From IMG/VR virus record IMGVR_UViG_3300026510_000004, positions 1-42,544 of that record: DNA of 42,544 bases; one strand, written 5' to 3'. Below the pieces are notes generated by a model. It did not search any database. It saw only the letters and a list, made by a program, of their open reading frames with translations, and was not told where the DNA came from. The first letter of the stretch is position 1. Each line of letters opens with the position of its first letter. The position numbers were made by a program, and so were the translations under genes. This document shows positions 1 through 42,544 of the stretch, piece by piece. Source of the DNA: a virus.

Positions 1-253
1 CTGAAACTGGTGTTGGTGTAACACCCATAGATTCCAAGGTTGGCTTGGTCTCTTCAACCGCTTCGGTCCCCACAATCTCCATAACCGCTGCAACCCCATC
101 ACCACAGCCACCTAGTTTATCGACCACTGGTTGGGAATAACCTCTCGCGCTGGCTGGCATCTCCGCCGAGGTCAAAACGGGTGGATGCAACTTACACAAT
201 CCCACATTCTGATTTTTCGGCTCAAAACTCACACATTCATCACATTTAATCAT
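1..253 (-). CDS. Small cysteine-containing phage protein, 3' end outside window
   Basis: The ATG (251-253) overlaps the TGA of the upstream gene as ATGA, so translation is probably coupled. The frame stays open to the window edge for 84 codons. The N-terminus reads MIKCDECVSFEPKN and a third cysteine follows in GLCKLHPP, giving a CxxC...C pattern like the small zinc-ribbon proteins common in phage early regions. The rest is Val/Glu/Thr-rich and looks disordered. No function is assigned. The C-terminus cannot be seen. Confidence 0.6.
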   Translation of the reverse strand, partial: MIKCDECVSFEPKNQNVGLCKLHPPVLTSAEMPASARGYSQPVVDKLGGCGDGVAAVMEIVGTEAVEETKPTLESMGVTPTPVS

Positions 254-534
254 TCGCTTTCTCCAAGTTTGTAAAATTCAGAATGTGTAATATCAAATAT
301 ATCACACACCTTATCGACAGCCGACATACCAAAACCCACTTTCATCGCGTGCTTTATATATACAACTGTGCAACCATATAACTCAGCAAAATGTTTCAAA
401 TCCATCATCACAACACCATTGATAATGGCGCAGTTCTCCATTATACCTTCATCTTGATCTGTTGCGAACTTGATTAAAAGTTTTCGCACAGCAATGGTTG
501 TTTGTCGCTTTCGTTGTTCTGATTTATTAGTCAT
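250..534 (-). CDS. Small possible Cro/XRE-like DNA-binding regulator
   Basis: A 94-residue protein with a basic N-terminus (residues 1-25). The C-terminal part resembles the last helices of Cro/CI-type helix-turn-helix proteins: residues about 46-92 contain LKHFAELYGC and a tail ending in HSEFYKLGE, similar to the 'ALxxIADALGVPLSEF' ending of XRE proteins. The family call is only suggestive. It is the first gene behind a promoter carrying two perfect palindromic operators (565-605), so it would be autoregulated if it encodes the operator-binding protein. Its stop overlaps the start of the next gene. Confidence 0.55.
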   Translation of the reverse strand: MTNKSEQRKRQTTIAVRKLLIKFATDQDEGIMENCAIINGVVMMDLKHFAELYGCTVVYIKHAMKVGFGMSAVDKVCDIFDITHSEFYKLGESE

Positions 535-564
535 TTTGTATTATCTCTGTTTTAATTAGCACTC

Positions 565-605
565 ACAATAAAACATTAATGTTTCAATGTCAAACATTAA
601 TGTTT
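565..605 (-). promoter_or_regulatory. Minus-strand promoter with two 14-bp palindromic operators
   Basis: On the minus strand there is a consensus -35 TTGACA (588-593), a 17-nt spacer and a -10 TATTGT (565-570). The perfect palindrome AAACATTAATGTTT fills the spacer (571-584). A second identical copy lies exactly 21 bp upstream (592-605), overlapping the -35 by two bases. The upstream copy also overlaps the 3' end of the DUF3310 gene. Bound protein would block RNA polymerase directly. The same architecture recurs at four other places in the window. Confidence 0.8.
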
Positions 606-1040
606 CAATAGAGATATTTTCTTTTCCAGATAATGCTTGGCTTTCTGTAAATCTTCCAATTCTGCACCTTTCTCACGTAGCAAATATTTAACAGTGTTCC
701 CAATGTAAAAATCCAAATTATATTCATCCACAACATGCCACGGTTGAATTTTATGTTTTTTATAATGATCGCCGCCGACTTGCTGTTGCATAACATCTGT
801 GTCATCTGCACTTTCTTCATCTGCACTTTCTTTATCTGCACTTTCTTCATCAATCTCCATTGTTTCGATTGGTCGCCACGCTATTATCGTATTAGCACCA
901 ATCTCACCCCATACGAAATCACCGCAAATACCTTCTACGTAGGAGGAGTTTAAAGTTTTAATTTCAATAAGTGCTCGGTTATCAACGTTCTTAGGTTTCC
1001 CACCACGCCTAACATCAACCCATATGTTATCAACATTCAT
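597..1040 (-). CDS. DUF3310 family protein
   Basis: 147 residues. The C-terminal third carries the DUF3310 signature: VGGDHYKK, then IQPWHVVDEYNLDF, YIGNTVKYLLR and KAKHYLEKK. The N-terminal part (residues 1-60, beginning MNVDNIW) looks like the small N-terminal domain often joined to it. The two parts are linked by an acidic ESAD-type tandem repeat around residues 75-92, from 15-bp DNA repeats near 808-855. I chose the start at 1038-1040 because AGGAG lies six bases upstream; the longer frame to 1169 has no comparable site and overlaps another gene. DUF3310 proteins are common in phage early regions and their function is unknown. Confidence 0.8.
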   Translation of the reverse strand: MNVDNIWVDVRRGGKPKNVDNRALIEIKTLNSSYVEGICGDFVWGEIGANTIIAWRPIETMEIDEESADKESADEESADDTDVMQQQVGGDHYKKHKIQPWHVVDEYNLDFYIGNTVKYLLREKGAELEDLQKAKHYLEKKISLLKH

Positions 1041-1206
1041 TGTTTTTCTCCTGTTTGGCAAATTCTTCCTGACGATCATCTCTTGTCGTCCACTTAATAC
1101 TATCATAACCCGAGCTGTAATTTTCACGAGTTTCTTTTGTGGATATTCTCGATCCACACCCTTTTCCATTTTCGCTCATCTGTCGAACTGGTTTGTCATC
1201 TAACAT
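1030..1206 (-). CDS. Small conserved phage protein of unknown function
   Basis: A 58-residue ORF squeezed between its neighbours and overlapping both. It starts inside the last codons of the TraR-like gene (ATG 1204-1206, GAGG eight bases upstream) and ends inside the first codons of the DUF3310 gene. The protein contains GCGSRISTKETRENYSSGYDSI-type sequence, resembling the very small 'GSxxR...Y..GWDxI' proteins of many phages. An alternative start is ATG 1177-1179. No function is known. Confidence 0.6.
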   Translation of the reverse strand: MLDDKPVRQMSENGKGCGSRISTKETRENYSSGYDSIKWTTRDDRQEEFAKQEKNNEC

Positions 1207-1411
1207 GTCTTAACCTCAACTCCGCGTCAACGGCACATTCTATACATAAATCTGTACCACCTGTAGCTTCTTGTCGCGCTTGTGGGATTAAATCCCCACA
1301 CTCCTCACAATCAACAGTAACATTTTTATTCGCCATCATGGTTCTGTGGTTCTTCATACGAATGGTTTCCTCTTGTTCCATTCTCAAATCACTAGCATCA
1401 CATTCGTCCAT
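1196..1411 (-). CDS. TraR/DksA-family C4 zinc-finger protein
   Basis: 71 residues. The C-terminal half has the TraR/DksA zinc finger: C-x2-C-x17-C-x2-C, reading CEECGDLIPQARQEATGG and then CIEC. TraR/DksA proteins bind the secondary channel of RNA polymerase and alter promoter choice; phage and plasmid versions are short like this one and lack much of the coiled coil of DksA. It is preceded by the TGATCTA-repeat region and overlaps the 58-residue gene downstream. The family call is firm; the regulatory role is inferred from the family. Confidence 0.85.
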   Translation of the reverse strand: MDECDASDLRMEQEETIRMKNHRTMMANKNVTVDCEECGDLIPQARQEATGGTDLCIECAVDAELRLRHVR

Positions 1412-1470
1412 TTGTCAACCCTTTTCTTATAATTAACTTAAATTCTACACATTTGTCACACATTCCAACT

Positions 1471-1835
1471 TAGATCAGTTTGATCTAACACTCAAACCCG
1501 CATTTTATAAGGGTTTCGCCATATATTTAGATCAATAGATCAAAGATCAAAGGTTTTCATATTGGCTCTGCATAGAAATACAATATGAAAACTGTCTATA
1601 CAAACTAAATACCTATTATTATTGATCTAATTGATCTAAATATATAATAATATATAATAATAACACTAATAACAATAACTTACAGTTAAAATTTTTAGAT
1701 CAAACCCCTAAAATTGTTTGATCTAGTTTGATCTATATTCGATCTATTTTAACTTTTTAACTTTTTAACTTTTAACTTAAAATTATAATTAACTTTTTAA
1801 CTTAAAATTATAACTGGCGTTTTAAAATTTTAATG
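1471..1835. repeat. TGATCTA iteron cluster plus AT-rich block: candidate replication origin
   Basis: The gene-free stretch 1412-1847 holds nine exact copies of TGATCTA or its complement TAGATCA (starting at 1471, 1481, 1528, 1536, 1623, 1632, 1696, 1719, 1729) and two near copies (1543, 1740). Some are direct repeats 8-10 bp apart. The pair at 1471/1481 forms the inverted repeat TAGATCAGTTTGATCTA. From about 1747 to 1835 the DNA is almost pure A/T with repeated AACTTTTTAAC units, like an unwinding element. It lies directly 3' of the primase-helicase gene. Iterons plus an AT-rich block beside a replication gene suggest an origin; a regulatory array is the alternative. Confidence 0.55.
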
Positions 1836-1847
1836 CACATTGCTTAT

Positions 1848-4800
1848 TTATTCTGTTGGAATCAGCTTCACTCTAAGACCAGAAAACCCGCGCTTACTGT
1901 TATCATTGCGCAAATGCGTTAGTTTGGCGAAACCTTTTGCGGCTATTTTACCGTTCAGTGTGCGAGAATTGTGGATGATTTTATCACCATGTGCCAGTGC
2001 GAAAGTTTCATAGCTACGCCACAATGCTAGGTTTGAAACCTCGAAACTTGATCCAATATCCAATGCAGATGTCATCCAATTGGCGAGGATGTCTTGCTCC
2101 TCTCGATATTCTTCCGTTGCAGCAACAACAGATGCTGGTGGAATTAATCCCTCAGACTCGTACATCTCAATACCCTTCAAACACCAATTTAATACACCAG
2201 ATAGTTCAGTATCAATAATGCGTTGTTTCAAACCTGTGTCCAAATTCTTCTTACCAAGCTCTTTCTCGAAATTCCGAACGAATGGGAACTGCATCACCCT
2301 GCGCCACGTACCATCATCTGTGGACCGAATATTAGGTCGATGGTTTGTGGCGATCCATGACACAAATGTCGCATCGAAATCAAATGTATCTCCGTGTAAA
2401 TGTCGCGCTGTAATGGTATCACTGCCAGATAAACTTTTAATTACAGACTCATCAATAACATCACCTTCTTGAGTTTCAGTGACGATGGCCAACCTAATAC
2501 CTTTTAATCGAGCAATGGCAGGAGTCGCTGCTTGACCATCCGAATCACGACCACGCATTAATGCTTTTTTATCTACAGTTGCTTTGTAATCACCAAAAAT
2601 CTTTTCAAGAACACCAATGACAGTTGATTTGCCGTTGGAACCACCACCTACTAAAAATGCTAGAACTTCGTGTTCAGGTTTACCCATCATTGAGTAACCA
2701 GCAAAGATCTGGAAAAACCGAATTAGATCGACATCGCCACTGAAAATATCAAACAATGTTTTGTCCCAAACGGGACATGTCGCTGTGCTCTCGTAACACA
2801 CATCGGAACCTTTAGTTATGAATAAGGATGGATCTGGTTCTTTATAACCTACTAACCTATTAATATCACCAGCAGTACCAGCAGTACCAGCAGTACCAGC
2901 AGTACCAGCAGTACCAGCAGTACCAGCAGTACCAGCACCATCAGCACCACCATCTGTCTGCAATCTTAAATCAATATAACCATTGGCCACACCAAAGTTG
3001 TACCAATTATTATCAATTTGATCTGTGGTTATCACCATTTGAGGTATCTGCATAGCTTCCCTAACCATGGCTCCAATTGAATTAGAACTCCCAGAAGTTT
3101 TAGCCCACTTTCTAAAAGGAGCATCATCTGCCAACTGGTTTGCATGTGCACTCATTATACCAACCAGTTCGTGCGCAGCACTGCGAGCATCGACACCTTC
3201 ACATTTCTCCCAACGTGTACCTCTCCAACGAAACCAACACTTATATATAGGTACATACTTCAGTGTTTCAGAGAACATATTTGCGAATCGATTAGCATTA
3301 CCCAAATCCGTTTCGCCAAATTCAGTAGAAACTGAATCTAGTGTCGCACCAATGCTAAAACTTTCAGCAATGCTAAAACCCTTTTTAATACCGCTGGTAT
3401 GACTATCCAAACTCACATCGTTAGTCAAATGTGATAAGTCTGGCGCTTTGAAAACACCCACCTGATCTATAGTAAGTGGTTCTCTTGGTGGAGGAGGTGG
3501 ACCTATTTGTTGAGTTTGACGCTCTAATGTCTCGCGGGAGTCGGTTGCGGGATTATCGGTTTGATCCCATTGTGTTGTTGTGTGAGATTTTTTATTAACT
3601 CCTCCTGCATCTCGATCGTATCTAATTGTACCATTATCACTTTCTCGGCCAGATCCACTCTCACTCTCCAATAATGCAGTGTCGCTTTCAGTTGTAATGT
3701 TGTTACTACCACCACCAACAACAAGGTTGTCACTAGGCTCATTTCTAATATTGTCATGGTTGTATCCTTTTAATTGTGGTTCATATGGTATGCCGAGAGA
3801 TTCGGCAAGCTTTAATCTAACATTGTTGTATTTATAATTTATATTCGTACCAACGTCATACATAAATGGGTGGCAATCATTCTCTTTGCTAACATAAGCT
3901 GCAAACGATTCACTATCTGGACGAAATACCGATTGACAACTTAGTCTATCAACATCGCCGTTGACAAAATCGAGCATTGTCATAGTGCCACGTTCACCAG
4001 TAGCGCGATCGTGATAATCAAACTCAATCTCTGGTGTTAAATCTGTAGTGTTCACAATTGTAACGCGACCTTTGGAATCAACTTCGATTTCCAAATCCCA
4101 TGATTTTTGTTCTGCTTTAGAGGGTAGAGGTAGTGCGCGAGTGTTGACGCGCCCATTACCACCGTTGAATACAACAGGTTTGGTGGGTTCAATATAAAGT
4201 TGCCCCATAATAACAGCGGGGTCGTTTGGATCTAAAATTGGGGAGCCGTCAAAGAATAACCGCTCCCTTGAAAATGTAGTGGGATCGTAAAGCGTCCAAG
4301 GTCGTTGACCAATAGCTGCACCAGTGGTTCTATCTTTTACCGGTCGCATGAAACCGAAGCCACGAGCGAACGAGTGGACCATACCAGCTTTACCGAACCG
4401 CTCAGTATCTTTAGCTTCTCTGGCTTGCATGTAAACATGAATGTTTGTTTCGGCCATAGGTTTGCCGTTATACACCACACGACATGATGCCGACTTGACT
4501 GCAACATACGAGCAACCCCGTATCTCAGGTATCATTATGTTCAGCATTTCCAACCATCGACCGAACGTGGCCTTGGGTTCGAGCTGATCAGGCATACCCT
4601 CAACCACATCACGATCAAACCCAAACCAAGTAGAAGGACTGAACATACGCTTGGTTCGAGTGGCGTATTTAGTCCCATCAACAACGATAGGTTTACTGGC
4701 GAATTTGTCGCCTTTGATATTGTGCGTTGCCACCAGCTCATCGAAATTTCTGGAACTCATTAGTCGATACGGTTCCCCAATACTACCGATCAATGTGGGT

Positions 4801-5039
4801 TCTGTGCCAGCAATGTAACCTAATATAAGCGCGCAGTTTGTTTGTGTTGAAATACTAACCAGCAGATTAGATAGCGACTGCGCATCGGGCACATGATGTG
4901 TTATACCAGTACCACTCGCATTGTTCGCAGCGGGAGTCTTTGAAATTTCACCGTTTATTACGCGGTAGAGTTTACCTGTATCTACATCCATAGTGACCAC
5001 AGTTACAAAGTCACAGGAATCCTTTAATTGTGTTGTCAT
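1848..5039 (-). CDS. Primase-helicase: possible AEP-like N-terminus and D5-type SF3 helicase
   Basis: 1,063 residues. The C-terminal third is an SF3 helicase with a D5-type N-terminal segment: Walker A GGGSNGKST at residues 798-806, a Walker B-like segment RLAIVTET, and WIATNHRPN followed by GTWRRV, as in D5/VapE-like phage helicases. The N-terminal about 330 residues, including NIHVYMQA and a following RGFGFMRP stretch, resemble archaeo-eukaryotic primase-type proteins, but I cannot point to all catalytic residues. An Ala-Gly-Thr tandem repeat (residues about 702-722) separates the halves. It probably unwinds and primes phage DNA. A terminator-like hairpin lies 28 bp upstream of the start; the leader shows only a weak AGGGTG site. 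Confidence 0.85.
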   Translation of the reverse strand: MTTQLKDSCDFVTVVTMDVDTGKLYRVINGEISKTPAANNASGTGITHHVPDAQSLSNLLVSISTQTNCALILGYIAGTEPTLIGSIGEPYRLMSSRNFDELVATHNIKGDKFASKPIVVDGTKYATRTKRMFSPSTWFGFDRDVVEGMPDQLEPKATFGRWLEMLNIMIPEIRGCSYVAVKSASCRVVYNGKPMAETNIHVYMQAREAKDTERFGKAGMVHSFARGFGFMRPVKDRTTGAAIGQRPWTLYDPTTFSRERLFFDGSPILDPNDPAVIMGQLYIEPTKPVVFNGGNGRVNTRALPLPSKAEQKSWDLEIEVDSKGRVTIVNTTDLTPEIEFDYHDRATGERGTMTMLDFVNGDVDRLSCQSVFRPDSESFAAYVSKENDCHPFMYDVGTNINYKYNNVRLKLAESLGIPYEPQLKGYNHDNIRNEPSDNLVVGGGSNNITTESDTALLESESGSGRESDNGTIRYDRDAGGVNKKSHTTTQWDQTDNPATDSRETLERQTQQIGPPPPPREPLTIDQVGVFKAPDLSHLTNDVSLDSHTSGIKKGFSIAESFSIGATLDSVSTEFGETDLGNANRFANMFSETLKYVPIYKCWFRWRGTRWEKCEGVDARSAAHELVGIMSAHANQLADDAPFRKWAKTSGSSNSIGAMVREAMQIPQMVITTDQIDNNWYNFGVANGYIDLRLQTDGGADGAGTAGTAGTAGTAGTAGTAGTAGDINRLVGYKEPDPSLFITKGSDVCYESTATCPVWDKTLFDIFSGDVDLIRFFQIFAGYSMMGKPEHEVLAFLVGGGSNGKSTVIGVLEKIFGDYKATVDKKALMRGRDSDGQAATPAIARLKGIRLAIVTETQEGDVIDESVIKSLSGSDTITARHLHGDTFDFDATFVSWIATNHRPNIRSTDDGTWRRVMQFPFVRNFEKELGKKNLDTGLKQRIIDTELSGVLNWCLKGIEMYESEGLIPPASVVAATEEYREEQDILANWMTSALDIGSSFEVSNLALWRSYETFALAHGDKIIHNSRTLNGKIAAKGFAKLTHLRNDNSKRGFSGLRVKLIPTE
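2872..2934 (-). repeat. In-frame 9-bp tandem repeat (7 units)
   Basis: Seven perfect copies of GCAGTACCA (plus-strand reading) encode the Ala-Gly-Thr repeat in the linker of the primase-helicase. Copy-number changes would keep the frame, so this is probably a tolerated hinge minisatellite. Confidence 0.95.
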
Positions 5040-5066
5040 TTATTGTACACCCTAACAAGGAAAGAA

Positions 5067-5092
5067 AAGCGCACCGATGAACTGGTGCGCTT
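5067..5092 (-). terminator. Rho-independent terminator-like hairpin
   Basis: AAGCGCACC (5067-5075) pairs perfectly with GGTGCGCTT (5084-5092) around an 8-nt loop. On the minus strand the stem runs into TTTTCTTTCC. It lies in the leader of the primase-helicase gene, so it may end transcripts of the tiny-ORF cluster, act as an attenuator for the primase, or close a small RNA from 5093-5265. Confidence 0.6.
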
Positions 5093-5265
5093 ACATGTTT
5101 TGCCTGCTATCGCCAGCGTCCAGACCCAACGCCCAAAAGGTAGAAAATATGCACAAAACACCTCGGCTTGCAGATTCCGCGTAGGACTGCGATTCTTATC
5201 GCAACGCTACAGCAGTTTGACGGACATCATGCCAGATCCAAAATATAACCATAGCTTATTCTATG
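5093..5265. other. Gene-free, GC-richer stretch with hairpins; possible small RNA
   Basis: This gap is visibly richer in G and C than neighbouring intergenic DNA. It contains the hairpin TGCGATTCTTATCGCA (about 5188-5203) and a weaker AT-rich hairpin around 5245-5270. With the terminator-like stem at 5067-5092 it could form a minus-strand small RNA of 150-200 nt. The plus-strand frame that crosses it looks like chance. No known RNA family or tRNA fold was recognised. Confidence 0.25.
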
Positions 5266-5334
5266 TTATTTTGGAAACTTTTTTTTCTGTTTGATGTGAT
5301 ACACATCTTTATACTTCGTATTAATTTCGTTCAT
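5266..5334 (-). CDS. Very short lysine-rich ORF (22 residues)
   Basis: Begins MNEINTKYK and ends KKKFPK. Its ATG (5332-5334) overlaps the TGA of the zinc protein upstream as ATGA, the same coupling used throughout this cluster. At 22 residues it may be chance. Confidence 0.25.
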   Translation of the reverse strand: MNEINTKYKDVYHIKQKKKFPK

Positions 5335-5450
5335 GCGGCCAAGGAATAAAGCGCTTTATTGAAACACCTCATTGAACAATACTCACCCGTAAACATGAAA
5401 GCTTGTACATACTCACCTTCAATCTCTTTATCGCAATGTGAGCATTTCAT
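5331..5450 (-). CDS. Small zinc-ribbon protein (39 residues)
   Basis: Reads MKCSHCDKEIEG and later YCSMRCFNKAL: two cysteine pairs (CxxC and CxxxC) about 20 residues apart, typical of tiny phage zinc ribbons. The ATG overlaps the upstream TGA as ATGA and its own stop overlaps the next ORF. Likely a metal-binding protein; the partner or target is unknown. Confidence 0.55.
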   Translation of the reverse strand: MKCSHCDKEIEGEYVQAFMFTGEYCSMRCFNKALYSLAA

Positions 5451-5596
5451 TTCTTATTCTCCTCGGGTAGCAATTCATACACACAGGTGTCGATAGCTGA
5501 ACCTAGTTGGTAGATGTTGTCAAACGCGGCTTCGGTTGTGTAAGTCTCTACCAGCATCCGCAGCATACTTAGTAGCGTAAATTCTCTTAATAACAT
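5447..5596 (-). CDS. Small hypothetical protein (49 residues)
   Basis: I chose the ATG at 5594-5596 because GGGGAA lies five bases upstream; an open frame extends to 5674 but begins in an implausibly hydrophobic stretch. The C-terminus (AAFDNIYQLGSAIDTCVYEL) looks protein-like. About half of it overlaps the ORF at 5520-5711 in another frame. The two may be one gene split by a frameshift, since joining them near 5535 would give a more natural protein. Function unknown. Confidence 0.4.
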   Translation of the reverse strand: MLLREFTLLSMLRMLVETYTTEAAFDNIYQLGSAIDTCVYELLPEENKK

Positions 5597-5711
5597 CTTG
5601 TTCCCCGTATTTACTATTAGGCGGAATTGAAAAAAAAATAACAAACGGCGGATGCTTATCACCAAAAACAGCATAAGTATTATGACCGTGTATCGTGTTA
5701 TTCAGTATCAA
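5520..5711 (-). CDS. Small hypothetical protein (63 residues), TTG start
   Basis: The first possible start is TTG (5709-5711), which overlaps the TGA of the ORF upstream. The protein contains HGHNTYAVFGDKHPPF and DVIKRIYATKYAADAGRD, which look like real coding sequence, but the tail (NRSRV) does not. The C-terminal part of this frame overlaps 5447-5596 in a different frame, which suggests an ancestral longer gene broken by a small indel, or a frameshift site. Function unknown. Confidence 0.4.
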   Translation of the reverse strand: MILNNTIHGHNTYAVFGDKHPPFVIFFSIPPNSKYGEQDVIKRIYATKYAADAGRDLHNRSRV

Positions 5712-5782
5712 TTCACTGCCACCTGGTGGTTCGCATCCATTAACTCGTCAAGGATCTCTACCATTGCATTATTAATACTCAT
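5708..5782 (-). CDS. Very short ORF (24 residues)
   Basis: Begins MSINNAMVEILDELMDANHQ. The ATG overlaps the TGA of the 51-residue gene upstream (ATGA) and its TGA overlaps the TTG start downstream. The amphipathic N-terminus looks natural, so it may be a truncated start of a longer protein. Function unknown. Confidence 0.35.
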   Translation of the reverse strand: MSINNAMVEILDELMDANHQVAVN

Positions 5783-5934
5783 ACAATTTTCATCCACTCT
5801 AAAAGTAACAGTGTTGCTTCTCTTTTTTCTAGTCCAAAAGCTAAAGCCAGATTTGGAGCAGCACTCATCATATTGATGTCGCCACTCTCTCGTAATTCAT
5901 TTAAAAATTCTATATATTCTTGTTCAAGTTCCAT
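5779..5934 (-). CDS. Small conserved phage protein (51 residues)
   Basis: Reads MELEQEYIEFLNELRESGDI, then NMMSAAPNLALAFGL and an EATLLLLEWM ending. This matches a common small phage protein with the pattern 'LDELRESGxxNMxGA...FGLxxxEAxxxLLxWM', function unknown. GAGG lies about nine bases upstream; an in-frame ATG at 5947-5949 is the alternative start. It is the first gene of the minus-strand early cluster. Confidence 0.65.
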   Translation of the reverse strand: MELEQEYIEFLNELRESGDINMMSAAPNLALAFGLEKREATLLLLEWMKIV

Positions 5935-6011
5935 AAAACTAATCCTCATATTCTTCAGGTTCTGGTAAGTCGTTTCAATGTGACCACAATAACATACAAA
6001 AAATAAAAAAT

Positions 6012-6067
6012 AAACATAAATGTTTTTAAATTAAAGTGTTTACTTTTAAAATTAAACATGTATACTT
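6012..6067 (+). promoter_or_regulatory. Early plus-strand promoter region with three 21-bp-phased operator elements
   Basis: AAACATAAATGTTT (6012-6025) differs by one base from the perfect operator at 571-584. Further elements start at 6033 (AAAGTGTTTACTTT, itself palindromic at the ends) and 6054 (AAACATGTATACTT), each 21 bp further on. A -35 TTTACT (6039-6044) and -10 TATACT (6061-6066), 16 nt apart, would start transcription near 6073. The region lies between divergent early operons, so one protein could regulate both directions. The promoter call is less certain than the operator at 6012. Confidence 0.6.
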
Positions 6068-6108
6068 CAATTGTAATTTGAATTTACTAACCAATGGGAG
6101 AATGAAAT

Positions 6109-6333
6109 GTGAGCGAAAATGCAGACAATGGTGCAAACCCTTTCGCGACCGGTAAACCTGTATATGGGTTTAGTTTGGATCGTGAAAAACGTGACGCGTT
6201 TCTATTGAAATGCAGAGATAAATACGGAATCGGTGGTGCAGACTTCATGCGAATTGTTGTTGATGCCACACTAGAAGACCGTATTTCTATTAAGAAGCCT
6301 GAAGGTAAGGTGGGAGTGTATGAAAATGATTGA
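6109..6333 (+). CDS. Possible ribbon-helix-helix DNA-binding protein
   Basis: 74 residues with a GTG start and GGGAG eight bases upstream. Residues about 18-55 read VYGFSLDREKRDAFLLKC and then GGADFMRIVVDATLEDRI, which fits a short beta strand followed by two helices, as in Arc/MetJ-type ribbon-helix-helix repressors. It is the first gene of the plus-strand operon and lies just downstream of the operator cluster, so it is a candidate for the protein that binds it. This rests on predicted shape, not on a firm family match. Confidence 0.5.
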   Translation: MSENADNGANPFATGKPVYGFSLDREKRDAFLLKCRDKYGIGGADFMRIVVDATLEDRISIKKPEGKVGVYEND

Positions 6334-6961
6334 AGATTTAATTCGAGAGCTTATTGAAGCTTTAAAAGAAAACACAGCGGCTAACACAGCGGCTAACACA
6401 GCGACTAGCATAATAGCTGGCACAGCGACTGATATTGAAGTTGTTGAAGAAGTTGTTGAAGAAGTTGTTGAAGAAGTTGTTGAAGAAGTTGTTGAAGAAG
6501 TTGTTGAAGAAGTTGTTGAAGAAGTTGTTGAAGAAGTTGTTGCAAAACCCAAGCGTAAACCGCGTCGCACTAAGAAGCAAATTGCAGAAGAGAAAGCACA
6601 AGCCGAGCTACTTGCAAGCGAATCCAATTCGCTTGAGCAAGTGACACCACCGACAGATGCACCTAGAATGTATAAAGGTCATGTTGTACCATCTGGTGTT
6701 GCTGTAGGTATGGAAGAAGATTGCTTTAGCGTTAGTGGTTTGATAGCTGTTGAGACACAACCACAGTTAACATTGAACGATGTGCGAACACAGATGACAC
6801 AATTGGCCGCAACTAAAGGTGGTGAAAACGTGGTTAATTGTATCGCCAAATATGCGGCTAGAATTGATTTGGTTGCGCCAGAGCAGTATCAATCTTTGTT
6901 GGATGCTGTTATCGCTTGCCCTGACATTAACAGCTCTGCTCCACCACCACCGGCAGCATAA
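6320..6961 (+). CDS. Repeat-rich phage protein with conserved C-terminal domain
   Basis: 213 residues. The N-terminal helix is followed by an EVVE tandem repeat (residues 40-74), a basic KPKRKPRRTKK stretch and a C-terminal domain (residues about 135-205, containing LTLNDVRTQMTQLA). That domain resembles phage proteins with a 'TLEDVRxxL..L....G......L..FG...L..L....Y..L' pattern, some of which carry misleading ribosomal-biogenesis annotations. It overlaps the previous gene. ATG 6320 or 6326 could start it; GGGAG lies upstream. It sits before the nuclease and ssDNA-binding genes, so a replication or recombination role is likely but unproven. Confidence 0.7.
   Translation: MKMIEDLIRELIEALKENTAANTAANTATSIIAGTATDIEVVEEVVEEVVEEVVEEVVEEVVEEVVEEVVEEVVAKPKRKPRRTKKQIAEEKAQAELLASESNSLEQVTPPTDAPRMYKGHVVPSGVAVGMEEDCFSVSGLIAVETQPQLTLNDVRTQMTQLAATKGGENVVNCIAKYAARIDLVAPEQYQSLLDAVIACPDINSSAPPPPAA
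6437..6541 (+). repeat. In-frame 12-bp tandem repeat (8.75 units)
   Basis: Eight perfect GAAGTTGTTGAA units and a partial ninth encode Glu-Val-Val-Glu repeats. The identity between units indicates recent expansion by slippage or unequal recombination. Confidence 0.95.
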
Positions 6962-6963
6962 CT

Positions 6964-8325
6964 ATGTCGGAACTCAACTTCACCATCCATGATAATGGTC
7001 ACAGCATTATTAGCCCGTCCGCTTGGAGTATGTGGTCGAAATGCACTGGTTCCATGGTCGGGTTAAACGAGGCGCGAAAAGTTGCGACCGATAATGTGGC
7101 ATCTGTTGAGGGTACAACAGCTCACACACTGCTTGAAATTTGTTTGAGTTTGTGGGTAACTCCGTGGGGCATTAATTTCTCCCACATTCTGGCGATGCTT
7201 GATCTGGATAAAAACTTTCTATCAGATCAACATCGCTGGGCTAAAGGGGTTATCGATAACATCAATAACAATGATGATGTTGTTAAATTCGCCAGAGTGT
7301 GTATTAGTCAGATTGAGTCTGGTGAATTTACCGATGAGATGCGTATAGAAATCACCAAATGCTACGACCGCATAAAAGTGTATAAAGATGATGGTTGGGT
7401 GGTGCTTGCAGAGCGGAAAGTTTCTTTGTACTCATATTTCGGCCATCATCATAGCGATGGTAGTGCGGATGTAACAATGTATAAAGGTGATCGATTGATA
7501 ATTGCGGATCTGAAATACGGAAAAGGTATTGAGGTTTCACCGGTTAAAAATGGTCAAGTTTCGCTTTATGCTGGTGGTGCATTGGATTACATCTACAAGT
7601 TGACAGGTTTGGTAATGGAAAACATCGAATCTGTAATCATGCAACCGCGTATCAACAATGGTGTGTGGAAGGTGTGGTCTTTCAAGTATAGCGGGGTTGG
7701 TGGTCTGGCCGAGTTTTTGCAATTTGCGAAAGTGAAATCGGATGCTGCTATAGCCGCGTTGCAGGGTGGGGTCGCTGAATTTAACCCAAGTGACAGTTCT
7801 TGCACTTGGTGTCACCGAAAATCTAACTGCAAAGCGCGATTGAAAATGGGTAACGATAAGGTTCGTGAAGCGTTTCTCGCGGCAGGGGTTGTTGAAGGAT
7901 CCCAGCTTGATATTCACGGCATTGATAACAATGCAATTGCGGATATTTTGGATAGATCGCCATTTGTTATAAGTTTATTCAAAGATATTGGTGAGGAAGC
8001 CGAGAAGCGAGCGCAGAAGGGGCAGGTTATACCTAGACGCAAGTTGGTAAAAGGTAGATCTAGTCGTAAGTGGCGTGAAAATGAAGACTTGGTTGCGCAG
8101 TTTGACGCTGTTCACATCTCGCCAGAGGTATATTTGGTAACCAAGATGAGATCGCCAGCGCAAATGGATGGTGTGCAACTAACCGATCATCAAAAGGATC
8201 GTGTTCAAAGTATGATAAATAAGTCGTTTGGACGCGAAGCGTTGGTTTCTGAGTCTGATCCTAGACCAGCAGTAGTAAAGAATGTTCGATTGGCTTTTGA
8301 AAAAGCATTATCGGAAAACAAGTAG
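6964..8325 (+). CDS. DUF2800 family PD-(D/E)XK-type nuclease
   Basis: 453 residues with the DUF2800 landmarks in order: SPSAWSMWSKCTGS near the N-terminus, EGTTAHTLLE, then GSADVTMYKGDRLIIADLKYG (Asp and Lys of the PD-(D/E)XK core), the helical motif NGQVSLYAGGAL, and a cysteine cluster SCTWCHRKSNCKAR. The layout resembles RecB/Cas4-like exonucleases, where such cysteines can hold an iron-sulphur cluster. The start lies two bases after the previous stop with no clear ribosome site, so it is probably coupled. It acts next to the ssDNA-binding protein, probably in replication or recombination. Confidence 0.85.
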   Translation: MSELNFTIHDNGHSIISPSAWSMWSKCTGSMVGLNEARKVATDNVASVEGTTAHTLLEICLSLWVTPWGINFSHILAMLDLDKNFLSDQHRWAKGVIDNINNNDDVVKFARVCISQIESGEFTDEMRIEITKCYDRIKVYKDDGWVVLAERKVSLYSYFGHHHSDGSADVTMYKGDRLIIADLKYGKGIEVSPVKNGQVSLYAGGALDYIYKLTGLVMENIESVIMQPRINNGVWKVWSFKYSGVGGLAEFLQFAKVKSDAAIAALQGGVAEFNPSDSSCTWCHRKSNCKARLKMGNDKVREAFLAAGVVEGSQLDIHGIDNNAIADILDRSPFVISLFKDIGEEAEKRAQKGQVIPRRKLVKGRSSRKWRENEDLVAQFDAVHISPEVYLVTKMRSPAQMDGVQLTDHQKDRVQSMINKSFGREALVSESDPRPAVVKNVRLAFEKALSENK

Positions 8326-8356
8326 TTTTAATTTTAATAATCAAGAGGAAATAATT

Positions 8357-9127
8357 ATGGCTTTTCAAAAAGCACATTCAGAACAAATCGTGACAAATGA
8401 AGTCACACTATCATATGTTAATGTATGGGTTGCAAGAGCGCACAAAAACGACCCAACAAATCCGAAGCATAGTGTGCAGTTGATATTTGCAAAAACTGAC
8501 GATATGACACAAATTCTCGCGGCATATAACGATGTGCTCCAACGTTCGTGGGAAGGTGTGTTACCATACGGCGGCAATGGAGGTTTTATCGACGGCGCTG
8601 TGCGTTATCCTAAAGCTGAGGATAGCTTTTATCACGACAAGTGGATTTTATCGTGCTCAACACGCGAAGGTGATCTGGACTTTACCAACATATTAGATGT
8701 TAACATGCAACCGTTTGTTGATAAATCTAAGTTATATTCTGGTTGTCGCGCCAGAGTGATGTTGCATTTCTTCGGCTATGATGGTGGCGTTGGTGGTATC
8801 GGTTGTCAACTAGACGGTATTGTTAAGACAGCAGATGGTGAGTCGTTAGGTGGACATGCTCCGGTCGATGCTAAGGCTGGGTTTGCCGCAGCGGGTGTGG
8901 TTGCACAAACTGCACCACCAGCACAAACTGCACCACCAGCACAAACTGCACCACCAGCACAAACTGCACCACCAGCACAAACTGCACCACCAGCACAAAC
9001 TGCACCACCAGTTGCCCCAGTTGCTCATGTTATGACACCTCAAGCCAATGGTATCACTTATGATGCGTATATCGCTTCAGGTTGGACTGACGCACAGTTG
9101 ATTGAGCAAGGTATGATGCTAACTTAA
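8357..9127 (+). CDS. DUF2815 single-stranded DNA-binding protein
   Basis: 256 residues. I chose ATG 8357 because AGAGGA lies eight bases upstream; the longer frame overlaps the nuclease gene. The core matches DUF2815: early [14 protein letters not shown], then [25 protein letters not shown] and a glycine-rich [13 protein letters not shown]. It ends in a [11 protein letters not shown] motif of the kind seen at the C-termini of phage ssDNA-binding proteins. A six-fold Ala-Gln-Thr-Ala-Pro-Pro repeat links the two parts, as expected for a flexible tail. It should coat single-stranded DNA during replication. DUF2800-DUF2815-polymerase order is usual in phages. Confidence 0.85.
8903..9010 (+). repeat. 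In-frame 18-bp tandem repeat (6 units)
   Basis: Six identical GCACAAACTGCACCACCA units encode a flexible AQTAPP linker before the C-terminal motif of the ssDNA-binding protein. No unit carries a substitution, so the expansion is recent. Confidence 0.95.
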
Positions 9128-9165
9128 ACAAAACAGTTGACATTTGAAACAAAACTGTTTAGTAT
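9126..9165 (+). promoter_or_regulatory. Plus-strand promoter with operator pair
   Basis: -35 TTGACA (9137-9142), 17-nt spacer, -10 TAGTAT (9160-9165). The spacer holds AAACAAAACTGTTT (9147-9160), which fits AAACA-N4-TGTTT. A degenerate copy starts exactly 21 bp upstream (9126) and overlaps the -35. It should drive the coiled-coil and polymerase genes. Confidence 0.75.
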
Positions 9166-9170
9166 TATTG

Positions 9171-9203
9171 GTAGCAGGGGGATTAAAACCCTGCTACCTT
9201 TTT
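9171..9203 (+). terminator. Rho-independent terminator at the start of a promoter's transcript
   Basis: GTAGCAGGG (9171-9179) pairs perfectly with CCCTGCTAC (9189-9197) around a 9-nt loop and is followed by CTTTTT. It should end transcripts from the ssDNA-binding gene. It begins where transcription from the promoter just upstream (-10 at 9160-9165) would start, so for those transcripts it is a 5'-terminal stem. Confidence 0.75.
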
Positions 9204-9222
9204 ATATTTCGGAGAATTGAAA

Positions 9223-9690
9223 ATGGCGACACCGTATAGAAATAGACAGTGGTTATTGTTAAAAGTTAAAAATCAACAGATTGAGTTGAAGCAATTGAAG
9301 CACCAACTCAACCTTGAGATCAATGCGAAGCATGATACACTTAGAGAGCGGCGTAGATCAATTGTGCGCGAGAATAAGGTGTCAAATGTTTACAATCTCA
9401 AGAAGCAGTTAGCGAGTTGTGAGGTTGCTCGTAGTGATCTTATGGATGAAAATGTCGCATTGACCACCGCTATAAGGAAGTTGACAGCGACACTTGAGTC
9501 CAAAACAAATAATAGCAATGATGTCCGTAGTGCGATTGAAACTATTGTTAGCGTTCACTATCCTGCGATGAATTTGAATCCGTTGTTCGAGCGAGCTTCA
9601 GAAACAGAGATGTGCGAGGTTCATCGAGAATCGGATAGCCCAACACAAGCGTTACTTCGCCATTTGCATTCTTTGGTGCGTGAATCGTGA
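9223..9690 (+). CDS. Coiled-coil hypothetical protein
   Basis: 155 residues. ATG 9223 is preferred because GGAGA lies seven bases upstream; the in-frame TTG at 9217 is too close. Residues about 10-100 are rich in Lys, Gln, Leu and Glu with heptad spacing (LLLKVKNQQIELKQLKHQL), typical of a coiled coil. No domain was recognised. Its stop overlaps the polymerase GTG start (GTGA), so the two are translated together and the product may act with the polymerase. Confidence 0.65.
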   Translation: MATPYRNRQWLLLKVKNQQIELKQLKHQLNLEINAKHDTLRERRRSIVRENKVSNVYNLKKQLASCEVARSDLMDENVALTTAIRKLTATLESKTNNSNDVRSAIETIVSVHYPAMNLNPLFERASETEMCEVHRESDSPTQALLRHLHSLVRES

Positions 9691-11714
9691 GAAGAAAGAC
9701 ACTAGATGTAGAGAACTACGTCAACTACTTCCTAGTTCTAATTCGAGACCTAGAGACCGGTGATGTTTGGCAATGCTCCATGTATAACGATGTTTATAGT
9801 AGCCCTACCGCGCTTAGCGATCTACGGGTGCAATTGACAAACATAACCAGTGTGACATTCAATGGTAGCACTTATGATATGCCGCTGGTGACACTGTTTT
9901 TAGCTGGGGCAACTAACCATGAATTATATACAGCTGGTGCTAACATAATACGTGATCGACTCATGCCATGGATATTCGAGCGCACATACAATGTTACAAT
10001 TCCTGATTGGGATCATATTGATCTAATCAATGTTGCTTTCGGCACAGCATCGCTGAAAATATACGGAGCAAGACTAGGTTCCAAGCTATTACAAGAGCTA
10101 CCGATCCATTGGGACAATTTTATCATGCCCGACGAAATATCTCTGTTGGGTGACTATTGCATTAATGATAATATTGTCACTGCCGATTTATACAAAGAGT
10201 TAGAACCAGCCATAACATTACGTGCGGATATGTCAAAAGAGTTCGGTGTCGATCTACGCTCCAAATCTGACGCTCAAATTGCAGAGTATGTAATTAAGTC
10301 TGAATATCAGAAAGCCACCGGTTTGAAATTAAAAGCACCGAAGGCTTTAGAATCGTACAGATACCATGCGCCGAGTTTCATATTTTTCCAAGGTGAACAA
10401 CTAAAAGAGCTATTGGCGACATGTGAAGATGCCGAATTTAAAATTAGTGCGAAAGGGGCTGTGGTGATGCCAGCAACTTTAAATAAGCAGATAGAGGTAG
10501 CGGGTAAAAAATTCAAAATTGGTATTGGTGGTTTGCATTCTGTTGATAATGGTGCTTCCTATTACAGTGGTGATGGCTATTCAATAATGGATGTTGATGC
10601 TACCAGCTTCTACCCTTATGTGATTTTGAACGGTGGTTTTGAACCTTCTCACATTGGCGAGCTGTTCACCATAATATATCGAGAAATTGTTGAGCGTCGT
10701 GTTACCGCCAAACCTATTGCTAAGAAGTTGTGGAAGGAGATTGAAGCGTTAAAGTATATGTGCTTAGAAGTACCACCGGACTTACAAAGCGAATATATCA
10801 AGCAAAGCGGTATTGTTGAGTCTCTAAAAATCGTAATCAACGGACTGTTTGGGAAGTTCGGTAGTCGCTATTCTGTCGTTTATTCGCCAGACTTAATGTT
10901 CCACACCACTGTCACCGGACAACTATGCTTATTCATGCTTATTGAACAGTTCGCAGTGTCAAATATTCAAGTTATATCGGCCAACACCGACGGTATAACA
11001 ATTCGTGTGCATGACGACAAGCGTGAGCATTTAGAACAACTCATCCAATGGTGGAACACAAGCACTGGCTTGAATATGGAGTACACGCATTATAAGTCAG
11101 TCCATTATCGTGATGTGAATAATTATATAGCGCTACCATTAGACCCAACAGATAAGGTTAAAGGTATTGGTATTTTCGCAAAAGACGGGATCCGCAAGAA
11201 CCCTGCGAACGCGATAATTCGAGATGCGTGTGTGGCTTATGCCAAAGATGGAACCGAACCAGAAGTCACCATAAACAATGCAACAGATATTACCAAGTTT
11301 CTACAAGTTATGAAGGTTACAGGTGGTGCTCAGAAGGACGGCGTACCACTTGGCGCATCAATACGATGGTATATTAGTGATGCTACCGATACCGCGATAA
11401 ATTACGTTAGTAATGGTAATCAGGTGCAGTGCAGTATGAATGCCATGCCGATGATGAATTTACCCGATGATGGGGTGTTCCCGCCAGACTTAGATTATCA
11501 GTGGTATATCGATGAAGCGAACGAAGTGCTAATTCAAATCGGTTTGAAGTTTAGATTTTACATGCATCACGATGCTACAGATGAATATTATCTCTTAGAT
11601 AACACCATAGCTCGAGATTATGATCTAGTGTTCAACGGATCCGTCGAACTGACAGAAAGAGTTTATAATAAACGAGTAAAAGCGCAATTAAAACTGCAAA
11701 ACAAAACAAAATAG
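9687..11714 (+). CDS. Family B DNA polymerase with 3'-5' exonuclease
   Basis: 675 residues, GTG start overlapping the previous stop. Exonuclease motifs: D7-V-E9, then FNGSTYDMP around residues 56-65, and YCINDNIVT as Exo III. Polymerase motif A is D304-A-T-S307-F-Y309-P310, and motif B is K381-I-V-I-N385-G-L-F388-G389. Motif C reads A-N433-T-D435-G where most family B enzymes have D-T-D; other compact phage polymerases use a similar NTDG form. The length is short for family B and I see no terminal-protein insertion motif with certainty. It is the phage replicase. Its stop codon lies inside the next promoter's upstream operator element. Confidence 0.88.
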   Translation: MRRKTLDVENYVNYFLVLIRDLETGDVWQCSMYNDVYSSPTALSDLRVQLTNITSVTFNGSTYDMPLVTLFLAGATNHELYTAGANIIRDRLMPWIFERTYNVTIPDWDHIDLINVAFGTASLKIYGARLGSKLLQELPIHWDNFIMPDEISLLGDYCINDNIVTADLYKELEPAITLRADMSKEFGVDLRSKSDAQIAEYVIKSEYQKATGLKLKAPKALESYRYHAPSFIFFQGEQLKELLATCEDAEFKISAKGAVVMPATLNKQIEVAGKKFKIGIGGLHSVDNGASYYSGDGYSIMDVDATSFYPYVILNGGFEPSHIGELFTIIYREIVERRVTAKPIAKKLWKEIEALKYMCLEVPPDLQSEYIKQSGIVESLKIVINGLFGKFGSRYSVVYSPDLMFHTTVTGQLCLFMLIEQFAVSNIQVISANTDGITIRVHDDKREHLEQLIQWWNTSTGLNMEYTHYKSVHYRDVNNYIALPLDPTDKVKGIGIFAKDGIRKNPANAIIRDACVAYAKDGTEPEVTINNATDITKFLQVMKVTGGAQKDGVPLGASIRWYISDATDTAINYVSNGNQVQCSMNAMPMMNLPDDGVFPPDLDYQWYIDEANEVLIQIGLKFRFYMHHDATDEYYLLDNTIARDYDLVFNGSVELTERVYNKRVKAQLKLQNKTK

Positions 11715-11744
11715 TTGACAACTGAAACAAAAGTGTTTTATAAT
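11704..11744 (+). promoter_or_regulatory. Consensus plus-strand promoter with operator pair
   Basis: -35 TTGACA (11715-11720), 18-nt spacer, -10 TATAAT (11739-11744). The operator AAACAAAAGTGTTT (11725-11738) fills the spacer. A degenerate copy starts 21 bp upstream (11704), overlapping the end of the polymerase gene and the -35. It is the best promoter match in the window and should drive 11771 onward. Confidence 0.85.
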
Positions 11745-11770
11745 AACTACAAGTTCTAGGGGATACACGA

Positions 11771-12187
11771 ATGGAAAATGATAGCCAGATGGACATGTTT
11801 GACGATATACCAGAGTCGATACGCGCACCGGAAGTTTCACCACTTGAATCAAAAGTTGAGCAACGATTTATAAGCAACATTCGTAAGCTTGGTGGTGTTA
11901 GTTGGAAGTTCGTATCGATGAATAATCGTGGTGTGTCAGACCGCATCATGCTTTATCACGGTCGCACAATCTATGTGGAAATGAAGCGAGACAAAGGTAA
12001 AATGACACCGCTTCAAGAAAGCTTTCGTGACAAAATAATAAGCAACGGTGGTGAGTTTGTCACCATTGAAGGTATGAAAGGTGTTTCACAATTCTGCGAG
12101 CGACTTGCATCTGAAAAATCAGTTTGGAAGATTGCAATTCGCACATTGAATCAAGTTGTAAATAATATAAGTGGGTGGTACAAATGA
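11771..12187 (+). CDS. VRR-NUC domain nuclease
   Basis: 138 residues. The core shows the VRR-NUC pattern: ESKVEQRF helix, NRGVSDRIML (catalytic Asp after the Gly), then TIYVEMKRDKGKMTPLQ with the E-x-K pair. VRR-NUC enzymes are PD-(D/E)XK nucleases; phage forms cut structured DNA and usually sit beside an SNF2-type helicase, as here. About 35 extra N-terminal residues are acidic and unmatched. A GGGG-containing leader precedes the ATG. Confidence 0.88.
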   Translation: MENDSQMDMFDDIPESIRAPEVSPLESKVEQRFISNIRKLGGVSWKFVSMNNRGVSDRIMLYHGRTIYVEMKRDKGKMTPLQESFRDKIISNGGEFVTIEGMKGVSQFCERLASEKSVWKIAIRTLNQVVNNISGWYK

Positions 12188-12220
12188 AAAAATTATCAAG
12201 CTACGGAATAATGATCTAAT

Positions 12221-12412
12221 ATGAGTAATAACATGGGTGTTGGAACACCAAGCAGGGTTGATGAGCGATACTTCGCTGGTGGTACTGGGAATACAACTAC
12301 CTATGCCATAAGTAGAGTGTGCCCAGCTTGTAAGAAGCAAAAGAAAGCTGGTCAATCACATCCGAAGTGTAGTCGATTGTTACAACAAATGAATATGAAT
12401 GGTGAGATATGA
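12221..12412 (+). CDS. Small zinc-binding protein upstream of the Mom-like gene
   Basis: 63 residues with C-x2-C then H-x2-C in RVCPACKKQKKAG and SHPKCSRLLQQ, a likely zinc site. Its stop overlaps the ATG of the Mom-like gene (ATGA). In phage Mu, the mom gene is preceded by and overlaps com, a 62-codon gene for a zinc-containing protein needed for mom translation. The position and size here are the same, but the sequence is not obviously Com, so this is an analogy. A tiny ORF at 12184-12219 sits between it and the nuclease gene and is probably not a gene. Confidence 0.6.
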   Translation: MSNNMGVGTPSRVDERYFAGGTGNTTTYAISRVCPACKKQKKAGQSHPKCSRLLQQMNMNGEI

Positions 12413-12867
12413 TTGAATACCATGTTGAGCATATAGAAAGAATCGATTGTCAGCTCTTTTTGCTGGGTATTCATTATGCGAAACGGTGGTGCAGTATTAG
12501 CTATGCGTTCGGTCTATTTGCAGATGGTATCCTAACCGGCGTTATAACCTATGGGTCACCGCCGAGTAGTGGGTTGTGCTCCGGCATTGCTGGTAAGCAC
12601 AATGCTACAAACGTCTTAGAGTTGAATCGGCTATGCTTATCTCACAATCGACACAATGAGGCATCAATGCTGATTGGTGGTAGTTTGAAAATACTACCAC
12701 CAGGGAAAATAATTATTAGTTTTGCTAATACAGCTATGGGTCATGTTGGATCTGTGTATCAAGCTACCAATTTTCTATATTGTGGACTTAGCGCAAAGCG
12801 CACTGATTGGTCGCTAAAATCCAAACCGCATCTTCACGGTCAAACTATCGCAGATGAGTTCCGATGA
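12409..12867 (+). CDS. Mom-like DNA modification enzyme, cut by an in-frame TGA
   Basis: 152 residues up to TGA 12865-12867. It contains VLELNRLCLS, then IGGSLKILPP, and IISFANTAMGHVGSVYQATN, which match the Mom family (GNAT-like fold), whose Mu member adds a carbamoylmethyl group to adenine in phage DNA to resist restriction. After the TGA the same frame continues for 34 more codons (12868-12969) and ends in KPRSRKHRYVNFTG, the basic conserved tail expected in this family. The gene therefore looks like one of about 187 codons with a single internal stop: a nonsense mutation, a leaky UGA (followed by C), or a sequence error. Confidence 0.75.
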   Translation: MIEYHVEHIERIDCQLFLLGIHYAKRWCSISYAFGLFADGILTGVITYGSPPSSGLCSGIAGKHNATNVLELNRLCLSHNRHNEASMLIGGSLKILPPGKIIISFANTAMGHVGSVYQATNFLYCGLSAKRTDWSLKSKPHLHGQTIADEFR

Positions 12868-12972
12868 CAACCAAACCGAGTAAAATTAATGCGTGATAAA
12901 TATGGTGATGACTTCTATTTGAAGCCTAGATCGAGAAAGCACCGCTATGTCAACTTCACAGGTACTAACTGA
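12868..12972 (+). other. In-frame continuation of the Mom-like gene beyond TGA
   Basis: Directly in frame with 12409-12867, this stretch reads QPNRVKLMRDKYGDDFYL and then KPRSRKHRYVNFTGTN before TGA 12970-12972. The KHRYV ending is typical of Mom-like proteins, so it is coding in origin. It could be reached by UGA readthrough or made separately from ATG 12889. Confidence 0.65.
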
Positions 12973-12994
12973 CATAAGAGAAAACTTATGTCAG
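12969..12994 (+). terminator. Perfect 10-bp hairpin after the Mom-like gene
   Basis: CTGACATAAG (12969-12978) pairs with CTTATGTCAG (12985-12994) around AGAAAA. It is followed by ATTTAAAAT, a poor U-tract, so it is a weak terminator, attenuator or processing site. The 3' arm contains the ATG of a 21-codon ORF (12988). Confidence 0.45.
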
Positions 12995-13053
12995 ATTTAA
13001 AATATTCCATACACCCTTACCCAAAGAAGATCGCAAATGAAAAAACTAAATAA
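12988..13053 (+). CDS. Very short leader-like ORF before the helicase (21 residues)
   Basis: Reads MSDLKYSIHPYPKKIANEK and ends 17 nt inside the helicase gene. Its ATG is in the 3' arm of the hairpin at 12969-12994. It could couple translation of the helicase, but no ribosome site is clear and it may be chance. Confidence 0.25.
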   Translation: MSDLKYSIHPYPKKIANEKTK

Positions 13054-15568
13054 AACAGACTTGCATGATTATCAAAATCAAACAGTGCAACATATTGTTG
13101 GTCATTCTGACTCTATGTTATGGCTCGGTTTAGGTTTGGGGAAAACTATATCATCACTAACAGCGTTCGATATTTTGCAAAAAATAGGTGCAATCAATGC
13201 TGTTTTAGTTATAGCACCTCTGCGCGTATGTCAGCTGGTGTGGCGTCAAGAGGGGTTGAAGTGGCAACATGTGTCCCACCTCACATTCAGTGTAATGTGT
13301 GGTAGTGAGAAAAAGCGCATTAGGGCATTGTTTAGAAAAGCCGATGTATATTTAATAAACTATGAATCTTTATCGTGGTTATCGATCCAACTTCAGCATT
13401 ATTTTATTGATCAAGGTAAACCTTTGCCCTTCGACATGTTAATTTTTGATGAAGTTTCAAAGGTTAAACGATCTGCATCAAAGCGGTTTGAAGCGTTCTC
13501 CCCGATTGCGCAGTATTTCAATCGCAGAGTTGGGCTAACCGCCAGCCCGTGTTCCAACGGCTTACACGATTTGTGGGCGCAGTTCTTCATGCTCGATGGT
13601 GGTGCTAGATTGGGCACACATTACCCCACATTTCAATCTGCATTTTTCCACCAAGTTGGTCAGGCACAACACAATAAGTGGGAACCGTATAAAGATACCA
13701 GAGATATGATTGTAAATCGCATTAGCGATATGACCATTGAGATGTCAGCGGCAGATCATTTAGACATGCCAGAATTATTAGTTGTTGATGTTGAGATCGA
13801 CTTACCACCAGCTAAAGCTAAATTGTATGCTGAGTTGGAGAAAAACTTCTTCATTGAGCTTGATGAGGGAGGTAGCATCGAAGTGTTCAACAGGGCGGCA
13901 CTGTGTAATAAACTTTTACAATTTTCAAACGGCATTGTTTACAACTACCCTGACCCCGATAATATGGAGAATCAGGTTGAAGAGTTTATCCACGATGAGA
14001 AGTATAAAGCTTTGGATGACATCATCGCTAACTCGGGCGATGAACCAATACTCTTGGCATATAACTTCAGTAGCGAGCGCAGAGAAATCGAGAAACGGTA
14101 TCCCAAAGCTAGATGTCTAACAGGTGTCAGCGAAGAAGAAGCTATTGAAATTATGACCAAGTTCAATAATGGTCAAATAAAACTGCTAATTGGTCATCCA
14201 TTATGTTTAGTCGGTGACACTGAGGTTTTGACCGAAACCAGAGGATGGGTTAAAATAACAAACATCAAAGCTTCCGAGCGTGTTTTCGATGGTGTTGATT
14301 TTGTTGCGCATGATGGGTGCTCATATTCAGGCTACTCGACAGTAATTGATGTTTTCGGGATTGGCATGACACCTGAGCATCGGTTGAAAATAAACGAACA
14401 GTGGGTTAAAGGTAAAGATGTTAGAGATAATTCAAATACTAGACGAGAAGCGTGTTACACCTACAAGGGAAATGATACTTACATTAGTGCAATGTGTCCG
14501 ATGCAGCGGTGTGAGCAAAATGACACTTCAATCCGTAAAAAAGCACAACAAGTTGCATCGGACACATTGTCAACTGTGTCAGCAAGACAAGTTTCACATG
14601 ATGAGTCGCACAAGATTTTACTCGATATGGCGGCACATGCGAGGACGAGCAAACGATCATTTGGACGAAAATTATCAAGGTCGTGGGGTTGGTGTCTGTT
14701 TGGAATGGGAAGTGTTCGAGAACTTTTACAACGATATGTATTCGACATATTCGGATCACCTAACAATAGAGCGAATCGACGTGAATGGAAACTACGAAAA
14801 GTCAAATTGCAAGTGGATCACAATGTTCGATCAACAAGCAAACAAGAGAACAACAAGACGAGTAAGTTACAACGGTGTGCAAATGCACTTGGCCGAATTG
14901 TGCCGGCAGTCGGGGTTTTCCAAAACAATGCTACTCGTGAGATTGAACAAAGGAATGAACGGAGATCAAGCCGTGGCGGATGCTCGAAGATCGAACTACA
15001 GCAAGCGTGGAGCAAAACACGAAACATCGATTGGTCAACTGACGATGAGCGCACTGGCAACACAGCTAAATGTATCAGAAGCAACAGTGTCGAGACATCT
15101 GAAAACAAACAAGATCGAGAAGTTAATCGCAAAGAACATGTCTACGACTTAGTTAACTGTGGTGTTCGCAAACAGTTCCTTGTTCGGAACCCATCTGGTG
15201 ATATATTCATATCGCACAATTCGGCTGGTCATGGTATAAACCTGCAAGAGTCATGCCACATTGTTGTGTGGTTCGGGTTAAACTACAACTTAGAATTATA
15301 TGAGCAGTTTATTGGTCGCATTGATCGCCAAGGTCAAAGCAATCCTGTGCAATGTTTCCGCATAGTTTGTAGAGACACAATGGACTATGCTGTGATGGGG
15401 GCTCTATATAATAAAGATAAGACGCAATCAGCAATGCGTGATGCCATCGGATCGTATAGAGGTAAGGCTATTGATTCTGAAGTGTTGTACGAAGATATGA
15501 GCGTTGGACCACCACCACCAAAAATCGCACCACCACCACCAAAAATCGCACCACCACCACCAAATTGA
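13037..15568 (+). CDS. SNF2-family helicase interrupted by an intein
   Basis: 843 codons. The helicase parts are residues 1-389 and 729-843, about 504 residues after splicing, normal for phage SNF2 proteins. Motif I is G31-LGLGK36-T37; the Walker B box is DEVSK, motif III LTASP, and motif VI QFIGRIDRQGQ. Motif V, SAGHGINLQ, is broken exactly before its Ser by the intein (residues 390-728): the upstream half ends LLIGHPL. It should be an ATP-driven DNA translocase acting with the VRR-NUC nuclease. The C-terminus is a PPPPKIA repeat. The start has only weak AAGA upstream. Confidence 0.9.
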   Translation: MKKLNKTDLHDYQNQTVQHIVGHSDSMLWLGLGLGKTISSLTAFDILQKIGAINAVLVIAPLRVCQLVWRQEGLKWQHVSHLTFSVMCGSEKKRIRALFRKADVYLINYESLSWLSIQLQHYFIDQGKPLPFDMLIFDEVSKVKRSASKRFEAFSPIAQYFNRRVGLTASPCSNGLHDLWAQFFMLDGGARLGTHYPTFQSAFFHQVGQAQHNKWEPYKDTRDMIVNRISDMTIEMSAADHLDMPELLVVDVEIDLPPAKAKLYAELEKNFFIELDEGGSIEVFNRAALCNKLLQFSNGIVYNYPDPDNMENQVEEFIHDEKYKALDDIIANSGDEPILLAYNFSSERREIEKRYPKARCLTGVSEEEAIEIMTKFNNGQIKLLIGHPLCLVGDTEVLTETRGWVKITNIKASERVFDGVDFVAHDGCSYSGYSTVIDVFGIGMTPEHRLKINEQWVKGKDVRDNSNTRREACYTYKGNDTYISAMCPMQRCEQNDTSIRKKAQQVASDTLSTVSARQVSHDESHKILLDMAAHARTSKRSFGRKLSRSWGWCLFGMGSVRELLQRYVFDIFGSPNNRANRREWKLRKVKLQVDHNVRSTSKQENNKTSKLQRCANALGRIVPAVGVFQNNATREIEQRNERRSSRGGCSKIELQQAWSKTRNIDWSTDDERTGNTAKCIRSNSVETSENKQDREVNRKEHVYDLVNCGVRKQFLVRNPSGDIFISHNSAGHGINLQESCHIVVWFGLNYNLELYEQFIGRIDRQGQSNPVQCFRIVCRDTMDYAVMGALYNKDKTQSAMRDAIGSYRGKAIDSEVLYEDMSVGPPPPKIAPPPPKIAPPPPN
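14204..15220 (+). other. Intein (Hint domain) in SNF2 motif V, about 339 residues
   Basis: Residue 390 is the catalytic Cys of block A (CLVGDTEVLT). Block B is GMTPEHRLKI with the expected Thr and His. At the C-end block F reads VYDLVNCGVRKQFLV and block G DIFISHN, with Ser as the +1 extein residue. These are the features of a class 1, self-splicing intein. The region between blocks B and F, where an endonuclease domain would normally lie, is low-quality sequence rich in Arg, Ser and Asn. It contains an HNH gene in another frame (14418-15152). The intein frame has no stop anywhere. Confidence 0.92.
14418..15152 (+). CDS. HNH homing endonuclease nested out of frame in the intein
   Basis: 244 residues, one base ahead (+1) of the intein frame. 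It has a likely zinc knuckle (CVRC then CQLC), the phage HNH core FYSIWRHMRGR, YQGRGVGVCLEW and IERIDVNGNYEKSNCKW, then QQANKR, followed by two DNA-binding helical segments (AELCRQSGFSKTMLLVRLNK and LATQLNVSEATVSRHLK). AAAGG lies five bases before ATG 14418, so internal initiation is plausible; ATG 14472 is an alternative. It ends within intein block F. It should cut intein-less alleles to spread the intein. It could also be made by a frameshift from the intein. Confidence 0.88.
   Translation: MLEIIQILDEKRVTPTREMILTLVQCVRCSGVSKMTLQSVKKHNKLHRTHCQLCQQDKFHMMSRTRFYSIWRHMRGRANDHLDENYQGRGVGVCLEWEVFENFYNDMYSTYSDHLTIERIDVNGNYEKSNCKWITMFDQQANKRTTRRVSYNGVQMHLAELCRQSGFSKTMLLVRLNKGMNGDQAVADARRSNYSKRGAKHETSIGQLTMSALATQLNVSEATVSRHLKTNKIEKLIAKNMSTT
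15509..15562 (+). repeat. In-frame 21-bp tandem repeat (2.6 units)
   Basis: Two identical units and a partial third encode PPPPKIA at the helicase C-terminus, a disordered proline-rich tail. Confidence 0.9.
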
Positions 15569-15573
15569 GTTTT

Positions 15574-15613
15574 AAACAAAACACTTTACAGTTTAAACAA
15601 AACAGTTTATAGT
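15574..15613 (+). promoter_or_regulatory. Plus-strand promoter with operator pair
   Basis: -35 TTTACA (15585-15590), 17-nt spacer, -10 TATAGT (15608-15613). AAACAAAACAGTTT (15595-15608) fills the spacer and differs from AAACA-N4-TGTTT at one base. A weaker copy starts 21 bp upstream (15574). It should drive the three small genes to 16438. Confidence 0.7.
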
Positions 15614-15645
15614 GATCGTAAATTGATAAATCAAAAGGTGATAAA

Positions 15646-15798
15646 ATGAAAATGCTAGATAGAATGCTAGATAGAATAACAAATCAAGGTGATCCTTGGT
15701 TGGATGTATGGTTGTCAATCTGTCTTATGTGCATGGTTGTTGGTATTGGTATTGGGATGCTGGTTGGTATCATACTCTCGGCAGGGATATGTTTATGA
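15646..15798 (+). CDS. Small single-span membrane protein (50 residues)
   Basis: AAGGTG lies about six bases before the ATG. The N-terminus is charged with a duplicated MLDR element, and residues about 22-48 form one hydrophobic, Gly-rich transmembrane segment (MVVGIGIGMLVGIILSAG). Its stop overlaps the next ATG (ATGA). It is the first gene behind its own operator-controlled promoter, so it is an early product. It could be a host-takeover or exclusion protein; no family was recognised. Confidence 0.6.
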   Translation: MKMLDRMLDRITNQGDPWLDVWLSICLMCMVVGIGIGMLVGIILSAGICL

Positions 15799-16043
15799 GC
15801 GACAAAGGTTTCCCATATATGGATGCCTTCCGATCTGGGAAGTTGAAAGCGACCGAAGACAGTGTGGATGTGTCAAGGTTGCAACTGGAACTAAGCAAAC
15901 AACAAACCGCCAATAAATTTTTAGAAGAATCGTACGAGCGGCAGATGGACGAAATGGTTGCTATGCACCAGCGAAAGCTACGCAATCTGCGTCGCAAGAT
16001 TTTGAAAGAGCTTCGAGATAGAAAAATAAAACTACAGGAATAA
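15795..16043 (+). CDS. Coiled-coil hypothetical protein (82 residues)
   Basis: The ATG overlaps the stop of the membrane-protein gene; the longer frame back to 15696 only shadows that gene. Residues about 25-80 are a highly charged, heptad-like helix (LQLELSKQQTANKFLEES and a KLRNLRRKILKEL tail). No domain recognised. Coupling to the membrane protein suggests the two work together. Confidence 0.6.
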   Translation: MSDKGFPYMDAFRSGKLKATEDSVDVSRLQLELSKQQTANKFLEESYERQMDEMVAMHQRKLRNLRRKILKELRDRKIKLQE

Positions 16044-16045
16044 AC

Positions 16046-16438
16046 ATGCGTATTAAATCGGATGTGAAAAAGTTAATCGGTCGGAGGATTGTTACCATAG
16101 AAGGTTTGGCAACAAACTCGGAAGAGGTGCTTATAACACTGAGCGATGGTGAAAAATACGTGTTTTACCATGATTTTGATTGTTGCGAGCGTGTTGACCT
16201 GCATGATTTCGAGTTGTCATCGCACACAATCGCGGGTGGGACGATTCTTTCAGCAGAAGTGATTTCTGGTTCAAACTCTGGCGTGGAGCCAGAAGGGTCG
16301 TACGATCAGAGTTGGACATGGACGTTTTATAAGATTGAAACAACAAAAGGTGGTCTGTGGATGCGCTGGCTTGTGACTTCCAATGGGGAGTATTCCGAGG
16401 AAGTATCCTTTGCACAAGTGATTGATGTGATCGATTAG
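16046..16438 (+). CDS. Conserved phage protein of unknown function
   Basis: 130 residues. The N-terminus reads LIGRRIVTIEGL, then LITLSDGEKYVFYHDFDCCERV and, later, EVISGSNSG, which fits a common phage family with a 'SDG..Y.FYH..DCCE.V.' core and no known function. AGGA lies about six bases upstream of the ATG. It ends the plus-strand operon; its stop overlaps by four bases the stop of the converging late operon, with no terminator hairpin seen between them. Confidence 0.7.
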   Translation: MRIKSDVKKLIGRRIVTIEGLATNSEEVLITLSDGEKYVFYHDFDCCERVDLHDFELSSHTIAGGTILSAEVISGSNSGVEPEGSYDQSWTWTFYKIETTKGGLWMRWLVTSNGEYSEEVSFAQVIDVID

Positions 16439-18711
16439 ATAGGTATAACTATATCGCTTAACACAGCCACGCTTGGCGCAGAACTAACAATCTCCCCAGA
16501 ACGAATATAGTATTTATTATTAACCGTACCTGTACCACGCACTCGCACAACACCACCATCAACCAACGCCATGAGTGATGTTGAACCATCTGTACTCGAC
16601 AGTGTGGCAATTAATAACGGATCTTTCGGTAAGATCTCTTTGAACGCAACCCATGTGTTCGGGGTGGTTTCACCAATCGTGAGTGTTTGAGACACTGTTA
16701 CATGGTTTGCTTCTATTGAAACTGCGTTAACAATACCTCTTGTTCCCACCGAATCTACAGTCACTGCGACAAACGAACTAACACCGATGAATGGTACAGT
16801 AGTGCCGTCCATGAATGTTGTTACCGATTTAATCTTAGGTTGTGGAACCTGCGCAGCGAGTAATCGCTTACCAAGTGTTCGCAACGCCAAAGCGTCGGTC
16901 ATTAAGGCATTACTAACCGTCGATAAAAGTTTAGTACCAGCTGTGCCGTTGCGACGACATTTCGCCTGAACACCGCCGATGGCATATCCATGGATAAACA
17001 CAGCATCCGCTTGGAAGCTAGAAACCGGCTCTTCTGTCAAACCCGTGATAACTGAATCTGGTATAGAGAAATCTGGCGACACAAGCGCAAAATTCCAAGG
17101 CTCCACAGGGTATCGTGGTTTGAACTCTAAGGTCTGCGAATTTGTTGATGGTATGATGATTAAACCCATATCCTTTGCAAACTGGCTAAGCGCTTCTATG
17201 GGTGTTTTATCACTATACCCATACGCACCAGCGGTGATATTCCATACTGGTGCTGACCAGACCACAGTCCAACCATTGGGGGCTATCAAATCTGCAATTT
17301 GTTGGTTAGTTTGTAACGAGCCAAAGTTGACAGTTTGAGGTTGTACATAAGGTTTGCTTAATAGTGCGCTAATACCACGACCAGAAATACTTACAGACTT
17401 CTTACCATAAACCCGTGTCGTTGTTATCTTCTCCACCAGCATATGCCACACAACACTGTTAATTGTGATATATATAATTTTTGCCGAACCGTTTGCATTC
17501 TGTTTTATCAGATCAACTTGCGCAGGATCATCCAAAGTCGATGAAAACTGCCAAGAGGTGCTATCGGTATCGAACGACATGTTTGCAGTGCCAAGATGAA
17601 TAGCTGTCACCCCATCGTCTAAAGTTGCTGTTATTATATTCTGCATTGTGTAAACCTCTTGTGTTGGTATTATAACAGTAGAGCCGCCGCCTGGTGGATC
17701 AACAGGTGGATCAACAGGCGGTAAATCAATCCATGGTGACTTACCACGTGGTGGTTTGCGAGCGGTCTCAACCGGCACGCAGCGTTTGATTTTCTTAGGT
17801 GTCGCACTGGTGAACGAGCTACATGTCCAGTTTGAGTTCACCCCGATCACATGTTGCTCAACCACATAACCCGTTTTGCCGAATGTTAGTTCAAAATCAG
17901 TGCTTGGTTGATAATTCGGGTTTTGGGTGAATGTGAAATCCAAGCTCGGTGTGTAATCATAAGGTGCATCTGGTTCCAAATAAACCAATCTCAGAATATC
18001 GTGCTGCGATGTGCCCGAATCTTGAATTGGCGCACACCATCTGTCAGGATAAACCTTGGTCATCTGCTCCATAATTGCGCATAAATACAAATCTACCGCT
18101 GAAGCTTGCTCACTGACAAGACAAAGCGCAAAATCAATAAACGTCCCCTGCTCTTGCACAAAACATGCACTACCAGCAATAAAAGTGCCATCCTGTTGGG
18201 TTGATACCAGTTTATAATCACTTCTTGTGCCGTTTTCAGCTACGAAACATAGTTGTGGGATTAGGAAGGATCCATCTTGCTGGATAGCGTTCACTTTGAC
18301 TCGTTTGAATGATGCTTGTTCTTGTGGAGACTCCAATTTACCAGTTGATTTAGTTGCGTTCTCAACAAGCCCACATGTTTTCAGTGTGGTGAAATTGAGA
18401 ATGTTGGAATCGTAATTACCAATCATCCCACCAACTACATCAACCAAGGTTGCAGAAAGTTGACCACCAAAATCATAATATCTAGCTATAAATTGCGACG
18501 ATAAACCATCAAGTGTTGCACTAATTATTGCTGTTTGACCTGTTGTTGCGGTAAAGTCACCAACAAAACCACCTGTCACATCCCCGATCAGAGCATTTAT
18601 ATCGCCACTGGGACTTCCAACCACAATCGGTGTTCCGAAAACAAAGTCGCCGGTTGGGGTGTAGCTAAGGTTAGCTACAAATATGAAGTTGTTAGATGGG
18701 GTATAGGCCAT
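16435..18711 (-). CDS. Tail-tip hub-like protein
   Basis: 758 residues. Residues about 105-235 hold a roughly 20-residue repeat built on Gln-Gln or Glu-Gln and small residues (IQQDGSF, TQQDGTF, VQEQGTF, VSEQASA). A Pro-rich linker near 345 (PPVDPPVDPPGGG) separates them from a C-terminal region (about 360-640) resembling the tail-hub family: HLGTANMSFDTDS, then WHMLVEKITTTR and VSISGRGISALL. This suggests the hub at the tail tip, with the N-terminal repeats as a variable part. It is the last gene of the late operon. The hub call rests on pattern resemblance. Confidence 0.6.
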   Translation of the reverse strand: MAYTPSNNFIFVANLSYTPTGDFVFGTPIVVGSPSGDINALIGDVTGGFVGDFTATTGQTAIISATLDGLSSQFIARYYDFGGQLSATLVDVVGGMIGNYDSNILNFTTLKTCGLVENATKSTGKLESPQEQASFKRVKVNAIQQDGSFLIPQLCFVAENGTRSDYKLVSTQQDGTFIAGSACFVQEQGTFIDFALCLVSEQASAVDLYLCAIMEQMTKVYPDRWCAPIQDSGTSQHDILRLVYLEPDAPYDYTPSLDFTFTQNPNYQPSTDFELTFGKTGYVVEQHVIGVNSNWTCSSFTSATPKKIKRCVPVETARKPPRGKSPWIDLPPVDPPVDPPGGGSTVIIPTQEVYTMQNIITATLDDGVTAIHLGTANMSFDTDSTSWQFSSTLDDPAQVDLIKQNANGSAKIIYITINSVVWHMLVEKITTTRVYGKKSVSISGRGISALLSKPYVQPQTVNFGSLQTNQQIADLIAPNGWTVVWSAPVWNITAGAYGYSDKTPIEALSQFAKDMGLIIIPSTNSQTLEFKPRYPVEPWNFALVSPDFSIPDSVITGLTEEPVSSFQADAVFIHGYAIGGVQAKCRRNGTAGTKLLSTVSNALMTDALALRTLGKRLLAAQVPQPKIKSVTTFMDGTTVPFIGVSSFVAVTVDSVGTRGIVNAVSIEANHVTVSQTLTIGETTPNTWVAFKEILPKDPLLIATLSSTDGSTSLMALVDGGVVRVRGTGTVNNKYYIRSGEIVSSAPSVAVLSDIVIPI

Positions 18712-18720
18712 TGCTGACCC

Positions 18721-21030
18721 TTATTGCGGTATGACTGGGCTGTGCGTAATCGGTTGCACAAAACGTTCAACACACGCCAATGTTACTGTTCCATCCACCA
18801 CTGTTTGACCAGGTACTGTCGCCCATACTGGCTCTGTGACACCCGTTGTTCCTGCAATTGTGACCTTGTAGTAATAAGGTGTTGTTGATGGATCTGTCGG
18901 ATAGCGCAGTTGGTTTATTGCTAACACTTCTTCCTTTATCCAAGGTGTTCCCTGCTCTGGCGAACATGTTATTAGGTGTGGCACATCGTTTGTAATATCA
19001 ACAATCAACTCAAACGTACCGTTGTTAGTGCTAACACTAGCTGTCAAAGCTCCATCATCTACGCGATAACTTCTAACATTCCAATCCGCAACGCCCAATG
19101 TTTCGGTGATAGTGCCTGATAATACTTTCGTAAATATTTGTTCAAAGTAAAGCGCATCAATGCTCGCTTGATCTAGCGATTTGCTGTAGATACGGAACTG
19201 GTCTATTCGCCCTATGAAATTCCGACCCGCTGTTGAACCATCCCCATAAGCTGTCCCAATTTTAAATGTAGCATTGTGAGAAATAGTAACACCAGTCTGG
19301 TTTACTTTTATATCACCATTACTAAAAACTGCAAGATCTGTACCGTTAGTACACCTAAGTATTAAATGTGTCCAAGTGTCTAGTGGTATATCCGCATAAG
19401 ACAGATTTGCTGCGTTGAAAACACCATTGTTACCCCACCCTACAGCCCAAGCACCCGAACCGTCTTGAAAGCCGACAACACCCTGTGCAGGTGTACCAAA
19501 ATGATTCCCGAAAATGCCGTGATAATTACCGTTTGTTGTGGGTCTAACCCAACATGATATTGTGAAGTTATCCCCTAATATTGTTGAGGGGTTTATAGGA
19601 ACGTCAATTGTTGCGTTAGCATTCGTATCGCCGGTAAACTGTAATGCGTTTCCCAAATACCCCTCAAATGGTATTTGGTCGCCCACTGTTGCGTTATGAC
19701 TCCCTGTTTCATCTATCAGCGTATTCCCACTGATATTATCCATCGTATAGAAAGCCGCTAGGTCATCCCACACACGCAACTCTTCATACAACGATAAAAC
19801 TTCCCCATCTACTAACGCTCTATTGAACAGATAAAGTTGATCAATAGCTCCGTTCAAAAAATCCCCAGAAGCACCACTATTTTTCCCTAACAGCAAACCT
19901 GTTCCGTTCCATGTAAAACCACTTGCAGCTTCTGATAGAAGTTTTACCCCGTTCAGGTATATTGCAATGTTAGATCCATCATAACTGAAAAGGATATGTG
20001 CATAGCTTGTGGTTGGAAGTACGTCTGCTACAGCGTGCCAAACTGTGCCATCATAGTAGCCAAGAGTGTTTGAACTGCCTGCTACATCAAGAGCCAAAAT
20101 CCGCCTAGGTGTCGCCTGATCAAACAGATACTGCCCTAGCGCACTTGTATTAATCTTGGCATAACAAGACACAGACCATGAAATCATAGACGCGATTGTC
20201 GGCATTGTTGCATAATCGCTTGTACCGTTGAACAGTAGTGCATCTCCCAAGACACCGTTTGTCACACTTGTACCAGACAATGTGATGTCATACGTAGATG
20301 TTTCATCTTGCAGTGTTACGCCTGATATTGAGTCCATTGTATATTTAGCAATATAATCTATAGGTAGGATAATATGCTCTCGGGATAGTAACCCAATTTC
20401 AAATGGAGAAAGTACACGATTAAACACTTTAATGTTGTCCGCATAACCATCTAGCCTGTAGTCTGTGTTAGATCCTTCTCTACCAATATAGAGATCAGCT
20501 AAGTTTGAATACGCTATATTAATAGAATAGTGGTGACAAAGAATCCCGTTAAGGTAGAGTTTCACTTCGCCTGCTGAGTAGATAAAACCCAGGTGATTCC
20601 AAGTATTAAGAACAACGTCTGCTTCCGTTGTAGGAGTAAATATTGCTGTTGAGGTTATAGCTGAGTCACGCTGTACAAAATTCAATACTGGATTTGTAGC
20701 CCCATTCTGCAACGCTAATGAGAACCCTTTCCCACTAATCAGATTTGTTGATAAAATAACCTTTAAGTTATCCGGAAAAGCTGCTCCTATTGACCTACAG
20801 TTAAACCATAACGAAAAACTCATATCCTGGTTAGCGACAATACCACTAACCTTTGCATACCCATCCACGTTGTCAAGTTCGACACTACCACCAACGGAGA
20901 ACGGCGATAATGCGCTACCAGTGAAACCACCAGTGAGCGCACCTTGATGTGTTGAGGTTTCATCAACTAAAATACCACCACTGACTGTGTCGGCTTTATA
21001 ATGCGCTATGAAATCTTTAATATTTGCCAC
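18721..21030 (-). CDS. Tail protein with three LamG/concanavalin-like domains
   Basis: 769 residues. Three similar modules of about 200 residues follow each other, beginning HYKADTVSGGILVDETS, KYTMDSISGVTLQDETS and FYTMDNISGNTLIDETG. Each later has an 'SxSxWxxxx...Y.NG' segment and a FNRxLxxxEIxxL-like ending, as in LamG-type jelly-roll domains. Residues 630-769 form a separate C-terminal domain. LamG domains in phage tails usually bind surface sugars, so host recognition is likely. The modules have diverged and are not a recent duplication. Confidence 0.75.
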   Translation of the reverse strand: MANIKDFIAHYKADTVSGGILVDETSTHQGALTGGFTGSALSPFSVGGSVELDNVDGYAKVSGIVANQDMSFSLWFNCRSIGAAFPDNLKVILSTNLISGKGFSLALQNGATNPVLNFVQRDSAITSTAIFTPTTEADVVLNTWNHLGFIYSAGEVKLYLNGILCHHYSINIAYSNLADLYIGREGSNTDYRLDGYADNIKVFNRVLSPFEIGLLSREHIILPIDYIAKYTMDSISGVTLQDETSTYDITLSGTSVTNGVLGDALLFNGTSDYATMPTIASMISWSVSCYAKINTSALGQYLFDQATPRRILALDVAGSSNTLGYYDGTVWHAVADVLPTTSYAHILFSYDGSNIAIYLNGVKLLSEAASGFTWNGTGLLLGKNSGASGDFLNGAIDQLYLFNRALVDGEVLSLYEELRVWDDLAAFYTMDNISGNTLIDETGSHNATVGDQIPFEGYLGNALQFTGDTNANATIDVPINPSTILGDNFTISCWVRPTTNGNYHGIFGNHFGTPAQGVVGFQDGSGAWAVGWGNNGVFNAANLSYADIPLDTWTHLILRCTNGTDLAVFSNGDIKVNQTGVTISHNATFKIGTAYGDGSTAGRNFIGRIDQFRIYSKSLDQASIDALYFEQIFTKVLSGTITETLGVADWNVRSYRVDDGALTASVSTNNGTFELIVDITNDVPHLITCSPEQGTPWIKEEVLAINQLRYPTDPSTTPYYYKVTIAGTTGVTEPVWATVPGQTVVDGTVTLACVERFVQPITHSPVIPQ

Positions 21031-21032
21031 AA

Positions 21033-21446
21033 TTACGCATTCCCTTCAGTTAGCAAGCCACTGGTAATACTTATTGTCCCACCCGCTATTGCGCTTGTTG
21101 TGTTAAAGATGATTTCTTGTCCACTAGCCGATGTGCCGCATCCCATGTCGGCTACAAAGTTGCCATCCGTATCAAAAAATCGACACCATGTTATAACCTC
21201 TGTTGCATCGGCGGCAATGTCGTCCCCAATGGTGTCGAATGTCAACACACCAGCCGCGACTGTGCCGCTGGGTTTAGAAAGCGTACATGTGCCAACCAGC
21301 ACTTGCGCAACAATGGCTACACCAGTTGCAGGTCGTGTTGCACCGTAGAACTCGATATAAGCCGACGAACCTGCACCAGTGTCCAATGCGTTTACGATTT
21401 GTGTTAGCCGCGAATTACGCAACGCTGTTGAAAATCCAATACTCAT
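21033..21446 (-). CDS. Conserved small tail-associated protein
   Basis: 137 residues, no membrane segment. The start, SIGFSTALRNSRLTQIVNAL, followed by SSAYIEFYGATRPATG, matches a family widely found next to tail-fibre genes ('FSTALRNARLDAI...G..G....Y.G..P'). It ends three bases before the LamG gene. Likely a small beta-rich structural component; exact role unknown. Confidence 0.65.
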   Translation of the reverse strand: MSIGFSTALRNSRLTQIVNALDTGAGSSAYIEFYGATRPATGVAIVAQVLVGTCTLSKPSGTVAAGVLTFDTIGDDIAADATEVITWCRFFDTDGNFVADMGCGTSASGQEIIFNTTSAIAGGTISITSGLLTEGNA

Positions 21447-21449
21447 AAG

Positions 21450-24400
21450 TTATACCGTGTCAATGTCGCCCCGCATTTCTATGCAGAACGTAAAATCAGG
21501 ATCAGTCTCAGGGCCTTGCGCAATAGATTGAATTAACCATGGCGGCGCGCCAGCGCCATACGTGTTAAACCGCAACACATTACCTGCACTCCAACCTGCA
21601 CCCCAACCATCTAGCGGTATTGTGAAATACGGTTGAGCAGTATTAGGGTTGATGGGGGCAATATTACCAGTTATTGTGACCGAGGTTAATATTTGTCCTA
21701 CATGTTCGCCAATCACATGAACCAGTGCCGCGCTGCTGAATAAAATCTGCCAACGCTCCTCAATGCAACTTGCGTTATCAACAACAATCGGATATTGACT
21801 ATTATTGTATTGTGCAGAAACATCATCACCAATCAATACATCAGACCATAGCCCAGACCATGTTTGTTGATCAAACGGGATTGACGTTCTGGCAAACAAG
21901 TTACCAAAAATCAGCGCATTTGATACCAATGTATCAGCAAGCGGAAAATCATGTGTTAGCGGTTGAGAGAGTGTTAGTGTGCCTGTGATTTGCACATCGA
22001 CCAACATCGCCATATCTTCGATACGGTCAGTGATTGTTAGTGGTTGAGAGATACCTGTTAAGTCGCCCCACAGGATTGTTCCTAGATCCATATCCGCAGT
22101 ATAGGTTGACGCTAAAATTTCCTGACCCGCACTATCTCTAACACTTAATTTAGAAATACGAACCCGCCCGAGATTGGTAGTGGTAGCTTGAGTGTAGGTT
22201 CCAGTTGTAACCTGATCGTTCAATACTACAACAACGTCACCGTCTGCAAAAACAGGAATGCGACCATCTTGTGGTAATCGAACAGGGTTTAGACCTAGTA
22301 TACTTGAATCGAGTGGTAAAAATGTCTGACTAACTGCGTTATATAAAATGGTGTCAGCAAAAACATGAGCCGGTTTAAATATATTACCGTCAACAACCGC
22401 GAGTGGGTTGTACCAGCTTTTGGATTCATTGCCAGCCGCAACCACCCAATCACCGAAGTTGATTGAGATGACACCAGTTTCATAGTTGATCCAACCTTCC
22501 ATTCCCGCACCGAGTATATAACCTGTCGCATCGGCACTAATGCTAATTAGTGTGCCATCAGTTTGATTAGCTCGAACCTGCAACGACTGAACTTTAACCG
22601 GCGCACTAGGCACTCTAAACACAGCGTTAGAAACAGGTTCTTTACCTGCTTCGGTTGCTAACGACTGCAAAGTGAACGTGTTGGCAACGTTTGTTTGCCA
22701 TGATGATATTGAAACAATGCCGGTTGTGTAATCGATTGTGCCGCCGAATGTACCCGCACCTGTTGCGGGGTCAATGTTGTAAAAAACAGAACCTGACCTA
22801 TCAACAAACACATCACCACCCAACGTAAATCGTACAGAACCAGGTACGATTGTTTCATCGAACCCGTCTGTCAACTCAACATCAACATTAGACAGCGTTA
22901 CAACATCTTGTCGCGTTGATGTAGAATCTGTTTTGCGGTAATGAACAGTAACAACACCTGATCCATCTTGCGGAAATGGCGCTATAGCATCTGTATTAGC
23001 ATAGCCCGTATGAACGGTCGAATATGTAGCCTTCGGCTCTGCCCTGAACGCACCCGCATAAGTTGTATTGGCAGGGGTTTCACCCGTTTTTTTCTTAGAG
23101 TATGTTGGTGTTATCAAAGTAACAATGCTGTCGGGTGCGAACGTTATAATACCTGTCACAAGATTCACGTTTGAGCTTAGCACTGTCGATCCATCTGGTT
23201 TTTTCAGCAAACCAGCACCGTTGTCGCGTGCGGTCACAATACCATTAATACTTTGTCGTGATATTTCGGCTTCGGCTTTATAGGTTAATGAGTTAGGTGT
23301 CACGTTCCATTGCATTTGAATACTGTTCGCAACAATGTTTGTGTCCTGCAAATCCAACGTTAGAAGTGCGCCAGATTTAACCGGTGCGTTAAATGTTTTA
23401 CTTAGCGGTACACCCGTATCATAGTCCATTGTGAATTGCGTACCACCCAGCGGTAGTGTTGTTGGTGTAAACTCAACCTCACCTGTACCATGCTTAACCG
23501 TGCCGGTAGCATCGCCAGTTATAATACCTTGTGTGTCTGCTGAAGCTGTTCTGGCCGAACCGTCATTCCAAGTGATAACCAGAGTGTTAGGTGCGACACC
23601 TGTGTTTGTCAACGTATGTTTAACGGCAAAAGGTTTGGTTGTCAGGTTTGATCGGTTATAATAGCGCGCAGACTTTGCGAAGCTGAATAAAATCGCACTG
23701 TTCGCATCTGGTAGTGCTGAGAAGGTGACTGAGATTGTACCTGTTGCATAGCTGATTGTACCTGACCCAATACCTGATTCCTGACCCAATAGACCACCAG
23801 TGCCGTTATCATATAGCGTGTACCACTCACCCAATGCGCGATAACTGACACGGACAGAACCGGGCAGTGGAGCTTGCGGTAGCGTATTAACCCATACAAA
23901 ACCGCGATTAGCACCGGTCACAAAAATCTGTGAAGTATCTGCAATTTTTACGGGCGCAACAGCGGGTCTGAACGAGACCGTTTTGTTACCACCGTAACTA
24001 GGTGATGACGCGCTGAAAGAAATACTACCTTCCATGTAATCGGTTGTACCGATAACTGTCGCACCGATCTTCAAGTTACCACCATCGTCAACAATACTCC
24101 CGCCGACGACAGGTATATTCAATGTACCCGGCAGGTATGGCGAACCAATATAAAACGATGTGTTTGCACTGAATATTGTGCCGATAACAATAGATGCCAA
24201 AGCTTGCGCACTATCATAAAGCGGATATGATTCACCGGCCATGTTCGCATCTATTATTGCCAACTCTTGTAACGAGCTTGGTATCACTTGCGAATAAACC
24301 GAATCAACTTTTACAGTCAAATCAGTGTTACTTGCAGCTAAAGCTAGTGGTCGAGCCGAATAATATTTGGCGGCATTGGCAACGACTGTATTTTTAATGA

Positions 24401-25040
24401 CCGCTGTCGATATAGTTGTGTCGAATCGACTAATTTGAGAGCCAACAAAATCATAACCGAGTTTTTCTGAAATCTCTAAGTTTATAATGCGTCGCTTAAA
24501 CACACCGCTCACATCAGTAAACTCTTGAATAGATTCAGTGATAGTGACAATCTTCACATACTGCGTTTCGCTGTCACTATATTGCGTTAAATAGAGGACA
24601 TCGCCAACGCCTGGTATTGGTGAATTGACCCCTTGAAAAATTGTAATCAGCTTACTATCTTTCCACTGTGTCGCCCACAAGAAGCCAGCATAGTTCGCAC
24701 CCTTAGCGCGGTAATTTTCAACCCGTGTTTGCGCGGCAGGGCGACGATCAAACCAGTCTTGCGTACTAAATAAATTAATACCAATCTTCTCATCTTTCGG
24801 AAGACGACTGATAATCATATGACTACCGAAGTATTTGTCTTGGGTTTGCGTTTGAATCGCAGGGAACACTTTACGCATGTGAACTGCACCATAAGTGCGA
24901 TCCAGTGTGCTAATGTCTTCAAAGATATTATTGCTCAATCCATCAACAATCACATTACCCGTAATCGCACCCCCACCTTGCGGTGTGTCATCCATCGTGT
25001 CTGATTCAAAGATTTTAATATCTTGCGTTTGAATTGGCAT
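21450..25040 (-). CDS. Large tail protein with repeated beta domains
   Basis: 1,196 residues, no catalytic motif recognised. From residue about 350 on, a short motif recurs: ISYATGTISV, VKHGTGEVEF, VNLVTGIITF, IDYTTGIVSI and INYETGVISI. This suggests a string of similar beta-sandwich units. The N-terminal about 200 residues are distinct (for example GGGAITGNVIVDGLSNNIF). It lies between the small tail gene after the tape measure and the host-binding genes, so it is probably a central fibre or baseplate component. Confidence 0.6.
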   Translation of the reverse strand: MPIQTQDIKIFESDTMDDTPQGGGAITGNVIVDGLSNNIFEDISTLDRTYGAVHMRKVFPAIQTQTQDKYFGSHMIISRLPKDEKIGINLFSTQDWFDRRPAAQTRVENYRAKGANYAGFLWATQWKDSKLITIFQGVNSPIPGVGDVLYLTQYSDSETQYVKIVTITESIQEFTDVSGVFKRRIINLEISEKLGYDFVGSQISRFDTTISTAVIKNTVVANAAKYYSARPLALAASNTDLTVKVDSVYSQVIPSSLQELAIIDANMAGESYPLYDSAQALASIVIGTIFSANTSFYIGSPYLPGTLNIPVVGGSIVDDGGNLKIGATVIGTTDYMEGSISFSASSPSYGGNKTVSFRPAVAPVKIADTSQIFVTGANRGFVWVNTLPQAPLPGSVRVSYRALGEWYTLYDNGTGGLLGQESGIGSGTISYATGTISVTFSALPDANSAILFSFAKSARYYNRSNLTTKPFAVKHTLTNTGVAPNTLVITWNDGSARTASADTQGIITGDATGTVKHGTGEVEFTPTTLPLGGTQFTMDYDTGVPLSKTFNAPVKSGALLTLDLQDTNIVANSIQMQWNVTPNSLTYKAEAEISRQSINGIVTARDNGAGLLKKPDGSTVLSSNVNLVTGIITFAPDSIVTLITPTYSKKKTGETPANTTYAGAFRAEPKATYSTVHTGYANTDAIAPFPQDGSGVVTVHYRKTDSTSTRQDVVTLSNVDVELTDGFDETIVPGSVRFTLGGDVFVDRSGSVFYNIDPATGAGTFGGTIDYTTGIVSISSWQTNVANTFTLQSLATEAGKEPVSNAVFRVPSAPVKVQSLQVRANQTDGTLISISADATGYILGAGMEGWINYETGVISINFGDWVVAAGNESKSWYNPLAVVDGNIFKPAHVFADTILYNAVSQTFLPLDSSILGLNPVRLPQDGRIPVFADGDVVVVLNDQVTTGTYTQATTTNLGRVRISKLSVRDSAGQEILASTYTADMDLGTILWGDLTGISQPLTITDRIEDMAMLVDVQITGTLTLSQPLTHDFPLADTLVSNALIFGNLFARTSIPFDQQTWSGLWSDVLIGDDVSAQYNNSQYPIVVDNASCIEERWQILFSSAALVHVIGEHVGQILTSVTITGNIAPINPNTAQPYFTIPLDGWGAGWSAGNVLRFNTYGAGAPPWLIQSIAQGPETDPDFTFCIEMRGDIDTV

Positions 25041-25045
25041 ACCGG

Positions 25046-25432
25046 TTAAACCTCAATGAATTTTAAAGCAACACTGTAGATGTGTTCTACGGTTGGATCA
25101 CTAATATCGTAAATTTGCTCAGCTTTAACAGGACTAATATTACCACTTCTGCTGAACATTACAGTATATGCAACACCGTGAAAAGTCAATGTCATAGTTG
25201 TATCTGGCACGTTGGCTTTAGCTAACAAGGCATCTAATACTGATTTCGTTATCCAACCACTATTCTGAGCACCAGCGATTGTTATTATTCGACCTTTCGT
25301 TTGCACAGCTTCTTGGACGATGAGTGCCCCTGTTAAAGATCGCTTGACATCCTGAACGACATTTGACCAACCGTATTCGTCACGCCATACCAAGTCTTCT
25401 GGTAGAGTTATTGTATCGAGTGTTATCGCCAT
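25046..25432 (-). CDS. Minor tail protein
   Basis: 128 residues, beginning MAITLDTITLPEDLVWRDE, with a GALIVQEAVQTKGR segment and an ending IYSVALKFIEV. This matches a small protein often encoded just after the tape measure in long-tailed phages. It overlaps the tape-measure stop by one base. Probably a distal-tail or baseplate component. Confidence 0.65.
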   Translation of the reverse strand: MAITLDTITLPEDLVWRDEYGWSNVVQDVKRSLTGALIVQEAVQTKGRIITIAGAQNSGWITKSVLDALLAKANVPDTTMTLTFHGVAYTVMFSRSGNISPVKAEQIYDISDPTVEHIYSVALKFIEV

Positions 25433-28400
25433 TATGCAGCGGCTCCAGATTGTTGTAACGATTCCAACATTCGCATAGTTGCGTCATCCTTAGTAAAGCG
25501 ACCCGTGGCCTGTTGTCCATCAACATTAAAGTTGATGTTGATTGTTTCAACATTCGCACTCTCACCAACAGCACCACCGGTAGCGAATCTCTGCGGCATT
25601 ATACCCTTATTCAAATTATTAAAGAAGTCTTGACCGAAAGATTGCACTGTCGATTTGCGCATTACAAATTCACCAGGTGTTAGCAATGCACGCACAGTGT
25701 CACCTAAACCTGATCCACCAACACTACCGCCAGTTGCAAACTTTCTAATCTTCTCTTTTGTTAAAAGTTTATCTAAAGCTTCCTTATCGGTAGGGATTGC
25801 TATGCCACGCGTCGTCAGGTTGCGAGCAAACACCTCTGAGATACCGGCTTTCTTAGCGTTGACCAGATTGTCACTTCGTTGTTTAGATGTTAACTCGTTG
25901 GTCGCTGTGCTTGATTTATCTGTACCACCGCTACCCATTTCGAACAGCTCGGAACCACCGCTTATGCTGTTACGTTGTTGGAGTAAGCCACGTAGCTTCC
26001 CAAAGAAATCGAAGCCGCGAGTATATGACTTACCAGCACGACCTTGCTGTTTTAATGTTCTGTTAATTTCCGAATTTATAGCCGCAACTTTTGATAAATC
26101 TGATATTGAGCCACCTGACAACGCACGTACAGATGTAACCATACCATTGAGCTGGCGGATCCAAGATTTCATATGAATGATGGATGCCCCAACCTCATAA
26201 CCAGCACCGCTTGTACCGGCCAAACGTGTTTCCACGCGACCCTTGCGCAAGTTATATTGCGCAGCCAGAGCTTTCGCCATTTCGCTTGCTTTTGGTGCAT
26301 TGTTGGCTATCGCTTCTGGTGTGAAAGATTTCTTGGTTTTAGATCTATTTTTCAGGAACGCTGCGAATGGGTCATCATCCTCAACAAGACCACCTGTGGC
26401 ATATTTACGCACACTCGCGACACCGTTATTCATTGCGTGCATTGTTGCTGCTCCGAACTTCTGAACTGCAGACTTGCGCATTATGAACTCACCTGGTGTT
26501 AATAATGCTTTTACAGTATCACCATTGCCGGAACCTGGCACTCGATCTTTGCGTTTAATGAAACCGCCTGTAGCTTTCTTCTGAATACTCTCAGTGACTG
26601 TTGATAGTTTTTCCTCACGAGTAGTCAATGTTATTTGTGTATTTTTTAATTTGGTAAGCCGTCTTTCCAGTGCGTCAAGTTTGCGGACAACCTCGTCATC
26701 ATTGATGGTGATAAGCAACTCACGCCTACCTTTCAACTGTTTGTCAATCTTGGTGATTAGCTTTTCGTAATCGAGTAGCTGATCTGCTGACGATTTAATA
26801 TCAGCCGCACGACGTTCTTGAGCTGTACCTTCACGAGCCAGAATATCTTTTTGCGAACTAGCAACAGCATCGGATGCTCGCGTATAGCTAACCAAAGCCG
26901 CATCAATATTGGCGACGGCGGTTAATTGCGCGACCGAACCATCTTCTGCGGCCTGTTTACGTGCGTTTTCCGTCCTAATGACATCTTCCAACTGACTCAT
27001 CGCTTTCTTATTTAGTGTTACTATTTCCCCAGCCTGAGTCTCTTTGTCAAGTGTTGCAGCTTCATCCAACAGCTTGATAGCGGCATATCGTTCGCTTTGC
27101 GCATCAAGATCCTTTTGATAGTCTGCGCGCTGGTCACCGCGGATTTCTCTTATAAAGTCTGCTGTACGTTTCTCATTATCTGCAATATCATCTTGGATTG
27201 ATTTTATATTTTTAGCAAAATCAGCATATTCTTTGCGCATTTTTGACAGACGCGACTGAAGGGTAGTGACAGCATCGCTATTTATACCCCTGAGTTTATC
27301 ACCAAGTTCGATTTGCAACGCCAGTTGCTTTCTATTATTACCCTCAGCACCTTTTATTTGTGCATTGTAGAAAGACTCCCATCGTGTCTTCTCAGCTTCT
27401 AAAAACCCCAGTGTCTGCGCTTGAACCTTGGCATCTGTGGTGTCGCGCAACTCTTGAAGTGCGGATTGGAAATCCACCTCATTATCCAATCTCGACTGCA
27501 AAGCCAATGCTTGTGCGCTAGACTCTTCTTCGATGGCCGCAATTTGAGCAGAGTTATCCACTTTCAATCGTTCACTCTCAGATTGCATCGAATCAATCAT
27601 TTTGGTAAATGAATCAGTCCTAAGTTCATTTATTGCGCTTTCCGCATCTTTGGTTCTACTAGCGTTTTCAATGATTTGAGTTTGGGTCTTCTGAAGCTCT
27701 GCAATTAAACTTTGATCTCGCGCCAGAATGCGCGCCTTTTCAGCATCATCAATGCCGATTTTATCATCAATATATCTATTATATCTTGCGGTCACACCGT
27801 CAAGCTTAGATTGCAAATCACCCGTGTTGAACACGAAATCAATCGGGTTTGTGAGAATTAGAACCAGCTTCGCGACCGCTGCAACCAGACTTGCAAATAT
27901 AACATCCAACGCAACGAACTCGGAAGCAATAGACGCACCAAGGAATATTAGTAGACCAGGCAAACCAAGTAAACCCGAAGCCAATCGTCCTATAGCACTA
28001 ACGACACCTTTTATTATTTTTGGTACAGCTTCCAATATGCGTGTGAATAAGCCAAGCTTCTTAGTTGCACCCGCATACACGAATGTCGACGCGGCCGAAG
28101 ATGCCAGGGAAGCTTTTTGCGCATTAGCTAGTGCTAATTCGGAAGCAATCAAACGCCCATTAGTAGCTGTAACCTTGGCTTTGATTGCCGCGTTTTCAAC
28201 ATACAATGTGTTCTGGGTCGCAATAGCTTTTGTTCCGGCACTGTGCGCAAGCGCTAGTTCCGCTTCAGAAGCACTCAACACCTTTGATGCTGCGCTGACT
28301 TGTTGTCGGGTGGCGGCTAATCGCACCTCATGCGCCAAAGCACCTTTTGCTGATATTTGAGCACGACCACGGACAATTTCTAGCTGAACCTCAGCTTCCA

Positions 28401-29613
28401 TTTCCTTAAGCACGGCCCGTTGTGCAACAACACCTTTTTGTCGCTTTTTAATAATGTCGTTGGTATCTTGAATCGATGCTTTCTGGCGAACTAGGGCAAG
28501 TTCATTTTCTGCAAGCGTATTGGAAGTAGTAATGGCCGCAGTTTTTGCAGACTCCAAATTCGTTTGCGCTAATTGTATTCTCTGTGCTGCAATCTGACTG
28601 AGCGATCTAGATCTTGCGAGCGCAATTTTCTCAATATTGCTTTTCTCAATATTGGAATTAAGTTGATCTTGTCGAGCAGCAGCACCTTTTTGTGCGGACA
28701 AAGCCACAACATCTGTGATAGTTCTTCGTATGGATTTGGCATAATCCACAACACTGGCAATGAACTTGGCTCCTAAAAATAAACCTGCAACTTTAGTTGC
28801 AACAATTAGCACCCGCGTAAATGCACCAACGTTTTCCGCAAGACCATTTATCACATTGGCGATAGTGGTATTACCACTACTGAACGTAGACAACAATAAT
28901 GTCCATTCTGTACGCACGTTCTGAAATGCTCGACCAATGGTGAGTGGTAGTTTAGCATTCTCGGCTGCTAATTTCTCAGACTGACTTAATAGTGCAGCTG
29001 TGACACGCTGTGCTGTGAGTTCTCCGGCTTTCGCCATTTCGCGTAATTTACCAATCGGTACGTCCAAACCTGCGGCAAGAGCAAGACCAATACGACCGCC
29101 GTTTTCCATGATCGCATTAAATTCTTCACCACGGAGCACACCCGAAGCCATGGCTTGTGAAAATTGTCGAACAACAGATGCGGATTCTTGCGCAGAAGCA
29201 CCTGAAATCCTTAAACCCTGTGATAGTGCTCTGGTGACACCCAAAGTCGTCTGCATCGTACCACCAGACGCTTGGATTGCACGATTCATTCGGGTAAATA
29301 AGATGATGTTTGAATCTAGTGCCGAGCCTGACTCTTTAGATATTTTAACCAGTTCTGCTTGCGCGGTATTGAAATCTTCAGTGCCATCTGTCATCAGACG
29401 GAGCTTGGCTTCCAATTCAACTGCGGCATCTGAGGCGCGAACTAATCCTTTTGCAAGCTGAATACCAATATTAATGCCGACGAAACCCAACAGTGTTGTT
29501 TGAACACGCTTTAAAGTCCTGTCAAACGCGTTCATCTTGGCTTGCGCCGAACGGAAACCTCTAGTGGTATTGTCAACCGCTTCTATTACTATCCGTTCTT
29601 TCAAATTAGCCAT
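25432..29613 (-). CDS. Tail tape measure protein
   Basis: 1,393 residues, long and mostly helical. The N-terminal region fits the lambda gpH-type tape-measure domain (ELEAKLRLMTDGTEDF, SGASAQESASVVRQFSQAMASG, RGEEFNAIMENG). Long Ala/Gln/Glu-rich coiled coils follow, with a hydrophobic segment around residues 555-605. Near the C-end a tape-measure motif occurs twice: GDTVKALLTPGEFIMRKSAV and GDTVRALLTPGEFVMRKSTV. It sets tail length, suggesting a tail near 200 nm by the usual 0.15 nm per residue. It follows the gpG/gpGT-like genes, as in lambda. Confidence 0.92.
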   Translation of the reverse strand: MANLKERIVIEAVDNTTRGFRSAQAKMNAFDRTLKRVQTTLLGFVGINIGIQLAKGLVRASDAAVELEAKLRLMTDGTEDFNTAQAELVKISKESGSALDSNIILFTRMNRAIQASGGTMQTTLGVTRALSQGLRISGASAQESASVVRQFSQAMASGVLRGEEFNAIMENGGRIGLALAAGLDVPIGKLREMAKAGELTAQRVTAALLSQSEKLAAENAKLPLTIGRAFQNVRTEWTLLLSTFSSGNTTIANVINGLAENVGAFTRVLIVATKVAGLFLGAKFIASVVDYAKSIRRTITDVVALSAQKGAAARQDQLNSNIEKSNIEKIALARSRSLSQIAAQRIQLAQTNLESAKTAAITTSNTLAENELALVRQKASIQDTNDIIKKRQKGVVAQRAVLKEMEAEVQLEIVRGRAQISAKGALAHEVRLAATRQQVSAASKVLSASEAELALAHSAGTKAIATQNTLYVENAAIKAKVTATNGRLIASELALANAQKASLASSAASTFVYAGATKKLGLFTRILEAVPKIIKGVVSAIGRLASGLLGLPGLLIFLGASIASEFVALDVIFASLVAAVAKLVLILTNPIDFVFNTGDLQSKLDGVTARYNRYIDDKIGIDDAEKARILARDQSLIAELQKTQTQIIENASRTKDAESAINELRTDSFTKMIDSMQSESERLKVDNSAQIAAIEEESSAQALALQSRLDNEVDFQSALQELRDTTDAKVQAQTLGFLEAEKTRWESFYNAQIKGAEGNNRKQLALQIELGDKLRGINSDAVTTLQSRLSKMRKEYADFAKNIKSIQDDIADNEKRTADFIREIRGDQRADYQKDLDAQSERYAAIKLLDEAATLDKETQAGEIVTLNKKAMSQLEDVIRTENARKQAAEDGSVAQLTAVANIDAALVSYTRASDAVASSQKDILAREGTAQERRAADIKSSADQLLDYEKLITKIDKQLKGRRELLITINDDEVVRKLDALERRLTKLKNTQITLTTREEKLSTVTESIQKKATGGFIKRKDRVPGSGNGDTVKALLTPGEFIMRKSAVQKFGAATMHAMNNGVASVRKYATGGLVEDDDPFAAFLKNRSKTKKSFTPEAIANNAPKASEMAKALAAQYNLRKGRVETRLAGTSGAGYEVGASIIHMKSWIRQLNGMVTSVRALSGGSISDLSKVAAINSEINRTLKQQGRAGKSYTRGFDFFGKLRGLLQQRNSISGGSELFEMGSGGTDKSSTATNELTSKQRSDNLVNAKKAGISEVFARNLTTRGIAIPTDKEALDKLLTKEKIRKFATGGSVGGSGLGDTVRALLTPGEFVMRKSTVQSFGQDFFNNLNKGIMPQRFATGGAVGESANVETININFNVDGQQATGRFTKDDATMRMLESLQQSGAAA

Positions 29614-29625
29614 TGATACACCCTT

Positions 29626-29765
29626 CTAGTCTTCAGATTGCGACATAACAAAGTCTAACGCATGTTGATAAAATGTCCAATCATAATCTAATATGTTCGA
29701 ATGACCTCTTTCGACTAATGCGGAGATTGTGGTGTCTAGTCGCTGTAAGAACTCTTTTCCGTTGG
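29626..29765 (-). CDS. gpT-like extension reached by -1 frameshift
   Basis: The -1 frame relative to the gpG-like gene stays open after the slippery site and reads GKEFLQRLDTTISALVERG, then NILDYDWTFYQHALDFV, ending at TAG 29626-29628, 12 bases before the tape-measure start. The LDYDWTFY pattern and position match the T extension of gpGT in lambda-like phages. It has no start of its own. The fused product would be a tape-measure chaperone made at low level. Confidence 0.75.
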
Positions 29766-30122
29766 GATGGTTTCCGTTGGGATGGTTTCCACTTGGAACA
29801 TTGTCTGCGCCATGTTTGACGCTATCATTAAAAAAGTTGAGTTTAACTCTTTCATAGCTTCTACTAACTTCTCGATGTCGCTTCCTGTCAGATCTTCCAA
29901 AGTGTAGTTGTCACCTGATTTGTTTTTAACCACCATAAACTCGGAGAAAATATCAATAATATCGTCGAATCGTTCTCCCAGTAGTGCGCTAATGTTCAAC
30001 TCTTCCCCGTCTTTAGGTACAAGTAGATCGTAAAAATTGCTAATCATTTTACGAATACTCCGAAGGCGTAATTCGCTAACCACAACTTTAAAGTCGCTCA
30101 ATTCTACTGTTTTCTGCTTCAT
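29736..30122 (-). CDS. Tail assembly chaperone, gpG-like
   Basis: 128 residues, with the ending TETIPTEKSSYSD from a duplicated 15-bp unit. It sits between the major tail protein and the tape measure, where phages encode the G/GT chaperones. The central segment (ELNISALLGERFDDIIDIF) is a typical small helical fold. Just before its stop, GGAAAAG (29754-29760) allows -1 slippage into the gpT-like frame. Confidence 0.78.
   Translation of the reverse strand: MKQKTVELSDFKVVVSELRLRSIRKMISNFYDLLVPKDGEELNISALLGERFDDIIDIFSEFMVVKNKSGDNYTLEDLTGSDIEKLVEAMKELNSTFLMIASNMAQTMFQVETIPTETIPTEKSSYSD
29754..29760 (-). promoter_or_regulatory. Slippery heptamer GGAAAAG for -1 frameshift
   Basis: Read in the gpG frame as G GAA AAG, the A-site Lys codon can re-pair perfectly with AAA after a one-base slip. 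It is one base different from lambda's GGGAAAG. It lies 5 codons before the gpG stop. Confidence 0.6.
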
Positions 30123-30149
30123 AATAAATTCCTCTTGGTTTATGAATAA

Positions 30150-30173
30150 TAAAGGGAGCCGAAACTCCCTTTA
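30150..30173 (-). terminator. Terminator after the major tail protein gene
   Basis: TAAAGGGAG (30150-30158) pairs perfectly with CTCCCTTTA (30165-30173) around a 6-nt loop. On the minus strand it is followed by TTATT. It would reduce transcription of the downstream tail genes relative to the major tail protein. Confidence 0.7.
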
Positions 30174-30190
30174 TCAAGTTTAACTATTGC

Positions 30191-30940
30191 TTATGTGTAT
30201 GCAATATCTGTTTCGATTTCATAACCTGAAACCTTACCGGTTGGTGTGTTCAGTGTACCATTCAACTCAATAGTGGCGAAATCAGATGATAAGAAATCAA
30301 CACCGGTTTGTGGTGCAAGAACCGCTTCAAACACATTCACAGTAACTTTAGATTGATCTGCAAAGTTTTCACCATCCATCAACAGTGCAACCTTGATTGA
30401 AGCGTTCGTACCACCTTGCACTTTGTTCGATGCAATGGTTGCGTGTGTAAAGTCAATATGCAACACATCACCTTCGGTGATTGATCCACCAGCTAGCACT
30501 TCGATCAAACCCATCTCAGCATTGCTGATCGCATAATCTGTGCCGAGCACGTATGTTGTGGCATCTGTGACATCTTTTACAACGACAGCACTAATACTAC
30601 GGATGCTAGTTTTAATCATCTTGCCGATATGAGCAGTATGCGCTTCACCAGTAATAGAAGCTCCGGCAACAGCGCCATCTGCAACATTTCCGAGGAAAGC
30701 TAATGCCAGATTATCTTTATCCAAATCATCCAACGTAATTGCGATTTCAGCCGGGGTTTTAATTGCGACCGAATCTAAAACTTGACCCAAAGAACCGCGC
30801 AATTTGGAAATGCGCTCTTTGATTTCTGAGTTTTCTTTGATTTCCATTTTGGTAGCATTACCAAAACGCAACCAACCTTGAGAAACACCACCCACAGTGC
30901 GCTCATAAAATACTGTACCTGAACCAATAAAACCAGCCAT
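30191..30940 (-). CDS. Major tail tube protein
   Basis: 249 residues, mainly beta-type sequence: GSGTVFYERTVGG, GNATKMEIKENSEI and a C-terminal region with ATIELNGTLNTP. Size, fold pattern and position, upstream of the chaperone and tape-measure genes and followed by a terminator, fit a tail tube protein. It would be the most abundant tail protein. Assignment is mostly by context. Confidence 0.75.
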   Translation of the reverse strand: MAGFIGSGTVFYERTVGGVSQGWLRFGNATKMEIKENSEIKERISKLRGSLGQVLDSVAIKTPAEIAITLDDLDKDNLALAFLGNVADGAVAGASITGEAHTAHIGKMIKTSIRSISAVVVKDVTDATTYVLGTDYAISNAEMGLIEVLAGGSITEGDVLHIDFTHATIASNKVQGGTNASIKVALLMDGENFADQSKVTVNVFEAVLAPQTGVDFLSSDFATIELNGTLNTPTGKVSGYEIETDIAYT

Positions 30941-30993
30941 AATAATCTACTCCTACAATTTATAAATACGGATTAAGCATCTTGCTATATTTT

Positions 30994-31251
30994 TTATGCG
31001 CGTTCTCTTTTGCGCTCATGTTCAATTTTGATGCTTTTATCCGCATCAATGGCTAAGCGTACACGGTCGCCACGATCATTATTAATATCATTAATACAAA
31101 CAACCGCACCATCGATAACCATGGTAGAACCTTTCTGCAACTCTACTGCAAGCTTCACTGTATTGCAACGCTTATTTACTGACAATAATGTGATTTTAGA
31201 TTCCGCAATCTTCACCCAACAACTTCGGGTAAGCTGAGTGAACATAGACAT
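30994..31251 (-). CDS. CsrA-like protein, apparently duplicated
   Basis: 85 residues. The C-terminal half aligns with CsrA/RsmA: GSTMVIDGAVVCINDI, then GDRVRLAIDADKSIKI, close to the Bacillus CsrA segment GDQVKLGIDAPKHIDI. The N-terminal half repeats the same strand pattern (ITLLSVNKRCNTVKLAVEL). The protein may therefore be a single-chain version of the CsrA dimer. The key RNA-binding Arg of CsrA (HRE) appears shifted or replaced (IEHERK). CsrA binds GGA in mRNA leaders and blocks translation. Its ATG overlaps the upstream stop. It lies inside the tail operon, so a structural role is not excluded. Confidence 0.6.
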   Translation of the reverse strand: MSMFTQLTRSCWVKIAESKITLLSVNKRCNTVKLAVELQKGSTMVIDGAVVCINDINNDRGDRVRLAIDADKSIKIEHERKRERA

Positions 31252-31433
31252 TATATAATGTTATTAGTTTTTAAATAATCAATTGTGCTATCGCTAGGGT
31301 TCATCTCAGACACTGGTGTACCCTTGTCGTAAGTTTTACCTGCGTGCGTGTGATTCTGCTTCAATGTCAACTCACCATCAGCTAAGGGTTTAACCTCACG
31401 TTTGGTTGCGCTTCGTTTGGATTCTTTCTTCAT
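31251..31433 (-). CDS. Small conserved head-tail region protein
   Basis: 60 residues. The N-terminus is highly basic (MKKESKRSATKREVK) and the rest reads LKQNHTHAGKTYDKGTPVSEM and DYLKTNNII, like the small 'H.HAG..Y.KG' proteins found near neck genes of many phages. It overlaps the CsrA-like start by one base. Function unknown. Confidence 0.6.
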   Translation of the reverse strand: MKKESKRSATKREVKPLADGELTLKQNHTHAGKTYDKGTPVSEMNPSDSTIDYLKTNNII

Positions 31434-31447
31434 TATGAACTCCTAGT

Positions 31448-31894
31448 TTATATCACTGTTTCGACAGTGAACATCATCGGTATATAAATCATATTATTAT
31501 TATAATCAGGTCTGTTGAATCCACGCTCATCATCGACAAGTTGCATCACACCGATTTCTGGGGAGACTCGCCAACCTTTGAGAAGTTGCACAACTTCCAA
31601 AAACTTCAACCCACCATGGGTTTTGCGCAAAGATTTTGGACATACGATAACAATTTGCCACAACATTTTCAACTTCTGTTGACGAGAACTAGCGGTACTA
31701 TTCAACGGATCGGCTCTGAAACCAGCGTTCAAAACCAAACATGCAATCCGATCATCGTCATGATCAATGTTAGTGAAAAACTCATTATCTAGTTTTGCAG
31801 CATCAGCCTCGGAGAACACCATGTCAGTCGAAAACAACGGCTCAATCTTAGCTATGATTAAGTCTTCCGGATCGAAAATATTAGCAATAGTCAA
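31448..31894 (-). CDS. Tail terminator or completion protein (Gp37/DUF1834-like)
   Basis: 148 residues. It contains DRIACLVLNAGFRADPL, WQIVIVCPKSLRK and an ending YIPMMFTVETV, which fits Mu gp37-like (DUF1834) tail proteins. It lies between the neck genes and the major tail protein, the expected place for a tail terminator. Confidence 0.65.
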   Translation of the reverse strand: MTIANIFDPEDLIIAKIEPLFSTDMVFSEADAAKLDNEFFTNIDHDDDRIACLVLNAGFRADPLNSTASSRQQKLKMLWQIVIVCPKSLRKTHGGLKFLEVVQLLKGWRVSPEIGVMQLVDDERGFNRPDYNNNMIYIPMMFTVETVI

Positions 31895-31903
31895 AACACA
31901 CCT

Positions 31904-32434
31904 CTACTTTTTAGCTTTCGCTATTTCTTTCTCAAGATTAGCACGTAAAATCTTGCGCAATCTCAATTCTATTTTATCAGCGGCTCTTTGTGCATCGCCG
32001 CGAGCGTCCGGTAAATGGACATATCGTTGCTTCAGTTTACCACCAGCAACACGTTCAAAGATACTCTCGTATCCGTTTTTCATTGTGGCGACAAATGAGT
32101 TCTCAAAAAAATACTTACCAGCCCAAGCACCACCAGCACCAGCATCATTGCGCATTTTACCCGCGTAGCGCGCTGCAATCTTATTCGTACCCATCCAAAT
32201 CTCACCACGACTACTGCGCTGGCGACCCTTCGGTGTTGTCTTTTTAGCCCTAACTCTGCGGAAACCACCAACTGGTGTTCCGGCACTTCTGGGTATTGCG
32301 CCACCTAATTCTTTGTGTCCCTCGTTAACTAGCTGTCGAACAGTTCTTCTTGTAGCCCTACGCACTTGTGCGGGTCGAGCTTTAAACTCACGAGCAATAG
32401 CTTCTTGGCCTTCAATGCGAATGCGCATTCTCAT
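31904..32434 (-). CDS. Neck or minor tail protein, HK97 gp10/gpZ-like
   Basis: 176 residues. I chose ATG 32432-32434: GGAG lies seven bases upstream and the preceding gene ends two bases before it; the longer frame to 32509 runs into that gene. The sequence is very basic and begins MRMRIRIEGQEAIAREF, then RATRRTVRQLVNEGH, typical of HK97 gp10/lambda gpZ-type proteins at the head-tail join. A short RRVRAKKTTPKGRQR stretch is unusually positive. Confidence 0.65.
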   Translation of the reverse strand: MRMRIRIEGQEAIAREFKARPAQVRRATRRTVRQLVNEGHKELGGAIPRSAGTPVGGFRRVRAKKTTPKGRQRSSRGEIWMGTNKIAARYAGKMRNDAGAGGAWAGKYFFENSFVATMKNGYESIFERVAGGKLKQRYVHLPDARGDAQRAADKIELRLRKILRANLEKEIAKAKK

Positions 32435-32435
32435 A

Positions 32436-32738
32436 CTACCGCTCCAATATAATTTGGATCTTACCAACCGATGCGGGTCTAATTTTAAACACGTTGTATG
32501 TCGCACCATGTACCTTCAGTTTCGATTTAGGCTTAACCTTTTTACCATCCTCGTCGTTTAATGTTACAACAGGATATACAATATCCATTCTGTCGCCGAG
32601 TTCTTCGTCTAGGTATTTGAACTCAAAGACACCTTTAAACTGGTCAGAAACCCCACCAGAAGATCTAATATGCTCAATATCATCACCAAGTATGCTTAAT
32701 ATTTCAACATCTGGGAATGTCTGTGAAAAACTAACCAT
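32436..32738 (-). CDS. Head-tail joining protein
   Basis: 100 residues with a beta pattern: RMDIVYPVVTLND, KLKVHGATYNVFKIRP and IQIILER at the end. The ending 'G..Y.V..I.PD..G...I.L' is typical of small head-closure proteins (gpFII-like). It overlaps the previous gene by one base. Assigned by pattern and position. Confidence 0.6.
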   Translation of the reverse strand: MVSFSQTFPDVEILSILGDDIEHIRSSGGVSDQFKGVFEFKYLDEELGDRMDIVYPVVTLNDEDGKKVKPKSKLKVHGATYNVFKIRPASVGKIQIILER

Positions 32739-33079
32739 TATGTAATATTACCTTTACGGATTAATATTTCTTTTGACCATGTTTTTGTTTTTGGATCCGA
32801 GAGTTGCACTTCCAATATTGCCTCACCATAAAACGGTTCTGCGAGCAACGCTATTGCAGCGGATTCGGCTTTTGTAAACTCAACAACAATTAAACTATTT
32901 GCAAGATCTGTACCCAATGCACCCATATCCACACTCACCTCTGTACTTATAATAGCAGTTCGATCTAGTGTTGTGATGACAGCTTTTGCCGTCCCAGACG
33001 GGGAGATGATAAAAGGTTTTCCCTCCTTCTCCAAATTACACGGAATCTCAATGTCGTCGCCAGTTATCAATATAAACAT
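32738..33079 (-). CDS. Hypothetical neck-region protein
   Basis: 113 residues, no membrane segment. Mostly beta: FILITGDDIEIPCNLEKEG, an AKAVITTLDRTAIIS strand pair, then AILEVQLSDPKTKTWSKEI. The arrangement resembles small beta-sandwich proteins of head-closure regions. No family recognised. It starts four bases after the preceding gene. Confidence 0.5.
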   Translation of the reverse strand: MFILITGDDIEIPCNLEKEGKPFIISPSGTAKAVITTLDRTAIISTEVSVDMGALGTDLANSLIVVEFTKAESAAIALLAEPFYGEAILEVQLSDPKTKTWSKEILIRKGNIT

Positions 33080-33083
33080 TATA

Positions 33084-33284
33084 TTAACCTATATCCGCTG
33101 TTAAATTGTCATCAATCCGCATCGTTAAATTCAGATTTCTGATCGACATGTTACCAGAGTTCGAGTTTGATTTCATCGTCAATTGGTTCTGGATGTTCAT
33201 AGTCAATCCATTACCAACAAAAACAGTAGTGGTCGCCCCGCCAGAACCACCACCTTGGGCACCCATACCTCGTAAAATAATCAT
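33084..33284 (-). CDS. Small Gly- and Asn-rich hypothetical protein
   Basis: 66 residues. It starts IILRGMGAQGGGSGGATTT and continues with alternating hydrophobic and polar residues (LTMNIQNQLTMKSNSNSG, SIRNLNLTMRID), consistent with a short beta repeat. It overlaps the 204-residue gene upstream by four bases. Function unknown. Confidence 0.45.
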   Translation of the reverse strand: MIILRGMGAQGGGSGGATTTVFVGNGLTMNIQNQLTMKSNSNSGNMSIRNLNLTMRIDDNLTADIG

Positions 33285-33895
33285 AACCGAGTCCTAGTTA
33301 TAGGGGATGCTGCATTTGGCGCAAGAGCAAACCTAGCTATCTCTGTGGTGTTATCTTCTTTATAGAATATCATCTCACTACCTACAATATCCCACTTACC
33401 ACCTTCAATTTGTTTGATAAAGTCTACGTCTAATGCTACTTTTGCACCTACGAGATTTGTCCAAACTTCTTGAGCAATATCGAGCTTATCTTGAGCAGTT
33501 ACAACACTGCCAGTAGAAATCGTTGTTCCGAACTGCGATAACTGATTAGTCATAAATACTAAATTGTTAGGTTCAAAAGGTTCAGTACCCAGTGTCTCAG
33601 AAACAGTATTCCCACCTGTTAATTTGAAAGCACCATCCACCTTTTCAGTTCCTACACGCCAGTTTCTAAGTAGCGTTACATTCAAGGCAGAACTGATAGC
33701 TGGGTTTTTACCATCAGCCACAGCAATACCTAAGTACCCAAAAGCTAGCTGTTCATCTTCAGTAGATGTAATAGCATCCCACAGCTCTTGGGTGGTTAGT
33801 TGATTTATCGTATCTTCACACATGATCCGCTCGTCGACCATATAGAAATCCATATAGCCGGAAGCGTGTCCTGTGTAACGTATCACTGTTGCCAT
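33281..33895 (-). CDS. Phage structural protein of unknown role
   Basis: 204 residues. The C-terminus (KWDIVGSEMIFYKEDNTTEI, then RFAL) matches an ending often seen in phage structural proteins of the late region, where a short beta element of the type 'W.I.G..M.FY..D..T.I..F.L' closes the protein. The middle contains NVTLLRNWRVGTE. It forms a block with the 587- and 521-residue genes upstream. Exact role unknown. Confidence 0.5.
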   Translation of the reverse strand: MATVIRYTGHASGYMDFYMVDERIMCEDTINQLTTQELWDAITSTEDEQLAFGYLGIAVADGKNPAISSALNVTLLRNWRVGTEKVDGAFKLTGGNTVSETLGTEPFEPNNLVFMTNQLSQFGTTISTGSVVTAQDKLDIAQEVWTNLVGAKVALDVDFIKQIEGGKWDIVGSEMIFYKEDNTTEIARFALAPNAASPITRTRL

Positions 33896-33899
33896 TCAG

Positions 33900-35663
33900 C
33901 TAGCTCGCTAAAGTTTCAGGTATTCTTGAAGCTGGGATAGCAAACCCATCAGCGGCAGTAAATGTACCGCTGATTGCTGAACGTTTAATCTTATTGCTTG
34001 AAGCTGTGCTTGAGTTTCTTAATTTCAAACAAACAGCTCTATCTACGACATGTTGTTGTGATACTGTTTTACTCGTACCTGTGGCAACTTCATCAAAGTA
34101 CCAGAAGGCTGCTGTCCATCCAGAGTTGTGATTGGTAGGTAACGTACCTGATAAAGTAATAACTGCACCTGTCCAACTGGTGTAAGGATAAACTTCTTCT
34201 GTTAACGTACTTTGATTCCAGAGATGTAAGACACCTACTTGTGGGAAATCTTTCGGTAAATTAGCTATCAAAGTTACTGTTCCACTAGACGTACCATTAC
34301 CTGCGCCGGCTAGTGTGAAGAATAGATTATCAGGCTTCTTACTACCTGCTCCACTCTCAACAAAAGCACTAACTCTGTCTGCACCACCTGCAACAACTAA
34401 GTTACCTGTCCAACCTAAAGGTTTAGTAACAGGAGGAGAGTAAGGAGTACCTGCAGTATCCCTTGACTTCCAATTAGATCCTACTGCATTAATTGCATAA
34501 CCACCTTGAGAATATTGACCAGAAGCATTAAACAATGGTGTTGCTGGTGTTACCGTATAACCACTTCCTGCTGTTATATATGCCTCACCTACAATACCAT
34601 CAACATTAACTGCTGTTTGACCAGAAGCTGTCAACCATTGCGCAACATGGTAAACATCAGAATCAGAACGTGAATTGTGATCACCTTGGAACTCGTAAAC
34701 CTCATTCACGCCACTATCATCAACATCGGCTACATAAGGAGCAGCACCAAAGTTAAATGTTATGGTTGCTGTAATACCATCCTGTAAGTTTCCGCTAGCC
34801 ACTTTAGTCAGTGTAATATTATCATCGGTAGCTGTTGCCAAGGCTGCGATAGCCACACCACCTGCGGTTAGATCGAAACTAGCGTGGGCGAAGGTTTCGC
34901 CGAACGTTCTATTAAATACATAACCTAAACCTGCATTGATAAATGTACCTGCTCGTTTAGCTTCAATTAAAATATCAATGTGGTAAAGACCTGCTACCTC
35001 ACCATTATTGTTCGAGTTACCTGTACCCCAGAAATTAGTCAGTTTAGTAACCTGATCTCCACGATAGATGTAAGCACCACCAGAAGCTACAGCTCCTACC
35101 GACTTAACAGCACCCTGTTGCATCTCACCTGTAGCACTTGCTGCTGATAATGTACCTGCACCAATACCACTAGTGATTGTAATAGCTTCTGCTGCATCAA
35201 ACTCTAAACCTGTAGGCGTTACACCAGAAGTATTGATACGAACAATTAAACAACGTTCTGAGTCTATATAATCTAGTAATATACCTGTGTCAGCAGAAGT
35301 ACCACCAACTACGGCCTTACCTAAGTCTGAAGCAACAGGAGAAGTATAGCCAGCTGAGTTCAAATACAAGTAACGGATATTATTATTATAGTTGGTACTT
35401 TCAATGGTTGCACCACGTAGATGCTCGATTAAGGTACGCTCAAAATAAACATCGGTTGTTTGAAGTTGAAGCACAGAAGAGGCTAACTCGAAAAACTCCA
35501 AGTCATCCATGTTCAGTTGCTCATCCTCTAAGTCAATCGCTCTATCGTAGAATGATCCTGCAACACCTACTACAGGTATAAAATCTGTAGATGCGTATAG
35601 TGTTGCATCCCCATAGAAAGCCCGTCTAATTGGGTCATAAAATATATTGCTTGAATCAGCCAT
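33900..35663 (-). CDS. Large beta-rich structural protein
   Basis: 587 residues, Gly, Ala, Thr and Ser-rich. Begins MADSSNIFYDPIRRAFYGDA. Ends in SNKIKRSAISGTFTAADGF. A repeated pattern of VGG, SGG and GAG turns suggests beta sheet. No domain recognised. It lies among lambda-like head genes rather than with the tail-tip genes, so it may be a head fibre, collar or virion decoration. It is probably not enzymatic. Confidence 0.5.
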   Translation of the reverse strand: MADSSNIFYDPIRRAFYGDATLYASTDFIPVVGVAGSFYDRAIDLEDEQLNMDDLEFFELASSVLQLQTTDVYFERTLIEHLRGATIESTNYNNNIRYLYLNSAGYTSPVASDLGKAVVGGTSADTGILLDYIDSERCLIVRINTSGVTPTGLEFDAAEAITITSGIGAGTLSAASATGEMQQGAVKSVGAVASGGAYIYRGDQVTKLTNFWGTGNSNNNGEVAGLYHIDILIEAKRAGTFINAGLGYVFNRTFGETFAHASFDLTAGGVAIAALATATDDNITLTKVASGNLQDGITATITFNFGAAPYVADVDDSGVNEVYEFQGDHNSRSDSDVYHVAQWLTASGQTAVNVDGIVGEAYITAGSGYTVTPATPLFNASGQYSQGGYAINAVGSNWKSRDTAGTPYSPPVTKPLGWTGNLVVAGGADRVSAFVESGAGSKKPDNLFFTLAGAGNGTSSGTVTLIANLPKDFPQVGVLHLWNQSTLTEEVYPYTSWTGAVITLSGTLPTNHNSGWTAAFWYFDEVATGTSKTVSQQHVVDRAVCLKLRNSSTASSNKIKRSAISGTFTAADGFAIPASRIPETLAS

Positions 35664-35672
35664 GCCGCACCT

Positions 35673-37238
35673 CTAAGTTGCTAATGTATCGTTGGTTAGG
35701 TTAATGTTGTGGTTCAACCCTGTAGATGTTATTGTATCTACACTCGTGTATCGCTTTTTGATTGTGTCAGATGGACTAGAAACTCTATGTCTTATTTTGA
35801 CTTGCACGTTCCCACTAGTCAGATTGTATACTGTAGATACTGTCGAAGCTGCTGCAATTTCATCAATCAAGACATTACCCGTCGTAGTCTCGAATACGTA
35901 CACCGGTTTACCTACTACACAGTTATTTATTGAGATAGTTACAGAGTTGTTAATCGTGATTGTTGCAGGGCTTAGATTATTAGTAATGGTTGTTGTTCCA
36001 GTGGCATTAATGGTGACATTGCCACCACTGACGTTTTCCAACGTAGCATCAGCTACGTTATTAAAAGTGTATGTGCCTGCCACTTCAAATACAAATTTCT
36101 TACTGAAAAGATTTGACTGATTAATAACACTGTGTAACCTGACAACGTTCTCTACTATAGTTATAGACCCACCACCCGCTAATACTGTAGTACCGTCTAG
36201 GTCAATCTCTGGTGGTGCAGCAGTAACAACCACGTTAGAACCATTGGTATTTTCTAGTGTTAGTGTACCAGTTCCTATGAATAGAACAGCTATATCATCA
36301 ATAAAGGTATTCTGTTCGAATGTAATATTATCAATAAAAAGTCTGTAATTAGTTGCATCAGTCGCTTGTCTAATTTGAATAGCACAGTTTAGATCTTTAT
36401 ATGTATTTCCAATTAAAGCATCTAGCGCTACTTGTTGATTAGCCACAGTATCAGCGGCAATAACAATGTGTGGTAATACAGTTCTTTCAAATAGATCTCT
36501 AATCTGTGTTTCAGTTAACGCTATATGGTTAAATAAACCCAGCATATTCATATCTTTTCCACGTACAGGAGAAGCCACACTTTGTTCATTTCGTGTCTTT
36601 AATACCTCACTTGTATTGCCCAAAGTAATATCACCGTTGTGGTTTGGAAATGGGGTAGTATCAGCAAATTCTGTTATCTTTTGTAGCACACCATTAACGT
36701 ATAACAACACCCTATTACCAACACCCGCATGAGCTGTTGCATGTTGCCACACACCTGCTACTTGATAGATTCTGTTATCTTGACCACGCCAAGCTGTCTC
36801 AGCAATTAAAAATTGATCACCAGCCACAGCAGCCTGAAACGATATTGACCCACCTAAACCAACAGAGATCATAATATTGTTTACGTTACCACCTTCTTCA
36901 TACACACTTGTGTACGTGTAATACTCTTTACTGCTAAAGTTGAAAAGTATTGTTTTTTGAGTGGTTGCATATGCAATAGGAGCTACATTTATGTCTGCGG
37001 AGTTTACAATTTTCCCACTGTCTTGAAATGTAGTGAAATCTACTCGGTGGTTACTCCTAAAACAATTACTCACACCATACATCGTGGGTGCTGCGGTGAA
37101 TTTGTTATTAGCGCTGATAGGGTCAAGTGAAAACTGTGCTACTGCGTCACCAGAGGAGCCAGCATCACGAGTAGCATCATTAAGCATGTACAGATGAGTT
37201 GCACCTAGTGTCGTAGTTAAGTGAGACCTTATAGCCAT
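35673..37238 (-). CDS. Structural protein with LamG-like domain and beta repeats
   Basis: 521 residues. The first about 230 residues look LamG-like: FNFSSKEYYT, VGLGGSISFQAAV, and LYVNGVLQKITEFAD with HNGDITLGN, then an ending RDLFERTVLP. The rest is rich in short beta repeats (TLENTNGSNVVVTA, ATLENVSGGNVTINATG, TITINNSVTISINN), suggesting a parallel beta-helix. This is a receptor-binding or sugar-binding design, but located in the head region. Last residues are separated from the next gene by three bases. Confidence 0.6.
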   Translation of the reverse strand: MAIRSHLTTTLGATHLYMLNDATRDAGSSGDAVAQFSLDPISANNKFTAAPTMYGVSNCFRSNHRVDFTTFQDSGKIVNSADINVAPIAYATTQKTILFNFSSKEYYTYTSVYEEGGNVNNIMISVGLGGSISFQAAVAGDQFLIAETAWRGQDNRIYQVAGVWQHATAHAGVGNRVLLYVNGVLQKITEFADTTPFPNHNGDITLGNTSEVLKTRNEQSVASPVRGKDMNMLGLFNHIALTETQIRDLFERTVLPHIVIAADTVANQQVALDALIGNTYKDLNCAIQIRQATDATNYRLFIDNITFEQNTFIDDIAVLFIGTGTLTLENTNGSNVVVTAAPPEIDLDGTTVLAGGGSITIVENVVRLHSVINQSNLFSKKFVFEVAGTYTFNNVADATLENVSGGNVTINATGTTTITNNLSPATITINNSVTISINNCVVGKPVYVFETTTGNVLIDEIAAASTVSTVYNLTSGNVQVKIRHRVSSPSDTIKKRYTSVDTITSTGLNHNINLTNDTLAT

Positions 37239-37241
37239 TAT

Positions 37242-37892
37242 TTAATCCTGTAACGTGGTGGTATTTGTATCACTCACTATATTTTTAAGCACTGACAACT
37301 CATTCTTAACCTCATCAACCTTGCCGTACAAGTCAGCAACACTGCGTAATACTTTGCCAGCATTATCGCCATTAGACACTAGATTGTCGAATTGCTTAAT
37401 AACACCTAAAAGCTGGTTTTTTGTTGTTCCTGAGTCTGTGTAGTAGTCATTCTGTGTACACTGGTCCACAGGATTACCAGCAACGACTAATCGTGCATAC
37501 TTCCAACCCATGGTAATTACAGTCTTAGAGGCTGTAGGGTCTACATCACCATTAGATAGGGCGGGTCTATACACGACAGGCTTATCAGGTTGCTCAAGGA
37601 TGAATGTAACGTATTTATTCATTCCACTAACTTCTGGGTACTCTTGCCCTGTACGTGCAATCACTGCGTCTAAGCTTTCGCGATCCCATATAACACCAAC
37701 GAATCGACCTTTAGAAGAATCACTAAAGTCAGCAAACAAGCTCACCTCAATCTCAGGAGGATTAAAAATATCGTAATTCTTAGGTTGGTTTTCTAAGGTA
37801 ATGAAATCAGTGCTATCTGTGGGAATCTCACCTAGAAGATATGCTTGTGCAGTAATCGGGATAAGTAAAACAATCAGTAGATATTTTAACAT
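37242..37892 (-). CDS. Exported protein of unknown function with signal peptide
   Basis: 216 residues if it starts at ATG 37890-37892, which has GAGG about six bases upstream; ATG 37904 is the alternative. The N-terminus MLKYLLIVLLIPITAQAY is a signal peptide with an AQA cleavage site. The mature part contains FVGVIWDRESLDAV and a C-terminal coiled segment (LYGKVDEVKNELSVLKNI). It starts two bases before the end of the Rz1 gene. It is in the lysis cassette but does not look like an endolysin. A periplasmic role such as lysis control or exclusion is possible. Confidence 0.6.
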   Translation of the reverse strand: MLKYLLIVLLIPITAQAYLLGEIPTDSTDFITLENQPKNYDIFNPPEIEVSLFADFSDSSKGRFVGVIWDRESLDAVIARTGQEYPEVSGMNKYVTFILEQPDKPVVYRPALSNGDVDPTASKTVITMGWKYARLVVAGNPVDQCTQNDYYTDSGTTKNQLLGVIKQFDNLVSNGDNAGKVLRSVADLYGKVDEVKNELSVLKNIVSDTNTTTLQD

Positions 37893-37893
37893 G

Positions 37894-38181
37894 TCAGTCC
37901 TCATTTATTTTATTAACTTCGTTTACAGCATCAACCAATGCTCTTTGTCTTTCTGCGCATTGTTTATATTCAATATTCCACCTAATTGCTTCCTGTATCC
38001 TTGCCTTCCCATTCAAACCCTCCATCGGAGTTAAAGATGTCGGACACTTCGTCAGTAAGTTCTGCTGAGTTACCTTGGAATAGCGAATTGACGTATTGCA
38101 ACCCTGCATCATCAATACAGTTATTAGAATAGACAGGACGTTCAATAATATTTTCAGTGTACTTGTAGATAGTCTTTGCAT
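37894..38181 (-). CDS. Rz1: Outer-membrane spanin lipoprotein (Rz1-like)
   Basis: 95 residues. An N-terminal hydrophobic stretch ends in LMMQGC, a lipobox, so it should be a lipoprotein anchored in the outer membrane. The mature part ends with the IQEAIRWNIEYKQCAERQ helix. Its gene starts inside the Rz frame (37982-38392) in another frame, the classic embedded arrangement. It works with Rz to fuse the membranes in the final step of lysis. Confidence 0.82.
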   Translation of the reverse strand: MQRLSTSTLKILLNVLSILITVLMMQGCNTSIRYSKVTQQNLLTKCPTSLTPMEGLNGKARIQEAIRWNIEYKQCAERQRALVDAVNEVNKINED

Positions 38182-38392
38182 TGTTTTGAATATCCTGTAA
38201 TTTATTTTCTAAAGTAGTGGATATGTTACTTTCAATTTTTTGAAATTTTTTAATATTGCTTTGAGATGCTTCTAGTATAGCTAAATCTACAGAACTTTGA
38301 TACCAACCTCGTACTTGCCATCCTAAGAAAGCACTTATGATAATTATAATGAAAGCTATGGAAGCCTTACTTTGGAGCAGTGCTATCAACAT
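37982..38392 (-). CDS. Rz: Inner-membrane spanin (Rz-like)
   Basis: 136 residues from ATG 38390-38392; the longer frame to 38467 runs into the holin gene. One N-terminal transmembrane segment (ASIAFIIIIISAFLGWQVRG) is followed by a coiled coil (SNISTTLENKLQDIQNNAK) and the i-spanin ending RPVYSNNCIDDAGLQYVNSL. It pairs with the Rz1-like lipoprotein. It overlaps the holin stop by 26 bases. Confidence 0.82.
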   Translation of the reverse strand: MLIALLQSKASIAFIIIIISAFLGWQVRGWYQSSVDLAILEASQSNIKKFQKIESNISTTLENKLQDIQNNAKTIYKYTENIIERPVYSNNCIDDAGLQYVNSLFQGNSAELTDEVSDIFNSDGGFEWEGKDTGSN

Positions 38393-38705
38393 CTTCGTCA
38401 CTCTCTCTATGGTGTTCATGTTCTGGCATATGGCTAGGGTCTTGTTTTCTGTGATGTAGATACTCATCTGCTATTTTTGCAGCTACATATCGTTTGTGTT
38501 GGTAGAACCAGTTAATAACAAATGTGGCAATGGTTGTTATAATGCCTACAATCATTAGCCAATCTTGTAAGCCAATACCTCCAAATACTGTGGCAGTTAT
38601 TCCTGTACCTATAGCTGTCTTTGCTGCGATCCCTGCGGTTGCTTCTGAAGCATGATGTGTGACTGTAGGCATATCGTTATCCGTGTTGTTTGTTGTTGTG
38701 AACAT
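38367..38705 (-). CDS. Holin
   Basis: 112 residues; GGGGTG lies six bases before ATG 38703-38705, which I prefer to the longer frame to 38792. Two hydrophobic segments, around IAAKTAIGTGITATVFGG and DWLMIVGIITTIATFVINWF, are followed by a charged His-rich tail ending SDEDVDSTAPK. This resembles LydA/HP1-type phage holins. It is first in the order holin-Rz-Rz1. Confidence 0.7.
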   Translation of the reverse strand: MFTTTNNTDNDMPTVTHHASEATAGIAAKTAIGTGITATVFGGIGLQDWLMIVGIITTIATFVINWFYQHKRYVAAKIADEYLHHRKQDPSHMPEHEHHRESDEDVDSTAPK

Positions 38706-38727
38706 TATATCACCCCGCACCATGTGT

Positions 38728-38931
38728 TTAAAGCGATTTCGATTTGTCGGTTGTTCTGCCACGGATAGCTTGTATTGTTTTAACAGTACCATACAGCGCC
38801 AGAATCACGCCCATGCTGTACATATATTGATCTGTTGTCATCTTCTCAGTGAAAAAATATGATAATGTTGTTGTGATTGCGAAGAACGCAGTTAGTACAA
38901 ACTTCGGAGTTTTAAATTCATTCTTCCACAT
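38728..38931 (-). CDS. Small two-span membrane protein, second holin or antiholin candidate
   Basis: 67 residues. Two membrane segments, FVLTAFFAITTTLSYFF and YMYSMGVILALYGTVKTI, are joined by a short charged loop, and the tail is basic. Size and position just before the holin suggest a holin or antiholin partner. It is the first gene after the terminator that follows the major capsid gene. Confidence 0.6.
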   Translation of the reverse strand: MWKNEFKTPKFVLTAFFAITTTLSYFFTEKMTTDQYMYSMGVILALYGTVKTIQAIRGRTTDKSKSL

Positions 38932-38958
38932 GTCGATATTCTCAAATAACTTTTATAC

Positions 38959-38989
38959 AAAAAAAAAGGGATACCGAAGTATCCCTTTT
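38959..38989 (-). terminator. Strong terminator after the major capsid gene
   Basis: GGGATAC (38968-38974) pairs with GTATCCC (38979-38985) around a UUCG-type loop as read on the minus strand. It is followed by at least nine T residues. This is a textbook rho-independent terminator that would reduce lysis and neck gene transcription relative to the capsid gene. Confidence 0.9.
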
Positions 38990-39010
38990 CAACATCATTT
39001 TGTCAATGAG

Positions 39011-40042
39011 CTATACACCAACGCGACCGCGTTGTAACATCGCTGGGCGAGTACAAACGTGTAGTGGATAAGTCGAAACTTCCAAGTCTACATATCGATC
39101 CCGCAACACATCACGAACAATTTCAGGATAGATGATTTGACCCAACTGACCAATGTGCTCGAACTTCTCACCAGGTGAGAACACTTCCAAGAACGCACCT
39201 TTACCACCAACAGGGAAGAACTTAACTTCATCCACTGGGATAGCTACTTCAGTGCTATCATCAGAACCTTGGTAGTTCTCCCAAGTGATACCGCCATAAT
39301 TGATAGTTTCGTAAGCACCACCATTCTCAACATATTGAGAATCTTGACGATTCAAATATACTGCGCGAACTTCGTCCACTTTGATTAAAGCGTCCCAGAA
39401 GTTATCACCACACATTGCATGGATGCGCGTAGAAGGTGTCCATGTGCCACCAGATGCGCGGCTCATTGCACGCTTCAATTTGCTGCATTGATCGCGAAGA
39501 TCACCTGGGCTAATTGCGGCAAGATTAAAACCGATTTCGGTAGCTTGTGTAATGTTGAACTCGCTAAACCAATCATAGATGACTGTGCTACCATCCGCGT
39601 CCAAAACTTTACCTTGAATAGCACCTAGACGCATATGCTCCATCGTATAATCAATGTCATCAACCAAACCACCAGCACCCGTCATACGTCGCGCTAATTC
39701 AGCCTGAAGCATGATAACTTGTTGCTCTTCACCATGTTCGCGAATAAATGCGATTTCAGATGCGCTAATGCGATCTTCCTTTGCAATCCGAACAGTATTG
39801 AAGTTACGCAATAAACGCTTATCATTGGTGCGTTGCTTAACAGGTTCACCACGTTGTGTTGTCTTGATTAGCGATAAGCCGTTGTTACGCGATTCGATTG
39901 CGATTGATTCTGTACGAATAGGTGTAGGTTGGAAAACCCCCATAGAACCCAAACGCGAAGGTTTAAATTCCACACTATCAACGCTTTCGAGCATAGATAC
40001 ACCCTTGAACGCGTCGTTGTTAAAAATATCAAAAATAGACAT
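39011..40042 (-). CDS. Major capsid protein (lambda gpE-like)
   Basis: 343 residues, close to the 341 of lambda gpE. It carries the family landmarks: FKPSRLGSMGVFQPTPI near the N-terminus, TMEHMRLGAIQGKVLDADG in the middle, HAMCGDNFWDALI, and the ending VSTYPLHVCTRPAMLQ. It follows the gpD-like gene and is followed by a strong terminator. Confidence 0.93.
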   Translation of the reverse strand: MSIFDIFNNDAFKGVSMLESVDSVEFKPSRLGSMGVFQPTPIRTESIAIESRNNGLSLIKTTQRGEPVKQRTNDKRLLRNFNTVRIAKEDRISASEIAFIREHGEEQQVIMLQAELARRMTGAGGLVDDIDYTMEHMRLGAIQGKVLDADGSTVIYDWFSEFNITQATEIGFNLAAISPGDLRDQCSKLKRAMSRASGGTWTPSTRIHAMCGDNFWDALIKVDEVRAVYLNRQDSQYVENGGAYETINYGGITWENYQGSDDSTEVAIPVDEVKFFPVGGKGAFLEVFSPGEKFEHIGQLGQIIYPEIVRDVLRDRYVDLEVSTYPLHVCTRPAMLQRGRVGV

Positions 40043-40094
40043 TATAATTATCCTCGAATAAAATAAAAGTTAAAAGTTGAAAGTTTATCGCCGA

Positions 40095-40463
40095 TTATCG
40101 GGCGATAATACCAATAGCAGCTAAATCAACCACACCAGCGTCAATCTCAGCTTGGAGCGCACCAGTGTTCCATTTAACTTCTGCAAGGTTAAACTGCATC
40201 GAGCCACGAACAAACGCAACACCATCTGCATCGGCAGTGGAAGCGTCCACTGCATCGAGCAAAATACCCGCTGCAACTTCAGTGCCATCCGCGGCACTAT
40301 TGTCATACACAGCAAACTTACCTGTTGCTGTGACCTTACCAAGAACTGTACCAGCTTCAAGGTTTTGACCAGATAAAACTACCACCGCTTGTCGGCAATA
40401 ATCTTTTTCGAGTTCGCTAACAATAAACTCGCCAGCGTGATTTTTTTCAGTCAAAGTTGTCAT
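40095..40463 (-). CDS. Head decoration protein (lambda gpD-like)
   Basis: 122 residues (lambda gpD has 110). It reads EFIVSELEKDYCRQAVVV, then GTVLGKVTATGKF, DGTEVAAGILLDAVDAS and VAFVRGSMQFNLAEVKW, as in the HDPD family. It stabilises the expanded capsid as trimers on the shell. It lies between protease and major capsid genes, as in lambda. Confidence 0.9.
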   Translation of the reverse strand: MTTLTEKNHAGEFIVSELEKDYCRQAVVVLSGQNLEAGTVLGKVTATGKFAVYDNSAADGTEVAAGILLDAVDASTADADGVAFVRGSMQFNLAEVKWNTGALQAEIDAGVVDLAAIGIIAR

Positions 40464-40490
40464 TGTTAACGACTCCTATATTAATTAAAA

Positions 40491-41846
40491 TTATTTAACT
40501 TTCTTAAATGCTTCAGCCCAGCCTGACTTGATTGTTTCACGATTGACAGCTGTGGCTAAAGATGTTGACGCAACTATACTCGATTCTGGAGCATTCGTTA
40601 AATCCATCAATGCTGATCTCACTTCCTCAACTGTCATTTGCGAGCTAGTAAAGTCATCAACCGCGTCAACCGCATTCGCAGCAACACACATCGCTCGAAT
40701 TGCGGATTGTCGCGCTTGTGCGGCTACTTCAGCGTCTTGCTGATCAGATTTGGAGTCAATATCATCTTCGTCTGAAATATCACCAGAACCAGCACCAATG
40801 CGCTGATCGGGTTGGTCTATCGTCACTTCTTGTTCTATTTCTAGGGTGTCTTCTACCGCATCGACTTCTGGGGTATCGTCTACCACATTAACTTCCGGGG
40901 TATCGTCTACCGCATCAACTTCTGGGGTATCTGCGGATTGTTCAACAGCACTTTCCACTTGTTGGGTTGTGGTTAAATTGGCAATCAATTCGTCAAAAGT
41001 ACCCAGAGTATGCGCAAAACCCGCATCAATTGCGCTTTGGCCGTGGAATGTACCGGCTTCTGTCGCTTTCACCGCATCGATGCTCATATTTAGATTTCTG
41101 GCGACCGTCGCTGTGAAAATTTCATACAGGCGTGTCACTTCAGATTGATATTCTGCGCGACCTTCTTCAGATAAAGGTTCATGCGGATTACCCAGAACCT
41201 TCTTATCACCAGCGTAAATATACTCGACCTTAATGCCATTTTTAGCGTTAAAGTCTGATTGGTCTACGTGGTAGCTAACCACCCCAACAGATCCGACACC
41301 AGATGTGCGTGTTAGGCGAATCTCATCAAATGCTGAAGCGATACCGAACGCGGCAGAATATGCCATGTCGTCCACTTGTGCGATTAGTTTAGTACCTTGA
41401 CCGCGAGAACCATAGATAAAGTCAGACAAATCCATATTTTGGCTTGCCGCACCACCAGGGCTATCAAATCTACCAATAATTGTGTCAATCGTTGGGTCTT
41501 CTAGCATCAAGCTCATATCATGTTTAATTGCGTCGTATGCCACAGGTGACTCTTGACAAGGTACATTCATATGATGTGATACCAGCGCCCCAGCAATGTC
41601 AATTATACCAACATTATCAAAGCGTGTGCTGTATTGACCGATTTGACTATCATCACCAGCTAACGATTTCGGATCCATGGGTTTAATATCCATGCTGATT
41701 GCATCCAAGTATGAACGCATCTGCATCTGCCCCAAATGGGGATGCACAAATAGAGGTTGCGCCATTGCAGAGTACAGTGAGGACAGAACCTGATTATTTG
41801 GGTTTCTGGTCAGTAGTCTTGCCAGTGTTTTGATTGGGTTTTTCAT
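40491..41846 (-). CDS. Head maturation protease with scaffold region (S49, lambda gpC-like)
   Basis: 451 residues (lambda gpC has 439). The S49 domain (residues about 60-280) shows RFDSPGG, the catalytic Ser164 in DDMAYSAAFG, and SGVGSVGVVSYH. Lys215 or Lys216 is likely the general base by comparison with lambda gpC. The C-terminal 170 residues are acidic, contain a 9-residue DTPEVDAVD-type repeat (about residues 305-335) and then a helical end, as expected of a scaffold region, which in lambda is also made separately as Nu3. GAGG lies upstream of the ATG. It overlaps the portal gene by 53 bases. Confidence 0.9.
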   Translation of the reverse strand: MKNPIKTLARLLTRNPNNQVLSSLYSAMAQPLFVHPHLGQMQMRSYLDAISMDIKPMDPKSLAGDDSQIGQYSTRFDNVGIIDIAGALVSHHMNVPCQESPVAYDAIKHDMSLMLEDPTIDTIIGRFDSPGGAASQNMDLSDFIYGSRGQGTKLIAQVDDMAYSAAFGIASAFDEIRLTRTSGVGSVGVVSYHVDQSDFNAKNGIKVEYIYAGDKKVLGNPHEPLSEEGRAEYQSEVTRLYEIFTATVARNLNMSIDAVKATEAGTFHGQSAIDAGFAHTLGTFDELIANLTTTQQVESAVEQSADTPEVDAVDDTPEVNVVDDTPEVDAVEDTLEIEQEVTIDQPDQRIGAGSGDISDEDDIDSKSDQQDAEVAAQARQSAIRAMCVAANAVDAVDDFTSSQMTVEEVRSALMDLTNAPESSIVASTSLATAVNRETIKSGWAEAFKKVK

Positions 41847-42544
41847 TCGCAGTTACCTCTTTATTTAATCCTAATTCTCGCTCGCGCTCATTATCAGTTT
41901 TACGTTGATTATCAATTTCCTCAACGGTTTCGCCATTGGTTTCATCGACCACTTTCTGACGAGATGTGAAACCTTCCTCTACTTCCATCTTCCTAGCCTG
42001 TACATCTTGTACAGGGTGAATGTGTTTCCAAGCTTGCGGTCTATGCTGAGCGCGCAAATATTTAAGACGATTATCCGCGTAGCCTTCTGGAAATGCAACC
42101 GCCCCTGACAAAATAGCACGATCAACGAACTCAATCCACATGCGGCGGCAAAGTTGCGGGATGATGCACACCGCATGATCTTGTTCCACTTCACGATGAT
42201 ATTGGCTCATTATTGCTCGCCACACACGGTCGTTTATACCTGTGTAATCACCTGTTAAGAGTTGGTAAGGTACATCGTAACCCGCTGATATTGCCAAGAG
42301 TTGATAATGTTGGAAATCTTTGTAACCGCGCCCAGCATCATCACCAGCGAAGAGTGTTATGTCTTCACCAGGTAACAAACTAGGGAATGTACCTGTCTCC
42401 ATGTCAATCATTGGTAAATCCGACATATCTTTGGAGATCGGCTCACCACTTATGGGATCAAACTTGTAATCTTCTTGACCATAATCTGGTCTTTTGATTA
42501 TACCGGTGAATTGCGCGCGAGATTCCTTACGTCCTAGTTCTGCG
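41794..42544 (-). CDS. Portal protein (lambda gpB-like), 5' end outside window
   Basis: The frame is open to the right edge, so only the C-terminal 249 residues are visible. Portal features are PGEDITLFAGDDAGRGYKDF, then AISAGYDVPYQLLTGDYTG, and YHREVEQDHAV with RMWIEFVDRAILSGAV, all in the lambda gpB-type portal family. The internal ATG at 42424-42426 is not the real start, because the upstream codons continue the same family sequence. The tail is charged and disordered. The protein forms the 12-fold DNA gate of the head. Confidence 0.88.
   Translation of the reverse strand, partial: AELGRKESRAQFTGIIKRPDYGQEDYKFDPISGEPISKDMSDLPMIDMETGTFPSLLPGEDITLFAGDDAGRGYKDFQHYQLLAISAGYDVPYQLLTGDYTGINDRVWRAIMSQYHREVEQDHAVCIIPQLCRRMWIEFVDRAILSGAVAFPEGYADNRLKYLRAQHRPQAWKHIHPVQDVQARKMEVEEGFTSRQKVVDETNGETVEEIDNQRKTDNERERELGLNKEVTANEKPNQNTGKTTDQKPK

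Follow-up and report, generated by a model that had tools for sequence, protein, structure and literature searches.

The virus DNA analysed here (the window: the whole stretch of 42,544 nucleotides, IMG/VR record IMGVR_UViG_3300026510_000004) very probably carries a mobile intein together with an HNH endonuclease that is produced as a protein of its own, through internal initiation. We would give about even weight to a broader statement: that out-of-frame nesting of the endonuclease is standard in a large and diverse family of phage inteins, with separately captured HNHs and in both alternate frames; that the ribosome-binding site is provided by codons of the splicing domain; that splicing and homing are encoded as overlapping genes under two independent reading-frame constraints; and that this generalisation has not previously been described.

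The host ORF (13037-15568, + strand), 843 open codons long, encodes a phage helicase of the SNF2 type (E=1.7e-121 to phrog_62, DNA helicase; 1e-16 to Pfam SNF2-rel_dom). It is one single ORF, not a gene broken into two ORFs as for split inteins. Its parts, all on the + strand, are the following.

13037-14203 (+): N-extein, SNF2-type helicase up to motif V (...LLIGHPL), from phrog_62 and Pfam SNF2-rel_dom
14204-14494 (+): N-terminal splicing (HINT) half of the putative intein, aa 1-97, from same-site conservation (24 inteins), AlphaFold2 and Foldseek
14204-14206 (+): Cys1 of the intein
14369-14380 (+): block B, TPEH, intein aa 56-59
14408-14412 (+): Shine-Dalgarno-like AAAGG within intein codons, 5 nt 5' of the nested ATG
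14418-15152 (+): nested HNH-type endonuclease gene, +1 frame, 244 aa, stop TAG at 15150-15152, from PHROG families
14495-15118 (+): in-frame intein linker, DNA common to the HNH gene, stop-free and predicted disordered
15119-15220 (+): C-terminal splicing half of the putative intein, aa 306-339, from the same-site alignment and AlphaFold2
from 15140 (+): block F of the intein, VYDLVNCGVRKQFLV
15215-15220 (+): block G (SHN), terminal His-Asn of the intein
15221-15568 (+): C-extein, from Ser +1 and motif V onwards (SAGHGINLQ...) to the PPPPKIA repeats, with a Helicase_C match

Once the intein is removed, the joined exteins measure 504 aa and align through the junction with the uninterrupted helicases of phage DSL-LC05 (46%) and Vibrio phage MZH0603 (43%), which are intein-less alleles at the same point. 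At its C-terminus (15507-15565) the helicase reads PPPPKIA-PPPPKIA-PPPPN, a short and perfect repeat that makes this tail prone to slippage. When 10 kb of the window were compared with phages by megablast, no match was returned.

The intein measures 339 aa (14204-15220) and splits helicase motif V just before SAGHGINLQ. The initial annotation had placed an intein with blocks A, B, F and G at precisely this point, and both the motifs and the alignments with the two uninterrupted helicases agree with it. The residues of a class 1 intein are present: Cys1, TxxH of block B, block F, His-Asn and Ser +1. In an alignment of 24 inteins of this one helicase site (the window and IMG/VR contigs), every sequence has Cys1, T56/H59 of block B, and D315 and G320 of block F, while His338/Asn339 are kept in at least 90%, Ser coming next. 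AlphaFold2 models residues 1-97 and 306-339 of the window intein with pLDDT about 90; most of the linker stays below 50 (30-50 for the greater part of residues 105-305). As the initial annotation had proposed, the model was compared with known inteins: the top Foldseek matches in the PDB are Ssp DnaB, Spirulina DnaX, gp41-1 and other inteins or HINT domains (best E 0.009, probability 0.98-1.00), so that the predicted structure has the HINT fold expected of class 1 inteins. The match to the NCBIfam model intein_Nterm (TIGR01445) is weak (E=0.085). phrog_93 and phrog_26005 also match the inteins. Because sequence profiles by themselves are weak, the assignment as intein is founded on motifs, fold and empty site. 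Taken together, sequence and model predict a self-splicing element of class 1 type.

The complete HNH gene that had been announced at 14418-15152 in the +1 frame is indeed a 244-codon ORF, lying wholly inside the helicase ORF. It matches the PHROG HNH endonuclease families phrog_3377 (E=1.7e-44) and phrog_374 (E=1.1e-38), and such families match 21 of 21 relatives of the nested protein. Its N-terminus has zinc-ribbon-like cysteines (C26/C29/C51/C54), CxxC...CxxC being common to the relatives, and is followed by the HNH-family core (aa 57-183) and an extra C-terminal helix-turn-helix (aa 205-231). The AlphaFold2 model reaches a mean pLDDT of 81.8. Pfam HNH models did not match the nested ORF and a PDB fold search with its model gave nothing significant; the label of endonuclease is therefore taken from the PHROG families. 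The extra helix-turn-helix, MSALATQLNVSEATVSRHLKTNKI (window 15030-15110, HNH frame), is absent from the aligned same-site relatives. It makes the window intein about 30-40 aa longer than these, both frames still being open.

The arrangement had been presented as unusual. The nested layout is real but not singular, since it is found throughout a large phage intein family. Three IMG/VR scans and GenBank phage loci yielded 185 distinct related phage intein loci; single window proteins used as queries found few or no close relatives, and an N-terminal alignment (A1) was needed. A substantial HNH lies in frame +1 or +2 at 166 of the 185 loci and in frame 0, where canonical large inteins have their endonuclease domain, at none. 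In 164 of these 166 the intein frame is open (107 with the HNH in frame +1, 57 in frame +2). Loci outside the 166 are mini-inteins, remnants or the ends of contigs. When GenBank phages were searched with the intein by tblastn, DNA polymerase inteins came up in APSE-1, Caulobacter GB2A and relatives, Shewanella SFCi1, Vibrio 97.13, EBPR siphovirus 2, Pseudomonas MR14, and phages of Streptococcus and Gardnerella; every full-size GenBank polymerase intein examined has the same nested layout. A scan of bacterial genomes with a further alignment (A2) gave one relative, in an Alphaproteobacteria MAG, and a plasmid search with the intein N region gave no match. These sequence comparisons support the view that an out-of-frame HNH is the standard layout of this family in SNF2 helicases and DNA polymerases.

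Some contigs of the survey carry the family twice. In IMGVR_UViG_3300002732_000012, two related intein N-termini (L114 and L196) lie about 1.3 kb apart near a DNA polymerase region, which suggests one gene with two inteins of the same family. Another phage contig, IMGVR_UViG_3300034198_010819, has one of its two copies (L102 and L223) at the SNF2 helicase site. At what appears to be a same DNA polymerase site (ELA|C...HN|[CS]G[YF]GG), the HNH is in frame +2 or +1 depending on the allele (L019, L022 and L072 compared with L020 and L029), and the start offsets differ.

The start of the HNH gene is fixed. In all 22 full-length SNF2-site loci its start codon lies at nucleotide offset +214 of the intein, and is ATG, or GTG in two of them. 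Intein codon 72 varies (GAT, AAT, CAT, GGT, AGT, thus D, N, H, G or S) and always gives ATG or GTG: it is always NAT or RGT followed by G, preserving an RTG start, the NAT:NAC ratio elsewhere being 117:107. Upstream of the start, the intein codons for W-V-E-A commonly spell GTGGAGGC, and Glu is encoded by GAG in 13 of 17 loci, compared with 37 of 105 outside this position. The mean anti-Shine-Dalgarno pairing energy at the SNF2-site start is -7.4 kcal/mol, against -2.3 at random same-phase sites, and none of 2,000 draws was as low. In the window itself, AAAGG with 5-nt spacing is a moderate Shine-Dalgarno sequence, weaker than the usual GGAGG of the family. Similarly low energies are found in the polymerase +1, +2 and Streptococcus/Gardnerella classes, where the start offset is 202, 145 with AAAGGAGGT in Gardnerella phage AB1, and 92 in the +2 class. 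For polymerase +2 loci, offset 194 was rejected as start, the pairing energy supporting offset 92 instead. In the +2 class (L019, L022, L024, L072, L109 and others), the motif WDGxEW gives a Shine-Dalgarno-like GGA(C/T)GG together with the ATG (GA-ATG-G).

The intein frame had also been said to stay open over the whole region, and this holds: the overlap of the window has no intein-frame stop within the 843-codon ORF, and 22 in the third frame. When the window HNH was recoded with its own codons, the intein frame acquired on average 13.6 stops and 0 of 2,000 trials were stop-free; with the codon usage of the phage the mean was 24.6, and 0 of 10,000 trials were stop-free. In a set of 83 full-length nested loci (the first IMG/VR scan with the N-terminal domain plus GenBank loci, L054 left out), stops were absent from the intein frame in all 83, where 0.40 would be expected if the HNH codons were shuffled synonymously, and the third frame of the same regions contains 1,340 stops; the loci surveyed share ancestry and so do not count as independent trials. 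In ten free-standing HNH relatives, each alternate frame contains 3-55 stops; the HNH family itself is therefore not prone to open alternate frames. A chance open frame was rejected, as synonymous recoding of the window HNH is never stop-free and the third frame is rich in stops.

Could the two frames be only apparent? A sequencing or assembly artefact, in which the HNH truly belongs to the intein frame and one base is wrong between them, might be suspected from a single metagenomic contig such as the window, and the intein frame is broken in two surveyed loci (L054, by a one-base indel, and L250). We find this hardly credible, as with a single wrong base the intein frame would still contain stops, the HNH is never in frame 0, and the isolates APSE-1, Caulobacter GB2A and Shewanella SFCi1 display the same layout. 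Such an error, named in the initial annotation as what would overturn its reading, is excluded as a general explanation because, of the 166 loci where the HNH is substantial, 164 show the layout. It is also quite improbable that the HNH is reached by programmed ribosomal frameshifting from the N-terminal half of the intein, resulting in an intein-HNH fusion, although both frames are briefly open together before the start in some loci (14394-14418 in the window). The RTG start and the Shine-Dalgarno sequence are conserved, and in L076, L107, L080, L083, L072, L077 and L090 the HNH-frame segment opens right after a stop, the first codon after it being the proposed start. Since this stop directly precedes the HNH start, an upstream fusion is excluded in these seven loci, and frameshifting was rejected as the general route. 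From these sequence features, internal initiation appears to be the best-supported route to the HNH protein.

It remains to weigh which of the two frames matters. Pairwise comparison over the helicase-site overlap gives a mean amino acid identity of 0.505 for the HNH frame, 0.279 for the intein frame and 0.284 for the third, and divergence at HNH codon positions 1, 2 and 3 is 0.39, 0.34 and 0.60; the N-terminal splicing half before the overlap is conserved (0.62 identity, codons 1-73). Because of these frame identities and codon-position divergences, we consider that the HNH protein is conserved and that the intein linker is only kept stop-free. A linker conserved as protein domain was rejected, its identity being equal to that of the third frame. 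The same figures make it very improbable that the intein frame alone is of consequence and the HNH frame a degenerate passenger. The HNH is broken or deleted in some alleles (L032, L033, L028, L040), but its codon positions bear the mark of protein-level constraint, whereas the linker in the intein frame is no better conserved than the third frame, and in the window the HNH has its full length and every residue that is invariant in the family. Conversely, the intein could be dead, the linker blocking splicing, and the element a non-splicing selfish insertion like ShiLan in a helicase that is dispensable or tolerant. The linker is long and predicted to be disordered, and ShiLan insertions are maintained although no splicing domain can be detected in them (PMC11855218); we judge this reading unlikely all the same, given that all splicing residues are kept across the 24 inteins, that the intein frame is held stop-free against strong odds, and that the splicing blocks are retained by mini-inteins which lost most of the HNH.

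A mobile element that splices and homes would leave several allele states, and related SNF2 alleles had been proposed as a check. Empty, mini-intein and nested-layout alleles were all found: the one helicase site is occupied by full elements or by mini-inteins with or without HNH remnants (L033, 147 aa; L040, 197 aa; L060, 145 aa), or is empty. This distribution matches what a homing cycle predicts. In Streptococcus phage PhiSdyV1524-fexAoptrA (L032), a stop breaks the HNH frame but not the intein frame; beside the intact Streptococcus alleles L020 and L030, it represents a natural splicing-only allele. Some pairs of loci are more alike in their inteins than in their exteins (65% against 39% between the window and L038), yet the two conservations are still correlated (Spearman 0.52); these sequence comparisons suggest horizontal movement of the intein. 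In the HNH tree, which has an arbitrary root and several long branches, the SNF2-site HNHs form one clade (100/100), and the polymerase +1 and +2 groups lie elsewhere with free-standing enzymes among them, a topology which suggests that HNHs were captured more than once.

We infer splicing, HNH translation, cleavage and homing from these sequence patterns, and propose the following scheme. The full 843-aa helicase precursor would be translated, and the intein is predicted to excise itself from it; the linker of about 200 residues would be a disordered and incidental by-product of reading through another gene. Ribosomes would also start internally on this mRNA, at the ATG of position 14418, with a ribosome-binding sequence built from intein codons, to give a free HNH-type DNA endonuclease. 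This enzyme would cut intein-less helicase alleles and thus lead the element as a whole to home. The endonuclease would be kept by selection on the HNH frame, and the host helicase by selection against intein-frame stops. Two products, with splicing uncoupled from homing, had been foreseen in the initial annotation; stop avoidance, the conserved internal start with its Shine-Dalgarno sequence, the constraint at HNH codon positions and the HINT-fold model with disordered linker all support this.

Intein homing is normally described as the work of one polypeptide that splices and cuts. An overlapping endonuclease gene need not fold inside the precursor, can be produced in amounts different from those of the intein, and can decay without immediately breaking the host protein. 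The family also offers a clean natural case of overprinting with measurable constraint, absence of stops in one frame and protein selection in the other. Among the annotated GenBank records examined, the nested ORF is listed only for APSE-1; these endonuclease genes have been overlooked, and intein linkers filed as endonuclease-free should be re-read in all frames.

The arrangement had been thought undescribed, which is true in part. The record of Hamiltonella phage APSE-1 (GenBank NC_000935) annotates an HNH gene, P46, inside the DNA polymerase gene P45. As in the window, a continuous intein in a DNA-metabolism gene holds an HNH in the +1 frame, and the N half of the window intein matches P45 (tblastn, 37% over 67 aa, E=9e-6); the host gene and HNH subfamily are different, and the record annotates a shorter P46. 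As far as searched, no comment on the P45/P46 overlap was found in that record. Out-of-frame HNH insertions without splicing domain have been reported in mycobacteriophage methylases (ShiLan domain, Pacc40; PMC11855218, 2025). They resemble the window in having an alternate-frame HNH in a stop-free host ORF, with homing inferred, but they are thought not to splice, whereas a splicing domain is clearly present here. Leaderless initiation was proposed for them, no ribosome-binding site having been found (PMC11855218), in contrast to the Shine-Dalgarno sequence of the window family. PMC11855218 cites a 2025 preprint on the 'non-canonical architecture' of actinobacteriophage inteins (10.1101/2025.01.02.630785), with reference to which it states that overlapping frames are frequent in actinobacteriophages. 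Our literature search, with that preprint beyond its reach, found no paper on an intein with a nested out-of-frame HNH.

Free-standing phage HNHs (phrog_3377, phrog_374) are the protein family of the nested ORF, from which they differ by many stops in their other frames. Split inteins whose two halves flank a free-standing endonuclease gene, or 'fractured genes', likewise make the endonuclease apart from the splicing domain; in the window, by contrast, host gene and intein are unbroken throughout. With canonical in-frame-endonuclease inteins such as PI-SceI and mini-inteins of DnaB/DnaX type, the window element shares the HINT fold, the class 1 residues and insertion in a conserved motif of a DNA-metabolism enzyme. 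It differs from the canonical inteins in that the endonuclease stands outside the intein polypeptide, as an overlapping gene in another frame.

What the first reader, a model, noticed from the sequence alone, without database searches (positions are those of the whole stretch)
14418..15152. Codon choice in the HNH gene avoids stops in the overlapping intein frame
A stop in the intein frame would arise when an HNH codon ending in T is followed by AAx, AGx or GAx. By my hand count there are about 69 such junctions and none has T. In about 25 of them the codon could have ended in C or T, and C is used every time (for example TAC GAA, TTC GAT, AAC AAG, GAC GAG). Elsewhere in the same gene T is preferred roughly two to one (TAT CAA, TTT CAC, AAT TAT, GAT CAT). 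This context-dependent third-base pattern is what selection for two open frames would leave, and it argues against a chance open frame.
Basis: seen in the sequence. Interest (0 to 1): 0.75.

Follow-up and report, generated by a model that had tools for sequence, protein, structure and literature searches.

The report
Nuclease gene hidden inside intein frame
A phage helicase gene carries a self-splicing protein insert (an intein) whose middle also encodes a DNA-cutting enzyme in a shifted reading frame, and the codons are chosen so that both frames stay readable; the same overlapping layout turns up in many other phages.

Summary
All 69 stop-prone junctions in HNH ORF 14418-15152 lack T; in 200,000 synonymous shuffles the mean was 13.6 intein-frame stops and the minimum 4. 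The other frame belongs to a helicase (13037-15568) holding a class 1-type intein (14204-15220). Predicted structures show confident Hint ends, a disordered overlapped middle, and a folded HNH. The layout is general: of 179 related inteins with an HNH, none had it in the intein frame; 167 were shifted as here, 12 the other way. In 129 unbroken clusters there are 0 stops (813 expected); five clusters with several stops have the intein halves on different ORFs and carry stops at chance level (79 vs 71). Substitution periodicity switches to the HNH frame inside the overlap, and HNH starts are enriched for Shine-Dalgarno sites. Best reading: an HNH gene captured out of frame, made as a separate protein, dual-coding under stop avoidance. 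Splicing, cleavage and homing are inferred. A brucellaphage paper noted such a gene in passing; the generality and codon-level evidence were not found in the library searched.

The parts
13037..14203 (+). N-extein: SNF2/phage DNA helicase, first 389 aa
   Evidence: ORF; Pfam SNF2-rel_dom 1e-16; phrog_62 DNA helicase 1.7e-121
14204..14443 (+). Intein N-terminal splicing (Hint-N) part, about aa 1-80: Cys1, T-P-E-H block
   Evidence: alignments A1/A6: C1, T56, H59 invariant; pLDDT 82-98; profile matches the Mtu RecA intein and the fold matches inteins
14408..14413 (+). AAAGGT, possible weak Shine-Dalgarno site of the HNH gene
   Evidence: sequence, 4 nt before ATG 14418; weak in the window itself
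14418..15152 (+). HNH endonuclease ORF, 244 aa, own ATG and TAG, +1 frame relative to the intein
   Evidence: phrog_3377 HNH endonuclease 1.7e-44; AF2 mean pLDDT 81.8
14444..15121 (+). Intein-frame middle that overlaps the HNH gene: open, predicted disordered
   Evidence: zero stops; pLDDT about 36-65
14589..14849 (+). HNH nuclease core (HNH aa 58-144); a CxxC...CxxC pair (aa 26-54) lies before it
   Evidence: structural match to HNH enzyme PacI, Z 6.7 over 76 residues; conserved columns
15036..15107 (+). C-terminal helix-turn-helix of the HNH protein (aa 207-230)
   Evidence: weak Pfam HTH matches, best 1.5e-4, below the curated cut-off
15122..15220 (+). Intein C-terminal splicing (Hint-C) part, ending His-Asn before Ser+1
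   Evidence: D315, N339 invariant; pLDDT 95-96; sequence checked
15221..15568 (+). C-extein: rest of the helicase, starting SAGHGIN
   Evidence: Helicase_C 1e-7; uninterrupted homologue HPASMGHGID in phage DSL-LC05

Best explanation
The element is a mobile intein in a phage helicase. Its homing-endonuclease gene (HNH type) was captured as a complete small gene, with its own start and stop, in a shifted frame of the intein's loop. Ribosomes that start at the helicase ATG read straight through the loop in the intein frame, giving one precursor from which the intein excises itself; the loop translation is meaningless and probably disordered. Ribosomes that start inside the intein (ATG 14418) make the separate HNH protein, which probably nicks or cuts the uninvaded helicase site and drives copying. 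A stop in the intein frame would truncate the helicase, so HNH codons ending in T are purged before AA/AG/GA. Shown: both open frames, the stop avoidance, the intein and HNH folds (predicted), generality, and which frame is conserved (in relatives). Inferred: splicing, separate translation in this phage, DNA cutting and homing.
For: 69 junctions, 0 T; shuffle minimum 4 stops in 200,000. Intein signature C1, TPEH, HN/S+1; profile matches solved Mtu RecA and NEQ068 inteins; Foldseek's top matches are inteins/Hint at prob about 1.00, though with E 0.011 at best. HNH frame folds, intein-frame middle does not; of 188 Hint-N occurrences in 175 loci, 179 have an HNH on another + frame (167 shifted as here, 12 the other way), 3 have none, 6 had no Hint-C detected; none in the intein frame, none on the minus strand; 129 unbroken clusters, 23,834 codons, 0 stops vs 813 expected; third frame 1422 vs 1341; in the 119 clusters shifted as here, 0 T at 5266 dangerous junctions vs 3636 T at 16,672 others. 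Broken inteins: stops at chance level in five clusters. Free-standing HNH ORFs: stops near expectation in both frames for nearly all of 16 ORFs. Substitution phase flips in the overlap in 18 of 18 pairs shifted as here, and as predicted in the one other pair. First in-range HNH ATG has an SD of 5 nt or more in 14 of 46 vs 7 of 565 control ATGs, Fisher 2e-12. Empty site in a related phage helicase.
Against: No splicing, expression or cleavage data. The window's own HNH start has only a weak SD. No close homologue of the window's element, so its own substitution pattern is untested. Zero stops among 'unbroken' clusters is partly by definition; the information is in how few are broken and in their chance-level stop counts. 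Retrieval favoured long matches (80 of 238 and 80 of 119 loci kept), so mini-inteins are under-counted. The SD enrichment is partly helped by the Hint motif KEV, which spells AAGGAGGT. The HNH name rests on PHROG labels and a modest structural match; no Pfam HNH model matched. Two of 32 frame tests on free-standing HNHs had P < 0.05 for low stops (L001 off2 0.021, L006 off1 0.043).
Confidence: 0.9

Rival explanations
1. The intein frame is open by chance or through codon/dinucleotide bias, and the HNH ORF is the only real gene in the overlap.
For: In GC-rich relatives the expected number of stops is low and single loci are not significant (e.g. L059, L027); 9 of 129 clusters have P of 0.05 or more.
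Against: Window: minimum 4 stops in 200,000 shuffles; free-standing HNH relatives show stops near expectation; the third frame shows no depletion; conserved Hint halves and exteins flank the overlap in one frame.
Confidence: 0.01
2. The HNH is made as a fusion to the intein N part or helicase by programmed frameshifting rather than from its own start.
For: The window's SD is weak; 24 of 46 representatives have no SD of 5 nt or more at any candidate ATG.
Against: SD-like sites of 5 nt or more at 22 of 46, some a perfect AGGAGGT 8 nt before ATG; free-standing homologues exist. I did not scan for slippery sites.
Confidence: 0.08
3. An unspliced out-of-frame HNH insertion of the ShiLan kind: the helicase keeps the insert as an extra loop, or is simply inactivated.
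For: ShiLan and Pacc40 insertions are out-of-frame HNH genes with an open host frame and no splicing domain (PMC11855218, parts 1-4 of 6 read).
Against: Here the insert has Hint ends with the class 1 residues and a matching fold, and sits in a conserved helicase stretch.
Confidence: 0.04
4. An in-frame HNH intein that was shifted by two compensating indels.
For: Frameshift mergers occur in the data (L025/L049 tail; L166).
Against: 0 of 179 relatives have an in-frame HNH, and the HNH has its own start and stop; the shared layout in several host genes points to capture as a gene.
Confidence: 0.03

Closest known systems
Putative intein-encoded out-of-frame HNH gene in the large terminase of brucellaphages (PMC4422536; passages seen)
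   Same: An HNH gene lies out of frame inside a putative intein of an essential phage gene
   Different: Mentioned in passing, with no codon, frame or comparative analysis in the passages seen; terminase, not helicase. The record could not be fetched, so not checked at sequence level
ShiLan domain and Pacc40 insertion (PMC11855218; parts 1-4 of 6 read)
   Same: Out-of-frame HNH gene in a phage gene whose own frame stays open
   Different: No intein or intron splicing domain found by its authors; thought to stay in the methylase
APSE phage DNA polymerase P45 with nested P46 HNH (NC_000935)
   Same: Both overlapping ORFs are annotated; here shown to be an intein with an HNH in the same relative frame as the window
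   Different: Polymerase rather than helicase; not labelled as an intein in the record's rows seen
Classical mobile inteins with an in-frame endonuclease domain (e.g. PI-SceI, PI-MtuI; recalled)
   Same: Hint splicing domain plus homing endonuclease at the loop between Hint halves
   Different: There the nuclease is part of the intein protein; here it is a separate protein in another frame
Fractured genes: split inteins with a free-standing endonuclease between them (Dassa et al. 2009; seen only as a reference in PMC10448857; content recalled)
   Same: A separate endonuclease gene sits between the splicing halves; L043, L141 and L151 of this family look like that
   Different: In the window the two halves are one continuous ORF and the nuclease overlaps it

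Membership tests
Class 1 intein | Cys1, TxxH in block B, C-terminal His-Asn, nucleophile at +1 | tested here: met
   C1, TPEH, HN then Ser
Class 1 intein | Hint fold | tested here: met
   Model ends pLDDT 82-98; inteins/Hint fill Foldseek's top ranks at prob about 1.00, E 0.011 at best; sequence profile E 5e-5 to Mtu RecA intein
Class 1 intein | Protein splicing activity | not testable with these tools
   needs expression
HNH endonuclease (PHROG 3377/374) | Profile match | tested here: met
   1.7e-44 and 1.1e-38
HNH endonuclease (PHROG 3377/374) | beta-beta-alpha metal nuclease fold | tested here: inconclusive
   PacI (HNH) ranks first at Z 6.7 over 76 residues, next row 4.3; Foldseek alone gave no significant match
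HNH endonuclease (PHROG 3377/374) | Canonical first His of HNH (recalled motif) | tested here: inconclusive
   The window has IERIDVNGNYEKSNCKW; R119 is invariant in the 27 aligned sequences, so the family may use another residue
In-frame homing-endonuclease intein | Endonuclease in the same frame as the splicing domain | tested here: not met
   HNH is in the +1 frame
ShiLan-type out-of-frame HNH insertion | No splicing domain around the HNH | tested here: not met
   Hint-N and Hint-C present
Split intein / fractured gene | Two splicing halves on separate ORFs | tested here: not met
   one ORF 13037-15568; met instead in L043, L141, L151

The most novel reading that the evidence does not exclude
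Out-of-frame HNH inteins are a major, overlooked class of mobile intein in tailed phages, in which the nuclease is a separate dual-coded protein, and they are a stepping stone to naturally split inteins: once the loop acquires a stop and the C half its own start, stop avoidance ends and the gene becomes 'fractured'. L043, L141 and L151 (polymerase split at one site, IntC starting MLVPVYDI behind an SD-like stretch, HNH between) would be the end state.
Probability: 0.45. Interest if true: 0.85.

Novelty: new variant of a known kind. Interest (0 to 1): 0.74.

Why it matters
Inteins are textbook in-frame fusions of a splicing and a nuclease domain. Here the nuclease is a separate gene written over the intein loop in another frame, in polymerases, helicases and a terminase. 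That means a mobile element's nuclease has its codon choice dictated by the host gene's need for an open frame, a clean natural case of one-sided dual coding. It means annotation can miss phage endonucleases or translate the wrong frame of inteins. And it offers a testable route to split inteins, whose natural origin is an open question and which are widely used tools.

Tried and rejected
Direct search for homologues of the window's helicase N part and of its intein in viral contigs found none. An alignment of nine inteins was too divergent for a collection scan, so closer subsets were used. The high coverage of Caulobacter phages first looked like a homologous helicase intein; the intein part in fact lay in the neighbouring polymerase gene, which is how the second case was found. 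Foldseek alone found no solved relative of the HNH model and a profile search of PDB sequences found none. Pfam has no matching HNH model for the window or the 26 relatives scanned. Hydropathy of the intein-frame loop differs only slightly from shuffles (-0.72 vs -0.68, Wilcoxon 4e-7) and Cys content not detectably: no clear sign of selection on the loop beyond staying open, and the small shift may follow from T avoidance.

Rows dropped before counts: one search made 66 entries and printed two loci without an HNH (L054, L079). One search used 19 pairs that I picked from the list; pairs share members and are not independent. One search used 46 of 50 representatives (two remnants dropped, the others without an ATG candidate). 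One search skipped cluster L166 (N letters). In one search six Hint-N hits had no Hint-C: L071 and L027 run off their contig, L021 is complete, and L079, L085:837 and L172:5585 were not resolved. L125 is a frameshifted member of a cluster whose representative is unbroken. L137 has stops but no start codon in the candidate list for its C half, and may be decayed rather than split. L073's split reading is likewise less sure than that of L043, L141 and L151. The tree has several long branches, the window's among them, so the number of independent captures is uncertain.

Full report
What is there. The window is a 42,544-base virus record. ORF 13037-15568 is a phage SNF2-type helicase (Pfam 1e-16, phrog_62 1.7e-121). 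Its residues 390-728 (14204-15220) are an intein: Cys1, a TPEH block, and a C-terminal HN followed by Ser. Inside it, ORF 14418-15152 encodes a 244-residue HNH endonuclease (phrog_3377, 1.7e-44) in the +1 frame.

The observation. There are 69 junctions where a T would make an intein-frame stop and none has T; two-fold C/T codons at these places are 21 C and 0 T, elsewhere 15 C and 27 T (Fisher 2.5e-7). Synonymous shuffling within the gene gives a mean of 13.6 stops and never fewer than 4 in 200,000 trials. The third forward frame carries 22 stops, close to the shuffle mean of 21.4. In 17 other ORFs or ORF parts of the window T stands at 31-50% of such junctions.

Relatives. A search of phage records with the whole helicase gave only four records covering 80% or more of it, all Caulobacter phages; there the intein part matched the neighbouring DNA polymerase gene, which holds an intein with an HNH ORF, again in the +1 frame. 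The polymerases of APSE-1, Shewanella SFCi1, Pseudomonas MR14, Salmonella vB-SeS-01, Gardnerella AB1 and EBPR siphovirus 2 show the same principle, in the +1 or the +2 frame; Streptococcus Javan422 has a short intein with an HNH remnant. Vibrio phage 97.13 is one more polymerase case.

Survey. Scans of viral and genome contigs used patterns that lie in the Hint parts, not in the HNH. In 175 loci I found 188 Hint-N occurrences: 172 with Hint-C on the same ORF and an HNH in another frame (160 shifted as in the window, 12 the other way), 7 with the halves on different ORFs and an HNH between, 3 without an HNH, 6 without a detected Hint-C. An in-frame or minus-strand HNH was found in none. Fourteen loci carry two such inteins. 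Ten host proteins scanned were polymerases, helicases of two PHROG families, and one terminase.

Stops. The 179 entries with an HNH form 135 clusters at 90% identity. In 129 unbroken clusters (23,834 codons) there are 0 stops against 813 expected, while the third frame has 1422 against 1341; in the 119 shifted as in the window, 0 of 5266 dangerous junctions have T against 3636 of 16,672 others; 120 of 129 are individually at P < 0.05. Being unbroken implies zero stops, so the informative facts are that 129 of 135 are unbroken and that the five with several stops have them at the chance level (24, 17, 5, 13, 20; 79 against 71 expected), one more being skipped. In L043, L141 and L151 the C half starts with a Met (MLVPVYDI) behind GGAG, AAAGGA or AGAGGA: these look like true split inteins. 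Sixteen free-standing HNH ORFs of the same family show stops near expectation in the shifted frames, two of 32 tests being low at P < 0.05.

Which frame is conserved. In 18 hand-picked pairs shifted as in the window, pooled substitutions in the exteins and Hint parts peak at host codon position 3 (55%, 41%, 35% and 56% for N-extein, Hint-N, Hint-C and C-extein). In the overlap they peak at intein position 1, which is HNH position 3 (46%, 24%, 19% for positions 1, 2, 3), in each of the 18 pairs. The one pair shifted the other way peaks at position 2, as predicted. Two APSE-type pairs have too few Hint substitutions to show a peak there. So the HNH protein is under purifying selection and the intein loop is nearly free apart from stops. 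Structure prediction agrees: in the intein frame the two ends are confident and the middle is disordered, and the HNH frame folds with mean pLDDT 81.8, PacI being the best structural match (Z 6.7).

How the nuclease is made. Among 46 representatives with an ATG candidate, the first ATG has an SD of 5 nt or more in 14, the best in 22, against 7 of 565 out-of-frame ATGs in N-exteins (Fisher 2e-12 for the first ATG). The window's own site is weak (AAAGGT). Part of the enrichment comes from the conserved KEV codons of the Hint.

Origin. In the tree the HNHs of the 'other' frame form one group of eight plus one stray long branch, those of the window's frame fall in more than one group, and free-standing genes lie among the latter. 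This suggests more than one capture, but several branches are long. A captured gene with its own stop codon could not sit in the intein's own frame without truncating the host protein, which would explain why none is in frame; this is my inference.

Prior work. Ten searches of the open-access library were made. They turned up one passing mention of a putative intein-encoded HNH gene out of frame in the brucellaphage terminase (PMC4422536, passages), the ShiLan and Pacc40 out-of-frame HNH insertions without a splicing domain (PMC11855218, parts 1-4 of 6), and an announcement of a similar methylase case (PMC12613952, passages). The Dassa 2009 paper and a 2025 bioRxiv preprint on actinobacteriophage inteins are not held, so priority for the general class is not settled.

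Noticed in passing
L043:855-1867, L141:136-1154, L151:852-1861: Polymerase apparently split at one site into IntN and IntC ORFs with an HNH gene between; IntC begins MLVPVYDI behind an SD-like stretch. Probable natural split inteins with HNH.
   Followed up: partly
L026, L029, L031, L107, L109, L113, L158, L159, L160, L173, L183: Loci with two inteins each carrying its own shifted-frame HNH; in L029 and L031 the two HNHs use different relative frames.
   Followed up: partly
window:12409-12867: ORF matching a Mom-like DNA modification protein (phrog_1384, 4.5e-39), just upstream of the helicase.
   Followed up: no
window:15505-15568: Helicase C-terminus ends in a proline-rich repeat PPPPKIAPPPPKIAPPPPN.
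   Followed up: no
L025/L049 (Arsenophonus-type prophage): HNH frame ends early and an HNH-like tail appears in the intein frame: a decaying nuclease in a still open intein.
   Followed up: partly
window:14418-15149 and relatives: The HNH family has an invariant Arg (RIDxNG) where I recall the first His of HNH; PacI is the best structural match. The catalytic set may be unusual.
   Followed up: no
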